From the NCBI RefSeq assembly GCF_010104355.1, contig NZ_CP044972.1:1240001-1304000 (forward strand): a DNA stretch of 64,000 nt, given 5' to 3'. The notes below the pieces were generated by a model. It did no database searches. It saw only the letters and a list, made by a program, of their open reading frames with translations, and was not told where the DNA came from. Shown here in pieces: positions 1-64,000 of the stretch. The translations under genes and the position numbers were made by a program. Position 1 is the stretch's first letter; the number at the start of each line of letters is the position of its first letter. This DNA is from Hydrogenophaga sp. PBL-H3. Lineage in GTDB: Bacteria; Pseudomonadota; Gammaproteobacteria; Burkholderiales; Burkholderiaceae_C.

Positions 1-656
1 CAGGGCTGCCGGTCGTGCTGGTGCTCTCGGAAATTTTCGGCGTGCATGAGTACATCGCTGACACCACGCGCCGCTTCGCCAGGGCGGGGTACCTGGCGAT
101 CGCGCCCGAGCTGTTCGTGCGTCAGGGTGACGCACAGAGCTATGGCGAGCTGGCCAAGCTGATCGATGAAGTGGTCACCAAGGTGCCCGACGCGCAGGTG
201 ATGACCGATCTGGATGCCACGGTGAAGTGGGCCGCAGCCAACGGCGGCAACGGCTCCCGGGTGGGTGTGACCGGCTTTTGCTGGGGCGGGCGCCATGTGT
301 GGCTTTACGCGGCCCACAACCCGGCGGTCAAGGCCGGCGTGGCCTGGTACGGCCGCCTGCTGGGCGATGCCACGCCGCTCAACCCCCGGCACCCGTTGGA
401 CGTGGCCGCCCGGCTCAAGGCGCCGGTGCTGGGTCTGTATGGCGGTGCCGACACCGGCATCCCCCTTGACACGGTTGCTAAGATGAAATCTGCATTGGCA
501 GCGGGCAGTCCGGCTGCCAGGGCCTCGACTTTTGTGGTCTACCCCGAGGCACCCCACGCCTTCCATGCCGACTACCGTCCGAGCTACCGCAAGGAGCCGG
601 CCGAAGATGGCTGGAACCGTGCACTGGCGTGGCTCAAGCGGCACGGCGTGGCCTGA
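1..656 (+). CDS. Dienelactone hydrolase family protein, 5' end outside window
   Basis: An alpha/beta hydrolase of the dienelactone hydrolase family, open to the left edge, so the first third or so of the protein is missing (frame enters at base 3). The visible part carries the family landmarks: the EIFGVHE segment near the oxyanion region, the nucleophile elbow GFCWGG with the catalytic Cys, an Asp in the YGGADTGIP stretch, and the catalytic His in [13 protein letters not shown]. Family enzymes open lactone rings such as dienelactone in chlorocatechol breakdown, but many members have other or unknown substrates, so the substrate is not inferred. It resembles the exported paralogue at 62545-63438 in all these motifs. 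A strong terminator follows it, so it ends a transcription unit. Confidence 0.9.
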
Positions 657-679
657 GCCGCGCTGTTCCGGGGACCCCA

Positions 680-703
680 GGCCGCTGCAAAGCGGCCTTT
701 TTT
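680..703 (+). terminator. Rho-independent terminator after the dienelactone hydrolase gene
   Basis: Seven-base stem GGCCGCT / AGCGGCC with a GCAA tetraloop, followed directly by six T residues. It lies 23 bases past the stop codon and 25 bases before the next start. Confidence 0.85.
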
Positions 704-728
704 GTGGACAAACTGAAAAAAGAACGAC

Positions 729-1541
729 ATGACCTTGTTGGCGATCTTGATGGGTACGGTGGCGGCGGGCGTGGGCAGTGTCTGGCTGGCCGCGTTGATG
801 GCGTTTGCAATGCTGGCGCGCTTCACACAGCACATGCTCAGCTTGGCCGCGGGCGCGCTCATGGCCACGGCCTTCATGCATCTGCTGCCCGAGGCGTTCG
901 AGAGCGAAGCCGGCGCGCACGAGCTCTTTGCCATGCTGCTGGGTGGCCTGGTGTTTTTTTTCCTGCTCGACAAGGCCGAGCTGTGGCACCACGGACACGA
1001 GCACAACCACGGGCCTGCGCAGGAAGGGGCGCTAGCGGATCATGCCCACCACCACGGTCATGGGCATGGCCATGCCCACCATGACCACGGCCCACGTTCG
1101 GGCGGCTGGGCCGTGCTGGCTGGCGACAGCGTGCATGCCTTTGGCGACGGCATCCTGATCGCTTCGGCCTTCCTGGCCGACATGCGTCTGGGCGTGATCA
1201 CCTCGCTGGCGGTGCTGGCGCACGAGGTGCCGCACCACATCGGCGACCTGGTGGTGCTGCGCCACACATCGCGCACCTCGCGCGCGGCGCTGGTCAAGGT
1301 CTCCATGGCGGGTACTGTCACCGCGCTGGGTGGCGTGGTGGGCTATTTCCTTGTCACGCAGTTGCAGGACTACCTGCCGTTCTTCCTGGTGGCTGCGTCC
1401 AGCAGCTTTGTTTATGTGGCGCTGGCCGACCTGATCCCGCAACTGCAGAAGCAGCTGGGCTTTCGGGACACGGTGTCGCAAGTGGCGTGGTTGCTGGCGG
1501 GTATCGCACTGGTCACCCTGGTGAGCAGCCTGGCGCATTGA
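729..1541 (+). CDS. ZIP family divalent metal transporter
   Basis: A 270-residue inner-membrane permease of the ZIP family (zinc/iron-type divalent cation transport into the cytoplasm). About eight hydrophobic segments are visible. The central cytoplasmic loop (roughly residues 80-120) is extremely His-rich, with runs such as HHHGHGHGHAHHDHG, the usual metal-binding loop of this family. The conserved TM4 signature HAFGDG and the TM5 signature HEVPHHIGD, which form the metal site, are both present. The gene stands alone between a terminator and a convergent histidine kinase gene. Which metal it carries cannot be read from sequence. Confidence 0.9.
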   Translation: MTLLAILMGTVAAGVGSVWLAALMAFAMLARFTQHMLSLAAGALMATAFMHLLPEAFESEAGAHELFAMLLGGLVFFFLLDKAELWHHGHEHNHGPAQEGALADHAHHHGHGHGHAHHDHGPRSGGWAVLAGDSVHAFGDGILIASAFLADMRLGVITSLAVLAHEVPHHIGDLVVLRHTSRTSRAALVKVSMAGTVTALGGVVGYFLVTQLQDYLPFFLVAASSSFVYVALADLIPQLQKQLGFRDTVSQVAWLLAGIALVTLVSSLAH

Positions 1542-1550
1542 AACGCCCAT

Positions 1551-1640
1551 CCCCGTCGCTTGCTCACTGCGTGTAGCCGCATCTCCCCTCAAGGGGGCAA
1601 CACCTGCGCCCCGGCAGAGCCGGTTCTGCGGTATTTCTGG
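1551..1640. repeat. Comamonadaceae-type GC-rich intergenic repeat, copy a
   Basis: Non-coding spacer between two convergent genes containing the core CCCCTCAAGGGGG palindrome followed by a GC-rich tail. The same core and tails recur at 7238, 26025, 27645 and 45650. It may act as a bidirectional terminator here. Confidence 0.5.
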
Positions 1641-1657
1641 TCAAGGCACGCTGGGCA

Positions 1658-4201
1658 CTACGACCCAGCTGTTTCGCCGAGCGAGAAGCTGAATGTGGCC
1701 CCTGCGCCGGGCGCACTGTTGGCGGTGATGTCGCCGCCGTGGCGCTCGATGATGCGGCGCACCGTGGCCAGGCCGATGCCCGTACCTTCGAACTCGCTGG
1801 GCAAGTGCAGTCGCTGGAAGGGTTTGAACAGCTTGGCGGCGTAGGCCATGTTGAAGCCCACGCCGTTGTCCCGCACGAAATACCGCGGTGCCGTGCTCCT
1901 CCCGGGCCCGGAGTGCCCGAATTCGATCACAGTCTGCGGCTGGTCGCGGCTGTACTTCAAGGCATTGCCCAGCAAGTTCTCCAGAGCAATGCGCGCGAGC
2001 TGCGGGTCGCATTCCACATGCAGCCCTTCGGCGACGTGGCATTGCACCAGGCGTTCGGGCTGTTTGCCGAGCTGCTCGGCCAGGATGCTGCGCACGAGTT
2101 CGCTCAAGTCAACGCTCTGGCGCGCCAGCGGCGCCTGGCTCACGCGGGCCAGCGCCAGCAGCGCGGAGATGAGCGAGCCCATGCGCGCGGTGGACGACAA
2201 CACACGGTCGAACATCTCGCGTTCGTCTGCACTCATGCGCTCACCGAGCTGTTCGTCGAGCAGGCGGGTGAAGCCGTCGATGGAGCGCAGGGGCGACTTC
2301 AGGTCGTGCGACACGGTGTAGGCAAAGGAGTCGAGCTCGGCGTTGAGTTTTTGCAGATCAGCCGTGCGTTCGCGCACCCGTTGCTCCAGCGTTTCGTTCA
2401 AGCGCTGGATCTCGCGATCGCGTCGCAGGCGCACAAGCTCGGCGGTGGCGCGGCTGGCAAAGATGGAGACGAGCGCGAGCATGTCGTCGCGCGGTGTCAG
2501 GGGCTTGCGCCACATGGCATACAGGATGCCGATGGGTGTGCCATCGGCATCGCGCAAGGCCTGTCCGAGGTAGGCCTGGAAGCCTTCCCGGTTGATGCCC
2601 CTGGCTTGCGGAAACTCAAGGGGCAAGCCTTGCGGACACAGGAACACGTCTTTCTGCTTCAGGGTTTCGGCGCAGGGTGTGCCCACCGTGTCGAAACTGA
2701 ACGTGGGAGTCTCTTGCGAGTCTCTCCAGATGGAGAGTGCACGCACGCGCTCTGGCGTGCTGCACTCCCCGATCATCACCATGTCGCAGCCAATGGTGTC
2801 ACTGAGGTGGCGGGTGAGCGCGCTGAAGAAGGCTTCCCCGGTTTCCGCCGCCACGCCTTTGGCCACCTGGAGCAGCAGGGCCTCGCGTCTTTTCTCGGCC
2901 GTGATGTTCACCGTGCAGGACAGGATGCAGGCCTCTGCGTCGATTTCGATGAGTTCGGCCCACAGCCGGGCATCAACCACGCCACCATCTTTGTGGCGCA
3001 GGCGGGTGTCGTAGTGGTCGATCCGGCCGTCGCGCAGCAGCTGCGCCACAAACTGTTCGCGGTCGGCGGGCGTGAGCCAGACACCGGTGTCGATGGATGT
3101 TTTGCCCAGCTGATCTTCGAGTCGAAAGCTCTGTGCCTGGTTGATCTCCACCAGGCTGCCGTCTGCCAGGCGGGTGATGGTGAGGTTCAGCGGACTGAAG
3201 TTGAAAGCCTTGGCAAACCGCTCTTCGGAGCGCCGCAGCCGCTCCATGGCCTGGGCTTGTGCACTCACGTCGGTGATGCTGGTGATGATGAGCTTGTCTT
3301 CGCGGTCGGTGCCCATTTCGCTGGAAATGAGCGCCTGGAACACGCTGCCGTCGGCGCGTCGGCCCTGGCAGGCAAACTGATCCATGTGGCGCTGTGCATA
3401 GAGCTGCTGCAGGTAGGTGTCGCGCTGGGCCGCGTCTGCCCACAGGAAGCCTTCCTGGCGACCGAGCACCTGGTCACGTGCGTAGCCGTAGGCGCGCTCG
3501 AACGCCGGGTTCACATCGAGGATGGAGCCAGTGCGTGCTGACTGGGCCAGCATGGGGCTGGGGCTGGTGCGAAAAATTCGGGCAAACCGCTCCAGGCTGC
3601 GGTCGCGCTCCTGCTCGGTGGCCTTGCGGCGTTCGAATTCCTGGGCCTGCAGTTGCAGCGCCCGGTTGGTCCTCAGCCGGCTGTGGTGCACCATCAGTGC
3701 GACTCCCAGGACCGTGGCCGAGTGCGTGATCCACACGCGCAGGCTGACATTGAAATCCGGCTGGGCTGTGAGCAGGCCGGTGGCTTCCGCCCAGGTCAGC
3801 ACACCCAGCGATCCGATGCTGGCGACCGTGGTGACAATGAGCGCCGTGCGCCCCAGGAAGATGCCGGCGCCCACCACCGAACCCATGAACAGGAAGCCGA
3901 CGGCGGTGCGCACCGAACCGTAGGCAAGGGCCGAGAAGATGGCGGCGGCCAGCACCGCCGCCACGATGACATGCGCCACATAGCGCGTGCGACCGGTGCG
4001 AGCGAGGCCGTAGCAGAACCAGGCCACGACCGTCAGCCCAGCCGCGACCCAGGTCTCGTGCTTGCCCGGAGCTTGGAGAACCAGTTCCATCAACAGCATC
4101 AGCAGACCCGCGATGCCGATCACGAGCGATGTCAAGGCCAGTGCGGCGGTGCGGTCCTGGTTACCCAGAATGCTGAAGGCTGCGTCGTCGTACTGCTGCA
4201 T
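1658..4201 (-). CDS. Membrane-anchored PAS/GAF sensor histidine kinase
   Basis: A hybrid-free sensor kinase of about 847 residues. The N-terminal ~190 residues contain six or so hydrophobic helices (a MASE-like integral membrane sensor), then two PAS domains in tandem (with DVNPAFERAYGY and a second PAS with a PAC-like tail), a GAF domain, a coiled linker and a HisKA domain with the H-box VSHDLKSPLRSIDGF, ending in an HATPase domain with N-box, DNGVGF (G1) and GTGIGLATV (G2). No receiver domain and no response regulator gene lie nearby, so it is an orphan kinase. I chose the ATG at 4201; a GTG at 4276 would add 25 Arg-rich residues and overlap the upstream gene by 40 bases. The signal sensed is unknown. 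Confidence 0.88.
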   Translation of the reverse strand: MQQYDDAAFSILGNQDRTAALALTSLVIGIAGLLMLLMELVLQAPGKHETWVAAGLTVVAWFCYGLARTGRTRYVAHVIVAAVLAAAIFSALAYGSVRTAVGFLFMGSVVGAGIFLGRTALIVTTVASIGSLGVLTWAEATGLLTAQPDFNVSLRVWITHSATVLGVALMVHHSRLRTNRALQLQAQEFERRKATEQERDRSLERFARIFRTSPSPMLAQSARTGSILDVNPAFERAYGYARDQVLGRQEGFLWADAAQRDTYLQQLYAQRHMDQFACQGRRADGSVFQALISSEMGTDREDKLIITSITDVSAQAQAMERLRRSEERFAKAFNFSPLNLTITRLADGSLVEINQAQSFRLEDQLGKTSIDTGVWLTPADREQFVAQLLRDGRIDHYDTRLRHKDGGVVDARLWAELIEIDAEACILSCTVNITAEKRREALLLQVAKGVAAETGEAFFSALTRHLSDTIGCDMVMIGECSTPERVRALSIWRDSQETPTFSFDTVGTPCAETLKQKDVFLCPQGLPLEFPQARGINREGFQAYLGQALRDADGTPIGILYAMWRKPLTPRDDMLALVSIFASRATAELVRLRRDREIQRLNETLEQRVRERTADLQKLNAELDSFAYTVSHDLKSPLRSIDGFTRLLDEQLGERMSADEREMFDRVLSSTARMGSLISALLALARVSQAPLARQSVDLSELVRSILAEQLGKQPERLVQCHVAEGLHVECDPQLARIALENLLGNALKYSRDQPQTVIEFGHSGPGRSTAPRYFVRDNGVGFNMAYAAKLFKPFQRLHLPSEFEGTGIGLATVRRIIERHGGDITANSAPGAGATFSFSLGETAGS

Positions 4202-4236
4202 GGAGCAAGGGCTGGGATGGGATGGCGAGTGGTCCG

Positions 4237-5094
4237 TCAGCCAGCGGCGCAGGGCGCGTCGGGCGTGTTGCACCACTCGCTCCAGCTGCCAGGGTAGAGC
4301 GCTGTGCGGCCCAGGCCGGCAATTTCCATGGCCAGCAGGTTGGGGATGGCGCTGACACCGCTGCCGCAGTGGTGCACCACACTGGCGGGGTCGCGACCGG
4401 CAAGCAGGTGCTCAAACTCGGCGCGCAATTGCGCAGCGGGCTTGAACAGGCCGTCGGGTCCGATGTTCTCGGCGAATGGCCTGTTCAATGCACCCGGGAT
4501 GTGGCCGGCCACCGGGTCGAGCGGCTCGACCTCGCCTCGAAAGCGGGCAGCAGCCCGTGCGTCGATCAACGTTTGTGCGGGGCGGCCGAGCGACTGCATG
4601 ATGGCGCTGGTGGACGCGGTGGCGGCAGCTGTCGGCTTGAGCGTGAAGTGCCCGGGTTCGGGCTGTGGCGATGGTCCACCGACCACCGCACCACCGGCCG
4701 CTTTCCAGGCCGCCAACCCGCCGTCCAGCACGGCCACCGCTTCGTGTCCGCACCACTTCAGCATCCACCAAAGGCGCCCGCAGTAATTGGCGCCCTGGCG
4801 ATCCAGCACCACCACCTGCACGCCGTCGGACAGGCCCAGCGCGGCCATGCGGCGGGCGAATGTCTCGCGCGAGGGCAAGGGGTGGCGTCCGCCGCTGGCG
4901 CGGTCGGTGCCCGTTTTGTCGCTGAGGTGTTGATCCAGGTGCACGTACACCGAACCTGCGATGTGCTCGTCGGCAAACTGCGTGGCGCCCGCGTCGGGCT
5001 TCATGAGCTCGAAGCTGCAGTCGAACACCCGCAGCGGCGTGCCGGAGGACATGAGTTGCTGCAGTTCGGAGGCTGAGATCAGGGTGGTGAACAT
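4237..5094 (-). CDS. sseA: 3-mercaptopyruvate sulfurtransferase (rhodanese family)
   Basis: A 285-residue two-domain rhodanese. The C-terminal active loop is CGSGVSA with Cys at about residue 243; this loop resembles the CGSGVTA of mercaptopyruvate sulfurtransferases rather than the CRKGVT of thiosulfate sulfurtransferases, which is why the former activity is preferred. The enzyme transfers sulfur from 3-mercaptopyruvate to a thiol or cyanide acceptor in the cytoplasm. The frame stays open upstream to 5406, but the family N-terminus (FTTLISASELQQ) begins at the ATG at 5094. It is followed 35 bases later by the histidine kinase gene and may be cotranscribed with it. Confidence 0.9.
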   Translation of the reverse strand: MFTTLISASELQQLMSSGTPLRVFDCSFELMKPDAGATQFADEHIAGSVYVHLDQHLSDKTGTDRASGGRHPLPSRETFARRMAALGLSDGVQVVVLDRQGANYCGRLWWMLKWCGHEAVAVLDGGLAAWKAAGGAVVGGPSPQPEPGHFTLKPTAAATASTSAIMQSLGRPAQTLIDARAAARFRGEVEPLDPVAGHIPGALNRPFAENIGPDGLFKPAAQLRAEFEHLLAGRDPASVVHHCGSGVSAIPNLLAMEIAGLGRTALYPGSWSEWCNTPDAPCAAG

Positions 5095-5126
5095 GCGCGC
5101 ATTGTGCTTCAGGGGGACGAGGGGTG

Positions 5127-6017
5127 TCAGTGTTCCTCGGCGGGCGCATTGGGTACGGCCCGGGTGCGCAACGCCGTTGCAATGACGCCGCTGACAATGA
5201 TCAGGCCCATGCCCAGCCAGCCGATCAAGGGCAGCTGGTCGCCGAAGATGATGAGGCTGTAGAGGCCGGCAAAGACAATGCCCGAGTACTGCAGGTTGGC
5301 CACCACCATGGTGGCGCCACTGGAGTAGGCGCGCGTCATGCACAGCTGCCCGAACACCGCCAGCAAGCCGATCGGCAGCAACCACAGCGCGCTGGGCCAG
5401 CGCCATTCGCTGGCGCCCACGAAAAGCATGCCCAGGGCGCCCGCCAACACCGCGCCAATGGAGAAATAGAAGACCGTGCGGCTCTCGGGCTCACCGGCAC
5501 GCGCCAGGGCCGCCACCTGCAGGTACGCGAATGCCGAGAAGATGCCCGACATCAGGCCCACGAACGCGCCGACCACCTGGTCTTCGCCCAGCGACGGCCG
5601 CAGCATCATGGCCACGCCACCAAAGCCTGCCAGCACGGCGAGAAACAGCGGCGCTTGCTGGCGGACGGGCGCGTTGCGGCCCTGCACCAGCAGCGAACCA
5701 CCAAGCAGGAAAGCGGCGATCCACACGCTGCTCATGTAGTTCAGCGTCATGGCCGTGGCCAGCGGCAGGATGGCGATGGCGTAGAACCAGGCGGTGAGCG
5801 CGGTCACGCCCACCACACTGCGCCAGACATGCATCATGGGCAGACGCGTGCGCAACGAGACGCCTTGCAAGCGGGTGAGGCCGATCAGGAAGACGACACC
5901 CACCAGTCCGCGGTAGAAAACGATCTCGAAACTGTTGAAGTGGGTCGAGGCAAACTTGATGCACACGCCCATGGTGGCAAAAAACAGCGACGCGAGCACC
6001 ATCCACAGAGCTTGCAC
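5127..6017 (-). CDS. EamA/DMT family permease
   Basis: A 296-residue inner-membrane protein with ten predicted hydrophobic helices arranged as two EamA repeats, the classic drug/metabolite transporter layout. The start is a GTG at 6017; an ATG five codons later (6002) is possible. Family members export metabolites or amino acids, but no residue here fixes the substrate. It lies between a Rieske oxygenase gene (58 bases upstream) and the sulfurtransferase gene (32 bases downstream), all on the minus strand, so the three or four genes could form one transcription unit. Confidence 0.85.
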   Translation of the reverse strand: MQALWMVLASLFFATMGVCIKFASTHFNSFEIVFYRGLVGVVFLIGLTRLQGVSLRTRLPMMHVWRSVVGVTALTAWFYAIAILPLATAMTLNYMSSVWIAAFLLGGSLLVQGRNAPVRQQAPLFLAVLAGFGGVAMMLRPSLGEDQVVGAFVGLMSGIFSAFAYLQVAALARAGEPESRTVFYFSIGAVLAGALGMLFVGASEWRWPSALWLLPIGLLAVFGQLCMTRAYSSGATMVVANLQYSGIVFAGLYSLIIFGDQLPLIGWLGMGLIIVSGVIATALRTRAVPNAPAEEH

Positions 6018-6074
6018 GTATCAGGCTCCCGAGGTGCGCTGGCGGTGGATCAGCAGGTCGATGGCGCGCACCCG

Positions 6075-7223
6075 TCAGCCCGCGAGATCCGCCGCCATCC
6101 GGCGGCGGTACCACTCGTGGAAGTGCTGCATGCCGTCTTCCATCGGGCTCTGGTAGGGGCCCACTTCGTTGTCTCCGCGTGCCAGCAGCGCTTTGCGCCC
6201 GGCGTCCATGCGTTCGGCGATCTCGTCGTCCTCCAGGCAGGTCTCCATGTAGGCCGCGCGCTGCGCTTCGACGAACTCGCGCTCGAAGGCGACGATCTCT
6301 TCGGGGTAGTAGAACTCGACCATGTTGATGGTCTTGTCCACGCTCACCGGGTGCAGGGTCGAGACGGTGAGCACGTGCGGGTACCACTCCACCATGATGT
6401 GCGGGTAGTAGGTCAGCCAGATCGCGCCGTGTTCGGGCATCCGGCCCTGGCGGTACTGCATGAGCTGTTCGTGCCAGCGCTGGTAGACCGGGCTGCCGGC
6501 CTTGCCCAGCAGGTTGGCCGGGCCGACCGTCTGCACGGAGTACTCGGGCTTGAACTCCCAGCGCAGGTCCTCGCAAGTGACGAAGCCGCCCAGCCCCGGG
6601 TGGAAGGGCGCCACGTGGTAGTCCTCCAGGTAAACCTCGATGAAGGTCTTCCAGTTGTAGTTGCACTCGTGCAACTCCACGTGATCGAGCACCATGCCGT
6701 CGAAATCAAGCGCGGCGCGCGGGCCCATGTTCGCCAGGTCGGCCTGGACGTCGCGGCCGTTGTCTTCAAACAGCAGGCCGTTCCACTCGCGCAGCGGGTA
6801 GTTGTTGAGGTTCAGGCAGGGGTCTTTGTCGAAGTGGGGCGCGCCCAGCAACTGGCCAGCGTGTCCGCCCTGGATGCCGCTGTAGGTCCAGCGGTGCAGA
6901 GGGCACACGATGTTGCCGCCTGCGCTGCCGCTGCGGGTTTCCTGCAGGTTGCCACGGTCCTTGAGGATGATGGCCTGGCGGTGGCGGCAGACGTTGGACA
7001 CCAGTTCAACACCGCTGGCGGTGCGCACCAGAGCACGCCCGCCGGCTTCTTGCGGGAGGGCGTGGTAGTCCCCCACATGGGGAACGGCGAGTTGGTGCCC
7101 CACATACCGGGGCCCGCGCTGGAAGAGGACTTCCTTTTCGCGCTGGAACAGCGCTTCGTCGAAGTAACTGGAAACCTGAAGTTGGCTTGCGGCCTGCTGC
7201 AGTTGAAGACTTAAATCAGACAT
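6075..7223 (-). CDS. Rieske non-heme iron oxygenase, alpha subunit
   Basis: A 382-residue oxygenase alpha subunit. The Rieske [2Fe-2S] site is C-x-H (Cys79, His81) and C-x-x-H (Cys107, His110). The catalytic domain has the mononuclear iron site in NYNWKTFIEVYLEDYHVAPFH, with the two His residues and the bridging Asp visible. Such proteins use dioxygen and electrons from a separate reductase to hydroxylate or demethylate aromatic or quaternary-amine substrates. No reductase, ferredoxin or beta-subunit gene is adjacent, so the electron donor must be elsewhere and the substrate is open. The start at 7223 gives a full-length protein for the family. Confidence 0.88.
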   Translation of the reverse strand: MSDLSLQLQQAASQLQVSSYFDEALFQREKEVLFQRGPRYVGHQLAVPHVGDYHALPQEAGGRALVRTASGVELVSNVCRHRQAIILKDRGNLQETRSGSAGGNIVCPLHRWTYSGIQGGHAGQLLGAPHFDKDPCLNLNNYPLREWNGLLFEDNGRDVQADLANMGPRAALDFDGMVLDHVELHECNYNWKTFIEVYLEDYHVAPFHPGLGGFVTCEDLRWEFKPEYSVQTVGPANLLGKAGSPVYQRWHEQLMQYRQGRMPEHGAIWLTYYPHIMVEWYPHVLTVSTLHPVSVDKTINMVEFYYPEEIVAFEREFVEAQRAAYMETCLEDDEIAERMDAGRKALLARGDNEVGPYQSPMEDGMQHFHEWYRRRMAADLAG

Positions 7224-7237
7224 CGTGGTCCTGACCT

Positions 7238-7265
7238 AGAGACTCCCCCTATGAAGGGGCAGGGT
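7238..7265. repeat. GC-rich intergenic repeat, copy b (short form)
   Basis: The spacer between the divergent oxygenase and xseB genes contains CTCCCCCTATGAAGGGGCAGG, a shortened version of the CCCCCT-AAGGGG core seen in the other copies. The flanking tails are not preserved. Confidence 0.35.
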
Positions 7266-7422
7266 AAGCGCTGTGCTCGTGAGACGAATTCGCGCGGGAT
7301 GGGTGGAGTGGTGCGTCCCTCCGGGCGTTGGTGGCCCGTCAGTGATGAAAAGGGGCGAATTCTACCCCCCAGGGCAGTACCCGCTGGCCAGCGCCGGTGT
7401 GCAAAAGCGTGCCCACTTTAGA

Positions 7423-7713
7423 ATGAACGACGTGAACGATCCAATCCCCGCCGTGCCCCGTACCCCCAAAAACACCGCAGCCGCTTCCACGGCCGATACA
7501 CCGTCCATCGCCGCCAGCTACGAAGCCGCGCTGCAGGAACTGGAACAGCTCGTGTCCCAGCTCGACGCGGGCCAATTGCCGCTGGACCAGTTGCTCACGC
7601 GCTACCAGCGCGGAGCCGAGTTGCTGGCGTTCTGTCGCGCCCGGCTGGAAGCGGTGGAAAACCAGATCAAGGTGCTTGAAGGTGGCGAACTCAAACCTTG
7701 GGACGCGACATGA
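7423..7713 (+). CDS. xseB: Exodeoxyribonuclease VII small subunit
   Basis: A small acidic helical protein (96 residues from the ATG at 7423) with the XseB core [13 protein letters not shown], then [20 protein letters not shown]. XseB binds the large XseA subunit to form exonuclease VII, which degrades single-stranded DNA in both directions. The large-subunit gene is not here. The N-terminal ~30 residues are Pro/Ala/Thr-rich and not conserved in the family. A TAGAAT box (7419-7424) overlaps the ATG, so translation may really begin at GTG 7432 or GTG 7453. The stop codon overlaps the ispA start (ATGA), implying translational coupling. Confidence 0.88.
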
Positions 7714-8621
7714 ACGCTGTGCTGGGCTCTGAAATCACAGCGGGTTTCGTCAACTGGCGTGAATCGCGGCAGAGCGCGGTCGAGAACGCGCTGTCGCGGT
7801 GGGTTCCGTCCGAGGCGCCCGCCGGCCTGGGTGACGCCATGCGCTACGCGGTGCTTGATGGAGGCAAGCGGCTGCGCCCCTTGCTCGTGCTCGCCACTTG
7901 CGAGGCCGTGGGTGGACAGCCTGACGCGGCCATGCGCGCGGCCTGCGCGGTGGAGCTGATCCACGCGTATTCGCTGGTGCACGACGACATGCCTTGCATG
8001 GACAACGACGTGTTGCGCCGTGGCAAGCCCACGGTGCATGTGCGGTTCGGTGAAGCCCAGGCGCTGCTTGCCGGTGATGCGCTGCAGGCGCTGGCTTTCG
8101 AGCTGCTGGTGCCCGACGACGGCAGCGTGCAGCCCGCCATGGCCGCCCGGCTGTGCAGGCAGCTGGCCCTGGCGGCGGGAGCCGGTGGCATGGCCGGGGG
8201 CCAGGCCATCGATCTGGCCAGCGTGGGCCATGCGCTGGACCAGCCGGCGCTGGAGGCCATGCACCGGCACAAGACAGGCGCGCTGCTCCAGGCCAGCGTG
8301 ATGATGGGGGCAGCCACCACGCAGGTGTCTGCAGGCACAGAAGCACGACTGTCCGAGTACGGCGCCAGCGTGGGCCTGGCCTTTCAGGTCGTGGACGACA
8401 TCCTTGACGTGACTGCCGATTCGGCTACCCTGGGCAAGACAGCAGGCAAAGACGCTGCAGCGGACAAACCCACTTTCGTGTCCCTCATGGGGCTGGCATC
8501 CGCACAAGCCTATGCGGACCGTGTGCTGGACCAGGCTCACGAAGCTTTGCGACGCAGTGGCATCGAGCGACCCGATACCTTGCATGCCCTGGCCGACTGG
8601 GTCGGTCGTCGCGCCTCCTGA
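7710..8621 (+). CDS. ispA: Farnesyl diphosphate synthase (short-chain polyprenyl synthase)
   Basis: A 303-residue trans-prenyltransferase that condenses dimethylallyl/geranyl diphosphate with isopentenyl diphosphate to make farnesyl diphosphate. The first Asp-rich motif is DDMPCMDND and the second is DDILD; the GGKRLRP substrate-binding segment is also present. The two residues inserted in the first motif are typical of bacterial FPP synthases. It sits in the common xseB-ispA-dxs order, overlapping xseB by four bases and followed by dxs after 15 bases, so the three are almost surely one operon feeding isoprenoid synthesis. Confidence 0.93.
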
Positions 8622-8636
8622 GGTGCCCCTTCATTC

Positions 8637-10553
8637 ATGACCCGAGCGACCCTGCCCATGAGTTCCTTGCTCTCATCCATCGAGTCCCCAGCCGATGTGC
8701 GCCGCCTCACCCGCGCCCAGCTCCTGCCGCTGGCCGACGAATTGCGCAGCTACTTGCTGCAAAGCGTGGCACGCACCGGTGGCCACCTGAGTTCCAACCT
8801 CGGTACGGTCGAGCTCACGCTGGCGCTGCACTACGTTTTCAACACACCCGAAGACCGCCTGGTCTGGGACGTGGGCCACCAGACCTACCCGCACAAAATC
8901 CTGACCGGTCGCCGCGACCGCATGAGCACCCTGCGCCAGCTGGGCGGCATCAGCGGCTTCCCGCGCCGATCCGAGAGCGAATACGACACTTTCGGCACGG
9001 CCCACTCGTCCACCAGCATTTCGGCCGCGCTCGGCATGGCCATGGGGGCCAAGATCAAAGGTGAAAGCCGCAATTCCGTGGCGATCATTGGCGATGGCGC
9101 CATGACCGCCGGCATGGCCTTTGAAGCGCTCAACAACGCTGGTGTGGCCGAAGGTCGCCTGCTGGTGGTGCTCAACGACAACGACATGTCGATCTCGCCG
9201 CCAGTGGGTGCGCTCAACCGCTACCTCGCCCAGCTCATGAGCGGGCAGTTCTACGCTGCAGCGAAGAACGTGGGCAAGCAGGTGCTCAAAGGGGCGCCGC
9301 CCTTGTTTGAACTGGCCAAGCGGCTTGAAGAACAGGCCAAGGGCATGGTGGTGCCGGCCACTCTGTTCGAGAAGTTCGGCTTCAACTACATCGGCCCCAT
9401 TGACGGGCACGACCTGAACTCGCTGATCCCCACGCTGGAGAACATCCGCCACCTGCTCGAGACCGACAGCGGGCCGCAGTTCCTGCATGTGGTGACCAAA
9501 AAAGGCCAGGGCTACAAGCTGGCCGAAAACGACCCGATTGCTTACCACGGCCCAGGTACGTTCGATCCAGCCGTGGGCATTGTCAAGGCGGCTTCGGCCC
9601 CCAAGACCACGTTCACCCAGGTGTTTGGCCAGTGGCTGTGCGACATGGCCGCGGCCGATGAACGTCTGGTGGGCATCACGCCCGCCATGCGTGAGGGCTC
9701 TGGCATGGTCGAGTTCGAGCGCCGTTTTCCCAAGCGGTATTTCGATGTCGGCATTGCCGAGCAGCACGCCGTGACCTTCGCGGCCGGCCTGGCCTGCGAA
9801 GGCCTCAAGCCGGTGGTGGCGATCTACTCCACCTTTCTGCAGCGCGGCTACGACCAGCTCATCCACGACGTGGCGCTGCAGAACCTGCCCATGGTTTTCG
9901 CCCTGGACCGAGCAGGTCTGGTGGGGGCCGATGGCGCCACCCACGCGGGGGCCTACGACATCGCCTACCTTCGCTGCATTCCCAACATGGCCATTGCCTG
10001 CCCGGCCGACGAGGCCGAGTGCCGCCAACTGCTGTCGACCGCACATGCCCAGAACCAGCCGGTGGCCGTGCGCTACCCGCGCGGCGCGGGTGTGGGCGCT
10101 GCCATCCCGGCCAGCCTGGATGGCTTGCCCTTTGGCAAGGGCGAGCTGCGTCGCCAGGGCAAGGGCATTGCGATCCTGGCCTTCGGCACGCTGCTCCATC
10201 CGGCGCTGGCCGCCGGTGAGAAGCTGGGCGCCAGCGTGGCCAACATGCGCTGGGCCAAGCCACTCGATCTGGACCTGCTGCGCGAACTCGCTGGCACGCA
10301 CGAGGCACTGGTGACGGTGGAAGAGGGCTGCCTGCCCGGTGGCGCCGGCAGTGCAGTGATGGAAGCCTTGCAGTCCGAAGGCCTGCAGGTGCCGGTGCTG
10401 TCGCTGGGTCTGCCTGACGAATTCTCGGAGCATGGCGATCCTGCCAAGTTGCTCAGCGCGCTGGGCCTGGACGCTGCCGGCATCGAGGCGTCGATCCGTG
10501 TGAGGTTCGAAAGTCTGCTGCGTGCAACGCCTGGCCTGAAGGCGGTGGGCTGA
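8637..10553 (+). CDS. dxs: 1-deoxy-D-xylulose-5-phosphate synthase
   Basis: A 638-residue thiamine-diphosphate enzyme that joins pyruvate and glyceraldehyde 3-phosphate, the first step of the non-mevalonate isoprenoid pathway. Visible landmarks are the N-terminal [12 protein letters not shown]-like segment, [17 protein letters not shown], the ThDP motif [16 protein letters not shown], and the C-terminal transketolase domain with [17 protein letters not shown]. Length is normal for the family. I use the ATG at 8637, which has GAGGTG about ten bases upstream; an ATG at 8658 gives the more conserved N-terminus but lacks a ribosome site. Confidence 0.95.
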
Positions 10554-10719
10554 GCAGGTTGGTCTGCTTCTGAACGCGGTCCCGGGCGAGGGCCGTTGTT
10601 CGAGGGAAAACCCCGGGGCTTTGTCGAGGGGCCGTTCCTACAATTCCCATGGACTTGACAAGGCCTTGTTCGGTTCTGTCGGGTCGGATGTCCCCCCATC
10701 AACCATGGAGTCAAACAAA

Positions 10720-11799
10720 ATGGATCGTCGTTCAATGATCAAGCACGCCGGCGTGGCTGGCGTGCTGGCAGCTGGTGCCGCGCCCGCGGTACATGCCCAG
10801 GCAGCCATCCGCTGGCGGCTGGCCTCCAGCTTCCCCAAAGCGCTCGACACCATCTATGGTGCGGCCGATGTGTTTGCCAAAAAGGTGGGCGAGATGTCGG
10901 GCGGCAAATTCTCGATTTCGGTGCATCCCGGGGGTGAGCTCATGCCCGCCTTCGGCGTGGTGGATGGTGTGCAGGAAGGCACCGTGGAATGCGCGCACAC
11001 CGCGCCCTATTACTTCTTCGGCAAGGACGACACCTTTGCGCTGGACTGCGCGATCCCCTTCGGCCTCAACAGCCGGCAGATGACAGCCTGGATGTACGAA
11101 GGCAACGGCATGAAGCTGTTCCGCGAGTTCTACGCGGACTACAACATCGTGAACTTCCCCATGGGCAACACCGGCGCCCAGATGGGCGGCTGGTACCGCA
11201 AGGACATCAAGACATTGGCCGACATCAAAGGCCTGAAGATGCGCATTGGCGGCTTTGCCGGGAAGGTGTTTGGCACCATGGGAGGCGTGCCGCAGAACAT
11301 CCCCGCTGGCGAGATCTACCAGGCGCTGGAGAAAGGCACCATCGACGCCACCGAGTGGGTTGGCCCCTACGATGATCAGAAGCTGGGCTTCAACAAAGTG
11401 GCGAAGAACTACTACTACCCCGGCTGGTGGGAGGGTGGTCCACAGCTCTCGCTGTACGTCAACAACAAGGCCTACAGCTCGCTGTCGCCCGAGAACAAGG
11501 CCATCGTGGAATGCGCCGCGGCCATCGCCCACACAACCATGCAGGCCCGCTACGACGCGCTGAATCCCGCCGCCCTCAAGCAACTGGTGGCCGCAGGCAC
11601 CCGAGTGCTGGCTTTCCCCAAGCCCGTGCTGGATGCCGCATTCAAGAATTCCATGGAGCTTTACGCGGACATCAGTGGGAAGAACCCGAAGTGGAAAAAG
11701 ATCTACTCGGACTACTCGGCTTTCCGCAAGGAGCAGAACCTCTGGTTCCGTTTCACCGAAGCCCAGTTTGATCGCTACATGCAAGCGGCCAAGCTGTGA
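10720..11799 (+). CDS. takP: TRAP transporter solute-binding protein, TakP-like (alpha-keto acids)
   Basis: A 359-residue periplasmic binding protein of the DctP family. The N-terminus MDRRSMIKHAGVAG with a following Ala-rich stretch ending AVHAQA is a likely Tat signal. The body closely follows the TakP pattern I know from Rhodobacter: WRLASSFPKALDTIYG, GTVECAHTAPYYFFGKD, MRIGGFAGKVF, IDATEWVGPYDD and YYYPGWWEGG. TakP binds pyruvate and other 2-oxo acids as sodium complexes, so that ligand class is inferred. The ATG at 10720 is preferred because GGAG lies nine bases upstream; ATG 10705 is an alternative. The membrane subunits follow after a terminator, which probably makes this subunit more abundant. 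Confidence 0.85.
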   Translation: MDRRSMIKHAGVAGVLAAGAAPAVHAQAAIRWRLASSFPKALDTIYGAADVFAKKVGEMSGGKFSISVHPGGELMPAFGVVDGVQEGTVECAHTAPYYFFGKDDTFALDCAIPFGLNSRQMTAWMYEGNGMKLFREFYADYNIVNFPMGNTGAQMGGWYRKDIKTLADIKGLKMRIGGFAGKVFGTMGGVPQNIPAGEIYQALEKGTIDATEWVGPYDDQKLGFNKVAKNYYYPGWWEGGPQLSLYVNNKAYSSLSPENKAIVECAAAIAHTTMQARYDALNPAALKQLVAAGTRVLAFPKPVLDAAFKNSMELYADISGKNPKWKKIYSDYSAFRKEQNLWFRFTEAQFDRYMQAAKL

Positions 11800-11808
11800 A
11801 CGGCATTG

Positions 11809-11856
11809 CGATCCGAGCAAGAAGCCCCGCCCTGGCGGGGTTTTTTGCTCGGATCG
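11809..11856 (+). terminator. Long rho-independent terminator after takP
   Basis: A GC core stem CCCCGCC / GGCGGGG with six T residues is nested inside a longer perfect arm pair (CGATCCGAGCAA on the left, TTGCTCGGATCG on the right). The structure is symmetric enough to work on both strands. It separates the binding-protein gene from its permease genes. Confidence 0.85.
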
Positions 11857-11967
11857 TGATGTGCCTCCCCGGTTGCCCGCGCTGGGTCGGCATCTCCCGG
11901 ATGCCGCGCGTGCCGGTTCGGTAGACTCTGCGACTCTTTTTGCGTTCACTCCCTCAGGGGAAACTTC

Positions 11968-12567
11968 ATGTCATTCCTGTTGAAAATCTCTCGCCTGATC
12001 GACGCCATGAGCGATCTGATAGGCAAGCTGGTCATGTGGTTCGTTCTGGCCACCACCCTCATCAGCGCCGGCAACGCCATCGTGCGCAAGCTCTTCGACA
12101 ACAGCTCCAACGCCCTGCTGGAGATCCAGTGGTACCTGTTCGCTGCGGTCTTCATGCTGGGCAGCGGCTACGCCTTTCTGCGCAACGCGCACGTGCGCAT
12201 CGACTTCATCTCATCCAAGTTCAGCCCGCGCGGACGCAACTGGGTCGACGTGGTCGGCATCCTGATCTTCCTGTTCCCGCTGTGCTACATGATGGCAACG
12301 CTGGGCTGGCCGCTGTTCGAGCGGGCGTGGAGCACTGGCGAGATGTCGTCCAACGCTGGCGGACTCATCCGCTGGCCGGTGTATGGCCTGATTCCCTTGG
12401 GATTCGCCATCTTGTCTTTGCAAGGCGTGAGTGAGCTCATCAAACGCATCGCCTTCCTCACTGGCAACGGACCTGACGTGTTGGCCCAGGGCGGCCCGAG
12501 CGATGAAGAGTTGCTGGCCCAGCAGCTGCTCGAAGAAGCCGACAAGCGCCTCAAGGGAGCCCACTGA
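11968..12567 (+). CDS. TRAP transporter small permease subunit (DctQ/TakQ type)
   Basis: A 199-residue membrane protein with four hydrophobic helices and the DctQ-family core (LEIQWYLFAAVFMLGSGYAF followed by VRIDFI). It forms the Q half of the TRAP permease that, with the large subunit, moves the ligand held by the TakP-like protein in a sodium-dependent way. A charged C-terminal tail of about 35 residues (rich in Glu, Lys, Leu) extends into the cytoplasm. The gene ends two bases before the start of the large subunit, as expected for a coupled pair. Confidence 0.88.
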   Translation: MSFLLKISRLIDAMSDLIGKLVMWFVLATTLISAGNAIVRKLFDNSSNALLEIQWYLFAAVFMLGSGYAFLRNAHVRIDFISSKFSPRGRNWVDVVGILIFLFPLCYMMATLGWPLFERAWSTGEMSSNAGGLIRWPVYGLIPLGFAILSLQGVSELIKRIAFLTGNGPDVLAQGGPSDEELLAQQLLEEADKRLKGAH

Positions 12568-12569
12568 TC

Positions 12570-14372
12570 ATGACCGCCTTCATTGCTGCCAATTTTGTCC
12601 CGCTGATGTTCGCGGGCCTGCTGGTGTTCCTGCTGTCCGGCTTTCCCGTGGCCTTTGCGCTCGCGGCCACCGGCCTGTTCTTCGGCTTCATCGGTATGGA
12701 AGCCGGGCTGTTCCCGTCCAACCTGTTCCAGGCCTTGCCGCTGCGGGTGTTCGGCATCATGCAGAACGACACGCTGCTGGCCATTCCCTTCTTCACGCTC
12801 ATGGGCATCATCCTGGAGCGAAGCCGCATGGCCGAGGACTTGCTCTCCACCGTGGCGCAGGTGTTCGGTCCGGTGCGCGGTGGCCTGGCGGTGGCGGTGA
12901 TCCTGGTGGGCGCCTTGCTGGCGGCCACCACCGGCGTGGTCGCTGCCGCCGTGATCTCCATGGGCCTGATCTCGCTGCCCATCATGCTGCGCTACGGCTA
13001 CAACCGCACCATTGCCACCGGCACCATCACCGCCTCGGGCACTCTGGCGCAGGCCATCCCGCCGTCTCTGGTGCTGATCGTGCTGGCCGACCAACTGGGC
13101 CGTTCGGTCGGAGACATGTACGCCGGTGCGCTGATCCCCGGCCTGCTGCTGGTGGGTCTCTACCTCGTGTTCATCGCCGTGGTGGCGATCGTTAAACCCA
13201 AATGGGTGCCGGCTTTGCCGGTAGAGGCGCGCATCTACAACGAGCCCGACGGCAGCAGCGGCCACAGGTCGCTGCTGGTATTGCTGGTGCTGTGCGCGGC
13301 CGCCAGCGTGGCGTGGTCGCAGGTGCATGAGTCCATCATCAACCCGCTGATTGGCCGCGAGATGAGCCCGGCGGGTGACGAGGTGGTGATCATGTCCATC
13401 ACGGTGGGGTCCATCCTGGCGCTGACGCTGGCCCTGCTCAACCGACTGTTCCGCCTGGGCCTGTTGTCCCGGCTGGCCGAGCAGGTCACCTTTGTGCTGA
13501 TCCCGCCGCTGGTGCTGATCTTCCTCGTGCTGGGCACGATCTTTTTGGGCATCGCCACGCCCACCGAAGGCGGCGCCATGGGTGCCTTGGGCGCCTTGAT
13601 CATGGCCAGCGCGCGCCGCGCCTTGACGATCGACCTGCTCAAGCAGGCGCTGGAGAGCACCACCAAGCTCGCCATCTTCGTGCTGTTCATCCTGATCGGC
13701 TCCACCGTCTTCAGTTTCACCTTCAACGCAGCCGACGGCCATATCTGGGTTGAGCACCTGTTCGACAAGATGCCCGGCGGCCAGATGGGCTTCTTGCTGG
13801 TGGTGAACCTGCTGGTGTTTGTGCTGGGCATGTTCATCGACTTCTTCGAGATCGCTTTCATTGTGATCCCGCTGCTGGCGCCAGTGGCCGACAAGCTGGG
13901 CATCGACCTGATCTGGTTCGGTGTGATCCTGGCCATGAACCTGCAGACCTCGTTCCTCACGCCGCCGTTTGGTTTTGCGCTGTTCTACCTGCGCAGCGTG
14001 GCCGCGCGGAGCGATTACACCGACCACGTGACCCAGCAGCGCATTCCGGCCGTGACCACCGCGCAGATCTACAAAGGCTCCATCGCCTTCATCGTCCTGC
14101 AGCTGATCATGGTGGTGGTGGTGATCGCGTACCCCACGCTCGTCACGGGCAGCCTGGGCGCCAAGGTGGTGGTGGACGACGCCGCCGTGACCGACATGCT
14201 GCGCAACATGCCCGACATGGAAGAAGAGCCCGGGGTGCCCGAGCCGGAGAGCACCGAGCCTGCGGCTGAAGAAGGTGCGCCTGCCTCGCCACCCGGCCTG
14301 GAGCCGCCTCCACCGGAGCCCGAGCTCGATCCCGGCAAAGCGCTCGAAGAGTCGATGAAGAAAAAACCATGA
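12570..14372 (+). CDS. TRAP transporter large permease subunit (DctM/TakM type)
   Basis: A 600-residue inner-membrane transporter with a dozen or more helices and DctM-family features such as GTITASGTLAQAIPPSLVLI and the C-terminal NLQTSFLTPPFGFALFYLR. It is longer than the usual 425-430 residues: there is an internal hydrophilic insert (about residues 210-290) and, after the last helix, a cytoplasmic or periplasmic tail of about 60 residues that is Pro/Glu-rich (for example EEEPGVPEPESTEPAAEEG). Long DctM proteins of this type usually pair with TakP-like binding proteins. Start two bases after the small subunit; dut follows after 23 bases. Confidence 0.88.
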   Translation: MTAFIAANFVPLMFAGLLVFLLSGFPVAFALAATGLFFGFIGMEAGLFPSNLFQALPLRVFGIMQNDTLLAIPFFTLMGIILERSRMAEDLLSTVAQVFGPVRGGLAVAVILVGALLAATTGVVAAAVISMGLISLPIMLRYGYNRTIATGTITASGTLAQAIPPSLVLIVLADQLGRSVGDMYAGALIPGLLLVGLYLVFIAVVAIVKPKWVPALPVEARIYNEPDGSSGHRSLLVLLVLCAAASVAWSQVHESIINPLIGREMSPAGDEVVIMSITVGSILALTLALLNRLFRLGLLSRLAEQVTFVLIPPLVLIFLVLGTIFLGIATPTEGGAMGALGALIMASARRALTIDLLKQALESTTKLAIFVLFILIGSTVFSFTFNAADGHIWVEHLFDKMPGGQMGFLLVVNLLVFVLGMFIDFFEIAFIVIPLLAPVADKLGIDLIWFGVILAMNLQTSFLTPPFGFALFYLRSVAARSDYTDHVTQQRIPAVTTAQIYKGSIAFIVLQLIMVVVVIAYPTLVTGSLGAKVVVDDAAVTDMLRNMPDMEEEPGVPEPESTEPAAEEGAPASPPGLEPPPPEPELDPGKALEESMKKKP

Positions 14373-14395
14373 GCCGCCAGACAGGAGTTTGCTGA

Positions 14396-14845
14396 ATGCG
14401 CATCGATGTGAAAGTGCTGGACCCGCGCATGGCGGATCAGCTGCCGGCGTATGCCACCGATGGCAGTGCGGGTCTTGATTTGCGCGCCTGCCTCGACGCC
14501 CCGCTGACCCTCGCGCCCAACGCCTGGCAACTGGTGCCCACCGGGCTGGCCATCCACCTCGCCGACCCAGGCTTTGCCGCCATGATCCTTCCGCGCTCGG
14601 GGCTGGGCCACAAACACGGCATCGTGCTGGGCAACCTGGTGGGCCTGATCGACAGCGACTACCAGGGCCAACTCATGGTCAGTGCCTGGAACCGCAGCGG
14701 CGTGCCATTCACGATCGAGCCCCTGGAGCGCATCGCGCAAATGGTGATCGTGCCGGTGGTGCAGGCACAGTTCAACGTGGTGGACGACTTCGGTTCCGCG
14801 AGCGAGCGCGGCGCTGGGGGCTACGGCTCCACCGGACGGGGGTGA
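14396..14845 (+). CDS. dut: Deoxyuridine 5'-triphosphate nucleotidohydrolase
   Basis: A 149-residue homotrimeric dUTPase that converts dUTP to dUMP and diphosphate, keeping uracil out of DNA and supplying the dTMP pathway. All five family motifs are visible: [38 protein letters not shown] and the C-terminal P-loop-like [13 protein letters not shown]. Length and start are normal. It may be read from the TRAP operon in front of it (23-base gap) but is functionally unrelated. It ends convergently with slyD, 45 bases apart. Confidence 0.95.
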
Positions 14846-14890
14846 TCCTCGGCGACCCGCGCAGCGGCGGAGCGCGCGAGCATCATCACT

Positions 14891-15442
14891 TCAGTGCAAT
14901 GTCCGCGGGCCGGGCGGTGTGATGCCCGGTCCTTGCAGTTCGTCGGGTTCGTCCACCTGCATGCGGAAGAAGCCAGTGCCCATCGAGCCCTTGCCGACCT
15001 CGGCTTCGGTCGCTTCGCGCACCGCATGCACCTTCATCGAGATGCGCAGCGCAATCCCCGCGAGCGGGTGGTTGCCGTCGAGCACCACGTGCTCGGGATA
15101 GATGTCGCTCACGAAGTAGAGCCGACCGCGCGGTGCGGCCGGGTTGCAGCCGGGGGGCAGGCCTTCGAAGCCCATGCCCTCTTCAAGCTCGTCGGGAAAC
15201 AGGTGGCGCGGCTCCAGGAAGAGCAGCGTGTCGTCGTAGTCCCCAAAGCCGTCCACCGGCTCCAGGTGCAGCTCGATCGTGTCGCCTGGTGAATGGTTGA
15301 GCAGGCCTTCTTCGATCTTGGCCAGCAGGTCGCTGCCGCCCACCAGAAACTCCACGGGTTCTTCGAGCACATCGAGCGTCTCGCCCAGCGTGTCCTTCAG
15401 GGTCCAGGTCAGCGCCACGACGCATTGTTGGGTGATTTTCAT
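14891..15442 (-). CDS. slyD: FKBP-type peptidyl-prolyl isomerase, SlyD family
   Basis: A 183-residue cytoplasmic FKBP with the insert-in-flap arrangement of SlyD: an N-terminal FKBP strand (residues 1-70 with LVGGSDLLAKIEEGLLNHSPGD), the flap domain (about 70-130) and the returning FKBP strand with VVLDGNHPLAGIALR. SlyD proteins speed prolyl cis/trans isomerisation and act as folding helpers. The His/Cys-rich C-terminal tail that binds nickel in E. coli SlyD is absent; the tail here is short and Pro/Gly-containing. The start codon lies only 14 bases from that of the divergent roxA gene. Confidence 0.88.
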   Translation of the reverse strand: MKITQQCVVALTWTLKDTLGETLDVLEEPVEFLVGGSDLLAKIEEGLLNHSPGDTIELHLEPVDGFGDYDDTLLFLEPRHLFPDELEEGMGFEGLPPGCNPAAPRGRLYFVSDIYPEHVVLDGNHPLAGIALRISMKVHAVREATEAEVGKGSMGTGFFRMQVDEPDELQGPGITPPGPRTLH

Positions 15443-15444
15443 CC

Positions 15445-15454
15445 GACAATTGTC
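15445..15454. promoter_or_regulatory. Symmetric -10 palindrome between slyD and roxA
   Basis: The 14 bases between the two divergent start codons contain the perfect palindrome GACAATTGTC. Read on either strand it gives GACAAT, a five-of-six match to the TANAAT-type -10 box, placed so that transcription would begin at or next to each ATG. No good -35 box is visible on either side. The idea of two overlapping leaderless promoters is inference. Confidence 0.4.
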
Positions 15455-15456
15455 CC

Positions 15457-16608
15457 ATGTTCAAACCCGAAACCCTTGGGCTCCAGGCCACGACCGGCGC
15501 CCCCGAAACCCCCGTGAGCCTGCTGGGCGGTCTGTCGCCAGCGCAGTTCATGCGCCGTCACTGGCAGAAGAAACCTTTGCTGATCCGCCAGGCCATTCCC
15601 GGCTTCCAACCGCTCCTGAGCCGAGCGCAGCTGTTTGAGCTGGCTGGCCGTGAGGCTGTGGAATCGCGTTTGATCGTGCGCAAGCCTCAAGGCTGGACGC
15701 TCAAGCCAGGTCCGTTCAAGCGCAGCGGCTTGCCGCCGCTCAGGCAGCCCGGCTGGACCCTGCTGGTGCAAGGTGTCGATCAACACATTGATGCCGTGCA
15801 CGAACTCTTGCAGCGCTTTCGTTTCGTGCCCGACGCGCGTCTGGACGATCTGATGATTTCATGGGCCAGCGAGGGGGGCGGCGTGGGCCCGCATTTCGAC
15901 AGCTACGACGTGTTCCTGCTGCAGGCCAGTGGTCAGCGGCGTTGGCGCATTGGTCGCCAGAAAGACCTCACCCTGCAGCCCGATGTGCCGCTGAAGATTC
16001 TGCAGAACTTCGAGCCCGAGGAAGAGCACGTGCTCGAAGCGGGCGACATGCTCTACCTGCCGCCCCGCTGGGCGCACGACGGAGATGCGATGGGCGAAGA
16101 CTGCATGACCTACTCCATCGGCTTTCGTGCGCCGCAGCGCGGCGGGTTGGCGGGTGAATTGCTGCAGCGCATGGCCGATGAACTCGACGATGAGACGCTC
16201 TACCGCGACCCGGGCCAGGTTGCGACAGCCCACCCGGGCGCCATGCCCACCGGACTTGAAGCGTTTGCCGTGGATGCGCTGCAGCGGCTGCTGGCCGAGC
16301 GGCAGTCACTGGCCTGTGCCCTGGGCGAGGTCATGACCGAACCCAAGCCGCGCATCTTTTTTGACGAGGCGCAAACGGACTGGGTGGCGGGCGCCGTGCG
16401 GCTGGACCGCCGCACCCGCATGATGTACGACCCCCGCCATGTGTTCATCAATGGTGAAAGCTTTCGAGCCGGGGGCGCCGATGCGCGCCTGATGCAGCGG
16501 CTGGCGGATCAGCGCGGCCTGGAGGCAAGGCAGGTGCAGCGCGCCAGCGATGGAGCGCAGTCGCTGTTGCAGGACTGGTTCGAGGCCGGCTGGCTGCACC
16601 GCGTGTGA
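15457..16608 (+). CDS. roxA: Cupin (JmjC-like) ribosomal protein hydroxylase
   Basis: A 383-residue 2-oxoglutarate/Fe(II)-dependent oxygenase of the YcfD/RoxA group, which hydroxylates an arginine of ribosomal protein uL16. The N-terminal segment SPAQFMRRHWQKKPLLIRQA is typical, the iron site is HFDSYDVF (His and Asp), and the second His follows in YLPPRWAHDG. A C-terminal dimerisation/winged-helix-like region of about 150 residues completes the protein. The start codon is set by the short spacer to slyD; no ribosome-binding site is present, consistent with a leaderless message. Confidence 0.85.
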   Translation: MFKPETLGLQATTGAPETPVSLLGGLSPAQFMRRHWQKKPLLIRQAIPGFQPLLSRAQLFELAGREAVESRLIVRKPQGWTLKPGPFKRSGLPPLRQPGWTLLVQGVDQHIDAVHELLQRFRFVPDARLDDLMISWASEGGGVGPHFDSYDVFLLQASGQRRWRIGRQKDLTLQPDVPLKILQNFEPEEEHVLEAGDMLYLPPRWAHDGDAMGEDCMTYSIGFRAPQRGGLAGELLQRMADELDDETLYRDPGQVATAHPGAMPTGLEAFAVDALQRLLAERQSLACALGEVMTEPKPRIFFDEAQTDWVAGAVRLDRRTRMMYDPRHVFINGESFRAGGADARLMQRLADQRGLEARQVQRASDGAQSLLQDWFEAGWLHRV

Positions 16609-16649
16609 AGCCATCGTGGTCTTGTTGATCACCCTTTCAGGAGCTCGCC

Positions 16650-17168
16650 ATGACCGACCCCCAGGCTGCAGACCCCGCGCCGCTGCCGTCCTTGCCCACC
16701 GGGCGCTTGCAGGGCCGTCAGGTCTTTCTTGACACCGTGCGTCAGGCGTTCGCTGCGGCTGCCGAACAAGGCTGGAACCACATCACCTTGAGCGACCCCG
16801 ACTTTGCCGACTGGCCTCTGGGTGAACGTGTCGTGGTGGATGCGCTCAACCGTTGGGCACACCGGGGGCGCACGCTGAAAATGCTGGCTCGCAACTACGA
16901 CCAGTTGCGCCTGCTGCATCCGCGTTTTGTGCAATGGCGGGTGACGTGGTCGCACCTGATCGAGGCGCACGCCTGCCACGGTGCGGCGGGTGCCGAGCTG
17001 CCCAGCGCAATCACCTCACCGGTCTGGACGCTGGAGCGTCTGGACCCGCTGCGCAACACGTTGGTGGCCAGTGTGGATGCCGAGCGGCGTGTGGCGCTGC
17101 GGGAGCGTGTGAACGAGTGCTGGCTCAGGAGCACGCCAGCGTTCCCGGCCAGCCAGCTGGGGCTGTAG
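16650..17168 (+). CDS. Conserved hypothetical protein
   Basis: A 172-residue soluble protein I cannot assign to a named family. It has no signal peptide or membrane segment. The fold looks alpha/beta mixed, with HITLSDPDFADWPLGERVVVDAL and WAHRGRTLKMLARNYDQL as the most regular parts; the second resembles proteins of unknown function that follow roxA in related Burkholderiales. It starts 41 bases after roxA with GGAG ahead of the ATG, so it is probably cotranscribed. It ends convergently with bamC at a shared hairpin. Confidence 0.75.
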   Translation: MTDPQAADPAPLPSLPTGRLQGRQVFLDTVRQAFAAAAEQGWNHITLSDPDFADWPLGERVVVDALNRWAHRGRTLKMLARNYDQLRLLHPRFVQWRVTWSHLIEAHACHGAAGAELPSAITSPVWTLERLDPLRNTLVASVDAERRVALRERVNECWLRSTPAFPASQLGL

Positions 17169-17183
17169 TCTTCCCATGAGAAA

Positions 17184-17201
17184 GGCCGCCCGAGGGCGGC
17201 C
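17184..17201 (-). terminator. Terminator hairpin after bamC
   Basis: Stem GGCCGCC / GGCGGCC with a four-base loop, followed on the minus strand by TTTCTC. It lies between two convergent genes and best fits the minus-strand operon. Confidence 0.65.
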
Positions 17202-17225
17202 GATCGATGAGCAGCGACCCGGACC

Positions 17226-18365
17226 TTACTTCAGGTCGTCGGCCAGCAGTTGGGTGATGCGACGGGCGTTGGCCGAGCTGTCCGGTTGACCTTGCGCACC
17301 CAGCACCGAGACTGTGGTGGCGGTGTCGGCGCTGCGCACCACCACCTGGTAGCGCTCGGTGGCCGCCTCTTTCTTGGCGCCGCCGAACAGCTTGCCGAAG
17401 AAGCCGGGCTCCTTGGCGTCGGTCACTGGTTCAACGTAACGCACGAAGTAGATGCCCTTGGTGCGATCGCGGTCCTCCACCGTGAAACCGGTGCGGTCCA
17501 GCGAGAGGCCGACACGTCGCCAGGCGCGGTCGAAGTTGTCTTCAAATTGCACCACGGGCGTGTTGTTCACCATGACCACCTTGGCCGCCGCCTGCACCGG
17601 AGCAGATGCGGTCACGGCCTTGGCCTGGGCTTCGGTCACGCCGAGCTTGACCATCAGGCGGCGCAGGAACTCGGTCTCGAGTTCCACGTCGGCCGGCCGG
17701 GGTTGCCAGACGGTCTGGTCTTTCTCCTTGGTGGAATACACCTCGACCATGCCGCGGTGGCTGATGTAGACCTCGGTGCCGCCGTTGGCGGTGCGCTCCA
17801 GGCGGGTGCGGAAACGGTCGCGTTCGCCCGTGGAGTACAGGTTCTCGAACACTTTGCCGATGGTGGAGCGGATGAAATCCTGTGGCAGCTTGGCGCGGTT
17901 TTCGGCCCAGTCGGTTTCCATGATGCCCAGCGTTTCCTGGTCGATGTCGAGCAGGAAGCCGTTTTCCTGCCAGAAGTCGCGCACGGGGCTCCAGAGCTTG
18001 TCGGCCGGGCGGTCGATCACCAGCCAGCGCTGGTTGCCAGCGCGTTCGATGCGCACGTCGCCCACCTTGCCCATGGCCGTGGTGGCTGCGGTGGCCTGGG
18101 TCGGCTGGGCTGCCTGGTAGCCGCTGGCCGTCACCGTGGTGCCCGGCACGTTGTAGCGTGAGTCGCGGCTGAGCTGGGTCAGGTCGGGCGGCACGTCCAG
18201 CGTGCTGCCGCGCTGGGCGCTCTTGTAGTCGATCTTGTCTTCCTGGAGCATGGAGCAGCCCGAGACGATGAGGGCGGCAGCGGTCAACAGGCCCAGGCGG
18301 GACCACGCGGCAGCACCGACCCAGGTCTGGGGGCGGGAGGTCTGATTCAGGGTGGAATTGAACAT
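17226..18365 (-). CDS. bamC: Outer membrane protein assembly factor BamC
   Basis: A 379-residue lipoprotein of the BAM complex, which inserts beta-barrel proteins into the outer membrane. The N-terminus carries a signal peptide ending in the lipobox IVSGC, so the mature Cys is lipidated; DYKSAQRGSTLDVPPDLTQ is the conserved unstructured segment that binds BamD. Two helix-grip domains follow (about residues 100-230 and 260-370). The pair dapA-bamC with the same orientation is conserved from beta- to gammaproteobacteria. bamC lies 59 bases after dapA and ends at a hairpin. Confidence 0.92.
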   Translation of the reverse strand: MFNSTLNQTSRPQTWVGAAAWSRLGLLTAAALIVSGCSMLQEDKIDYKSAQRGSTLDVPPDLTQLSRDSRYNVPGTTVTASGYQAAQPTQATAATTAMGKVGDVRIERAGNQRWLVIDRPADKLWSPVRDFWQENGFLLDIDQETLGIMETDWAENRAKLPQDFIRSTIGKVFENLYSTGERDRFRTRLERTANGGTEVYISHRGMVEVYSTKEKDQTVWQPRPADVELETEFLRRLMVKLGVTEAQAKAVTASAPVQAAAKVVMVNNTPVVQFEDNFDRAWRRVGLSLDRTGFTVEDRDRTKGIYFVRYVEPVTDAKEPGFFGKLFGGAKKEAATERYQVVVRSADTATTVSVLGAQGQPDSSANARRITQLLADDLK

Positions 18366-18424
18366 GAAGGAGCTCGGTCGGTACCGGGAATGTGTGGGGT
18401 GGACAGAAGGCGGTTCGGTGGGAG

Positions 18425-19321
18425 TCAGATCAGACCGCTTTGTTGCAGCGCGCCCTCGACAACCGGCACCAGGTGGCGCGACATGGGCGTGAGCGGCAGG
18501 CGCATGGTCTCACGGCAAAGACCCATGCGGGCCATGGCCCATTTCAAGGGAATCGGATTGGCTTCGCAGAACAGCTGCTTGTGCACCGGCATCAGACGAA
18601 ACTGGATGTCCATGGCGCGCTTGACATCACCCGCGATGGCCGCCACGCAGAGTTCGTGCATCAGGCGTGGCGCGATGTTGGCCGTCACGCTCACGTTGCC
18701 ATGGCCGCCGCACAGCATGAGGGCCACGGCGGTGGGGTCGTCGCCCGAGTAGATGGCAAACCCCTTGGGTGCTTCGCGGATCAGCCACTGCGCCCGCTCG
18801 ATGTTGCCCGTGGCTTCCTTGATGCCGACGATGCCGGGCACCTGCGCCAGGCGCAGCACGGTTTCGTGGTGCATGTCGGCCACGCTGCGGCCGGGCACGT
18901 TGTACAGCACGGTGGGCAGGTCGCCCACGGCTTCGGCAATCGCCTTGAAGTGCTGGTATTGGCCTTCTTGCGTGGGCTTGTTGTAGTAAGGCACGACCTG
19001 CAGCTGGCAGTCGGCACCCACGCTCTGCGCGAAGCGGGCGAGCTCGATGGCTTCGCGGGTGGAATTGGCGCCGCAGCCGGCCATGATGGGCACACGCTTG
19101 GCACCGTGCGTCTTGGCCTGCTCGACCGAGACGCGGATGATCTCGCAGTGCTCTTCGACCGTGACGGTGGGCGATTCGCCGGTGGTGCCGACCACACCGA
19201 TGCAGTCGGTGCCTTCGGTGATGTGCCAGTCGATGAGTTTGCGCAGGGTGGGGTAGTCCACGCTGCCGTCTTCATGCAGGGGGGTGGCCAGGGCCACGAT
19301 GCTGCCGGTGATGGTGTTCAT
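18425..19321 (-). CDS. dapA: 4-hydroxy-tetrahydrodipicolinate synthase
   Basis: A 298-residue class I aldolase that condenses pyruvate with aspartate semialdehyde, the first committed step to diaminopimelate and lysine. The Schiff-base lysine is Lys168 in [11 protein letters not shown], the catalytic Tyr140 lies in LYNVPGRS, and GTTGESPT forms the second part of the active site. The ATG at 19321 matches the family N-terminus ([14 protein letters not shown]); a longer frame to 19375 adds unconserved residues. Upstream of it lies the methyltransferase gene, whose end (19391-19396) contains a TAGAAT box that may be the dapA -10 element. Confidence 0.95.
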
Positions 19322-19393
19322 TGCTGCAGGCTCAATTGGGGGCGCTTGTCTGGGCCGCCCCGTGGGGCGCGGCATCTGCGCGGATCGTGCATT

Positions 19394-19948
19394 CTACCCA
19401 GTGGCATCCAGCGGATACCGGGGCGGCGAGTCGGGTGTTCCCGGGTGTTTTCGCACCGCCGCGATGCGCTGCACGAAGCGCTCCGGGCGGTCGCAGAAAC
19501 CGTCTTCATACGCCACCACCCGCAGGCCCTCGCAGGCGCGCAGCAGTTCGCCGGGCTGCAGCAGGAAATCGGGCCGCGAGGGCTTGCCCACGCTTTCGTT
19601 GCCGGTGGCAAAGGTTTCGTAGATGAGCACGCCGCCCGGCGCCACGCTGCGCGTGATCACGGGCAGCAGCGCTCGCCAGAGGTAGTTGGTCACCACCACC
19701 GCGTCGAAGGTCTCACCCTCCAGCGGCCAGGGCCCGTTCTCGATGTCTGCGAGCACCGCCCGGCCCCACGGCTTCACGGAATCGATGGCCTCCGGCGAGC
19801 GGTCGACCCCGGTGACGGTGTTGCCGCGCTGCGCGAACCATTTCAGGTGGCGACCCTGGCCGCAGGCCACGTCCAGCACCGAGCCGCGGGGGGCTACAAG
19901 GTGCGACCATCGCTGCACCCACGCCGATGGCGCTTCCGTGCCGTGCAT
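19394..19948 (-). CDS. Class I SAM-dependent methyltransferase
   Basis: A 184-residue Rossmann-fold methyltransferase with motif I VLDVACGQGRH, the acidic post-I loop VTGVDRSPEAID and motif IV-like FDAVVVTNYLWR. The protein resembles small TehB/UbiE-like methyltransferases; its substrate is not evident. Its ATG overlaps the stop codon of the 42-codon gene in front of it (TGATG), so it is read by translational coupling. An in-frame extension to 20047 is rejected because it would overlap that gene fully. Confidence 0.82.
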   Translation of the reverse strand: MHGTEAPSAWVQRWSHLVAPRGSVLDVACGQGRHLKWFAQRGNTVTGVDRSPEAIDSVKPWGRAVLADIENGPWPLEGETFDAVVVTNYLWRALLPVITRSVAPGGVLIYETFATGNESVGKPSRPDFLLQPGELLRACEGLRVVAYEDGFCDRPERFVQRIAAVRKHPGTPDSPPRYPLDATG

Positions 19949-20076
19949 CAGAAACAGCTCCAGAGCTGGTCGGCCAGGCTCACCAGGAAACCCGGGCGGT
20001 TGTACAGCGTCAGCGTGCCCAGCAGCACTGCAAAGACGCCAGTCCACACCAGCGCGCGGATCGCCAGCGGTTTCAT
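19948..20076 (-). CDS. Small single-span membrane peptide (42 residues)
   Basis: An open frame of 42 codons placed exactly between the MFS gene and the methyltransferase gene. Its ATG overlaps the MFS stop (ATGA) and its stop overlaps the methyltransferase start (TGATG). The product begins MKPLAIRALVWTG and has one strongly hydrophobic helix (about residues 8-24) after a positively charged N-terminus, then a polar end. Tight overlaps on both sides argue that it is a real gene. Function unknown; a partner or assembly peptide of the MFS permease is possible. Confidence 0.6.
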   Translation of the reverse strand: MKPLAIRALVWTGVFAVLLGTLTLYNRPGFLVSLADQLWSCF

Positions 20077-21308
20077 GCGGTCATCTCCATGCGCTGAGGG
20101 CCGCGCACGATGGGCGTCTCGCGCACCGGCAGGTTGATGAGGCCGGCGAACACGCCCAGCGCAATCGAGATGTACCAGACGATGTCGTAGCTGCCGGTGC
20201 GGTCGTACAAAACGCCGCCCAGCCACACGCCCATGAAGCTGCCGATCTGGTGGCTGAAGAACACGAAGCCGCCCAGCATGGACATGTGGGCCACACCGAA
20301 GATCTGCGCCACCACTGCGTTGGTCGGTGGGATGGTGGAGAGCCACAGCAGGCCCATGACGCTGGCGAACACGTACACGCTCATGGGCGACAGCGGCACG
20401 ATGAGGAAGATGGCAATGACCACGGCGCGCGCGAAATAGATGAACGACAGGATGTGCCGCTTGGCCAGACGCTGCCCGAGCACGCCAGCCGCGTAGGTAC
20501 CGAACACGTTGAAGAGCCCTATGAGTGCCAGCGCATAGCTGGCCACCTGAGGCGAGAGGCCATGGTCTTTCAGGTAGCTGGGCATGTGCACGCCGATGAA
20601 CACCACCTGGAAGCCGCACACAAAGTAACCCGCCATGAGCAACTGGAAGCTGCGGTAGCGGAAGGCCTCGCGCAGCGCCTGCAAGATGGTCTGCTCGCGC
20701 GCTGGCGCGGTACCGCCTGCAAAACCGGGTTCGCGCAGCCCCCAGGCCAGCGGCACGATCAGCAGGACCGCGGCGCTCAGAACCAGCAGCGCCTCCTGCC
20801 AGCCGAAGCTGCTGATGAGCCAGCCTTCCACCGGCACCATGAGGAATTGGCCGAACGAGCCCGCAGCGGCGGCCACCCCCATGGCCCAGGATCGCTTCTC
20901 GGCCGAAATCTGCCGCCCGATCACGCCGTAGATCACCGCGTAGGTGGTGCCCGCCTGCGCGGCGCCGATCAGCACGCCGGCGGTGAGCGCAAACGTCATG
21001 GGCGTGGTGGTCAGGGCCATGCCGGTGAGGCCCAGTCCATAGAGCACCGCGCCACCGACCAGCACACGAAACGCGCCGAAGCGGTCGGCCGCCATGCCGG
21101 CGAAGATGCCGAACAGGCCCCATGAGAGGTTTTGAATGGCGAGCGCGAAAGCAAAGTTTTCGCGGGTCCAGCTTTGCGCCTGGATGATGGGCTGCAGCCA
21201 CAGGCCGAAACCGTGGCGAATGCCCATGGACAGGGTGACGATCATGGCGCCACAGGCCAGGACCTGGAAGGTGGAGAGCGGAGCGCGGGGGGGTGGGGCA
21301 GAAGACAT
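20073..21308 (-). CDS. MFS transporter
   Basis: A 411-residue major facilitator superfamily permease with about twelve helices and the loop 2-3 motif GMAADRFGAFRVL. The N-terminal segment SMGIRHGFGLWLQPII followed by FAFALAIQNLSWG resembles the oxalate/formate-type and monocarboxylate MFS branch, but the substrate is uncertain. The ATG at 21308 follows the family N-terminus; the frame continues to 21437 without conserved sequence. It heads a three-gene operon with the small membrane peptide and the methyltransferase, all with overlapping codons. It is divergent from parE with 167 bases between starts. Confidence 0.85.
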   Translation of the reverse strand: MSSAPPPRAPLSTFQVLACGAMIVTLSMGIRHGFGLWLQPIIQAQSWTRENFAFALAIQNLSWGLFGIFAGMAADRFGAFRVLVGGAVLYGLGLTGMALTTTPMTFALTAGVLIGAAQAGTTYAVIYGVIGRQISAEKRSWAMGVAAAAGSFGQFLMVPVEGWLISSFGWQEALLVLSAAVLLIVPLAWGLREPGFAGGTAPAREQTILQALREAFRYRSFQLLMAGYFVCGFQVVFIGVHMPSYLKDHGLSPQVASYALALIGLFNVFGTYAAGVLGQRLAKRHILSFIYFARAVVIAIFLIVPLSPMSVYVFASVMGLLWLSTIPPTNAVVAQIFGVAHMSMLGGFVFFSHQIGSFMGVWLGGVLYDRTGSYDIVWYISIALGVFAGLINLPVRETPIVRGPQRMEMTA

Positions 21309-21461
21309 GCGGCGACTGTAGCGAAGAAGCCCTTGGCTTGCCTGTCGCCCGTGGCATCCGCTCTTGATATCGGTCTGCTCGATTGATGCCGTTGCGGAAT
21401 TGCTGGCCATACGGTGAACGGGTATCTGTATTTTCATACAGTCTTTCGAGGCCGCCGTGCT

Positions 21462-21467
21462 TACAAT
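21462..21467 (+). promoter_or_regulatory. Putative parE -10 box
   Basis: TACAAT, a good -10 match, ends nine bases before the parE ATG (21476), which would put the transcript start one or two bases ahead of the codon and give a leaderless message. The -35 region (around 21438-21445) is weak. Confidence 0.4.
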
Positions 21468-21475
21468 CCGCCCCC

Positions 21476-23446
21476 ATGGCCACCCAAACTCCCCCTGTTT
21501 ATTCCGAAGGTTCGATCCGTGTCCTCAAGGGCCTGGAGCCTGTCAAGCAACGGCCGGGCATGTACACCCGGACCGACAACCCGCTGCACATCATCCAGGA
21601 GGTGCTCGACAACGCGGCCGACGAGGCCCTGGCCGGGCATGGCAAGAAAATCAAGGTCACCTTGCACACCGACGGATCGGTGAGTGTAGAAGACGACGGC
21701 CGCGGCATCCCGTTCGGTCTGCACCCCGAAGAAAAGGCGCCGGTGGTCGAACTCGTGTTCACCCGCCTGCACGCCGGTGGCAAGTTCGACAAGGGCAAGG
21801 GCGGCGCCTACAGTTTTTCGGGCGGCCTGCACGGCGTGGGTGTGAGCGTGACCAACGCGCTCTCGACCCGGCTGGAAGTGGTCAGCTACCGCGAAGGTCA
21901 GGTGGCGAAGCTCGCGTTTTCGGCCGGCGACGTCATCGAGGCCCTGGTCATCAGCCCCAAAGGCGAAGGTGACCGCAAGCAGGGCACCACGGTGCGCGCC
22001 TGGCCCGACGCCAAATATTTCGAATCCGCCACCCTTCCCATGGCCGAGCTCACCCACCTGCTGCGCAGCAAGGCGGTGCTGATGCCCGGCGTGACGGTGA
22101 CCCTGGTGAACGAAAAAACCAAGGACGTTCAAACGTGGCTCTACAAAGGCGGCCTGCGCGACTACCTGCAGCAGACGCTCAACGGCGATCCGGTGATCCC
22201 GCTGTTTGAAGGCGAAGGTTTCGCCGACAGCGCGCACGACAGCTTTGCCGAAGGCGAGGGCGCGGCCTGGTGCGTGGCTTTCACCGAAGACGGACAGCCC
22301 GTGCGCGAGAGCTATGTGAACCTGATCCCCACCAGCGCGGGTGGCACGCACGAAAGCGGTTTGCGCGACGGCCTGTTCCAGGCGGTCAAGGGCTTCATCG
22401 AACTGCACGCGCTGCTGCCCAAGGGCGTGAAGCTGCTGCCGGAAGACGTGTTCGTGCGCGCCTCCTACGTGCTCTCCGCCAAGGTGCTCGACCCGCAGTT
22501 CCAGGGCCAGATCAAGGAGCGCCTGAACTCGCGCGACGCGGTGCGCCTGGTCGGCAGCTTCGTTCGGCCCACGCTGGAGCTCTGGCTCAACCAGCACGTG
22601 GACTACGGCAAGAAGCTCGCCGAACTGGCCATCAAGGCCGCACAAACGCGCCAGAAGGCGGGCCAGAAGGTGGAGAAGCGCAAAGGCTCGGGCGTGGCCG
22701 TGCTGCCCGGCAAGCTGACCGACTGCGAGAGCAAGGACCTGGCGCACAACGAAGTGTTTCTGGTCGAGGGCGATTCGGCCGGCGGCAGCGCCAAGATGGG
22801 CCGCGACAAGGAATGCCAGGCCGTGCTGCCGCTGCGCGGCAAGGTGCTCAACACCTGGGAGGTCGAGCGCGACCGGCTGTTTGCCAACAACGAAATCCAC
22901 GACATCTCGGTGGCCATCGGCGTCGACCCGCACGGCCCCAACGACACGCCCGACCTGAGTGGCCTGCGCTACGGCAAGGTCTGCATCCTGTCGGATGCCG
23001 ACGTGGACGGCTCGCACATCCAGGTGCTGCTGCTCACGCTTTTCTTCCGCCATTTCCCCAAGCTCATCGAAGCCGGCCACGTGTTCGTGGCGCGCCCGCC
23101 GCTGTTCCGTGTGGACGTGCCTGCGCGCGGCAAGAAGCCTGCGCTCAAGCAATACGCGCTGGACGACGGCGAGCTGCACGCCATCCTCGACAAGGCCGAA
23201 AAGGACGGCGTGGCGCGCGACAAATGCCAGATCAGCCGCTTCAAGGGCCTGGGCGAAATGAACGCCGAACAGCTCTGGGACACCACGCTCAACCCCGACA
23301 CACGCCGCCTCATGCCGGTGGTGCTGGGAGCGATCAACTTCGCGGACACCGAAGCCCTCATCACCAAACTCATGGGCAAGGGCGAAGCCGCTTCGCGCCG
23401 CGAGCTCATGGAACTGCACGGCGACTCGGTCGACGTGGACATCTGA
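21476..23446 (+). CDS. parE: DNA topoisomerase IV subunit B
   Basis: A 656-residue ATPase subunit of topoisomerase IV, which unlinks daughter chromosomes. The GHKL ATPase domain shows LDNAADEALAG, DDGRGIPFG and GGLHGVGVSVTNALS; the transducer region follows, and the Toprim domain carries EGDSAGG, then PLRGKVLN and SDADVDGSHI. Length is normal. The ATG at 21476 begins the conserved N-terminus (PPVYSEGSIRVLKGLEPV). parC follows after 18 bases, so the two subunits are made together. Confidence 0.95.
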   Translation: MATQTPPVYSEGSIRVLKGLEPVKQRPGMYTRTDNPLHIIQEVLDNAADEALAGHGKKIKVTLHTDGSVSVEDDGRGIPFGLHPEEKAPVVELVFTRLHAGGKFDKGKGGAYSFSGGLHGVGVSVTNALSTRLEVVSYREGQVAKLAFSAGDVIEALVISPKGEGDRKQGTTVRAWPDAKYFESATLPMAELTHLLRSKAVLMPGVTVTLVNEKTKDVQTWLYKGGLRDYLQQTLNGDPVIPLFEGEGFADSAHDSFAEGEGAAWCVAFTEDGQPVRESYVNLIPTSAGGTHESGLRDGLFQAVKGFIELHALLPKGVKLLPEDVFVRASYVLSAKVLDPQFQGQIKERLNSRDAVRLVGSFVRPTLELWLNQHVDYGKKLAELAIKAAQTRQKAGQKVEKRKGSGVAVLPGKLTDCESKDLAHNEVFLVEGDSAGGSAKMGRDKECQAVLPLRGKVLNTWEVERDRLFANNEIHDISVAIGVDPHGPNDTPDLSGLRYGKVCILSDADVDGSHIQVLLLTLFFRHFPKLIEAGHVFVARPPLFRVDVPARGKKPALKQYALDDGELHAILDKAEKDGVARDKCQISRFKGLGEMNAEQLWDTTLNPDTRRLMPVVLGAINFADTEALITKLMGKGEAASRRELMELHGDSVDVDI

Positions 23447-23464
23447 CCCTTTTAGAACCGACGC

Positions 23465-25816
23465 ATGTCCGACATCCTGAATCCTGAACTGCCCTTGTCC
23501 GAACCGGACGACGGCCTGAACCTCGCGAACTACGCGCAGCGCGCCTATCTCGAGTACGCGCTGTCGGTGGTCAAGGGCCGCGCGCTGCCCGACGTGTGCG
23601 ACGGCCAGAAGCCGGTGCAGCGGCGCATCCTCTACAGCATGGACCGCATGGGCCTGGGCTTCAGCGGACCCAACAACAACACGGCCGCGCGCCCGGTGAA
23701 AAGTGCGCGCGTGGTCGGTGATGTGCTCGGCCGCTTCCACCCGCACGGCGACCAGGCCGCCTACGACGCGCTGGTGCGCATGGCGCAGGATTTTGCGCAG
23801 CGCTACCCGCTGATCGACGGGCAGGGCAACTTCGGTTCGCGCGACGGCGATGGTGCCGCCGCCATGCGCTACACCGAAGCGCGGCTGGCCAAGATCACCA
23901 CGCTGCTGCTCGACGAGATCGACGAGGGCACGGTGGACTTCGTGCCCAACTACGACGGCTCCACAGTGGAGCCCAAGCAGCTGCCGGCGCGCCTGCCGTT
24001 CAACCTGCTCAACGGCGCTTCGGGTATTGCGGTCGGCCTGGCCACCGAGATCCCCAGCCACAACCTGCGCGAGGTGGCCGACGCCTGCGTGGCGCTGATC
24101 AAGGCGCCGAAGCTCACCGACGACGAACTCTTCGCCATCCTGCCCGGACCCGACTACCCCGGCGGCGGCCAGATCATCAGCCCGGCCAGCGACATCGTGG
24201 ACGCCTATCGCACCGGGCGCGGCAGCCTCAAGGTGCGCGCGCGCTGGAAGATCGAAGAACTTGCGCGCGGCCAATGGCAGTTGGTCGTGACCGAGCTGCC
24301 GCCCGGCGTGAGCACGCAGCGCGTGCTGGAAGAAATTGAAGAGCTCACCAACCCCAAGGTGAAGGCCGGCAAGAAGGCGCTGACGCAGGAGCAGACACAG
24401 CTCAAGGCCAGCATCCTGATGGTGCTGGACGGCGTGCGCGACGAGTCGAGCAAGGATGCGCCGGTGCGCCTGCTGTTCGAGCCCAAGAGCAGCCGCATCG
24501 AGCAGCAGGAACTCATCACGGCGCTGCTGGCCCACACCAGCCTGGAAAGCTCCACGCCGATCAACCTCACCATGATCGGCATCGATGGCCGGCCGACGCA
24601 GAAGTCGCTGCGGCAGATGCTGGGCGAGTGGATCGAGTTCCGCCAGGGCACGATCACGCGCCGTTCGCAGCACCGCCTGACCAAGGTGCTGGACCGCATC
24701 CACATCCTGGAGGGCCGGCAGCTCGTGCTGCTCAACATCGACGAGGTGATCGCGATCATCCGCCAGGCGGACGATCCCAAGGCTGCGCTGATCGAACGCT
24801 TCAAGCTGAGCGACCGGCAGGCCGAGGACATTCTTGAAATCCGCTTGCGCCAGCTCGCGCGGTTGGAGGCCATCAAGATCGAGCAGGAGCTCAAGTCGCT
24901 CAAGGAAGAGCAGGGCAAGCTCGAAGACATTCTGGGCAACCCCGGCAGTCTGAAGCGACTGATGGTGAAAGAGATCGAGGCCGATGCGAAGACCTTCGCC
25001 GACGCGCGCCGCACGCTGATCCAGACCGAGAAGAAGGCCGTGGCCGAGATCAAGGTGGTGGACGAGCCGGTGACGGTGGTGGTGTCGAGCAAGGGCTGGG
25101 TGCGCGCACGCACCGGCCATGGCCACGAGGCCGGCAGCTTCGCGTTCAAGGCCGGCGACGGCCTGTACGGCACCTTTGAATGCCGCACGGTGGACACGAT
25201 GATCGTCTTCGGCAGCAACGGCCGCGTTTACAGCGTGCCGGTGGCCAGCCTGCCCGGCGCACGCGGCGATGGTCAGCCCATCACCACCCTGATCGAACTG
25301 GAAAGTGGCACGCAGCCGTTGCACTACTTCGCCGGCCCGGCCAACGCCGCGCTGCTGCTTTCCGGCTCGGGGGGTTACGGCTTCCTGGCGACGGTGGAGA
25401 ACATGGTTTCGCGCCAGCGCGGCGGCAAGACCTTCCTGAACCTGGGCGAGGGTGAAACGCCCTGCGCGCCGTCTCACGCGGCGTTCACCTCAGGCAGTCA
25501 ACCGCTGAATGCCGCTACACACGTGTGTTGCGCTTCTACGGGCGGGCGCATCCTCACTTTCGAGATCGGCGAACTCAAGCTGATGGAGAAGGGTGGCCGC
25601 GGGCTGATGCTGATCGACCTCGAACCCAAGGACACGCTGGCCGGTGCGGCGGCCTACACCCGCAGCGTGAAGATCGAAGGCATCGGACGCGGCGGCAAGG
25701 AACGCGACGAAACGCTGGAAATCCGCAGTCTGAACAACGCACGTGCGGCGCGCGGTCGCAAAGGCAAGGCTGCCGACCTGGGTTTCAAACCCAGCCGCGT
25801 CACGCGGGTGGAGTGA
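23465..25816 (+). CDS. parC: DNA topoisomerase IV subunit A
   Basis: A 783-residue DNA breakage-reunion subunit. The catalytic Tyr lies in [10 protein letters not shown], and the quinolone-determining region reads [28 protein letters not shown]-like with the usual residues (quoted in part). After the winged-helix, tower and coiled-coil parts comes a C-terminal beta-pinwheel of about 230 residues that guides DNA. The N-terminus [20 protein letters not shown] is family-typical. It starts 18 bases after parE with no promoter between, and is followed by a small membrane-protein gene two bases after its stop. Confidence 0.95.
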
Positions 25817-25818
25817 CC

Positions 25819-25998
25819 ATGAGCAGCGGAGAACTGACCGGGATCGTGATCGCCGCCGCCGTGGCGGTGCTCGCGTTCGGCGTCACCCGAATGGCGGTGC
25901 GCCACTTTGCGCGAAAGCGTGCAACCCAGGATGAGGTCGCTGCACAAGTCACCCAGAGCCGTCAGGTGCGGCGAGCCAGCGAACGCAGGAAGCGGTAA
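25819..25998 (+). CDS. Small membrane protein of unknown function (59 residues)
   Basis: An open frame of 59 codons starting two bases after the parC stop. The product has one hydrophobic helix (about residues 8-25, GIVIAAAVAVLAFGV) and a strongly basic C-terminal tail (ending RRASERRKR), so it is probably a single-span inner-membrane protein with a cytoplasmic tail. The close spacing suggests it is read with parEC. I do not recognise a family. Confidence 0.6.
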   Translation: MSSGELTGIVIAAAVAVLAFGVTRMAVRHFARKRATQDEVAAQVTQSRQVRRASERRKR

Positions 25999-26024
25999 GC
26001 GCTGTTCGAGTGAATTGGCCCCGC

Positions 26025-26110
26025 CAAAGGGCATCGCGGGTCCGGCTCCGCCGGCCCCAGATGCCGCCCCCCTTCAGGGGGGAGCGCCGTGAGGCGCGCG
26101 GGGGGCAACA
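26025..26110. repeat. GC-rich intergenic repeat, copy c
   Basis: Contains GGGTCCGGCTCCGCCGGCC, then GCCCCCCTTCAGGGGGGAGC and a GC-rich tail. The first 19 bases occur in reverse complement at 45721 (copy e), so the two copies are inverted relative to each other. It fills the space between two convergent genes. Confidence 0.65.
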
Positions 26111-26121
26111 AGTTCTTGGGG

Positions 26122-26589
26122 TCAACCGAGCTCTGCGATCAGCTCGATCTCCACACAAGCGCCCATGGGCAGCTGCGCCACGCCAAACGCGCTGCGCGCG
26201 TGCGCGCCGACCGGGCCGAAGACTTGACCGATGAGTTCGCTGCAGCCGTTGGTGACCAGGTGCTGCTCGGTGTAGGTGGCGGTGGAGTTCACAAGGCTGA
26301 GCACCTTGACGATGCGCTTGACGTCGTCAAGCGTCTTGCCGGCGGCCAGGCAGGCTGCGGCCAGGGTGCCGAGCAGGTCGATGGCCACGGCGCGAGCAGC
26401 GGGCTTGGCTTCATCGGTGGTCATGGTCAGACCGAGCTGGCCGACCCAGGGCTTGCCATCTTGTTTGGCGATGTGGCCGCTCAGGAAGATGAGGTTGCCG
26501 GTCTGCACGAAGGGCACGTAGGCCGCTGCGGGCACCGAGACGGGCGGCAGCACGATGCCGAGTTGGGACAGCTTGTCGTAAATGCTCAT
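26122..26589 (-). CDS. RidA family protein (long, YoaB/TdcF-like type)
   Basis: A 155-residue member of the YjgF/YER057c/UK114 family. Members of the founding RidA group hydrolyse reactive enamine/imine intermediates from amino-acid dehydratases; this protein belongs to a longer subgroup (IVLPPVSVPAAAYVPFVQTGNLIFLSGHIA and GKTLDDVKRIVKV) whose activity is less certain, and the RidA catalytic Arg is not clearly placed. The ATG at 26589 is preceded by GGAG about six bases away on the minus strand. A TAGAAT box at 26618-26623 may be its -10 element. Confidence 0.85.
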   Translation of the reverse strand: MSIYDKLSQLGIVLPPVSVPAAAYVPFVQTGNLIFLSGHIAKQDGKPWVGQLGLTMTTDEAKPAARAVAIDLLGTLAAACLAAGKTLDDVKRIVKVLSLVNSTATYTEQHLVTNGCSELIGQVFGPVGAHARSAFGVAQLPMGACVEIELIAELG

Positions 26590-26658
26590 GGGAAGGCTCC
26601 AGAAGAATGAGCGGCCCATTCTAATGACGACCCCCGTGCGGGGCAGTCTGCGCGGGAC

Positions 26659-27636
26659 TCAGGCTTTGGGTTCCGTCTCTCGCGCTTCAAGCACTTTCAG
26701 TTCGTCAGGCGGTGCGACGGTCACCGCCACCTGAAGCGTGTGCTCTGCGCCGCTCTGGATCACGCCACGCATGGGCGAGACGTCGCCAAAATCGCGCCCG
26801 GTGGCCAGCGTCACGTAGTCCTCGCCGGGGCTGCCCCAGCCGCAGCGGTTGTTGGTGGGGTCAAAGTCGAACCAGGCGCCGCTGGTCACGTGTTCTTCGC
26901 CTTCATCCAGCTCGTTGACCACGGGCACGTAGACCGAGACCCAGGCATGCGAGGCATCGGCACCGATCAGGCGCACCTTGCCGGGGGCCGGGCGCGTGAG
27001 CAGATAGCCGCTCACATAGCGAGCCGGCAGGCCGAGCGTGCGCAGGCAGCCCAGCATGATGTGGGCGAAGTCCTGGCACACGCCCTTGCCTTGGGCCAGG
27101 GCAACGAGTGCGGGTGTGTTGACCTCGGTGCTGGCGGTCTCGTAAGTCAATTCGGTGTGGATGAGCTCCATCAGCGCCTGGGCCGCGGCCAGCGCGGGCA
27201 AGCCAGGTTTGAACGCGGGGCGTGCGAAGGCCGCAAAGGCATCGTCGCGCGGCACGTAAGGCGAGGCGAACAGGAACTCGGCGGCCGGATCAAAGGGGGC
27301 GTTGGCCCGGTAGCGGAAATGCTCGCGCACACGTTCCCAGGTCATGCCACGCCAGGGCGGTGCCTGGGGCAGCGGCTGGTGCGCGCGGGTCTCCACCAGG
27401 CTGTCGGCCTCAACGGTGAGCACGTTGTGCGCGGCCTGCAGCGAAAAGAAGGTGCGCTGGTTGCCGAACACGTCGGTGGTCTGGCTGCGCGCGGCGGGCA
27501 TCGGATCGATGCGCAGTTCGTTCTCGATCAGGCGCTGGCTCGGCGTGCTCAACGGGCACAGGTGCACCATGTGCTGCGCCAGGTCGATCGAGCCGTGGTA
27601 GCGGTAGCGGGTGCGGTGGAGGATGCGCAGGAGCAT
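26659..27636 (-). CDS. Transglutaminase-like protein (COG1305 type)
   Basis: A 325-residue protein with an N-terminal beta domain (residues 1-110, LRILHRTRYRYHGSIDLAQHM) and a transglutaminase core. The catalytic triad is visible as Cys in GKGVCQDFAHIML, His in SHAWVSVYVP and Asp in WFDFDPTNN. Such bacterial proteins may act as peptidases or peptide-linking enzymes. It is the last gene of a minus-strand cluster with the fused ATP-grasp/alpha-E protein and a transglutaminase-DUF2126 protein, a set that comparative genomics links to peptide or isopeptide bond chemistry; the product is unknown. Confidence 0.85.
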   Translation of the reverse strand: MLLRILHRTRYRYHGSIDLAQHMVHLCPLSTPSQRLIENELRIDPMPAARSQTTDVFGNQRTFFSLQAAHNVLTVEADSLVETRAHQPLPQAPPWRGMTWERVREHFRYRANAPFDPAAEFLFASPYVPRDDAFAAFARPAFKPGLPALAAAQALMELIHTELTYETASTEVNTPALVALAQGKGVCQDFAHIMLGCLRTLGLPARYVSGYLLTRPAPGKVRLIGADASHAWVSVYVPVVNELDEGEEHVTSGAWFDFDPTNNRCGWGSPGEDYVTLATGRDFGDVSPMRGVIQSGAEHTLQVAVTVAPPDELKVLEARETEPKA

Positions 27637-27644
27637 GTCAGGAC

Positions 27645-27723
27645 CTCCGCCGGGCCGTCCCAAGGAGGGCCAGCGCCCCCTCGGGGGGCAGCGACGACAC
27701 GAAGTGCGGAGCGCGGGGGCTCA
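27645..27723. repeat. GC-rich intergenic repeat, copy d
   Basis: Contains CAGCGCCCCCTCGGGGGGCAGC and the tail GAAGTGCGGAGCGCGGGGGC. It sits between two genes of the same presumed operon, where a terminator-like hairpin could lower expression of the downstream transglutaminase gene. Confidence 0.55.
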
Positions 27724-27728
27724 TGTTC

Positions 27729-30329
27729 CTAGACTCCGAGGGACTGATTGCGCAGATCGGCGTGGCTGAAATGCAGGCGGCTGAGTTCGTTGGAGAGTTC
27801 CACCGCCGCGATCTCACAGCCGTCCAGCAGCTCGGCAAGCTCGCTCCAGGTGCGCAAGCCTTCTGGGCTGCGTTGCCAGTTGCTCAGGTCTTGCAGCACC
27901 CAGGTGTCGGGGTTGGGCAGGCCCTGCGCCAGCACGGCGTCTTGCGGCGTGGCGCTGTTGGCCAGCTTGGCCAGGCGCGAGCGCAGCGTCTGCACCACCC
28001 AGGCCAGCGAACGTGGGTTGTCGCGGTCCATCACAAGCAGGTCGATCAGCGCCACCATGTCACGCCGCTGCTGGTACTGCGCATGGAAGGTGATGGTGCT
28101 GTCGAACAGCGCCACCACGGCCTCGAAGCCCGCCTGGTCGTGCACGCAGCCATGTTCGAGCGCCAGCGACAGCGCGCGCGACAGCGTGACCAGGCGTTCG
28201 ATGTGGCGGCCCATGGAGAGCAGGCGCCAGCCGTCGTCGCGCACCATGCGGTCGGTCTGCGATCCGGTGATGGCGGCGAGCAGTTCGCTGGCGTTCTGCA
28301 GTGCGGTCAGGGCTTCTGCAGTTGTGTATTCGGCCTCGGCCGAGAGGGCTGCGCAATCGCGGGCAAAGCCGGTTTCGGTGCGTTCGATCAGGTGCCAGTG
28401 TTCCTGCGACAGGCGCTCGCGCACCTGTGCCGCCGCTGCCTTGAGCGCGCGCAGGTTGAAGCCCACGCTGTGCGACCTGGCGGCAAGGGGGTCGGAGGCC
28501 TTGGGAGCGAGGGCGGCGATCAGGCTGCGCGCAAACACGCGCGGTGAGACGGTGGCGGCCGGGGCTTCGGAGAGGACCAGTGCGTTTTCGGTGGCGGTGG
28601 CCGTGAGCCAGGCCATGAGCGGGCGTGAATTCGGTTCTTCGCCACCGAGGTGGTTGAGCACGATCTGCGCAAGGCGCACGCTGTTTTCCGCGCGCTCGGT
28701 GTAGCGGCCCAGCCAGAACAGGTTTTCAGCGGCTCGGCTCGTCACAGGGCGTTTTTGTTGTGCCAGCGCCAGCGTGCTGGGGGCCGACTGCAGCAGGCTG
28801 GTGTGGTCCACCGGGCCTTCGGTGAGCACCCAGCAATCGGCGCTGCTGCCACCGCGCTGCATGGCGGCGATGAGTTCACCGCGCTGAGCCAGGCGCACCA
28901 GGCCACCGGGCAGCACGCGCCAGGAGCCGGCGCCATCGGCCAGCGCGAACACCCGCAGCATGGACGAGCGCGGCATGAGCCGCTCGCCCGACCAAGTGGG
29001 CGTTTGCGACAACGGCAACCACGACTGCACGGTGTAGTTGTCGGGGTGGCGCGCCATGCGCCCGGACCACTCGTCCAGTTCACGCTCGCTCAGGCTTTGT
29101 CCCATGGCGGTGTCCAGGCCCGAGCGTGGGTAGGTTGGCTTGATCACGCTGCTCTTGATGAGGGGCAGCACCTCGCGCAAGGCCGCATCTTCGCCGCACC
29201 ACCAGGTGGCCAGGGAAGGCATGGCCAGCTCCTCGCCCAGCAGGTGGCGGCTGATGGCCGGCAGGAAGCCGAGCATGGCGCTCGATTCAAGTGGCGCCGA
29301 GCCCGGCGCGTTGGCCAGCAGCACATTGCCCGCGCGCAGCACCTGCAGCAAGCCGGGCACGCCCAGGCGCGAGTCGGAGCGCAGCTCCAGCGGGTCGAGC
29401 CACTCGTCGTCCAGCCGCTTGATCAGCGCGTGCACCGGCTCCAGGCCGCTGAGCGTCTTGAGGTACAGGCGCTGGTCGCGCACGGTGAGGTCACTGCCCT
29501 CGACCAGCGTGAGGCCGAGGTAGCGCGCCAGGTAGGCGTGTTCGAAATAGGTTTCGTTGTAGGGGCCGGGCGTGAGCAGCGCGATGCGCGCGTTTTCGCC
29601 TTCGGGCGCCATGCGCTTGATGCCGTCCATGAGCGCGCGGTAGCTTGCGGCCAGGCGCTGCACTTTCATGCCCGCAAAGGCCTTGGGGAACTGGCGCGCG
29701 ATGGCGATGCGGTTTTCCAGCAGGTAACCCAGGCCCGAGGGCGCCTGGGTGCGCTGGCCCACCACCCACCAGCGGCCATCGGGCCCATGGGCCAGATCGA
29801 AGCCCACGATGTGCAGCCAGGTGTCGCCCGGCGGCTTCACGCCCTGCATGGAGCGCAGATAACCGGGGTGGCCCTGCACGAGCGCGGCGGGCAGCAGCGC
29901 GCGCCTGAGCAGTTCGCGCTCGCCGTACAGGTCGGCCATGATGGCGTTGAGCAGGCGCGTGCGCTGCAACACGCCGGCTTCGATCTGTGCCCAGTCCTGG
30001 GGGCCGATCAGTGTGGGGAAAAGATCGAGCGCCCAGGGGCGCTGCAGGCCGGCCGACGCGTCGGCATAGACGTTGTAGGTGACGCCGTTGTCACGGATCT
30101 GGCGTTGCAGGTTGTCGCTGCGGCGATTCAGGTCCTTGAATCCGTCGGTACCGATGTGCTCGAAGAAGCTGGCCCAGTGCGGCGCCAGTTCATCGCTCCC
30201 GGGCTTGCCACCAGCGCGCAACTCGTCTCGGTGACCCATATCGGCCGGGACCGACAACGACAAAGCCCAGTCGCCGGGATGGTCGGGACTGAACTCGTCA
30301 AACAGGGAGTCGGAGGCGTCGTTGTTCAC
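27729..30329 (-). CDS. Fused circularly permuted ATP-grasp and alpha-E domain protein
   Basis: An 866-residue fusion. Residues about 30-500 form a circularly permuted ATP-grasp domain (COG2308 type) with the marker region LTPGPYNETYFEHAYLARYLG and the ATP-binding stretches DLTVRDQRLYLKTL and KPTYPRSG. Residues about 530-866 form an alpha-helical alpha-E domain (COG2307) starting at NLFWLGRYTERAEN. In most genomes these are two genes, as in the second locus here at 40594-43055. ATP-grasp enzymes make carboxylate-amine bonds; the alpha-E partner's role is unknown. Upstream is the DUF2126 gene (95-base gap), downstream a transglutaminase gene. Confidence 0.88.
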   Translation of the reverse strand: MNNDASDSLFDEFSPDHPGDWALSLSVPADMGHRDELRAGGKPGSDELAPHWASFFEHIGTDGFKDLNRRSDNLQRQIRDNGVTYNVYADASAGLQRPWALDLFPTLIGPQDWAQIEAGVLQRTRLLNAIMADLYGERELLRRALLPAALVQGHPGYLRSMQGVKPPGDTWLHIVGFDLAHGPDGRWWVVGQRTQAPSGLGYLLENRIAIARQFPKAFAGMKVQRLAASYRALMDGIKRMAPEGENARIALLTPGPYNETYFEHAYLARYLGLTLVEGSDLTVRDQRLYLKTLSGLEPVHALIKRLDDEWLDPLELRSDSRLGVPGLLQVLRAGNVLLANAPGSAPLESSAMLGFLPAISRHLLGEELAMPSLATWWCGEDAALREVLPLIKSSVIKPTYPRSGLDTAMGQSLSERELDEWSGRMARHPDNYTVQSWLPLSQTPTWSGERLMPRSSMLRVFALADGAGSWRVLPGGLVRLAQRGELIAAMQRGGSSADCWVLTEGPVDHTSLLQSAPSTLALAQQKRPVTSRAAENLFWLGRYTERAENSVRLAQIVLNHLGGEEPNSRPLMAWLTATATENALVLSEAPAATVSPRVFARSLIAALAPKASDPLAARSHSVGFNLRALKAAAAQVRERLSQEHWHLIERTETGFARDCAALSAEAEYTTAEALTALQNASELLAAITGSQTDRMVRDDGWRLLSMGRHIERLVTLSRALSLALEHGCVHDQAGFEAVVALFDSTITFHAQYQQRRDMVALIDLLVMDRDNPRSLAWVVQTLRSRLAKLANSATPQDAVLAQGLPNPDTWVLQDLSNWQRSPEGLRTWSELAELLDGCEIAAVELSNELSRLHFSHADLRNQSLGV

Positions 30330-30424
30330 TGCACCCGAGTATGCCCGCTGGCCCGCAGGCGGTACCCCGCCCGGGTGACCGCCTTGTTGCTTGCGTCACA
30401 CAGGGCATTTCACCCGGTGCCCGG

Positions 30425-33400
30425 TCAGTAACGCAGGTCCAGCGTGGTCGGGAACTCGCGGCTGCTGCTGGCCGGTTTCACATCCATGTGGCCGGGCGTG
30501 TGGCCCATCTGGAAGAAGCGCGACATGCGGCGGCTCTCGGCCTCGTAGGCATTGATCGGGAAGGTGTCGTAGTTGCGTCCGCCCGGATGGGCAACAAAGT
30601 ACTGGCATCCGCCCATGGAGCGCTTCATCCAGGTGTCGACGATGTCGAACGTGAGCGGTGCGTGCGACGGAATGGACGGGTGCAGCGCCGAGGGTGGGCT
30701 CCACGCCTTGTAGCGCACACCGGCCACATACTCGCCGGCGGTGCCGGTGGTCTGCATGGGAATGGCGCGGCCGTTGCAGGTGATCACGTGGCGGCTGTCG
30801 TTCCAGCCGTTCACGCGCACTTCGATGCGCTCCAGCGACGAGTCCACATAGCGCACGGTGCCGCCCGGTGCGCCTTCTTCGCCCATCACGTGCCAGGGCT
30901 CCAGCGCGCTGCGCAAGGTGAGTTCGATGCCGCGCGCGGCGACCTGGCCGACCATGGGGAAGCGGAACTCGAAGTGCGGGTCGAACCAGGCCATATCGAA
31001 CTTGTAGCCAAAGTCGGCCAGGTCGGTGAGCACGTCCTCGAAGTCCATGCGCACATAGGTGGGCAGCAGGTAGCGGTCGTGCAGTTCGGTGCCCCACCGG
31101 GTGAGGCGGCCGTGCCAGGGCTGCTGCCAGAAGCGCGAGACCAGGGCGCGCAGCAGCAGCTGCTGCGCGATGCTCATGCGCGCATGCGGCGGCATTTCAA
31201 ACGCGCGCAGTTCCAGAAGGCCGAGGCGGCCGGTGGGTGTGTCGGGCGAGTACAGCTTGTCGATGCAGAACTCGCTGCGGTGCGTGTTGCCCGTCACATC
31301 GATCAGGATGTTGCGCAGCGTGCGGTCGACCATCCACGGCGGCATGTGGTCGCCATACGTGGTGCGGTTTTTCTCGATCTGGGCCAGCGCGATCTCTAGC
31401 TCGTACAGCTGGTCGTTGCGCGCTTCGTCCACGCGCGGCGCCTGGCTGGTCGGGCCGATGAAGAGGCCGCTGAACAAATACGACAGCGAGGGGTGGTTGT
31501 GCCAGTAGGCAATCAGGCTGCCGAGCAGCTCGGGCTTGCGCAGGAACGGCGAGTCTGCCGGCGTGGCGCCGCCCATCACGAAGTGGTTGCCGCCACCGGT
31601 GCCGGTGTGGCGGCCATCGGTCATGAACTTCTCGGCGCACAGCTTGGTCTGGTGCGCGGCTTCGTACAAAAACTCGGTGTGCTCCACCAGTTCGCCCCAG
31701 GTGTGGGCGGGGTGGATGTTGACCTCCACCACGCCCGGGTCGGGCGTGATCTGCAACATCTTCAGGCGCGGGTCGCGCGGTGGCGGGTAGCCTTCCAGCA
31801 CCACGGTCACGCCCAGGCGCTCTGCCGTGGCTTCCACCGCAGCCAGCAGATCGAGGTAGTCCTCCAGGTGCGCCATGGGCGGCATGAAGATGTAGAGGTG
31901 CTGAATCTTGCCGCCGCCGGCCTTCTCGGCCTTGGGGCCGTTGGCGCGGTGCGGGTCGCGGGCTTCCACGCACAGCGCGGTGCGGGTGAGCCAGGCGGCC
32001 GATTCGGCGCGTTGCGGAAAGCGTGCCGACAAGGCCTGCGCCGGTGCTGCGCCGGGGCCTGGCTGACCCGGGCGCAGGCCTTCCACGGTCTCGCTGTCGG
32101 GATCGAAATCCATGCCCTGCATCGACACCGTGCCGCCCTCGGCAAAGCCACCGCCCACCTGGTGCGGTGACACCTGGTGCTTCACGGCGGCGCCGCGTGG
32201 CAGTGGGTCGCGCGCGGTGTGCGGGTCTTGTTCGATGTGGTACGGGTAGTCGCCGGCCGAGACCCAGGGCAGGGAGTCCAGCGGCAGGCGGTAGCCCATG
32301 GGCGAGTCGCCCGGCACCAGGTACATGCGCTCATCACGGAAGAACCAGGGCCCGGTGGACCACACCGTGCCCGAGATGCGCGCGTAGTTGCTCTTGCCGT
32401 TGTTGGACAAGGCGCCGTTGGGGCCCGAGGCCTGCAGCGGCAACACATAGCCCACCGTGGCCTCCAGGCCCCGGGTGAACACGCGGCGCAGGCGAGCGCG
32501 CTCCAGTTCGTCGTCGAGCTTGGCGTCGAAAGGATCCACGTTGACCGGCAGCCGGCGCTCGCGCCAGAGGTAGTACCAGGTGTCCTCGAAACCGGGGGTG
32601 ATGTACTGCGTGGACAGGCCGAGCTTGCGCGCGAGGGCCTGCGTGAAGCGGCGCGCATCGTCGCTGGTGTAGTGCTTCTCGTCGCGCTCGTCGGCCAGCA
32701 GCGCGGGGTTGCTCCAGATGGTTTCGCCATCGGCGCGCCAGAACATCGAGAGCGCCCAGCGCGGCAGCTGTTCGCCCGGGTACCACTTGCCCTGGCCCAT
32801 GTGCACGAAGCCGCCGGTGCCGTATTCCACCCGCAGGCGGTCCAGCAGTTCGGTGGCGTAACCGCGTTTGGTCGGACCGAGCGCGTCGGTGTTCCATTCG
32901 CCCGCGTCGCGGTCGCTGGTGGCGACAAACGTGGGCTCACCGCCCATGGTCAGGCGCACGTCGTGTTTCTTCAGGTCCACGTCAACCTTCTCGCCCAGCG
33001 CCACCACGCCGGCCCACTGGTCGTCGGTGTAGGGCAGGGTCACGCGGGGCGATTCGTAGACGCGGGTCACGCCCATGTGGTGGCTGAACTCCGCCTCGCA
33101 TTTGTCCATGGCGCCTTCCACCGGCGCCGCGCTGGAGGGCTGCGGCGTGCAGGCCAGCGGTATGTGGCCTTCACCGGCGAGCAGGCCCGAGGTCGGGTCC
33201 AGGCCGATCCAGCCAGCGCCGGGCAGGAACACCTCGCACCAGGCGTGCAGGTCGGTGAAGTCCTGCTCGGGGCCATTGGGGCCGTCGACCGATTTCACGT
33301 CCGACTTGAGCTGGATCAGGTAGCCCGAGACGAAGCGCGCGGCCAGGCCCATGTGGCGCAGGATCTGCACCAGCAGCCAGCCCGTGTCGCGGCAGGAGCC

Positions 33401-33931
33401 GCTGCCCAGCTTGAGCGTTTCCTCAGGCGCCTGCACGCCCGGCTCCATGCGGATGGTGTACGCAATGGCGTGCTGCAGCTTCTGGTTCACGTCGACCAGG
33501 AAATCGATCGTGCGGCGCTCCTTGCGGTCCACCGTGGCGAGGTAGGCCTTGAGCAGCGGGGTCACCGGCGCGGTGACGAGGTAGGGCGCGAGTTCCTTTT
33601 TCTGCTCTTCGTCGTAGCTGAACGGGAAGTTTTCGGCGCGCGGCTCCAGGAAAAAGTCGAACGGGTTGTAGACCGCCATTTCCACCACCAGGTCGATGGT
33701 GACCTTGAATTCGGTGGTGGGCTCGGGGAACACCAGGCGGGCCTGGTAGTTGGCGAACGGGTCCTGTTGCCAATTGATGAAATGGCCTTCGGGCTCGATT
33801 CGCTGGGAGTACGACAGCACCTTGGTGCGGCTGTGCGGCGCGGGCCGCAGGCGAACCACTTGCGGGCCCAGTTTGACCAGCCGGTCGTATCGATAATGCG
33901 TGATGTGGCTCAGAGCGACATGAATGGCCAT
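30425..33931 (-). CDS. Transglutaminase-DUF2126 protein
   Basis: A 1168-residue protein with an N-terminal transglutaminase-like module (residues 1-290; triad Cys in GSGSCRDTGWLLV, His in LHAWCEVFLPGA, Asp in WIGLDPTSGL) followed by a long DUF2126 region (COG4196) to the end. No signal peptide or membrane helix is visible. The length fits the family. It is the first gene of the minus-strand cluster that continues with the fused ATP-grasp/alpha-E protein and a second transglutaminase. Substrate and product are unknown. Start 33931 has no clear ribosome site; the next gene, comEC, is divergent. Confidence 0.87.
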   Translation of the reverse strand: MAIHVALSHITHYRYDRLVKLGPQVVRLRPAPHSRTKVLSYSQRIEPEGHFINWQQDPFANYQARLVFPEPTTEFKVTIDLVVEMAVYNPFDFFLEPRAENFPFSYDEEQKKELAPYLVTAPVTPLLKAYLATVDRKERRTIDFLVDVNQKLQHAIAYTIRMEPGVQAPEETLKLGSGSCRDTGWLLVQILRHMGLAARFVSGYLIQLKSDVKSVDGPNGPEQDFTDLHAWCEVFLPGAGWIGLDPTSGLLAGEGHIPLACTPQPSSAAPVEGAMDKCEAEFSHHMGVTRVYESPRVTLPYTDDQWAGVVALGEKVDVDLKKHDVRLTMGGEPTFVATSDRDAGEWNTDALGPTKRGYATELLDRLRVEYGTGGFVHMGQGKWYPGEQLPRWALSMFWRADGETIWSNPALLADERDEKHYTSDDARRFTQALARKLGLSTQYITPGFEDTWYYLWRERRLPVNVDPFDAKLDDELERARLRRVFTRGLEATVGYVLPLQASGPNGALSNNGKSNYARISGTVWSTGPWFFRDERMYLVPGDSPMGYRLPLDSLPWVSAGDYPYHIEQDPHTARDPLPRGAAVKHQVSPHQVGGGFAEGGTVSMQGMDFDPDSETVEGLRPGQPGPGAAPAQALSARFPQRAESAAWLTRTALCVEARDPHRANGPKAEKAGGGKIQHLYIFMPPMAHLEDYLDLLAAVEATAERLGVTVVLEGYPPPRDPRLKMLQITPDPGVVEVNIHPAHTWGELVEHTEFLYEAAHQTKLCAEKFMTDGRHTGTGGGNHFVMGGATPADSPFLRKPELLGSLIAYWHNHPSLSYLFSGLFIGPTSQAPRVDEARNDQLYELEIALAQIEKNRTTYGDHMPPWMVDRTLRNILIDVTGNTHRSEFCIDKLYSPDTPTGRLGLLELRAFEMPPHARMSIAQQLLLRALVSRFWQQPWHGRLTRWGTELHDRYLLPTYVRMDFEDVLTDLADFGYKFDMAWFDPHFEFRFPMVGQVAARGIELTLRSALEPWHVMGEEGAPGGTVRYVDSSLERIEVRVNGWNDSRHVITCNGRAIPMQTTGTAGEYVAGVRYKAWSPPSALHPSIPSHAPLTFDIVDTWMKRSMGGCQYFVAHPGGRNYDTFPINAYEAESRRMSRFFQMGHTPGHMDVKPASSSREFPTTLDLRY

Positions 33932-34033
33932 GTGGGGGCTTTCAACGGGGAGGAAACAATGAATCGTCGGACACCGGCGGGACCGTGGGCGCTGGATCTC
34001 ATCCTAGCAAGTCTTGCGCCAAAGAACGATGAA

Positions 34034-34065
34034 GGCAGCGCCAGCGCTGCGTTTGCGGCGCTGCC
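34034..34065. repeat. Inverted repeat ahead of comEC
   Basis: Arms GGCAGCGCC (34034-34042) and GGCGCTGCC (34057-34065) form a nine-base stem with a 14-base loop, 18 bases before the comEC start. It could hide the start region of comEC or be part of a local repeat; no T-run follows. Confidence 0.45.
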
Positions 34066-34083
34066 GCGCTCGCTGCGCTGACC

Positions 34084-36570
34084 ATGCGTTGGGCTTGGCT
34101 GGCGGGCTTGCCGGGCTGGGTGCTGGGCGTGGCGCTGCAGTTGCAGCAGGCGGCGTTGTGGCCCTGGTGGGCGTATGCCTTGCTGTTGTGCGCGCCCATG
34201 GCGCTGTGGGCTGTTTCTCGCTTCAGGGGTCGTGCCCAGGGCCTGGCACTGGCTGTTCTTGCGGGTGGCCTGATCGGTTTTGGGCTTACCGGCGCGCGTG
34301 CCGTGCACTTCGCCAGCCAGGCGCTGGACCCGGCCCAGCAAGGGGCCGACATCGAGCTGACCGGGCGCGTGGCCTCGTTGCCGCAGCGCCTGGGGCAGGG
34401 CGAGCGGTTCGACTTCATCGTGGAGTCGGCTGCGCGCGCAGGGGCGCCGGTGCACCTGCCCGAGCGCGTCCAGCTGGGCTGGATCAGCGGCTTTGGGTCA
34501 GCCGCCGGTGAGCCGCCGCGGGAGTTCACCCGCCAGGGCCCGGGCGTGCGCGCCGGGGACCGCTGGCGCTTCACGGTGCGCCTGCGCAGCCCGCACGGCT
34601 TGTCCAACCCCCACGGTTTCGACCGGGAGCGCTGGCTCTGGGAGCAGGGCCTCCAGGCCACCGGCCATGTGAAGCTTGGGCCGCGCGACCCGGCGCCCCA
34701 GCGGCTGGGCGCCAGCGGGTTGCATCCCATGGACGCCCTGCGCCAGAGTGTGAGCGAGCGCATCGACGAACGCGTGGACGACCCGCGCAGCGCCGGTGTG
34801 CTGGCCGCCCTGGTGGTGGGCGACCAGTCCGCGATCGACCGGGCCGACTGGACGCTGTTCCGCACCACCGGTGTGGCCCACCTCATGAGCATCTCGGGCC
34901 TGCACGTGACCATGTTCGCCTGGCTGGCCACGGCCCTGCTCGCCTGGGGTTGGCGTCGCCTGGCGCCGGTGTGGCCGCAGGCGCTGCTGTCGGTGCCCGT
35001 GCCGGTGGTGGCCGGCCTGGGCGGGGTGGTGCTGGCGGTGGCCTATGCCCTGTTTTCCGGCTGGGGCGTGCCGGCGCAGCGCACCGTGGTCATGCTGGCC
35101 GTGGTGGTGGGCCTGCGCCTGGGTGTGCGGCACTGGCCGTGGCCGGTGGTGTGGCTGCTGGCCATGTCGGCGGTGTTGCTGCTCGACCCCTGGGCGCTCA
35201 TGCAACCGGGCTTCTGGCTCAGTTTTGTGGCGGTGGGCATTCTGTTTGCCACCGACCCCGGCCGTTCGCGGGGCACTGCGCCGGGTGGGCCACTGCATCG
35301 GCGGGCGGTGCGGGCGCTGGTGAACCTGCTGCGTGAACAGGGCGTGGTCACGCTGGCCCTGGCGCCGCTGACGCTGCTGCTGTTCGGGCAGTTTTCGGTG
35401 GTGGGCTTGCTGGCCAACCTGGGGGCCATTCCGCTGGTGACGCTGCTGATCACGCCGCTGGCCTTGCTGGGCGTGGCGCTGCCGCCGCTGTGGGACGCTG
35501 CGGCGTGGGTGGTGCAGGGCATGTCGGTCGGCCTGCAGTGGCTGGGGCAATGGTCCTGGGCGGCTGTGTTCCGCCCCGCCGCGCCCTGGCCCCTGGCCGT
35601 GGCGGCGGTGGCTGGCGGTGCGCTGCTGGTGCTGCGCCTGCCGTGGGTGGTGCGTTCGGCGGGCCTGTTGCTGCTGGCGCCCGCGCTGCTGTACGCGCCG
35701 CCGCGCCCGGCGCCGGGGCAGTTCGAGCTGATCGCACTGGACGTGGGGCAGGGCAGCGCGGTGCTGGTGCGCACCGAAGCGCACAGCCTGCTGTTTGACA
35801 CCGGCCCGAGCTACGGCCCCGACAGCGATGCTGGCGAGCGCGTGGTGCTGCCGCTGCTGCGCGCGCTGGGCGAGCGGCTGGACGCGGTGGTGGTGAGTCA
35901 CCGCGACAGCGACCACGCCGGTGGCGCCGAGGCGGTGCGCGCGGCGCACCCGCAGGCGCGGTGGCTTTCTTCCTACAGCACCGAAGCGGCAGAACGCTGC
36001 CTGGCGGGTCAGCGCTGGACCTGGGATGGCGTGCGCTTCGAGGTGCTGCGTCCCCTGCCAGAAGATTACGGCCCCGAAGGGCAAGGCCTGCTGAGCACGA
36101 ACGCCATGTCGTGCGTGCTGCGTGTGGCCAGCGCGCAGCACAGCGCCTGGCTCGGTGGCGACATCGACGCCGCGCGCGAAGTGCAACTCGCGCTGGCACG
36201 GCCCGATGACCGTGCCACTGTGCTGCTCGCGCCTCACCACGGCAGCCTCACGTCCAGCAGCCCGGTGTTGCTCAATACCTTGCAACCGCGCTGGGTGCTG
36301 GTGCAGTCGGGTTACCGCAACCGCTTTGGTCACCCCGCGCCCGCGGTGCTGGAGCGCTACCAGCAGCGCGGCATGCGCTGGGTGACTTCACCCGACTGCG
36401 GCGCGGCCACCTGGCGCAGCGCCGAGCCCGATGCCGTGCGCTGCCACCGGGAGCAAGACCGGCGGTACTGGCACCACACCGGTCCTGCTGCGGCCGCCGG
36501 GCTCAGCGCAGGTGGTGCACCGCCGCCTGCTCGTACACCGGAGTTGACAAGCCCTCGTAGCGAGCCTTGA
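34084..36570 (+). CDS. comEC: DNA internalization-related competence protein ComEC/Rec2
   Basis: An 828-residue inner-membrane DNA channel used in natural transformation. Order of parts: N-terminal helices and an OB-like DUF4131 domain (about 1-230), the Competence domain of many helices (about 240-530, with HLMSISGLHVTMFAWLA), and a C-terminal metallo-beta-lactamase-like domain (about 545-780) with LDVGQGSAVLV and HRDSDHAGG. All three domains are complete, so the gene appears functional; no other competence genes are in the window. Its last 68 bases overlap the end of the convergent monooxygenase gene. Confidence 0.92.
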   Translation: MRWAWLAGLPGWVLGVALQLQQAALWPWWAYALLLCAPMALWAVSRFRGRAQGLALAVLAGGLIGFGLTGARAVHFASQALDPAQQGADIELTGRVASLPQRLGQGERFDFIVESAARAGAPVHLPERVQLGWISGFGSAAGEPPREFTRQGPGVRAGDRWRFTVRLRSPHGLSNPHGFDRERWLWEQGLQATGHVKLGPRDPAPQRLGASGLHPMDALRQSVSERIDERVDDPRSAGVLAALVVGDQSAIDRADWTLFRTTGVAHLMSISGLHVTMFAWLATALLAWGWRRLAPVWPQALLSVPVPVVAGLGGVVLAVAYALFSGWGVPAQRTVVMLAVVVGLRLGVRHWPWPVVWLLAMSAVLLLDPWALMQPGFWLSFVAVGILFATDPGRSRGTAPGGPLHRRAVRALVNLLREQGVVTLALAPLTLLLFGQFSVVGLLANLGAIPLVTLLITPLALLGVALPPLWDAAAWVVQGMSVGLQWLGQWSWAAVFRPAAPWPLAVAAVAGGALLVLRLPWVVRSAGLLLLAPALLYAPPRPAPGQFELIALDVGQGSAVLVRTEAHSLLFDTGPSYGPDSDAGERVVLPLLRALGERLDAVVVSHRDSDHAGGAEAVRAAHPQARWLSSYSTEAAERCLAGQRWTWDGVRFEVLRPLPEDYGPEGQGLLSTNAMSCVLRVASAQHSAWLGGDIDAAREVQLALARPDDRATVLLAPHHGSLTSSSPVLLNTLQPRWVLVQSGYRNRFGHPAPAVLERYQQRGMRWVTSPDCGAATWRSAEPDAVRCHREQDRRYWHHTGPAAAAGLSAGGAPPPARTPELTSPRSEP

Positions 36571-38308
36571 GCTGCAGCGAGAGGAACTGCGAGTAGTGGC
36601 GGCTCTGGTGCAGGTTGCCACCGTGGATCCACAGCTGCGGCTGGTTCGTGGGCTTCCACATGTTGCGCAACTCACCTTCCCATGGGCCCGGGTCCTTGGT
36701 GGTGGCCGAGCCCAGGCCCCAGACCTTGCCCACGCGGTCCGCCACCTCGGGCGAGACCAGGTCGGCCAGCCAGTGGTTCATCGATCCGAAACCCGTGGCG
36801 TAGACCAGCACATCGGCGGGCAACTCCGTGCCATCGGTCAGGGTGACCGACTTGGGGTTGATGCGTTCGATGTTGACGCCGCTCTTGAGCTTGATGCTGC
36901 CGTCGGCCACCAGTTCGCAGGCGCCCACGTCGATGTAGTAGCCCGAACCCCGGCGCAGGTACTTCATGAACAGGCCCGATCCGTCGTCGCCGAAATCGAG
37001 CATGAAGCCGGCCTTCTCCAGGCGTCCATACAGGTCGGCATCGCGCTTCTTCATCTCGTCGTACACAGGGATGTGGAAGCTGTGCATGATTTTGTAGGGC
37101 ACGCTGGCGAAGATCAGGTCGGCCTTGTGGTGGTCGATGCCGCTCTTGACCGCCTGCTCCGAATACAGCCCGCCCAGGGCCAGCTCCATCAGCGAATTCG
37201 AGGGCGCGATGTGCGTGCTGCTGCGCTGGACCATGGTCACATCGACATCGTTCTCCCACAGCGCCGCGCAGATGTCGTGCGCCGAGTTGTTGGAGCCCAG
37301 CACCACGACCTTCTTGCCCTGGCAGGCCTCGGGCCCGGGGTGTTTGCTGGAGTGGTGCTGGTCGCCCAGAAAGGTCTCGGCGCCCGCGATCTTCGGCACG
37401 TTGGCGTAGCCCGACACACCGAGTGCAAACACCAGCTGCTTGGGTCGCAAGGTCACTTCCTGGCCGTCGCGCACCACCACCACTTCCCACTCGCCCTTGG
37501 CCTCGTTGAACTGCGCCTTTTTGGCGGTGGTCGAGCCCCAGTAGTTGATCTCCATGACCTTGGTGTACATCTCCAGCCAGTCGCCCACCTTGTCCTTGGG
37601 CGCGAACACTGGCCAGTCGTCCGGAAAGGGCATGTAGGGCAGGTGGTCGTACCACACCGGGTCGTGCAGGCAGAGCGATTTGTAGCGGTTGCGCCAGCTG
37701 TCGCCGGCCCGTGCGTTTTTCTCCACCACGATGGTGGGCACACCCAGTTTTTTCAGCCGCGCCGCGAGGATGATGCCGCCCTGGCCGCCGCCGATGATCA
37801 CCACATACGGCTGTTCCTCGTAACCCAGCGTCGCCTCTTCGTCCTGCCGCAGTTCCAGCCAGCTCTTGCGCGCTTTTTTCGAGCCGTGCTCGGCGCCCTT
37901 GATGCGGTTCTCGCCGCGCTTTTCCTCGAAGCCTTTGAGCTCGGTCATGGTGGTGAGGAAGGTCCAGGCCTGGTCGCCAGCGGGCGTGGCCTTCAGGCGC
38001 AGGTGCCCGCGGCCCCGGGCCACCTTCGTCTCGAAGGTGAACCAGGCATCGACGATGCCATCGGCCTCGGTGGCCTCGCCTTCCAGCGCAAAGTGGCTGG
38101 GCGCCGTGTCGGCGAGGCGATCGCGCAGCATGGCCGCGATCGCGGGGCGGCCCTCCTGGGTGCGGATGTTCCAGGTGAAGGCCACGAGGTCGCGCCAGAA
38201 ACCGTCTTCGGCAAAAGCGGACGTGGCTCCGTCGACGTCGCCAGTGGACAAGGCGGTCTCGAAATCGGACAGCCAGCTCGAAGCCCTTTGAGAAGGGGTT
38301 GGGGTCAT
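36503..38308 (-). CDS. Flavin-containing monooxygenase with N-terminal NTF2-like domain
   Basis: A 601-residue flavoprotein. Residues 1-125 resemble the SnoaL/NTF2-like fold. The FAD Rossmann motif VVIIGGGQGG starts near residue 169, and the NADPH-binding motif VVVLGSNNSAHD follows in the second half. Between them FLGDQHHSSKHP is a variant of the FxGxxxHxxxWP fingerprint of FMO/Baeyer-Villiger enzymes with His instead of Trp. Such enzymes insert oxygen into amines, sulfides or ketones; the substrate is open. A sigma-54-type promoter and activator sites precede it, and the regulator gene ends next to those sites, so induction by a substrate or effector is likely. Confidence 0.85.
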   Translation of the reverse strand: MTPTPSQRASSWLSDFETALSTGDVDGATSAFAEDGFWRDLVAFTWNIRTQEGRPAIAAMLRDRLADTAPSHFALEGEATEADGIVDAWFTFETKVARGRGHLRLKATPAGDQAWTFLTTMTELKGFEEKRGENRIKGAEHGSKKARKSWLELRQDEEATLGYEEQPYVVIIGGGQGGIILAARLKKLGVPTIVVEKNARAGDSWRNRYKSLCLHDPVWYDHLPYMPFPDDWPVFAPKDKVGDWLEMYTKVMEINYWGSTTAKKAQFNEAKGEWEVVVVRDGQEVTLRPKQLVFALGVSGYANVPKIAGAETFLGDQHHSSKHPGPEACQGKKVVVLGSNNSAHDICAALWENDVDVTMVQRSSTHIAPSNSLMELALGGLYSEQAVKSGIDHHKADLIFASVPYKIMHSFHIPVYDEMKKRDADLYGRLEKAGFMLDFGDDGSGLFMKYLRRGSGYYIDVGACELVADGSIKLKSGVNIERINPKSVTLTDGTELPADVLVYATGFGSMNHWLADLVSPEVADRVGKVWGLGSATTKDPGPWEGELRNMWKPTNQPQLWIHGGNLHQSRHYSQFLSLQLKARYEGLSTPVYEQAAVHHLR

Positions 38309-38365
38309 GTGTCTTGTCTCCTGTTGTGGGTCGCCTTCAACATGAAGGTTCGACCGGTGCAGACA

Positions 38366-38382
38366 TCACAAGACCCGTGCCA
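38366..38382 (-). promoter_or_regulatory. Sigma-54 promoter of the monooxygenase gene
   Basis: On the minus strand the sequence reads TGGCACGGGTCTTGTGA. This keeps the -24 element TGGCAC and a -12 element TTGT at the right ten-base GG-to-GT distance (the consensus has GC at -12). The start of transcription would fall near 38355, about 45 bases ahead of the ATG. Confidence 0.7.
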
Positions 38383-38447
38383 GGGCGGCGGCGATCTCAA
38401 GTCGTTGATTCAACGGGATATTTTCAACATTGCGGGGGTGTTGCACC

Positions 38448-38484
38448 TGTCTCGGTGTGACACCTTGCCAGTGACAGGTGTCAC
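38448..38484. promoter_or_regulatory. Upstream activator sites for the sigma-54 regulator
   Basis: Two related palindromes: the perfect GTGACAGGTGTCAC (38471-38484) and the looser TGTCTCGGTGTGACA (38448-38462). They lie about 65-115 bases upstream of the sigma-54 promoter, the normal position for enhancer binding, and one overlaps the stop codon of the regulator gene. Confidence 0.65.
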
Positions 38485-40400
38485 TGCAGCGTGGTCTGCC
38501 GGTTGGGCGAGACGATGCCCGCGCGCTTCATCCGCCGGTACATCGTCATGCGCGAGAGCCCCAGTTGCCGCGCCACGGCACTGACGTTCCACTGCGCCAG
38601 GCTGAGCGCTTCCAGCAGGGCCTCGTCCGAGGTCGGGTCTGCGGTGGGGCGCACAGCCGAGCCGGTGGTGCCTGACAAGGGTTCCCGTGTTCTCAGCTCG
38701 GGCAGGTCGTCCAGCTCGATGGTGTGCGTGCGGCTCACGCTCACCGCGAAGTCCAGCGCGTTGCGCAGTTCGCGCAGGTTGCCGGGCCAGGGGTGGGCCA
38801 GCAACCGGGCGCGCGCACCTGGTGTCAGCGTCTTGCCGTCAAGCATGCGGTCGATCATGGCGCCGAGGTCCGAGCGTTCGCGCAGGGGCGGCAGGTCGAT
38901 GTGGGCCCCGTTGAGGCGGTAGTAGAGGTCGTCGCGGAAGCGCCCGGCCTTCACCAGCGCCTCCAGCGGCGCGTGGGTCGCGGCGATCACGCGGATGTTC
39001 ACGGGAACGGGCTTGAGCGCGCCGACCGGCAGCACCTCGCGCTCCGAGAGCACCCGCAACAGGCGGGCCTGCAAGGGCAGGGGCATGTCACCGATCTCGT
39101 CCAGGAACAAGGTGCCGCCGTCGGCCTCGGGGATCAGGCCCCGCTTGCCCTTGGGCGCGGCACCGGAGAAGCTGCCCGGCAGGTGGCCGAACAACTCGCT
39201 CTCGATCAGGCTCTCCGGGATGGCGGCGCAGTTGACCGCCACGAATGGGCGGTGGCGCCGCTCGCTGCTGGCGTGCACCGCCTTGGCGAAATACTCCTTG
39301 CCCACCCCCGTCTCGCCGGTCACCAGCAGGCTGATGGGCGAGTTCACCAGCCGCGCGGCGCGGTGGATCTGGCGTTCGAGCGCGGCGTCGCCCGCCGACA
39401 GGGCGCGCAGCGGATGCGGCAGTGGCGAGGGCGGGGTGGTCTGGGCGGTGGCCAGGCGCGAGGGCGGGGGCGATGCGGAGAGAAACAGCAGCTGGCGCTT
39501 GCCAATGGGCATGAGCGCGCGCTGGTCCGAGGGGCGCGCCTGCACGAAGTCCCCGATGCGGGAAAACGGCACATCGAACAGGTCCTCGAAGTGCAGGCCG
39601 GTCAGGGGCTGACCCGCGTGGCGCTGGAAGGCCAGCTGGCCTCGGCGGTTGTGCCCGATGACGCGGCCGTTGGCGTCCAGCGCCAGCATGTACTCGGGCT
39701 GCACATCCAGGAACTGGGGAGCAGCCGACAGCCGCAGGATCCAGTCGCGGCGGTGCTGGTGAAGAAACGCGGCGTTTTCAATGTCGTGCGCATACATCTG
39801 CACCAGCTGCAGCGCCAGGTGCTGGCTGGCCTTGGGCTGCAGCGAGCTCAGCTGAGAGATGTCGAGCACCGCGCTGAGAACGCCCCGGCTGTCGAAGATG
39901 GGCGCGGTGGTGCAGGTCAGCGGAATGTGGGTGGCGTCGAAGTGATCGTCCAGGTGCACGGTGAGTGCCTGGCCGGTGGTGATGCAGGTGCCCACCCCGC
40001 AGGTGCCGGCGCGTTGTTCGCTCCAGTCGGCGCCCAGGTACAGGCCGGCCTTGCGCAGGCTGGGCTCGAACACGAGGTCGCCCAGGAAATCGACCGTGAC
40101 GCCGCGCGCGTCGGTCAGCAGCACCACATAGCCCAGGCCCGCCACCTTGGTGTAGAGCGATTCCAGACCGTGGCGCGCGATGTGCAGGAAGGCCTCCATC
40201 TGGTCCTGGTGTTCCCGCAGACGGGCCTGCGGCAGGATCACCGCCTCCTGCATGCGGGTGGGGTCGAGCTGGTGTTCGTGCACGCAGCGGTGCCAGGACT
40301 CGCGGATGACCTGCTCGTTGCCCGCAGCCACCGGCGCGCCCAGGCCGTTTTCAGCGACCTGCATCACCGCTGCAATGTGTTGATGCTGGCTTGCATTCAT
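38481..40400 (-). CDS. Sigma-54-dependent transcriptional activator (AcoR-like)
   Basis: A 639-residue enhancer-binding protein. Residues about 70-200 form a GAF-type sensor domain, about 215-300 a PAS-like domain, about 330-560 the AAA+ domain with Walker A GETGVGKE and Walker B GGTLFLDEIGD; the sigma-54 contact loop is GSFSGA in place of GAFTGA. The C-terminus holds a Fis-type helix-turn-helix (ending NVSAVARQLGLSRMTMYRRM). It resembles AcoR and the regulators of ketone or alcohol oxidation genes. It is transcribed in the same direction as, and directly upstream of, the monooxygenase, which it presumably activates. Confidence 0.9.
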   Translation of the reverse strand: MNASQHQHIAAVMQVAENGLGAPVAAGNEQVIRESWHRCVHEHQLDPTRMQEAVILPQARLREHQDQMEAFLHIARHGLESLYTKVAGLGYVVLLTDARGVTVDFLGDLVFEPSLRKAGLYLGADWSEQRAGTCGVGTCITTGQALTVHLDDHFDATHIPLTCTTAPIFDSRGVLSAVLDISQLSSLQPKASQHLALQLVQMYAHDIENAAFLHQHRRDWILRLSAAPQFLDVQPEYMLALDANGRVIGHNRRGQLAFQRHAGQPLTGLHFEDLFDVPFSRIGDFVQARPSDQRALMPIGKRQLLFLSASPPPSRLATAQTTPPSPLPHPLRALSAGDAALERQIHRAARLVNSPISLLVTGETGVGKEYFAKAVHASSERRHRPFVAVNCAAIPESLIESELFGHLPGSFSGAAPKGKRGLIPEADGGTLFLDEIGDMPLPLQARLLRVLSEREVLPVGALKPVPVNIRVIAATHAPLEALVKAGRFRDDLYYRLNGAHIDLPPLRERSDLGAMIDRMLDGKTLTPGARARLLAHPWPGNLRELRNALDFAVSVSRTHTIELDDLPELRTREPLSGTTGSAVRPTADPTSDEALLEALSLAQWNVSAVARQLGLSRMTMYRRMKRAGIVSPNRQTTLQ

Positions 40401-40593
40401 GGTCGGGCTCCCGGTTCGGCCAGTTGCAGAAGTTGGACCGGGCCAACGCGACTTTCGATTAAATGCCGACCCGGGCGCCCCGGTTCTCAGGGTTTTCCGT
40501 TAGTGCCCGGAGGCAGGAAACACGCTGGAAACCCCCAGCATTGGCCAATGCTGGCCCACTCCTTGCTATGCTGTGATCAGGAGAAAACAGCCC

Positions 40594-42033
40594 ATGAGCA
40601 GACCGATGTTTGACGAAATGAACGCCTCGCCCAGCGAGGTTCGGGCCCATTACGAGAACTACGCTCGCTGGCTCGCTCAGCAGCCCGAGGAGGTCATGGC
40701 CTCCCGGCGCGAAGAGGCGGAAATGATCTTCCGCCGCGTCGGCATCACCTTCGCGGTGTATGGCGCCAAGGACGAGGACGGCTCCGGCACCGAGCGCCTC
40801 ATCCCCTTCGACCTCATCCCGCGCATCATTCCGGCGCACGAGTGGCACAGCATGGAAGAAGGCCTGGTGCAGCGCGTCACCGCGCTCAACCGCTTCATCC
40901 ACGACGTCTACCACGGGCAGGAAATCATCAAGGCCGGCATCGTGCCGGCCGAGCAGATCTTCCAGAACGCGCAGTTCCGCCCCGAGATGATGGGCGTGGA
41001 CGTGCCGCACCAGATCTATTCGCACATCGCGGGCATCGACATCGTGCGCGCCCCCAACGCCGACGGCGTGGGCGAGTACTACGTGCTGGAGGACAACCTG
41101 CGCGTGCCCAGCGGCGTGAGCTACATGCTCGAAGACCGCAAGATGATGATGCGGCTCTTCCCCGAACTCTTCGGCTCCAACCGCGTGGCCCCGGTGGCCC
41201 ACTACCCCGACCTGCTGCTGGAGACCCTGCGCGCCAGCAGCCCGGCCACCACGGCCGAGCCCACGGTGGTGGTGCTCACGCCCGGCATGTACAACAGCGC
41301 CTACTTCGAACACGCCTTCCTCGCGCAGCAGATGGGCGTGGAACTCGTCGAGGGGCAAGACCTGTTCGTCAAGGACAACTTCGTCTACATGCGCACCACG
41401 CGCGGCCCCAAGCGGGTGGACGTGATCTACCGCCGCGTCGACGACGACTTCCTCGACCCGCTGGTGTTCCGCCCCACCTCCACGCTCGGCTGCGCTGGCC
41501 TGCTGGGCGTGTACCGCAGCGGCAACGTGGCCATCTGCAACGCGGTGGGCACCGGCGTTGCCGACGACAAGTCGATCTACCCCTACGTGCCCAAGATGAT
41601 CGAGTTCTACCTGGGCCAGAAACCCATCCTGAACAACGTGCCCACCTTCATGGGACGCGACGCCGAAGACCTCAAGTACATGCTGGCCAACATGAAGGAT
41701 CTGGTGGTCAAGGAAGTGCATGGCGCCGGGGGCTACGGCATGCTGGTCGGCCCGGCGTCGACCCAGGCCGAGATCGAGGACTTCCGCCAGGCCGTGCAGG
41801 CCAACCCCAGCGGCTACATCGCCCAGCCCACGCTTTCGCTGTCCACCTGCCCCACCTATGTGCAAAGCGGCGTGGCCCCGCGCCACATCGACCTGCGCCC
41901 CTTCGTGCTCAGCGGCAAGGAGGTGCAGATGGTGCCCGGCGGCCTCACGCGCGTGGCGCTGAAGGATGGATCTTTGGTTGTCAACTCTTCACAGGGTGGC
42001 GGGACCAAGGACACCTGGGTGCTCGAAGACTGA
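40594..42033 (+). CDS. Circularly permuted ATP-grasp protein (COG2308)
   Basis: A 479-residue stand-alone circularly permuted ATP-grasp protein. Recognisable parts are FDLIPRIIPAHEWHSMEEGLVQR, YYVLEDNLRVPSGVSYMLEDR, LTPGMYNSAYFEHAFLAQQMG and the lysine-containing stretch VVKEVHGAGGYGMLVGP. Related enzymes are thought to form amide bonds at the cost of ATP. The ATG at 40594 has AGGAG ten bases upstream. The alpha-E gene follows after 62 bases, and the same two domains are fused in the protein at 27729-30329. Note that this locus has no transglutaminase gene beside it. Confidence 0.88.
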   Translation: MSRPMFDEMNASPSEVRAHYENYARWLAQQPEEVMASRREEAEMIFRRVGITFAVYGAKDEDGSGTERLIPFDLIPRIIPAHEWHSMEEGLVQRVTALNRFIHDVYHGQEIIKAGIVPAEQIFQNAQFRPEMMGVDVPHQIYSHIAGIDIVRAPNADGVGEYYVLEDNLRVPSGVSYMLEDRKMMMRLFPELFGSNRVAPVAHYPDLLLETLRASSPATTAEPTVVVLTPGMYNSAYFEHAFLAQQMGVELVEGQDLFVKDNFVYMRTTRGPKRVDVIYRRVDDDFLDPLVFRPTSTLGCAGLLGVYRSGNVAICNAVGTGVADDKSIYPYVPKMIEFYLGQKPILNNVPTFMGRDAEDLKYMLANMKDLVVKEVHGAGGYGMLVGPASTQAEIEDFRQAVQANPSGYIAQPTLSLSTCPTYVQSGVAPRHIDLRPFVLSGKEVQMVPGGLTRVALKDGSLVVNSSQGGGTKDTWVLED

Positions 42034-42047
42034 ACATCGAATTGACC

Positions 42048-42075
42048 TGGGGTCGGATCTTCAGCTCTGACCCCA
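42048..42075. repeat. Hairpin repeat between ATP-grasp and alpha-E genes
   Basis: Arms TGGGGTCGGA and TCTGACCCCA pair at nine of ten positions with one G-T wobble and an eight-base loop. It resembles the GGGGTC...GACCCC repeats associated with REP-type transposases in betaproteobacteria; no such transposase gene is in this window. Confidence 0.5.
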
Positions 42076-42095
42076 TCTGAACATAGGGACCCCAT

Positions 42096-43055
42096 ATGCT
42101 GTCACGCACCGCCGACCACCTCTTCTGGATGTCCCGCTACACCGAGCGCGCGGAGAACACCGCCCGCATGCTCGACGTGAACTACCAGACCTCGCTGCTG
42201 CCGCAGTCCGCCGCCGTGGCCCAGGTCGGCTGGGAAGGTCTGCTCGTCATCAGCGAGCTCATGCCCGCCTACAACAAGAAATACGGCCAGGAAATCACGC
42301 CACGCAATGTGCTCGACTTCATGGTGCGCGACGAGTCCAACCCGTCGAGCATTGCCACCTGCCTGAAGGCCGCGCGTGAAAACGCCCGTGCCGTGCGCGG
42401 CGCGCTCACCACCGAGTTCTGGGAAACACAAAACCAGACCTGGCTGGAACTCAGCCGCATGCTCAAGGGCAAGGAGTTCGAGCGCGACCCGAGCCAGTTC
42501 TTCGAGTGGGTCAAGTTCCGCTCGCACCTCTCGCGCGGCGTGGCCATCGGCACCATGCTGCAGGATGAAGCCTTCCATTTCTACCGCATGGGCACCTTCC
42601 TGGAGCGGGCCGACAACACCGCGCGCCTGCTCGATGTGAAGTTTCACGCCGTGCACAGCGACTTCTTCGGCAACGCCAGCGAGCTCGATCAGGAGTACGA
42701 CTTCTACCACTGGAGCGCCATCCTGCGCAGCGTGAGCGGCTTCGAGGTTTACCGCAAGGTCTACCGCGACGTGATCTCGCCCGAGCGCGTGGCCGAGCTG
42801 CTGATCCTGCGCGCCGACATGCCGCGCAGCCTGGCCGCCAGCTTGAACGAAGTGGTCAACAACCTCGAGGTGGTGTCCAACGACCTCTCCACCGAAACCC
42901 TGCGCCGCGCCGGCAAGCTCAAGGCCGATCTGCAGTACGCCCGCATCGACGAGATCCTCTCCACCGGCCTGCACGCCTTCCTCACGCAGTTCCTGGACCG
43001 GGTGAACGAACTGGGCGGGCGCATCAGCCAGGACTTTCTGGTGCCGGCGGGCTGA
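42096..43055 (+). CDS. Alpha-E domain-containing protein (COG2307)
   Basis: A 319-residue, almost wholly helical protein beginning LSRTADHLFWMSRYTERAEN, the hallmark of the alpha-E family. It corresponds to the C-terminal part of the fused protein at 27729-30329. AGGGA seven bases before the ATG is a likely ribosome site. Alpha-E proteins always accompany circularly permuted ATP-grasp proteins and often transglutaminases, so a shared pathway is inferred; its chemical role is unknown. A bidirectional terminator follows. Confidence 0.88.
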   Translation: MLSRTADHLFWMSRYTERAENTARMLDVNYQTSLLPQSAAVAQVGWEGLLVISELMPAYNKKYGQEITPRNVLDFMVRDESNPSSIATCLKAARENARAVRGALTTEFWETQNQTWLELSRMLKGKEFERDPSQFFEWVKFRSHLSRGVAIGTMLQDEAFHFYRMGTFLERADNTARLLDVKFHAVHSDFFGNASELDQEYDFYHWSAILRSVSGFEVYRKVYRDVISPERVAELLILRADMPRSLAASLNEVVNNLEVVSNDLSTETLRRAGKLKADLQYARIDEILSTGLHAFLTQFLDRVNELGGRISQDFLVPAG

Positions 43056-43074
43056 GGGGCCTCTGACTCCAAGA

Positions 43075-43103
43075 ACAAAGGCCAGCTTCGTGCTGGCCTT
43101 TGT
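43075..43103. terminator. Bidirectional terminator between alpha-E and RhuM genes
   Basis: Perfect arms ACAAAGGCCAGC and GCTGGCCTTTGT with a five-base loop. The A and T ends give a short T-run on both strands, fitting the two convergent genes. Confidence 0.8.
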
Positions 43104-43132
43104 ATTTGAGGCTTGACCGAGTCGTCAGAACC

Positions 43133-44167
43133 TCAATCTGGTTTGTCGTCTCGCTCAATCTGCTTGACCATCAGGTCAAAGTCACTTTCAAACAGACGGT
43201 CCTGAACGATTCGATAGCGTTCAAACTCGGTTTCCGCATGCGCCTTGGCCATGTCCGTCGACACCTTGCCCCCATCCCGCAAAATGTCGCGATCAGTCAA
43301 CTCCAGAAATGCATCCAGCCGCTGAGCCCAGTCTTCCATCGTCATCGGAATCTTGCGAAGAGCGCGGTCTTCGGCGATGTCCAGGTAGCTGTTGACCAAA
43401 CGGCCTAGCGATGCAAGCTCGTCCTGATTCAGGTAGTTCTTGGCCACCGCCACATCGGTTCTGACAATTTTGCCGTCAGGTGCCTTCTCCCAACTGGTCA
43501 GCCCCATGTGGGGCTTGTCGGCATCGGCGCGCTGCACGATCAGCTCAGCCGCCGTGTGGCCGTGAATGGCAAAGTGCAGCTTGTTCTGAACTTTGGCGAA
43601 AAAGGCCTGGGTGGTCGGCGCATCGCGGTTGTAGTCCACCGCCGTGGCGTAGATGTCCGTCACCTTCTGGTAGAACTTGCGCTCCGAGAGTCGAATCTCG
43701 CGTATCTCGGCCAGCAACTGCTCGAAGTAGTCCACTCCCAGAAAGCTGCCGTTCTCCAGGCGCTTCCTGTCGAGCACAAAGCCCTTGATGGCGAATTCGC
43801 GCAGCACACCCGTGGCCCACTGGCGAAACTGTGTGGCCCGTACCGAGTTGACCCGGTAGCCCACCGAGATGATGGCGTCGAGGTTGAAGAAATCCACGTT
43901 CCTCGCCACCTCCCGGATGCCTTCGATTTGAACTGTCCGGAATTTCCGGAGGGTTGCCTCACGCGCCAGTTCCTCCGATTCGTAGATGTTCTTCAGGTGC
44001 TCGCTGACCGTGCGCACATCCACGGCAAACAGCTCGGCCATCAGTTTTTGCGTCAGCCAGACGGTTTCATCTTCATACCGCGCCTCAATGCTCTTCTCTC
44101 CGGCCTGGCCCGTGAAGATCAGGAACTCGGCGGTGCTGTTGCGGATGAGTTTGTGGTTGTTGCTCAT
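43133..44167 (-). CDS. rhuM: RhuM family protein
   Basis: A 344-residue protein of the virulence-RhuM family. The N-terminal third holds a DNA-binding-like region with VWLTQKLMAELFAVDVRTVSEHLKNI, and the middle has DAIISVGYRVNSVRATQFRQWAT, both diagnostic. Family members were first noted in a Salmonella pathogenicity island and often occur singly on genomic islands, next to restriction or toxin-type genes; their molecular role is not settled. Here the gene stands alone between two terminators/promoters and is lower in GC than its neighbours by eye, which fits acquisition by transfer. ATG 44167 is the family start. Confidence 0.85.
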   Translation of the reverse strand: MSNNHKLIRNSTAEFLIFTGQAGEKSIEARYEDETVWLTQKLMAELFAVDVRTVSEHLKNIYESEELAREATLRKFRTVQIEGIREVARNVDFFNLDAIISVGYRVNSVRATQFRQWATGVLREFAIKGFVLDRKRLENGSFLGVDYFEQLLAEIREIRLSERKFYQKVTDIYATAVDYNRDAPTTQAFFAKVQNKLHFAIHGHTAAELIVQRADADKPHMGLTSWEKAPDGKIVRTDVAVAKNYLNQDELASLGRLVNSYLDIAEDRALRKIPMTMEDWAQRLDAFLELTDRDILRDGGKVSTDMAKAHAETEFERYRIVQDRLFESDFDLMVKQIERDDKPD

Positions 44168-44218
44168 GGCTGGAATGGTTGCGCGCCATGATAGCGAAGG
44201 CCACCCCGCGCCACCCAC

Positions 44219-44236
44219 GTACGCCACCCGGCGTAC
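44219..44236. promoter_or_regulatory. Palindrome upstream of urtA
   Basis: Perfect arms GTACGCC and GGCGTAC separated by four bases, 119 bases before the urtA start and 52 bases from the divergent rhuM start. It may be a regulator site for either gene; no regulator can be named. Confidence 0.4.
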
Positions 44237-44354
44237 ATACGCCCCCGGGAGTCTTCCCTAGCATCCAGTTGTCCGCTGAGCCACGCCCGAAGAGGGCAGC
44301 CGGCGGCGCCAACACCAACCCCTCACGGGACCCCAGGAACTCAGGAGAAGCGCC

Positions 44355-45644
44355 ATGTCGACAACCCAGAACGCCCGCCGTTTTACCCTCAAGACCCTCT
44401 CGGCCGCTGCCGTGGTCGCCACGCTCGGTGGCCTCTCGGCCTTGCCGGCCCACGCCCAGGAGACCATCAAGGTCGGCGTGCTGCACAGCCTCTCGGGCAC
44501 CATGGCCATTTCGGAAACCGTGCTCAAGGACACGGTGCTGATGGCGATTGACGAGATCAACGCCAAGGGTGGCCTGCTGGGCAAGAAGCTCGAACCCGTG
44601 GTGGTGGACCCGGCTTCCAACTGGCCACTGTTCGCTGAAAAAACCAAACAGCTGCTGACGCAGGACAAAGCCGCCGTGATCTTCGGCTGCTGGACCTCGG
44701 TGTCGCGCAAGTCGGTGTTGCCGGTGGTGGAAGAGGCCAACGGCCTGCTGTTCTACCCCGTGCAATACGAAGGCGAAGAGCTGAGCAAGAACGTGTTCTA
44801 CACCGGTGCCGCGCCCAACCAGCAGGCCATTCCTGCGGTGGAGTACCTGATGAGCAAGGACGGCGGTTCGGCCAAGCGCTGGGTGCTGCTGGGCACCGAC
44901 TATGTGTACCCCCGCACGACCAACAAGATCCTGCGCGCCTTCCTGAAGGCCAAGGGCGTGGCCGATGCCGACATCATGGAGGAGTACACCCCGTTCGGTC
45001 ACTCCGACTACCAGACCATCATTGCCAAGATCAAGAAGTTCTCGTCCGAAGGCAAGAAGACGGCCGTGGTCTCGACCATCAACGGCGACTCCAACGTGCC
45101 CTTCTACAAAGAGCTGGGCAACGCCGGCCTGTCCGCCAAGGACGTGCCTGTGGTCGCCTTCTCGGTGGGCGAAGAAGAGCTGCGCGGCGTGGACACCAAG
45201 CCGCTCGTGGGCCACCTGGCCGCCTGGAACTACTTCATGAGCGTGAAGAGCCCGGCCAACACCGAGTTCACCAAGAAATGGGCCGCATACGCCAAGGCCA
45301 AGAACATCCCCGGCCACAAGGACAAGCCGCTCACCAACGACCCGATGGAAGCCACCTACATCGGCGTGAACATGTGGGCGCAGGCCGTGACCAAGGCCAA
45401 GTCCACCGACACCGACAAGGTGATCGCCGCCATGGCCGGCCAGACCTTCAAGGCACCGGGTGGCTTCACCAGCACCATGGACAAGGAAAACCACCACCTG
45501 CACAAGCCGGTGTTCATCGGCGAGATCAAGGCCGACGGCCAGTTCAACGTGGTGTGGAAGACGCCTGGCCCGGTGGTTGCCGATCCGTGGAGCGACTACA
45601 TCGCCGAGAACAAGGGCAAGAAGAACGTTCCTGAGAAAAAGTAA
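44355..45644 (+). CDS. urtA: Urea ABC transporter substrate-binding protein
   Basis: A 429-residue periplasmic binding protein of the Urt system. The N-terminus (NARRFTLKTLSAAAVVATLG, then ALPAHAQ) is a signal peptide with a twin-arginine look. The mature part matches UrtA: VGVLHSLSGTMAISETVLKD, CWTSVSRKSVLPVVEE, FYPVQYEGEE and DYVYPRTTN, which separates it from branched-chain amino-acid binding proteins. AGGAG lies upstream of the ATG. It is followed by the two permease and two ATPase genes of the same transporter. Confidence 0.93.
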   Translation: MSTTQNARRFTLKTLSAAAVVATLGGLSALPAHAQETIKVGVLHSLSGTMAISETVLKDTVLMAIDEINAKGGLLGKKLEPVVVDPASNWPLFAEKTKQLLTQDKAAVIFGCWTSVSRKSVLPVVEEANGLLFYPVQYEGEELSKNVFYTGAAPNQQAIPAVEYLMSKDGGSAKRWVLLGTDYVYPRTTNKILRAFLKAKGVADADIMEEYTPFGHSDYQTIIAKIKKFSSEGKKTAVVSTINGDSNVPFYKELGNAGLSAKDVPVVAFSVGEEELRGVDTKPLVGHLAAWNYFMSVKSPANTEFTKKWAAYAKAKNIPGHKDKPLTNDPMEATYIGVNMWAQAVTKAKSTDTDKVIAAMAGQTFKAPGGFTSTMDKENHHLHKPVFIGEIKADGQFNVVWKTPGPVVADPWSDYIAENKGKKNVPEKK

Positions 45645-45649
45645 CACCC

Positions 45650-45745
45650 CCCTGCGCCGCTGACGCGGCTTCCCCCCTCTGTGGCGCTCCTTCGGCGCTT
45701 CGAGGGGGGACGACATCTCGGGCCGGCGGAGCCGGACCCTTGATG
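45650..45745. repeat. GC-rich intergenic repeat, copy e
   Basis: Contains a CCCCCCTC...GAGGGGGG arm pair with an inserted hairpin (GGCGCTCCTTCGGCGCTTC) and then GGCCGGCGGAGCCGGACCC, the exact reverse complement of part of copy c. Lying between urtA and urtB, it may reduce transcription of the membrane and ATPase subunits relative to the binding protein. Confidence 0.65.
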
Positions 45746-45804
45746 TCTCTGGTATGGGCGTGCCTGGTGCGCCATGGTGGCTGTTTACTTCGGTAGGGAT
45801 TGAT

Positions 45805-47403
45805 ATGAAGACTTGGTGGCTCCGCTGGTTGGGGCTGGGGTTGGTGCTGTGGATGTCGCTGAGCACGGCCCACGCGCTCACGCCGGCCGATGCCTTGGCG
45901 CTGGTGGATGGCGACACCGATGTGCGCATCGACACCTTGAACCGCCTCGCGGCAGAGCCTGACGACAAGGCTTCTGCGCTGATCAAGGCGATGTCTGACG
46001 AGTCCGTGCGTGTGCAGGGCGAACGTGTGCTGATCGTCGAGGGCGAGGGTGCCATCGACGCCGTCACGGGCGAGAAACTGGCGGCGCTGCCCGACGAGGC
46101 CGCCGACATCATGATCAACAACCGCCTGCGCAGCGCCATGGAGAGCGCGCTGGCCGGCATGGAGCTGGTGGGCGCGCCGCCCGAACGCCAGCGCGAAGCC
46201 GCACGCACCCTGCAGCGCAGTGCGTTTGAAGAACCCGACATCAGCCAGCTCGCGCTGATCGACAAGGCGCTGGCGGGCAACCTGGATGCTCAAGCGCGCC
46301 AGAGCCTGGAGCTCGCACAGGCTGCGGTCTTGCTCGCAAGTGAAGACCCCGCCCAACGTCTGGCCGCTGCACAAAAACTGGGCGAGGCCAAACAGCCCAT
46401 CGTGCGTCCGCTGCTGTTGCAACAGATGGAGAAAGAGACCGACGCCGGCGTGAAGGCCGCGCTGGCCGATTCGCTCAAGGGCATCGACCGCATGCTGGCC
46501 CTGGGCAACACGCTGGCCCAGGCCTTCACCGGCATCAGCCTGGGCTCCATCCTGCTGCTGGCAGCACTTGGCCTGGCCATCACCTACGGGCTCATGGGCG
46601 TGATCAACATGGCCCATGGCGAGCTCATCATGATCGGCGCCTACGCCACCTGGCTGGTGCAGGTGTTCTTTCGCCAGTCGCTGCCCGAGTACTTCGACTG
46701 GTACCTGCTGGCCGCCCTGCCGATCGCGTTCACCGCGTCTGCCCTGGTGGGCGCGGCGATGGAGCGCTCGGTGATTCGTTTTCTGTACGGCCGACCGTTG
46801 GAGACGCTGCTGGCCACCTGGGGCATCAGTCTCGTGTTGATGCAGGCCGTTCGCAGCCTCTTCGGCGCGCAAAACGTGGGTGTTGAAAACCCGAGCTGGA
46901 TGAGCGGCGGCGTCACCTTTCTGGGCAACCTCAACCTGCCGTGGAACCGCATCATCATCATCGGCTTTGCGGTGGCGGTGCTGGTGGGTGTGACGCTCAT
47001 GATCACCAAAACGCGCTTGGGTCTCTTCGTGCGCGGCGTCACACAAAACCGGCCTATTGCGTCGTGCATGGGCGTCAACACCGCGCGCATCGACACCTAT
47101 GCGTTTGCACTCGGCTCGGGCATTGCCGGCCTGGCCGGTTGCGCGCTCAGCCAGATCGGCAACGTCGGCCCCGACCTCGGCCAGAGCTACATCGTGGACT
47201 CGTTCATGGTGGTGGTGCTCGGTGGTGTGGGGCAGATTGCGGGCACGGTGTACGCCGCACTCGGCCTGGGCCTGCTCAACAAGTTCATCGAAGGCTGGGC
47301 CGGCGCCGTGCTGGCCAAGATCGCGGTGCTGGTCTTCATCATCGTCTTCATCCAGAAACGGCCCCAGGGCATCTTCGCCATGAAAGGCAGGGAGGCCACA
47401 TGA
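45805..47403 (+). CDS. urtB: Urea ABC transporter permease UrtB
   Basis: A 532-residue membrane protein. After a signal-like helix (residues 5-24) comes an extracytoplasmic region of about 200 residues, which is characteristic of UrtB and absent from LivH, then a LivH-type permease with eight or so helices, including YGLMGVINMAHGELIMIGAY. The start at ATG 45805 gives the signal-like N-terminus; the frame is open to 45754. The stop overlaps the urtC start (ATGA). Confidence 0.92.
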   Translation: MKTWWLRWLGLGLVLWMSLSTAHALTPADALALVDGDTDVRIDTLNRLAAEPDDKASALIKAMSDESVRVQGERVLIVEGEGAIDAVTGEKLAALPDEAADIMINNRLRSAMESALAGMELVGAPPERQREAARTLQRSAFEEPDISQLALIDKALAGNLDAQARQSLELAQAAVLLASEDPAQRLAAAQKLGEAKQPIVRPLLLQQMEKETDAGVKAALADSLKGIDRMLALGNTLAQAFTGISLGSILLLAALGLAITYGLMGVINMAHGELIMIGAYATWLVQVFFRQSLPEYFDWYLLAALPIAFTASALVGAAMERSVIRFLYGRPLETLLATWGISLVLMQAVRSLFGAQNVGVENPSWMSGGVTFLGNLNLPWNRIIIIGFAVAVLVGVTLMITKTRLGLFVRGVTQNRPIASCMGVNTARIDTYAFALGSGIAGLAGCALSQIGNVGPDLGQSYIVDSFMVVVLGGVGQIAGTVYAALGLGLLNKFIEGWAGAVLAKIAVLVFIIVFIQKRPQGIFAMKGREAT

Positions 47404-48593
47404 GTATCCAAAATGCCGTTCGGGCTGAGCTTGTCGAAGCCCCGGCCAAGGTGTTGGTGAGCCCTTCGACAGGCTCAGGGCGAACGGAGATCGTCTTGCC
47501 CTCGCCAGGCCCGCTGCTCACCCGCACCGGCTGGGGCGCGTTTGTCGTCGCCCTGCTGGTGGTCTGCGCCGTGGCGCCGCTGCTGAATTTGTTCGCGCCC
47601 GAAGGCAGCACCTTCCACCTGAGCGACTACATGGTCGGCCTGCTCGGCAAGATCATGTGTTACGCCATCTGCGCGCTGGCCATGGACCTGATCTGGGGCT
47701 ACACCGGCATCCTGAGCCTGGGCCACGGCCTGTTCTTCGCGCTCGGTGGTTACGTGATGGGCATGTACCTCATGCGCCAGATCGGGCTGGACGGCAACTA
47801 CAAAAGCGAACTGCCCGACTTCATGGTCTTCCTCGACTGGAAGGAACTGCCCTGGCACTGGGCGCTCTCCGACAGCTTCATCGCCACGCTGCTGCTGATC
47901 GTGCTGGTGCCCGGTGTGGTGGCGTTTGTGTTCGGCTACTTCGCGTTTCGCTCGCGCATCAAGGGTGTGTATTTCTCCATCATCACGCAGGCGCTCACCT
48001 TCGCCGCGCTGCTGCTGTTCTTTCGCAACGAGACCGGCTTTGGTGGCAACAACGGCTTCACCGATTTCAAGCGCATCCTCGGCATTCCGCTGGCCACGCC
48101 CAGCATGCGCATGACGCTGTTCATCATCACCGGCCTCACGCTGCTGGGCTTCTTTCTGTGGGCGCGCTGGCTGGTCAACAGCAAGTTTGGCCGCGTGCTG
48201 CAGGCTGTGCGCGATGCCGAGAGCCGCGTCATGTTTTGCGGCTACAACCCGCTGCCCTACAAGCTCACCATCTGGACCATCTCGGCCGTGATGTGCGGCA
48301 TTGCCGGCGCGCTGTATGTGCCTCAGGTCGGCATCATCAACCCCGGCGAGATGAGCACGGCCAACAGCATCGAGATCGCGATCTGGGCGGCGGTGGGTGG
48401 CCGCGCCACACTCATCGGCCCCATCGTTGGCGCCTTCATCGTCAACGGCGCCAAGAGCTGGCTCACGGTGAGCTTCCCCGAGTACTGGCTGTATTTCCTG
48501 GGCGTGCTGTTCATCGTGGTCACACTCTTCATGCCGCAAGGCGTGGTGGGTCTGGTGAAAAAACTGCGTGGTCAGAAAGGGGGCCAGGCATGA
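47400..48593 (+). CDS. urtC: Urea ABC transporter permease UrtC
   Basis: A 397-residue LivM-type permease with about ten helices; YAICALAMDLIWGYTGILSLG and FFALGGYVMGMYLMRQIG are typical of UrtC. The first 35 residues do not belong to the family: residues 6-29 (VRAELVEAP...STGSGRTE) are the translation of a REP-like inverted repeat that has entered the frame without breaking it. The gene overlaps urtB by four bases and urtD by four bases (ATGA both times), so the whole set is translationally coupled. Confidence 0.92.
   Translation: MSIQNAVRAELVEAPAKVLVSPSTGSGRTEIVLPSPGPLLTRTGWGAFVVALLVVCAVAPLLNLFAPEGSTFHLSDYMVGLLGKIMCYAICALAMDLIWGYTGILSLGHGLFFALGGYVMGMYLMRQIGLDGNYKSELPDFMVFLDWKELPWHWALSDSFIATLLLIVLVPGVVAFVFGYFAFRSRIKGVYFSIITQALTFAALLLFFRNETGFGGNNGFTDFKRILGIPLATPSMRMTLFIITGLTLLGFFLWARWLVNSKFGRVLQAVRDAESRVMFCGYNPLPYKLTIWTISAVMCGIAGALYVPQVGIINPGEMSTANSIEIAIWAAVGGRATLIGPIVGAFIVNGAKSWLTVSFPEYWLYFLGVLFIVVTLFMPQGVVGLVKKLRGQKGGQA
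47416..47487. repeat. REP-like inverted repeat within urtC
   Basis: Arm one (47416-47442) starts CCGTTCGGGCTGAGC and arm two (47461-47487) ends CAGGCTCAGGGCGAACGG; they are near-perfect reverse complements separated by 18 bases. TTCGACAGGCTCAGGGCGAA is a widely dispersed extragenic repeat in proteobacteria. Here it lies inside a coding sequence. Confidence 0.85.
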
Positions 48594-49465
48594 CACCCGA
48601 CCTGATGGAAGAGGGCGCGCGGCGCCTGGAGAAGATTGCAGCCGCCGGCGCGAGCGGCAACACCGAATCGGGTGGCCGCGCGGCGGGCTTCTCGCGGTTG
48701 GTGACCCCGGGGCAGGTGGACACCACCCACGGCCGCATCCTGTACCTCGACGGTGTGAACGTCAGCTTTGACGGCTTCAAGGCCATCAACAACCTCAGCC
48801 TGGACATTGCACCCGGCGAACTGCGCTGCATCATCGGCCCCAACGGCGCGGGCAAGACCACGATGATGGACATCATCACTGGCAAGACCCGGCCCGACTC
48901 GGGCAGCGTGTTCTTTGGCAGCACCATCGACCTGCTGCGCTACCGCGAAGCCGAGATCGCGGCCATGGGGATCGGCCGCAAGTTCCAGAAGCCCACGGTG
49001 TTCGAATACCTCACCGTGTTTCAAAACCTCGAACTGGCGCTGGCCACCGACAAGGGCGTTCGCCGCTCCATGGTGTTCCGCCTCACCGGGCAGGAGAAAG
49101 ACCGCCTGGGCGAGGTGCTGCAGACCATCCACCTGGCCGACAGTGCGGCGCGTCTGGCCGGCAACCTGAGTCACGGGCAAAAGCAATGGCTGGAGATCGG
49201 CATGCTCTTGATGCAGGACCCGAAGCTGCTGCTGCTCGACGAACCCGTGGCCGGCATGACCGACGAAGAAACCGAGCGCACCGCACAGCTGTTCCTCACG
49301 CTCAAGGGCAAACATTCGCTGATGGTGGTGGAGCACGACATGAGCTTCATCCGCACGATCTCGGAGAAGGTCACGGTGTTGTGTGACGGGGCGGTGTTGG
49401 CCGAGGGGACGCTGGACGAGGTGCAGGCGGATGAACGGGTGATCGAGGTCTATCTGGGTCGTTGA
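48590..49465 (+). CDS. urtD: Urea ABC transporter ATP-binding protein UrtD
   Basis: A 291-residue LivG-type ATPase: Walker A GPNGAGKTT, signature LSHGQKQWLEIGMLL, Walker B LLLLDEPVAGMT and the H-loop VVEHDM. LSHGQKQ with W after it is characteristic of UrtD rather than LivG, which has LSYGQQR. The N-terminus has an unusual 45-residue extension (TPDLMEEGARRLEKIAAAGA) before the first ABC strand; a later start is possible but no good ribosome site supports one. It overlaps urtC by four bases. Confidence 0.92.
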   Translation: MTPDLMEEGARRLEKIAAAGASGNTESGGRAAGFSRLVTPGQVDTTHGRILYLDGVNVSFDGFKAINNLSLDIAPGELRCIIGPNGAGKTTMMDIITGKTRPDSGSVFFGSTIDLLRYREAEIAAMGIGRKFQKPTVFEYLTVFQNLELALATDKGVRRSMVFRLTGQEKDRLGEVLQTIHLADSAARLAGNLSHGQKQWLEIGMLLMQDPKLLLLDEPVAGMTDEETERTAQLFLTLKGKHSLMVVEHDMSFIRTISEKVTVLCDGAVLAEGTLDEVQADERVIEVYLGR

Positions 49466-49475
49466 GGACAAACAC

Positions 49476-50174
49476 ATGAGCCTGCTCGAAGTCAAAGACA
49501 TCAACCAGTACTACGGCGGCAGCCACATCCTGCGCAACGTGAACCTCTCTGCCGAACTCGGCCAGGTCACCGTGGTGCTGGGCCGCAACGGCGTTGGCAA
49601 GACCACCTTGCTCAAATCGCTCATGGGCCTGGTGCCCATCAAGAGCGGCAGCATCACGCTTGACGGCGTGCCCATTGCAGGCGCCACACCCTACGAGCGT
49701 GCCCGCATGGGCATGGGTTTCGTGCCGCAAGGGCGCGAGATCTTCGGCCGCCTCACCGTGCAGGAGAACCTGCTGATGGGCCTGGCCTACAAGAAGGGCA
49801 ACACGCCCATCCCGCCCGAGCTGTTCGAGTTGTTCCCGGTGCTCAAACAAATGCTGGGCCGGCGCGGCGGGGACTTGTCGGGCGGTCAGCAGCAGCAGCT
49901 GGCGATTGCGCGCGCGCTCGCGGCCGGGCCGAAGCTCCTGATATTGGACGAGCCCACCGAAGGCATCCAGCCCAACATCATCAAGGACATCGGCCGCGTC
50001 ATCCGCATGCTCGCCGACCGCGGCAACATGGCGATCGTGCTGGTGGAGCAGTACTACGACTTCGCCGAAGCCCTGGCCGACCGCTACGTGGTCATGGAGC
50101 GCGGTGAAGTGATTGCGAGTGGTCCCGGCAGCGAGATGCAGGCCAAGGGCGTGCGCCAGCTCGTGGCGATCTGA
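49476..50174 (+). CDS. urtE: Urea ABC transporter ATP-binding protein UrtE
   Basis: A 232-residue LivF-type ATPase: Walker A GRNGVGKTT, signature LSGGQQQQLAIARAL, Walker B LLILDEPTEGIQP, H-loop VLVEQYYDFA. The LDEPTEGIQPNIIKDIG stretch is typical for UrtE. It completes the five-gene transporter, which imports urea at low concentration. The urease genes that often follow are not in the window: after urtE come a convergent glutaredoxin gene and then the mobile region. Confidence 0.93.
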   Translation: MSLLEVKDINQYYGGSHILRNVNLSAELGQVTVVLGRNGVGKTTLLKSLMGLVPIKSGSITLDGVPIAGATPYERARMGMGFVPQGREIFGRLTVQENLLMGLAYKKGNTPIPPELFELFPVLKQMLGRRGGDLSGGQQQQLAIARALAAGPKLLILDEPTEGIQPNIIKDIGRVIRMLADRGNMAIVLVEQYYDFAEALADRYVVMERGEVIASGPGSEMQAKGVRQLVAI

Positions 50175-50183
50175 ACGCGTGGA

Positions 50184-50426
50184 CTACTGGCCCAGCTGAG
50201 CCAGCGCCGCCTGCAAGCCCGACAGGCCACCCACGCGCTGGTCGTTGATGAAGATCTGCGGCATCTGCCGCACCGACGGGCCGCAGCGCTCGTAGAACGC
50301 GAGGCGCTCGGTCTCGTCATCAATCTGGATCTCCTCAAACCCGAGCGAACGGGACTTGAGCAGCATCTTGGCCGACTCGCATTGCGGGCAGGCGGACTTG
50401 GAGTAGACGGTGATTTTGGGTTGCAT
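50184..50426 (-). CDS. Glutaredoxin family protein
   Basis: An 80-residue thioredoxin-fold protein. The active site is CPQC near residue 14, and the cis-Pro segment SVRQMPQIFIND and the glutathione-side GGLSGLQAAL are visible. Such proteins reduce protein disulfides or mixed glutathione disulfides in the cytoplasm. CPQC rather than CPYC suggests a NrdH/GrxA-like variant, but the class is uncertain. It converges with urtE with only nine bases between stops and no hairpin. Confidence 0.88.
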   Translation of the reverse strand: MQPKITVYSKSACPQCESAKMLLKSRSLGFEEIQIDDETERLAFYERCGPSVRQMPQIFINDQRVGGLSGLQAALAQLGQ

Positions 50427-50880
50427 GAGCGCAGTTTACGGGGCCGGGCGCTGGCATCATCCCGGCGCTTCTGTGATGGAACGTATGGGCTGAGTTCCGC
50501 GTTACAAGACGCCGACATCAGCTGCTCGGACCCGATGTGTGAATCCTGCAAGGTCCAGTGAGTGGCGGCGTTGCAGCGAGTGCCGTCAGTGGACGCCCGG
50601 CGCCGAACTCACGCTGACTGACACCAAGCTGCCGTTGGCCGCGGTGGCTGGCTCCACCATGAAAGGCTGCCTTTCGAGGCACAGCGGTCCTCGGCCGGTT
50701 CGGCGCAGTTCAAGATGTCGACGACCGCTTCGGCATGGCTCGAACAGGTACTACCGACCCTTCAGCGACATACGCTGCCGTGAACCCGTCGCCTCGAAGC
50801 GGTCGGTCGCACATGCACCGCGGCCCCCGAAGATGACCCCGTAATGGTGGGCACACACAGGTAGGCGGCACTCAGGGCGA
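50427..50880. other. Gene-free stretch at the left edge of the mobile region
   Basis: About 450 bases without a recognisable gene. Several short frames exist on both strands but none has family features. Part of it may be the left flank of the IS91-type element or a decayed insertion. Confidence 0.5.
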
Positions 50881-50890
50881 TTGAGGCGCG

Positions 50891-50913
50891 GCGCACGGCT
50901 TGAGACCGTGCGC
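50891..50913. repeat. Hairpin at the start of the IS91-type transposase
   Basis: Arms GCGCACGG and CCGTGCGC with a seven-base loop, just ahead of and overlapping the possible TTG start. Subterminal hairpins are common in IS91-family elements. Confidence 0.45.
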
Positions 50914-52428
50914 GCTCACCACTTCGGGGCCCTTCGTGCAAGCCATCAGCCGGCAGCCCCAGCGGGCGCCGGATGGCGCCCCGGTCCACTACGAGCGGCA
51001 CCGCCCGGAACTGACCACGCTGTACCGCCTGGTGCAGCAGCACGCCGCAACCTTCTTCGCCCAGGCCGAAGATGCTGCGGGCGCCGACCTGCCGCAACTC
51101 GTCAAGGACGAGTTCGACGCCTTCCTAGAATGCGGCATCTTGGCCCACGGCTTCCTGCGCCTGCGCTTCGGCGACTGCGGCCACGACAAGCTGGTCGCCT
51201 TCAGCTGCAAGCGGCGCGGCTTTTGCCCCTCGTGCGGGGCCCGGCGGATGTCGCAGACCGCGGCGCACTTGCTGGACCATGTCATTCCCCATGTGCCGGT
51301 GCGGCAGTGGGTGCTGTCGCTGCCGCTCCCGCTGCGCCTGCTGCTGGCCGCACAGCCCAAGCGGGTGACACCCGTGCTGCAGGTCGTGCACCGCGTGATC
51401 ACGCGGTTCCTGCTCAAACAGGCCGGCGTAAAGACAGACGAGGCCGACAGCGGCGCGGTCATGCTGGTTCAACGATTTGGGTCCGCGGCCAATCTCAACA
51501 TCCACCTTCACTGCCTGGTGCTGGATGGCGTGTTCCGGCGCGGCACCGACGGTGCGCCGGAGTTCGTCGAAGTACCAGCGCCGACCGACGAAGCGCTGCA
51601 GACGGTGTTGCACAAAGTCATCATGCGCATGATGAAGCTGCTCACCTGTCGGGGGTGTTGGTCGAAGAGGAGGGTTCGACTTACATAGCCGACAACGACA
51701 GCGATTCGGACGAGGCCCGTGCGCTCAGGCCGCTGCAGGTTGCGGCCTGTCCTTATCGCATCGCCTTCGGCCCTCGCGCCGGCCAGAAGGTGCTGACTGT
51801 GCAGGGCGCCATGCCCAGGGAGACGGACTTCAAGCAATCGCTGTGCGCCGACATCAGCGGTTTCAGCCTGCACGCTGCCGTGCGCTGCGGCGCCGACGAC
51901 CGCCAGGCACTGGAACAACTTTGCCGCTACATCACCCGCCCGGCGCTGGCTTACGAGCGCGTGCAGACCAACGCCGTCGGACAGGTGGTGTTGAAGCTCA
52001 AGACAGCCTGGCGCGACGGCACCACGCATCTGGTCATGTCGCCGCTGGAGTTCATGCAGCGGCTCGCCGCGCTTGTGCCACGGCCACGTCTACACCTGAT
52101 CCGATTCCATGGTGTGCTGGCGCCCAAAGCCAAGCTGCGCGCGCTGGTGGTGCCGCAAGAGGCCAAAGCGCCCGCACAGGAAGCAAAGCCCGCCGAGTGC
52201 GAGGCGAACTGTGCGCACCACCGACCGGTGCGGCTGAGCTGGGCCAAGCTGCTCAAGCGCGTGTTCGAGATAGATATGGGGCCCTGCCCGAACTGCGGCG
52301 GTCAACTCAAGATCATTGCGGCCATCCTGGAGCAACCGGTTATCGAGAAGATCCTCACGCACTTGGGCCTGCAGGCCCGGGCACCCCCTCGGGCGCCAGC
52401 TCGTGGCCAGGCGCTTCAAGCGGCCTGA
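50900..52428 (+). pseudogene. IS91 family transposase, frameshifted
   Basis: A rolling-circle (HUH) transposase split into two frames. The first part (to 51688) has the zinc-binding region FSCKRRGFCPSCGARRM and the HUH-type motif NIHLHCLVLDG; the second part (from about 51650) carries the Tyr region LCRYITRPALAYERV and a C-terminal CPNCGGQLKI. The frame changes at a run of five G (51651-51655): adding one G would restore LTCRGVLVEEEG and a continuous protein of about 510 residues. So this is either a one-base loss or a sequencing error in a homopolymer. The start is unclear (TTG 50900 or GTG 50936). Confidence 0.85.
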
Positions 52429-52681
52429 GCGAAGTCAACCACCATCGATCGAGCGGCCCCCGGCTCCACGAGCCGTGGGGATGGGCTGCGCCTGAGGTTT
52501 GCGAGACCGATGGAATCGGCCTGGTGACAAGGCATAACCCGCAGACGACGCCCAAGAGAGACGGGTTTCGGCTGCGCCGTCAACGCTCAGCGGATCTCTG
52601 CCACCTTCAAACACCGACTCGAGCGCGTCGGGCGCCGCGTTCGGGGTGCCGCAGGTAAGGAAATGAGCGTTTGAAAAGACT
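52429..52681. other. Non-coding end of the IS91-type element
   Basis: About 250 bases between the transposase stop and the point where an ABC-transporter reading frame begins abruptly. No gene is seen. The right end of the element (its transposition terminus) should lie here, close to 52680, but I could not identify it exactly. Confidence 0.45.
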
Positions 52682-53155
52682 ATCCTCACCCATGTCCAGA
52701 ACGAGGCGATGACCTTTGCGAAGACCGTGATCGTGATGAACCACGGCGAGGTGATTCAGGCGGGCAGTCAGCAGGATTTGTTCGACCGCCCGGCGACCGA
52801 CTATGTCGGGTACTTCATCGGGTCGCCCGCCATGAACTTTCTGCCCGCCGTGCGTGACGGCGACCGGGGCGGCGTGCCGGGCACCGGCCTGTCGCGCGCC
52901 TTGCCCGGCGATGCCCCGACCGACGGCCTGACGCTGGGCTTTCGCCCCGAACACGCGGTGCGCGGCGGCGGCCTGACCGGCACCGTCACCCGCGTGTGGT
53001 ACGAGGGCGCGGATCAGGTGTTGGCGCTATCGCTGGGGGCGGGCACGCTGCGCATCAGGGTTGCGGCAGGGGCGGATGCCGCGGGGGCGACGGTGGCCTT
53101 CGGCGTGCCCGAGGACCGTCTGCGCCTGTACAATCGGGGCCGCTTTGTGTCCTGA
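52682..53155 (+). pseudogene. 3' fragment of a sugar/glycerol-type ABC transporter ATPase
   Basis: Only the last 157 residues of an ABC ATPase remain. The frame begins ILTHVQNEAMTFA, which is the H-loop region just after Walker B (normally THDQNEA; here THVQ), and continues through VVGYFIGSP-type and TOBE-domain sequence to the stop. Walker A, signature and Walker B are missing, so it cannot bind ATP. The pattern YVGYFIGSPAMNFLPA is typical for carbohydrate/glycerol ABC systems of alphaproteobacteria. The cut coincides with the end of the IS91-type element. Confidence 0.8.
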
Positions 53156-53183
53156 TATCCATGACAGTAAAGGGAAGATCGCG

Positions 53184-54224
53184 GTGACCGACTATTACAG
53201 CCAGGAAAACCACGGGCCGTACCAGACCCATGCCCTCGGGGATTTCACCCTGACATCGGGACAGGTGCTGCGCGATGCGCAGATCGCCTATGCCACGCAA
53301 GGCACCCTGAACGCGGCCCGCGACAATGCCGTGCTGGTGACCACCTGGTACACCGGCACCACCAAGATCATGGAACAGATCTATGTCGGTGCGGGCCACG
53401 CACTGGACCCGGCGAAGTACTTCATCATCCTGGCCAATCAGCTGGGGTCGGGGCTGTCATCCTCGCCCTCCAACTCCGCCACCCAAGGCGGGGCGGCGTT
53501 TCCGGCGCTGTCGATGGGTGACGATGTGAATGCGCAGCACCGGCTGCTGACCGAGGCGTTCGGCCTCGATCATCTGGCACTGGTGTTCGGCGGGTCGATG
53601 GGGGCGGGGCAGGCGCTGGAATGGGCCTGCCGGTTCCCCGGTTTCGCGCGGCGGGTGGCGGCACTGGCGGGGGTGGGCACCACGCGCCCGCATGCCGTGG
53701 TGATCGGCAGGATCGTGCAGGACATCCTGACCTCGGCGCACAGGTTCAACGGCGGGAATTACGGCCCCGGCGACATGGACGCGGCCCTGCGCCAGCACGC
53801 CCTGTACTGGACCAACCTGGCCTGGTGCCCCGATTTCCTGGACCGCAAGGGGTGGGAGCCTTTGGGCTTTGCGTCGCTGGATGCTTTCCTGACCGAGTTC
53901 ATGCAAGGCTACTTTGCGCCGATGGACGCCAACAACCTGCTGGCGCAGGTCGGCAAGTGGCAGCGCGCGGATGTGGGCGGCAATGCCGGGGGCGACGCAA
54001 AGGCGGCCTATGCGCGGGTCACGTCGAAGGTGGTGCTGATGCCCATTGCGTCCGACCAGATCTTTCCGGTGGCGACATGCCGCGACGAGGCTGCGCTTAT
54101 CCCCGGTGCCCGTGTGACCGTCATTGCGGGCAACGCGGGGCATCTGGGGCTGTTCGCGGTCGAGGCCGACTATATGCCGCAGATCAACGCGGCGCTTGGC
54201 GGGTTGCTGGCCGAACCGGCGTAG
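53184..54224 (+). CDS. Alpha/beta hydrolase of the homoserine acetyltransferase-like group
   Basis: A 346-residue alpha/beta hydrolase with MetX-like architecture. The nucleophile elbow is FGGSMGAGQAL (Ser), the Asp lies in PIASDQIFPV and the His in GNAGHLGLF. Family proteins are acyltransferases or esterases; the residues specific for true homoserine acetylation are not all evident, so a hydrolase call is safer. The start is GTG 53184 with AAGGGAAG upstream. The gene is intact but lies in a foreign segment, 28 bases after the truncated ABC ATPase with which it was probably once cotranscribed. Confidence 0.82.
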   Translation: MTDYYSQENHGPYQTHALGDFTLTSGQVLRDAQIAYATQGTLNAARDNAVLVTTWYTGTTKIMEQIYVGAGHALDPAKYFIILANQLGSGLSSSPSNSATQGGAAFPALSMGDDVNAQHRLLTEAFGLDHLALVFGGSMGAGQALEWACRFPGFARRVAALAGVGTTRPHAVVIGRIVQDILTSAHRFNGGNYGPGDMDAALRQHALYWTNLAWCPDFLDRKGWEPLGFASLDAFLTEFMQGYFAPMDANNLLAQVGKWQRADVGGNAGGDAKAAYARVTSKVVLMPIASDQIFPVATCRDEAALIPGARVTVIAGNAGHLGLFAVEADYMPQINAALGGLLAEPA

Positions 54225-54347
54225 CCCGCGCACCTGTCCCTGGCCTGCGTGGCGGTCGCGCCAAGCAGTGACCAGCCGCGAGGCCGCCTTTTGTCACCCG
54301 CACCGTTTGCCTGCCTGACCGGATCGACCTGCACCGGGATCGCTGTC

Positions 54348-54964
54348 TTACCCCTTGCCCTGACCCTGCCCCGCCACGCGTGCCCGCAACCGCAACAGTG
54401 CCAGAACGGCGTCGATGCTGGGGGTGGGGGTGGCGGTCAGGCGGCCCAGTTCGGCAACCGACCCTATCAGCGCGTGAATCTCCAGCGGGCGGCCCGCCAG
54501 CAGGTCCTGCAACATCGACGCGCGGTGCGCGCCCACGGCGGCCCCGCCGTCGATGCGGCGGTCGACGTCGATGGGAAAGGTGACGCCCAGCTTTCGGCGA
54601 TGGTCTGCGCCTCGACCATCATTGCGCGGGCGACGGCGCGGGTGCCGGGGTCGGTGCACAGCACGTCCAGCGTGGCGTGGGTGAGGGCAGAGATCGGGTT
54701 GAACGACAGGTTGCCCCGGAGTTTCACCCAGATCTCGTCACGCAGGCGGGGCCTGACGGGCGCCCTCAGGCCGGCGGTGGACAGCGCCTTGGACAAGGCT
54801 TCGGCGCGCGGGCTTTTTTCGCCCGAGGGCTCGCCCACCGAGAACCGGTTGCCCTCGACATGGGTGATGGTGCCGGGTTCGCTGACCTCTGCCGCAGGAT
54901 AGACGACACAGCCCAGCATGCGGTCGGGACCAAAGGCATTCCACTGGGCATCGCCGGGGTCCAC
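54348..54964 (-). pseudogene. Broken ketopantoate reductase-like gene
   Basis: The C-terminal two thirds of a PanE/ApbA-type 2-dehydropantoate reductase, in two frames. The first part reads GCVVYPAAEVSEPGTITHVEG, then LRDEIWVKLRGNLSFNPISAL (the catalytic Lys and Asn-Ser region); after a one-base loss near 54590 the second frame gives GVTFPIDVDRRIDGG and ASMLQDLLAGRPLEIHAL. The N-terminal NADPH-binding Rossmann domain is missing; the frame simply begins at 54964. So the gene is both truncated and frameshifted. Confidence 0.8.
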
Positions 54965-55199
54965 CGATGCCGCAGTTTAGGTGCCAGCCGCGGCAGGCCA
55001 CGAACAGCGGACGCCGACGCCCTGCGCCCCACAAGGGGCACCCTCCCAAGCAGCCGTTCGTCCTGGCGCGTTGGCTTGCGCAGGCCGATGCCGTCCGTCC
55101 GGCCGCCTTCCGGCCTTGAAGCCACCGCCCCCGTCCATGACAGCGCGCGACACCGACATCGCCGAAGACGAACACACGATCGTGCACTGGCTCGGCTAG

Positions 55200-55739
55200 C
55201 CGCTGCAGCACGACCGGACTGAGCATGGCGTAGCGGTCCTTGGCGCCCTTGCCTTGCTCGACCCGAAGGGCCATGCGCTGGCTGTCGACGTCACCGACCT
55301 TCAGCCGGCAGACCTCGCTGGCGCGCAGGCCCGAACCGTAGGCCACCGACAGCGCCGCCTGGTGCTTGATATCGCGAGCTGCCGCGATCAGCGCGGCGGC
55401 CTCCTGCACGCTCAGCACCACCGGCACGGTGCGCGGCATCTTCACCGGCTGCATGCGCGCCATCAGCTCGCCCCGCCCCAAGGTCGTGTCGAAGAAGAAC
55501 TTCAGCCCGGACAGCGTCGCGTTGAGCGTGATGGGCGAGGTGCCGGTGTCGACCAGGTGCAGTTGGAAGTTGCGCAGGTCCTCGAAGGTGGCGGTGTCGG
55601 GCGAGCGCTGGAGGAAGACGGTCGGCTTGCGGACGGCGCGGACGTAGGCGTCCTGGGTCTTCGGCTCCAGCTTGCGCATGCGCATGTCTTCGATCATGCG
55701 TTGACGCAGCGGCGTACCCACTCGGGTGATCGTTTCCAT
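55200..55739 (-). pseudogene. Truncated tyrosine recombinase (copy of 57899-58774)
   Basis: The first 180 residues of a tyrosine recombinase, about 88-90% identical to the intact gene at 57899-58774: the SAM-like N-domain (LRQRMIEDMRMRKLEPKTQ) and the first catalytic Arg (SGLRASEVCRLK). Homology stops after LSPVVLQRL; the HxxR and Tyr motifs are lost. The sequence from 54965 to 55199 beyond the break has no gene I recognise. Its upstream region (55740-55857) also matches that of the intact copy. Confidence 0.88.
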
Positions 55740-55835
55740 GGTTGCAGCTCCGTTGGTGAACGAGGCGGATTGCCTCGCTCGCCAACTTCGCAGAACCGCG
55801 CCCGCAACGAACCACCACAGCGTTACCGAGGCGCC

Positions 55836-55857
55836 TACCGCGCGAGCGGTTTAGTCC
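55836..55857. repeat. Terminal repeat of the recombinase/IS91 element, copy 1
   Basis: A 22-base sequence with the small palindrome ACCGC-GCGA-GCGGT followed by TTTAGTCC. The first 18 bases recur at 58871-58888, and the rest recurs after the IS5 insertion at 59715-59718. It marks the outer end of the element. Confidence 0.7.
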
Positions 55858-55947
55858 TGCGACCCAGAAGAGACATAGGCCGTCCTGACCTATCTGCCCT
55901 GAAGCCGCCGGCCGCACTCCCGCCGGGCGGGGCCGGGCGACTTGGTC

Positions 55948-56223
55948 TCAGACGCGGTGCTTCTTGAACCAGTCGCTCGCCAGTTTCTGCGCGTAAGTTG
56001 CCGCAGCCTTGTCGTAGCTGGGCCGGTAGTCGGCATTAAAGCCGTGGTCGACGTTCGGGAAGACCACGATCTCCGAACCACTACCGCCTTGGTTCATCAG
56101 GCCACGCATCTTCGCGATGGTCTCCTGCTTGACGAAGGCGTCTATCCCGGAATAAAGCCCCAGAACCGGCACCTTGATCTCACTGGCAAAGTCGATCGGA
56201 TCCTGTGGACGGAGCTCGGGCGA
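55948..56223 (-). pseudogene. 3' remnant of a dienelactone hydrolase gene
   Basis: Ninety-one codons matching the C-terminal third of the dienelactone hydrolase at 62545-63438, with 80 of 91 residues identical by my count. The Asp (LYSGIDAF) and His (NVDHGFNADYRPSY) of the triad are kept, but the Cys-containing elbow and everything before it are gone. The frame continues upstream to 56496 into unrelated sequence. The stop codon is in the normal place. Confidence 0.85.
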
Positions 56224-56677
56224 ACTGAGTCGGCTGGGCTTGCGCTCCACAGCGGTCTTTGACGTCCCACCGCCTCGAACCCGGTGACCGCTTGCTGGCC
56301 GGGCTACGAACGGCTCAGACTGTTTAGGGTTGTGGGACACCTGCCCGCGACAGCGGCAATGCGCCGAGCGGCGGCAACCTGAGGGCAGGTGTCGCACAAG
56401 CCTCGAGGGAGGAAACCGCGGCGAAGGCCACTGCGGCAGGTTTGACGCTCGGATGCCTATGGCGATTGCCGGTTGGCCAGACGGCCCATGCTGCACCGAT
56501 CGCGGCGGTCGGCTGGCCGCGTGGCGCTGACATCGGCGCTGCTGCCTGTCTCGATGCCCGTGCTCGCCAGCTCAAGGTGGGCCGGCGAGGGCCTTGGACG
56601 CATCGAGACGCAGGCATCCCCAGCCGACGTGCCCACGTGGCCTGTCGACATCACGGCGATGTTGGTGGTGGACGCAC
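56224..56677. other. Non-coding end of the recombinase/IS91 element with a long hairpin
   Basis: About 450 bases after the transposase gene without a recognisable product. It contains an 11-base perfect inverted repeat, GACACCTGCCC (56336-56346) and GGGCAGGTGTC (56383-56393), with a GC-rich spacer of 36 bases that can fold further. The transposition terminus of the element may lie here. Confidence 0.5.
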
Positions 56678-57886
56678 TCACGATGCCGGTGGCCCCCTGA
56701 TGACCTCGCCGCGCAGGATCGTCTGCACGACGAGCAGCGCCCGACCGCAGTGGTGGCAGACGAAGACCGGTGCCTGCTGCATGGCAGATGGCGTAGCTTC
56801 GGCGTCCACGGACGGCGGCTTGACTTCGACCTGCAATGCCTCGCGAACCCGCGCGAGGTCGGCGCGGCGGCTGCCGTTGGCCAGCAGCCCGTAGTGCCGG
56901 ATACGGTGGAAGCCACCGGGCAGCACGTGCAGCAGGAAGCGGCGCATGAACTCCTGCGGCGCGAGCGTCATGGTCTTGTAGCGCGTGCGCCCTGCATGAT
57001 CTCCCTTGTCCGCCCGGTAGTCCTTCCACCGGAAGCACACGCCCTGGTCGTCCATCGCCACGAGCCGGCTGTTGGAGATCGCCACCCTGTGCGTGTAGCG
57101 CGACAGGTAGGCCAGCACCGCCTTCGGCCCGGCGAACGGTGGCTTGGCGTAGACCACCCACTCGGCCTTGCGCAGCGGCGCCAGCCAGGCCTTGAACTGC
57201 GCTGCGTCCGCCAGGCCGGCATGCTCGCCGAAGAACTGCAACCGGCTGGCCTGGTGCAGCCGCTGCAGTTCTTCGAGGAACCGGCGCCGGAACAGCCGCG
57301 AGAGCACGCGCACCGGCAGGAAGAAGCCCGGCCGGCAGGCCACCCAGGTCGTGCCGTCCGGCGCCAGCCCGCCGCCGGGCACGATGCCGTGCACGTGCGG
57401 GTGGTGCGTCAGCGCCGAGCCCCAGGTGTGCAGCACCAGCGTCGCGCCGATGCGGGCGCCCAGGTGCTTGGGGTCCATCGCGATGGTCTGCAGCACCTCT
57501 GCGGCCATGTCGAACAGCAGGCCATAGATGGCGGCCTTGTGCGTGTAGGCGATGTCGGCGATGGGCGCCGGCAGGGTGAAGACGACGTGGAAGTACTCCA
57601 CCGGCAGCAGGTCGGCCTGCCGGGCGTCGAGCCAGCGCTGCGCGGCCGTGCTCTGGCACTTCGGGCAGTGCCGGTTGCGGCAGGAGTTGTAGGACACAGC
57701 GTCGGTGCCGCAGCCATCGCAGCGCAGCACATGGCCACCCAGTGCCGCCGTGCGGCACTGGGTGATGGCCGACATCACCTTGAGCTGGCCCAGGCTCAGG
57801 TGGCCTCGCTGCGCCTCGCGCCAGGCCGGGCCGTGCACGCGGAAGATGTCGGCGACCTCCAGGGCGGGCCGCCCCTTCATCGACAA
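56678..57886 (-). CDS. IS91 family transposase
   Basis: A 402-residue HUH rolling-circle transposase. The N-terminal zinc region reads LRCDGCGTDAVSYNSCRNRHCPKC; the HUH motif is HHPHVHGIVPGGG; the Tyr motif region is YLSRYTHRVAISNSRL; and FVCHHCGRAL is a C-terminal zinc pair. All are present and in frame, so the gene looks active. It starts 12 bases after the tyrosine recombinase gene in the same direction, the pairing known from one IS91 subgroup. It is only distantly similar to the transposase at 50900. Confidence 0.92.
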   Translation of the reverse strand: MSMKGRPALEVADIFRVHGPAWREAQRGHLSLGQLKVMSAITQCRTAALGGHVLRCDGCGTDAVSYNSCRNRHCPKCQSTAAQRWLDARQADLLPVEYFHVVFTLPAPIADIAYTHKAAIYGLLFDMAAEVLQTIAMDPKHLGARIGATLVLHTWGSALTHHPHVHGIVPGGGLAPDGTTWVACRPGFFLPVRVLSRLFRRRFLEELQRLHQASRLQFFGEHAGLADAAQFKAWLAPLRKAEWVVYAKPPFAGPKAVLAYLSRYTHRVAISNSRLVAMDDQGVCFRWKDYRADKGDHAGRTRYKTMTLAPQEFMRRFLLHVLPGGFHRIRHYGLLANGSRRADLARVREALQVEVKPPSVDAEATPSAMQQAPVFVCHHCGRALLVVQTILRGEVIRGPPAS

Positions 57887-57898
57887 CCCCGGCGTGCT

Positions 57899-58774
57899 TC
57901 AGGACGGCGGCAGTTCCTCCAGCGGCCCGATGACCTCGCGCAGCAAGTCAGTGGCCACGTGGGCGTAGATCGACGTGGTCTCCAGCTTCTTGTGCCCGAG
58001 CAGCACCTGGATCACGCGGATGTCGACCTTGCGCTCCAGCAGGTGGGTGGCGAACGAGTGGCGCAGGGTGTGCGTCGTCACGCGCTTGGCGATGCCGGCA
58101 GCCGATGCGGCATCGTGCACCGCGCGGTTGAGCTGGCGGATCGTCAGCGGATCCATCGGGTCCATGCCCGGGAACAGCCAGCCCCCGGGCAGCATCTTGC
58201 CCTGGGCGCGACCCACCCGCCACCAACTGCGCAGCCGAGCCAGAACCACCGGGCTGAGCATGGCGTAGCGGTCCTTGGCGCCCTTGCCCTGCTCGACACG
58301 CAGCGCCATGCGCTGGCTGTCGACGTCACCGACCTTGAGCCTGCACACCTCGCTGGCGCGCAGACCCGCGCCGTAGGCCACCGACGGCGCCGCCTGGTGC
58401 TTGATGTTGCGGGTGGCCGCCAGCAATGCCGCAGCCTCCTGCACGCTGAGCACGACCGGCACCGTGCGCGGCAGCTTCACCGGCTGCATGCGCGCCATCA
58501 GTTCGCCGCGGCACAGGGTGATGTCGAAGAAGAACTTCAGCCCGGTCAGCGTCGCGTTGAGCGTGATGGGCGAGGTGCCGGTGTCGACCAGGTGCAGCTG
58601 GAAGTTGCGCAGGTCCTCGACTGTGGCGGTGTCGGGCGGGCGCTTCAGATAGACAGTCAGCTTGCGGACGGCGCGGATGTAGGCTTCCTGGGTTCGGGGC
58701 TCCAGCTTGCGCATGCGCATGTCTTCGGTCATGCGTTGACGCAGCGGCGAGACCGCCGGGGTGATGGTGTCCAT
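57899..58774 (-). CDS. Tyrosine recombinase of an IS91-type element
   Basis: A 291-residue tyrosine recombinase. The N-terminal SAM-like domain binds DNA (EDMRMRKLEPRTQEAYIRAV); the catalytic residues are Arg in YGAGLRASEV, HTLRHSFATHLL (HxxR), the second His in LLGHKKLETT and the Tyr in SIYAHV. It is complete. In this IS91 subgroup the recombinase and HUH transposase genes travel together; the recombinase may resolve or integrate circular intermediates. A truncated copy lies 2.5 kb away. Confidence 0.92.
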   Translation of the reverse strand: MDTITPAVSPLRQRMTEDMRMRKLEPRTQEAYIRAVRKLTVYLKRPPDTATVEDLRNFQLHLVDTGTSPITLNATLTGLKFFFDITLCRGELMARMQPVKLPRTVPVVLSVQEAAALLAATRNIKHQAAPSVAYGAGLRASEVCRLKVGDVDSQRMALRVEQGKGAKDRYAMLSPVVLARLRSWWRVGRAQGKMLPGGWLFPGMDPMDPLTIRQLNRAVHDAASAAGIAKRVTTHTLRHSFATHLLERKVDIRVIQVLLGHKKLETTSIYAHVATDLLREVIGPLEELPPS

Positions 58775-58870
58775 GGTTGCAGCTCCGTTGATGAACGAGG
58801 CGGATTGCCTCGTCGATCAACTTCGCAGAACTCACGGTGTGCCGGTACGCCACGGCGCCCGTCGGAGGGT

Positions 58871-58888
58871 TACCGCGCGAGCGGTTTA
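58871..58888. repeat. Terminal repeat of the recombinase/IS91 element, copy 2
   Basis: TACCGCGCGAGCGGTTTA, identical to 55836-55853. Its last two bases TA are one copy of the target duplication of the IS5 element. Confidence 0.7.
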
Positions 58889-59712
58889 GGGCCTGTTAAC
58901 ACAATCGCAGACCATCAGCGACGAGTACGAAACTGATGAAGCCCAGGAACATGAGGTCGAGTTTCTCGAACCGCGAGAAGATGCGCCGATAGCCTTTGAG
59001 CCGACGGAACAAGCGCTCGACCTCGTTGCGACGCTTGTACATCTCGCGGTCGTACTCCCAAGGCTCAATGCGCGTCTTCATTGGTGGCACCACTGGAATG
59101 AAACCCAGATCCAATGCCAACTGCCGTGTCTCATTGCCCTCGTAGGCACGGTCCATCAACAAGTGCACTGGTCTACTGGTCGGCCCAAGACTGCTGAGCA
59201 GGCGCCGGCCTTCAGGCGCGTCGTGCGCCTGTCCAGGCGAGAGGCAGAACGTCACGGCCGTTCGAGCATCCGCGGCAACCATATGAATCTTGGTGTTCCA
59301 TCCGCCTCGGGATTTTCCGATGGCTTGTGGGCCGTTTTTTTTAGTGCCCCCGTGCCGTCAGGGTGGACCTTGATGCTTGTGGAGTCCAGAGAGACCGCTT
59401 CGATCTTGATTCGCACGACCTGTGCACGCTGCAACTCCTCGAACATGCGATCCAGGACGCCGGCTTTGGTCCAGCGGTTCATGCGGGTGTAAATCGTGTG
59501 CCAGTTGCCAAAGCGCTTGGGCAGTCCGCGCCACTTGCAGCCATGCTCGGCCACATAAAGGATCGCATTGACCACCTGCAGGTTACTCAGGCTTACGTTG
59601 CCACGCTGCTTGGGCAGGCAGTGCTCAATGGTGGCGAATTGTGCGGGCGTGATCTCCATGCCGGATATTGTCCAGCGCAAACGACACGATCGCTATTAGT
59701 GTTAACACGCCC
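58889..59712. mobile_element. IS5 family insertion sequence (824 bp)
   Basis: Ends are GGGCCTGTTAACAC (58889-58902) and GTGTTAACACGCCC (59699-59712), inverted repeats matching at 13 of 14 positions. Both sides are flanked by TA (58887-58888 and 59713-59714). Removing the element plus one TA gives a junction identical to the uninterrupted copy at 55836-55857, which fixes the boundaries. It carries one two-frame transposase gene. Confidence 0.9.
58896..59659 (-). CDS. IS5 family transposase, two frames joined by a -1 shift
   Basis: Frame one starts at ATG 59659 (MEITPAQFATIEHCLPKQRG) and includes the first catalytic Asp (SLDSTSIKVHPDG). Frame two begins before 59282 and includes the second Asp (LLMDRAYEGN) and the Glu (YKRRNEVERLFRRLKG). 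They join at a run of eight A on the minus strand (59335-59342), where a -1 slip gives a continuous protein of about 254 residues. Programmed slipping at such runs is known in the IS427-like part of this family. The stop codon lies within the left inverted repeat. Confidence 0.85.
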
Positions 59713-59790
59713 TAGTCCAGTCGGCCATCTGCAGACGTTCAGTACCGGCAGCATTCGGGCACTTCATTGAGCTGCACCACGCGGCGCCGA

Positions 59791-60753
59791 TCAGGCACGT
59801 GCACGCAACTCCCTCACGCCGCGGCCCAGCTTGCGTCGCAACAGGTTGCGAAGGGTCACACCGTCGGAATAGCCGATCTGTGCGGCGATTTGGTCGACGC
59901 TCTCGCTGCCGGTTCGCAGCAGATGCACCGCACGCTCGACGCGCAGATCCTGGAAGTACGAGAGGGGTGTCTTGCCCAATACGCTTTGCACGCGCCGCGC
60001 CAAGGTGCGTTCACTGGCGCCCGCTGCGATGGCCGCATCGGCGAGAGAGAACCCGTGCGCGAGTTGCTGCCTGGCCCAGCCCTCAAAGCGCTCGACCACC
60101 GGGTCGGCATGGGCCAGGTGATCGGGGATCACGAACTCAGCTTGCGAGCCGCGGGCCTCTACCAGCAGGTATCGCGCCGCCAGAGCCGCCAGCGCTGGGC
60201 TACGGCTGCGCACGACGCTCAATGCCAGGTCGAGATGAGCCAAGGCGGCGCCGGCCGTGGTGAAGCCGGCCGAATTCACAAGCATGCGGGACTCGTCGAG
60301 CACCACGTGCGGATAGCGCTGCCGAAACATTGGCGCCAGCCACCACGAAGTTGTGGCGCGCTGGCCATCTAGCAGCGCGCTTTCCGCCAGCAAGAACGTG
60401 CCAGTGCAGGCGGCGCCAGCGGCCGCGCGGGCGCTTGACCATTGCTGCAACGCGACGACCGCGTCGGCCACGTCCGCATGCGCGAGACGCGCGGCGAGTG
60501 CGTCTGGCATCTTGGCGCCGAGTGCGGGCACCAGAACAACGTCAGGGTTTTGCACGCGGTGCACTGGCACGACCGGTACCGCCAGACCGTGCGCGGTGCG
60601 CACGCGACGCCGAACGCCGACCAACGTGACGTTGATGGGCGGCGGCGCCTGTGCGAGCGAGCCTGCCAGTTCATTGGCCGTGCTCAGTGTGTCCATGAGT
60701 GCAGCAAGACCCAGGTCGAACACGCCATCGAGAACAAGAAGGTGCAGATTCAT
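59791..60753 (-). CDS. GlxA-like AraC family transcriptional regulator
   Basis: A 320-residue regulator with an N-terminal DJ-1/PfpI-like domain (residues 1-190, LLVLDGVFDLGLAALMDTL and CTGTFLLAESALLDG) and a C-terminal AraC-type double helix-turn-helix (residues 215-320, with LADAAIAAGASERTLARRV and SVDQIAAQIGYSDGVTLRNLLRR). GlxA-type proteins usually activate a nearby or divergent catabolic gene. The divergent neighbour is the ABM-type gene at 60863, 109 bases from its start, and a link is likely though the effector is unknown. Confidence 0.9.
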   Translation of the reverse strand: MNLHLLVLDGVFDLGLAALMDTLSTANELAGSLAQAPPPINVTLVGVRRRVRTAHGLAVPVVPVHRVQNPDVVLVPALGAKMPDALAARLAHADVADAVVALQQWSSARAAAGAACTGTFLLAESALLDGQRATTSWWLAPMFRQRYPHVVLDESRMLVNSAGFTTAGAALAHLDLALSVVRSRSPALAALAARYLLVEARGSQAEFVIPDHLAHADPVVERFEGWARQQLAHGFSLADAAIAAGASERTLARRVQSVLGKTPLSYFQDLRVERAVHLLRTGSESVDQIAAQIGYSDGVTLRNLLRRKLGRGVRELRARA

Positions 60754-60862
60754 GGCGGAAATGATATCAATGTTGTCATTCCTGCCACTAGCAAAAACTG
60801 CCGTGGCACCTGAGACTTCGGACTCGCCAAAGCTTTCACCCGTTCAACCAGAGGATCACTCC

Positions 60863-61165
60863 ATGACCAAGTTCGCCCTGTTCGTCCGCCTCGAAGCCAA
60901 GCCTGGCCAGGAAGCCGCCGTTGCCGATTTTCTGGGAAGCGCGTTGCCGCTCGCCAACGCCGAATCGGGCACCACCGCCTGGTTCGCATTGAAGTTCGGC
61001 CCATCGACGTTCGGCGTCTTTGACGCTTTTGCGGACGAGGCCGGCCGCGAGGCTCACCTGCACGGCCCGATCGCCGCCGCGTTGATGGCGAACGCAGCCG
61101 CCTTGCTCAGTACACCGCCTAACATCGAGAAGATCGAGCTGCTGGCGGCGAAATTGCCTGGCTGA
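60863..61165 (+). CDS. ABM-type putative quinol monooxygenase
   Basis: A 100-residue protein of the antibiotic biosynthesis monooxygenase (ABM) superfamily, a dimeric ferredoxin-like fold. FALFVRLEAKPGQEAAVADFL is the first helix-strand unit; FGVFDAFADEAGREAHL and the end (IEKIELLAAKLPG) match the family. Some members oxidise quinols or electrophiles without cofactors, but many are of unknown function. GAGGA lies about eight bases before the ATG. It is divergent from the GlxA/AraC regulator, which probably controls it. Confidence 0.85.
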   Translation: MTKFALFVRLEAKPGQEAAVADFLGSALPLANAESGTTAWFALKFGPSTFGVFDAFADEAGREAHLHGPIAAALMANAAALLSTPPNIEKIELLAAKLPG

Positions 61166-61950
61166 CGAGCTGTCCGCGGCGGCAAATGTGAAGCTCCACA
61201 TGGCTTGAGTGATCGGGATGAAGAGGTCCTGTCCTCGTGCGCCGCTCCTTCAAACCGATCCCGATTGAACCGCTCTTGCCGGCGGTGGTCGCAACCAAGT
61301 CGTCGCTGCCACAAACCGCCTCTGGGAGAGGGCGGCTAGGCCGCACCGTCTTAACCCGCGCGTTGCGCCTCCATCGCGCTGACTACCGTCTACCCGCGTG
61401 TGCCGTCCACGGGGCGGCCGGCGTACCGATCCGACCGCTTCGTGACGCCGGATTCAGGGCCGTGGATGTCGGTTCAGGGTCGGGTTCTGCCCGTCGCTCA
61501 GCACAGCAGCAGTCATTCGGCCGCTGCAGGGCCCGTGGCATCGAGCGAGTGACCGGTCACGAGCACTTTGAAGTCATCGGTGTTGCCTGCCAGCGTATGG
61601 ACGCTTGCGGCCAAAGCCGCCGCTCGAGCTTCGAGTCTGAGTGACCACACCCAGTCTTCAATTGCCTCTCAACCGGGTCTGCGTCTTTGCAGCGCCAGGA
61701 CCAGGGCGCCGCGGCCGAGGGTACCCACGGTATGCGCCATCAAGCCGACCTCCACAGTTCCCGGGGCAGTTCAACATGTCCCCTCATGAGTTCAAGCAGC
61801 ACGAGCGGCACCACCAACGATTGCCGCCCTGTCCAGTCTCACTGGAATGAATGGTCCGAAAAGCCCAGCATGTCACCTCCATGGACGCGACTTTCTGGCT
61901 CTTCTCCACATCAATGATTGCCAGACTGATCGAACTGGTTTCGAATTCAA
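61166..61950. other. Gene-free stretch of about 790 bases
   Basis: Short frames occur on both strands (for instance 61237-61644 plus and 61119-61346 minus) but none shows a domain, signal peptide or plausible ribosome site. It may be a decayed gene or insertion scar. Its base composition becomes AT-richer toward the marR promoter. Confidence 0.5.
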
Positions 61951-61987
61951 TGGACAAATATCTTTGATCCAATATAATTGGATCAAA
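61951..61987 (+). promoter_or_regulatory. Promoter and operator of the OhrR-type regulator gene
   Basis: TGGACA (61951-61956) and a perfect TATAAT (61973-61978), 16 bases apart, form a good sigma-70 promoter. Over the -10 box lies a perfect inverted repeat, TTTGATCCAA-tataa-TTGGATCAAA (61963-61987), of the size bound by MarR dimers. This suggests self-repression. Confidence 0.8.
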
Positions 61988-62008
61988 CATGTGTGCAAGC
62001 TTTTTCCC

Positions 62009-62470
62009 ATGACCAAGACCAAGTCAGCTGCCCCAGAAGATTCCGCTCTGTTCCTCGGCAACCAGCTGTGCTTTGCGCTGTATGCCGCGTCCTTGGCCAT
62101 GAGCAAGACCTACCGGCCGCTGTTGGCGCCCCTGGGTCTCACCTTCCCTCAATACGTCGTCATGATGGCGCTTTGGGAGCACAAACAACTCACTGCCGGC
62201 GCACTGGCACAAACAGTGGCACTGGACGCCGGCACATTGGTCCCACTGGTGCGCAAGCTGGTCGTCCAGGGTCTACTGCAGCGGGAACGCAGCACGGAAG
62301 ACGATCGCTCGGTGATCATTTCCCTCACACCCGCAGGCAAAGCGCTCCAGAAACGTGCCCATGCCGTGTATGCCCAGGCCGCATGCGCAACGCAGTGCTC
62401 GCTCCAGCAACGCCAAGCGTTGACCGCTCAGCTCCAGGTATTGCGTGCGGCGCTGACCCAATCCCCCTGA
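62009..62470 (+). CDS. ohrR: OhrR-type MarR family transcriptional regulator
   Basis: A 153-residue winged-helix repressor. FLGNQLCFALYAASLAMSK near the N-terminus carries Cys21, which matches the organic-peroxide-sensing Cys of OhrR; the Tyr residues that hydrogen-bond to it (YAAS, TYRP) are also present. The winged helix spans about residues 60-110 (LTAGALAQTVALDAGTLVP). OhrR normally releases DNA when the Cys is oxidised. Usually it controls an ohr peroxidase gene, but here the next gene, 74 bases on, is an exported dienelactone hydrolase. Symbol assigned by sequence pattern only. Confidence 0.85.
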   Translation: MTKTKSAAPEDSALFLGNQLCFALYAASLAMSKTYRPLLAPLGLTFPQYVVMMALWEHKQLTAGALAQTVALDAGTLVPLVRKLVVQGLLQRERSTEDDRSVIISLTPAGKALQKRAHAVYAQAACATQCSLQQRQALTAQLQVLRAALTQSP

Positions 62471-62544
62471 AGTGCATGGCACGCACCGCGTTCCATGCAC
62501 CAAGATTTTCCAACCCGCAACCGCCAGCAACCCAAGGAGCTTTC

Positions 62545-63438
62545 ATGAAACTGATGGACTACGGCCTCAAGCCAATCGACTTCCAGAACCCCCCTCAAGC
62601 CGCATCCGTCCACCCCTCGCGCCGTGGATTCGTCATGACCTCCCTCGCATCGGGTTTCGCCCTGGCATCCAATCCGGTGCTGGCCCAGGCCATCGTCACC
62701 GACAGCAAGGGCTTGGTGGCTGGCGAGGTCAGCGTGCCTGTGGCCGACGGCAAGATGCCCGCCTACCGGGCCATGCCCGCAGGGCCTGGCAAGTTCCCGG
62801 TGATCCTCGTGGTGCAGGAAATCTTTGGCGTGCACGAGCACATCAAAGACATGTGCCGGCGTTACGCCAAGCAGGGCTACTACGCCATTGCCCCGGAAAT
62901 GTTTGCACGCCAGGGCGACGTGTCGAAGATGACCGACATTCAGTCGATCCTCTCGCAGGTGGTCTCCAAAGTGCCGGACGCCCAGGTGTGCGCCGACCTC
63001 GATGCCACCCTGGCCTTCGCACGCGCCAGCGGCAAGGCCGATGCCAAGCGCACGGGTCTGGTGGGTTACTGCTGGGGTGGCCGCACGGCGTGGGTCTACG
63101 CGCGGCACAACAGCAAGCTGAACGCTGCGGTGGCGTACTACGGTTTGCTCGAAGGTCTGAAGACGCCCGACCTGCGTCCTGAAGATCCGATCGACTTTGC
63201 CGACCAGATCAAGGTGCCGGTGCTGGGCCTGTATTCCGGCATCGATGCCTTCGTCAAGCAGGAGACCATCGCCAAGATGCGCGGCCTGATCAACAAGGGC
63301 GGAAGCGGCTCGGAGATCGTGGTGTTTCCCAACGTCGACCACGGCTTCAACGCCGACTACCGACCCAGCTACGACAAGTCGGCTGCCACGTACGCCCAGA
63401 AGCTGGCCAACGACTGGCTGAAAAAGCACAAGGTCTGA
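62545..63438 (+). CDS. Exported dienelactone hydrolase family protein
   Basis: A 297-residue alpha/beta hydrolase with a twin-arginine signal (SRRGFVMTSLASGFALASN, cut after VLAQA), so it should be folded before export to the periplasm. The triad is Cys in GYCWGGR, Asp in LYSGIDAF and His in NVDHGFNADYRPSY. AAGGAG lies seven bases before the ATG. It follows the OhrR-like gene in the same direction without a promoter I can see, so it is likely under the same control. Substrate unknown; a lactone or ester formed during oxidative stress is one idea. Confidence 0.88.
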   Translation: MKLMDYGLKPIDFQNPPQAASVHPSRRGFVMTSLASGFALASNPVLAQAIVTDSKGLVAGEVSVPVADGKMPAYRAMPAGPGKFPVILVVQEIFGVHEHIKDMCRRYAKQGYYAIAPEMFARQGDVSKMTDIQSILSQVVSKVPDAQVCADLDATLAFARASGKADAKRTGLVGYCWGGRTAWVYARHNSKLNAAVAYYGLLEGLKTPDLRPEDPIDFADQIKVPVLGLYSGIDAFVKQETIAKMRGLINKGGSGSEIVVFPNVDHGFNADYRPSYDKSAATYAQKLANDWLKKHKV

Positions 63439-63732
63439 GGTCTCGGCCGATGCGGCTGCCACTGCAACCAGGCCGCGGACCGTGCAGTGGCAAAAAGACG
63501 AGGGTGCGGCCGGTTTCGGTGGCACTGCGGTCGCTTGAGGGCAGGCTCCCGCATCGAATACTGGTCCTCAGCGGGACGCATGGAGCTCTTGCTACGAACG
63601 TCCGAGATCAGTGGCGGATTCAAGCGGTCGCTCGGTATGGCTGCCCGCGGCCTCCAGCGGTCAGTTGACGACGACCTCTCGAAAGTCGTCCCTGCACACG
63701 GTGGGCGAGACATCGCATCTCGCCGTACCCCC

Positions 63733-64000
63733 TCACTCCGCCGTGATCTTGCGCTCCCTGATGATCGCGCCAAACCGCTGCGAATCGTCCGCACCGCGCT
63801 TGCCGAACTCGGCCGGCGTGAGCGCCAGCGCTTCGCCACCCAGCGCCGTGATGCGGTCCTTCACAGCGGCCGTGGCCAGGATCTTGTTGATCTCGGTGTT
63901 GAGCTTGGTGATCACGCTCTGCGGCGTGGCGGCGGGGGCGTAGAAGCCGAACACGGAGTCGGCGTCAAAACCCTTCAGGCCGGCTTCATCGAGCGTGGGC
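63733..64000 (-). CDS. Tripartite tricarboxylate transporter binding protein, partial
   Basis: The last 89 residues of a Bug-type (TctC) periplasmic solute-binding protein; the rest lies beyond the right edge. LDEAGLKGF, VFGFYAPAATPQSVITKLN and the C-terminal helix with FGKRGADDSQRFGAIIRE are typical. Such proteins, very numerous in Comamonadaceae and relatives, bind carboxylates or aromatic acids for TTT permeases or remain orphan. The 294 bases between it and the convergent hydrolase gene hold no gene I recognise. Confidence 0.88.
   Translation of the reverse strand, partial: PTLDEAGLKGFDADSVFGFYAPAATPQSVITKLNTEINKILATAAVKDRITALGGEALALTPAEFGKRGADDSQRFGAIIRERKITAE

Follow-up and report, generated by a model that had tools for sequence, protein, structure and literature searches.

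A probable bidirectional promoter between slyD and roxA

The 64-kb window (the whole stretch of DNA that was analyzed), from a Hydrogenophaga-type bacterium, contains a slyD-like gene on the minus strand and a roxA gene on the plus strand that diverge from start codons only 14 bp apart. Comparison with related loci and with the rest of the genome suggests that this spacer is probably a bidirectional promoter of the sigma-70 (housekeeping) type that gives two leaderless mRNAs. RNA polymerase would engage the AT core of the spacer facing either way. For slyD, on the minus strand, it would read TGGGACAAT as an extended -10 element and start at the A of the slyD ATG, and on the plus strand it would read GACAAT without an extension and start at the A of the roxA ATG. 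Both mRNAs would begin at or beside their AUG, and the ribosome would start on this 5'-terminal codon with no need for a Shine-Dalgarno (SD) site. The slyD element is the conserved and probably dominant half, and roxA would use this core as a less strong -10. Judging from the geometry, polymerase bound in one direction would exclude polymerase from the other.

Comparison establishes the position of this predicted element, its gap to the start codons, the reading frames, its conservation and a genome-wide class of similar candidates. The sigma factor, the relative strengths of the two directions, the transcript starts and mutual exclusion are the parts of the model that we infer. No published RNA 5' ends for Comamonadaceae were found in a literature search.

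Table 1. Features of the slyD/roxA region, in coordinates of the window
Feature	Position	Strand	Basis
slyD-like gene, FKBP-type peptidyl-prolyl isomerase, 183 aa, ATG at 15442	14891..15442	-	ORF, NCBIfam PRK10737, phmmer
Predicted slyD transcription start, A of ATG	15442	-	Seventh base after hexamer
Spacer between both start codons, CCGACAATTGTCCC	15443..15456	.	Direct read
Perfect palindrome GACAATTGTC, 10 bp; two -10-like hexamers with a 2-bp overlap at AATT	15445..15454	.	Direct read
roxA -10 hexamer GACAAT, 6 nt before ATG, no TG extension	15445..15450	+	Comparison of abutting loci
slyD -10 hexamer GACAAT, 6 nt before ATG	15449..15454	-	Family loci counts, column conservation
TGn extension of slyD -10 (minus strand TGG)	15455..15457	-	Family loci, column conservation
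Predicted roxA transcription start, A of ATG	15457	+	Seventh base after hexamer
roxA, ribosomal oxygenase, 383 aa, ATG at 15457	15457..16608	+	ORF, PF08007 + PF20514, structures

Gene identities and the spacer

The names slyD and roxA given to the two genes in the first-pass annotation hold. The minus-strand product is a SlyD-like protein whose residues 1-154 align in a phmmer search with the solved SlyD structures 2k8i and 2kfw, although its score against the curated SlyD model NCBIfam PRK10737 (65.6 bits) is under the 174-bit cut-off. The plus-strand product has the JmjC_2 domain and ROXA-like winged helix of RoxA/YcfD (PF08007 and PF20514, both above their cut-offs) and matches the structures 4csw and 4ccl. 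An alternative roxA start, the GTG at 15514, was dropped in favor of the ATG at 15457, which is in frame in all 84 relatives in which roxA abuts slyD. The same genome has a second SlyD-like gene (G000:C1:1670271-1670717) that is 36% identical to the query and is found in most of the genus. The gene that follows roxA on its strand, at 16650-17168 of the window, encodes 172 aa and has no Pfam or NCBIfam match.

The 14-base spacer and its perfect palindrome were correctly described at the outset, and each strand reads GACAAT, then six nucleotides, then ATG. The sequence GACAATTGTC occurs once in the 64-kb window (0.02 copies expected from shuffles) and once in the whole 4.8-Mb genome, and 47 of the 67 genomes of the genus have it between slyD and roxA. 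Once the slyD GACAATT is given, this base composition would complete the palindrome by chance about 2% of the time, so the palindrome by itself is not strong evidence and it is the comparison between loci that carries weight. A -35 element is absent on both sides. The best match at a spacing of 15-19 is one base of six for slyD and likewise for roxA, and a promoter scan found nothing, so the initial description of the -35 regions as weak was an understatement.

The slyD element

The slyD side was examined in 80 loci from genome contigs and another 120 drawn from genera of the family to which the window belongs, which gave 190 distinct loci after identical stretches were removed. An xAxxxT hexamer precedes the slyD start in 175 of these 190 loci. 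It is GACAAT in 155 loci, and its gap to the ATG is exactly six in 146. Extended -10 promoters carry TGn ahead of the hexamer, and a TG occupies this place in 164 of the 175 loci. The T of this extension pairs with the A of the roxA ATG. Column conservation gives the TG-forming G in 71 of 72 loci where roxA abuts and 72 of 74 where it does not, and in the latter the T is present in 67 of 74. Eleven slyD loci have no roxA in the fetched DNA, and of these ten keep the TG and nine keep GACAAT.

Changes in the hexamer also fit this assignment. TATATT replaces it at the same gap in L141 and L183, as does GATAAT in L137, and a -10 element would be expected to give way to canonical -10 sequences with its distance unchanged. 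In the distant lineages L194-L196 and L200, TGCGACAAT alone remains and the AATT core is gone. Loci where roxA does not abut have no conserved -35 or other upstream block, with 0.02-0.28 bits at positions -35 to -9 relative to the hexamer. The nearest thing to an SD site before slyD is GGGA, which is weak (-3.9 kcal/mol) and poorly placed. The alignments largely support reading TGnGACAAT as a leaderless extended -10 promoter for slyD. It resembles other extended -10 promoters in having TGn and no -35, and differs from them in the conserved G at -12, which is non-consensus and counts against the promoter reading, and in the predicted leaderless start. Some lineages (L028, L029, L030, L046, L050, L115, L151 and others) have lost the slyD element, and in these roxA is more distant or was not found. 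Three of them (L029, L030 and L046) have a TACAAT further upstream.

The roxA element

All 84 abutting loci place the roxA ATG at a gap of exactly 6 nt from the roxA hexamer, and the frame that it opens runs without interruption into the region of RoxA homology. The N-terminal stretch of RoxA varies among them from about 8 to 45 residues. A start that stays in frame despite so variable an N-terminus is anchored to the element and not to the protein. The gene has no SD site (+0.4 kcal/mol). Outside the family but in the same order (L272-L299), a TATAAT-like hexamer stands 5-8 nt before the roxA ATG in 12 of 27 loci, compared with 3 for slyD, and roxA is usually still divergent from slyD. The leaderless habit of roxA would therefore be independent of the palindrome, and it may be older than that of slyD.

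It is unlikely, although not negligibly so, that the element is a leaderless promoter of slyD only, with the roxA promoter inside slyD and the roxA-side symmetry incidental. The fixed 6-nt gap to an in-frame roxA start, the want of an SD site for a leadered roxA message and the leaderless arrangement of roxA by itself in other families all stand against this explanation. On the other hand, it would fit the contrast between the two halves of the element, in which conservation is strict for slyD, including the TG, and loose for roxA. It is also compatible with the distribution of the roxA-side hexamer. An xAxAAT is found there in all 83 abutting loci that were sorted, but 8 of the 11 loci in which no roxA turned up have it too, so finding it is little evidence by itself. 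The third base of this hexamer is C, the better base, in 61 of 83 abutting loci and in 9 of 77 others. When kinship is controlled on the RoxA tree, only seven independent pairs are left (2.7 versus 0.3, median p = 0.25). The link between abutting roxA and a better roxA-side hexamer thus has the right direction, but it is based on too few independent events and is not significant.

Asymmetric conservation of the palindrome

What is conserved in the putative bidirectional promoter is not its symmetry. Among 72 abutting loci in which both gaps are six, 5 have the mirror base with which roxA would gain a TG, compared with 71 that keep the corresponding G on the slyD side. The first base of the palindrome is invariant on the slyD side and its mirror is kept in 56 loci. 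The conserved unit is consequently not the symmetry itself, with a strict slyD half and a looser roxA half, and evolution appears to track two -10 readings, slyD first, in place of a dyad. The first-pass annotation had proposed that one symmetric -10 serves two leaderless messages and had suggested aligning the spacer in relatives. Comparison largely bears out the predicted pair of messages (position, spacing and the genome-wide class) and the alignment keeps position and spacing, but the perfect palindrome is not kept as a unit.

The same annotation raised the possibility that the palindrome is a regulator site. A perfect 10-bp palindrome between divergent genes is what the operator of a dimeric regulator of both might look like, yet this explanation is now very improbable. 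The sequence has a single copy in the genome, and its 12 other copies across the 67 genus genomes are at chance level (10 for a control). Those copies are mostly in unrelated places, many of them within long open frames. The conserved bases are distributed asymmetrically and match the -10 reading and not the dyad, and some lineages have TATATT or GATAAT in its place or have lost half of it at an unchanged gap. Neither symmetric conservation nor copies at other promoters beyond chance level, the marks of an operator, were found. There is equally little chance that both messages start inside the opposite gene and have leaders, with the conserved block serving RNA structure or translation, for the weak GGGA upstream of slyD is set against a roxA without an SD site, a hexamer-ATG gap fixed at six and the bare upstream sequence of the non-abutting loci.

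A putatively leaderless gene class in the genome

Both readings of the spacer agree with a pattern in the genome at large. An 864-kb sample (L202-L241 plus the window) contains 716 called genes and 896 candidate ATGs. Hexamers resembling a -10 are found 31 times at a gap of 6 and 24 times at a gap of 7, compared with 3.8 per other gap (P < 1e-11), and starts with a hexamer at gap 6-7 make up 54 genes, or about 7% of those called. The hexamers of this class are most often GACAAT or CACAAT, and at gap 6 GACAAT ranks first (9 of 31). A strong SD site accompanies 9% of leaderless-type starts, which is the level at internal ATGs, and 37% of other genes. Genome-wide, GACAAT-N6-ATG occurs 28 times, mostly at the head of long ORFs, and its reversed control does not occur. 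These counts indicate that a general class of putatively leaderless genes exists in this genome.

No -35 consensus is present among the leaderless-type promoters in the 864 kb. The first-pass annotation had suggested that an activator may be needed at the slyD/roxA spacer, but it overlooked the TG-extended -10 of slyD. Given this extension and a class of promoters with no -35 consensus, no activator need be invoked.

Sharing of an element seems to be particular to this locus. Of the 28 GACAAT-N6-ATG sites, slyD/roxA is the only case with one element common to two genes, and among 26 candidate ATG/ATG pairs with a spacer of up to 60 bp in the 864 kb no other shares a leaderless element. One divergent ATG/ATG pair, 57 bp apart (G000:C1:660115/660173, in coordinates of the 864 kb) has leaderless-type hexamers on both sides, as separate elements.

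Relation to known promoters

Bidirectional bacterial promoters were reportedly described by Warman et al. in 2021 (as cited in PMC10268837). They have one pseudo-symmetric -10 region that is used in either orientation, one binding event excludes the other, and the divergent starts are 7-25 bp apart (PMC10268837, PMC12825309), with common spacings of 18, 10 and 23 bp (PMC12825309). The slyD/roxA spacer is like them, as far as sequence can tell, in its near-symmetric -10 region on both strands. Its predicted start spacing of 15 bp is within the 7-25 bp range but is not one of the common values, which counts against the proposal. The typical 18-bp form shares -7T/-11A, which is not required, whereas the slyD and roxA hexamers overlap by two base pairs at AATT. 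The slyD/roxA element also differs in that both products are predicted leaderless mRNAs of conserved genes, and in that the T of the TG extension, present on one side only, complements the start-codon A of the other gene.

In TA-led leaderless genes the -10 lies some 12 bp ahead of the start codon (Zheng et al. 2011, PMC3160421), and in the related B. cenocepacia dRNA-seq has proven leaderless genes whose -10 stands immediately upstream (PMC4603805). Both sides of the slyD/roxA spacer have a putative -10 at this distance (gap 6), and neither has a well-placed SD site. The genes described here are like TA-led genes in their hexamer 6-7 nt before the ATG and their lack of an SD site. They differ in that the TA-led hexamer is TANNNT, whereas in this genome its first base is usually G or C (GACAAT, CACAAT), and in that two such genes share one element at slyD/roxA.

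A more specific reading, to which we give even weight for and against, is an interlocked leaderless pair. The base pair at the A of the roxA start codon would give the T at -15 of the extended -10 of slyD, so that both start codons and both promoters would fit within 20 bp and polymerase could not avoid choosing one direction or the other. This 15-bp configuration would be one kept across many genera, outside the common ones described.

Significance

Bidirectional promoters have been defined from transcript maps, and their second product is often a non-coding antisense RNA. At slyD/roxA, the way the sequence has evolved indicates that each direction serves a conserved gene and that both start codons are tied to the promoter. 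The element appears to be an extreme, family-wide version of the bidirectional bacterial promoter, and the spacer would be a small, naturally occurring system in which to test how polymerase selects a direction. A sizeable class of putative leaderless genes with GACAAT-type -10 elements also matters for start-codon annotation, because gene finders based on SD sites can misplace such starts.
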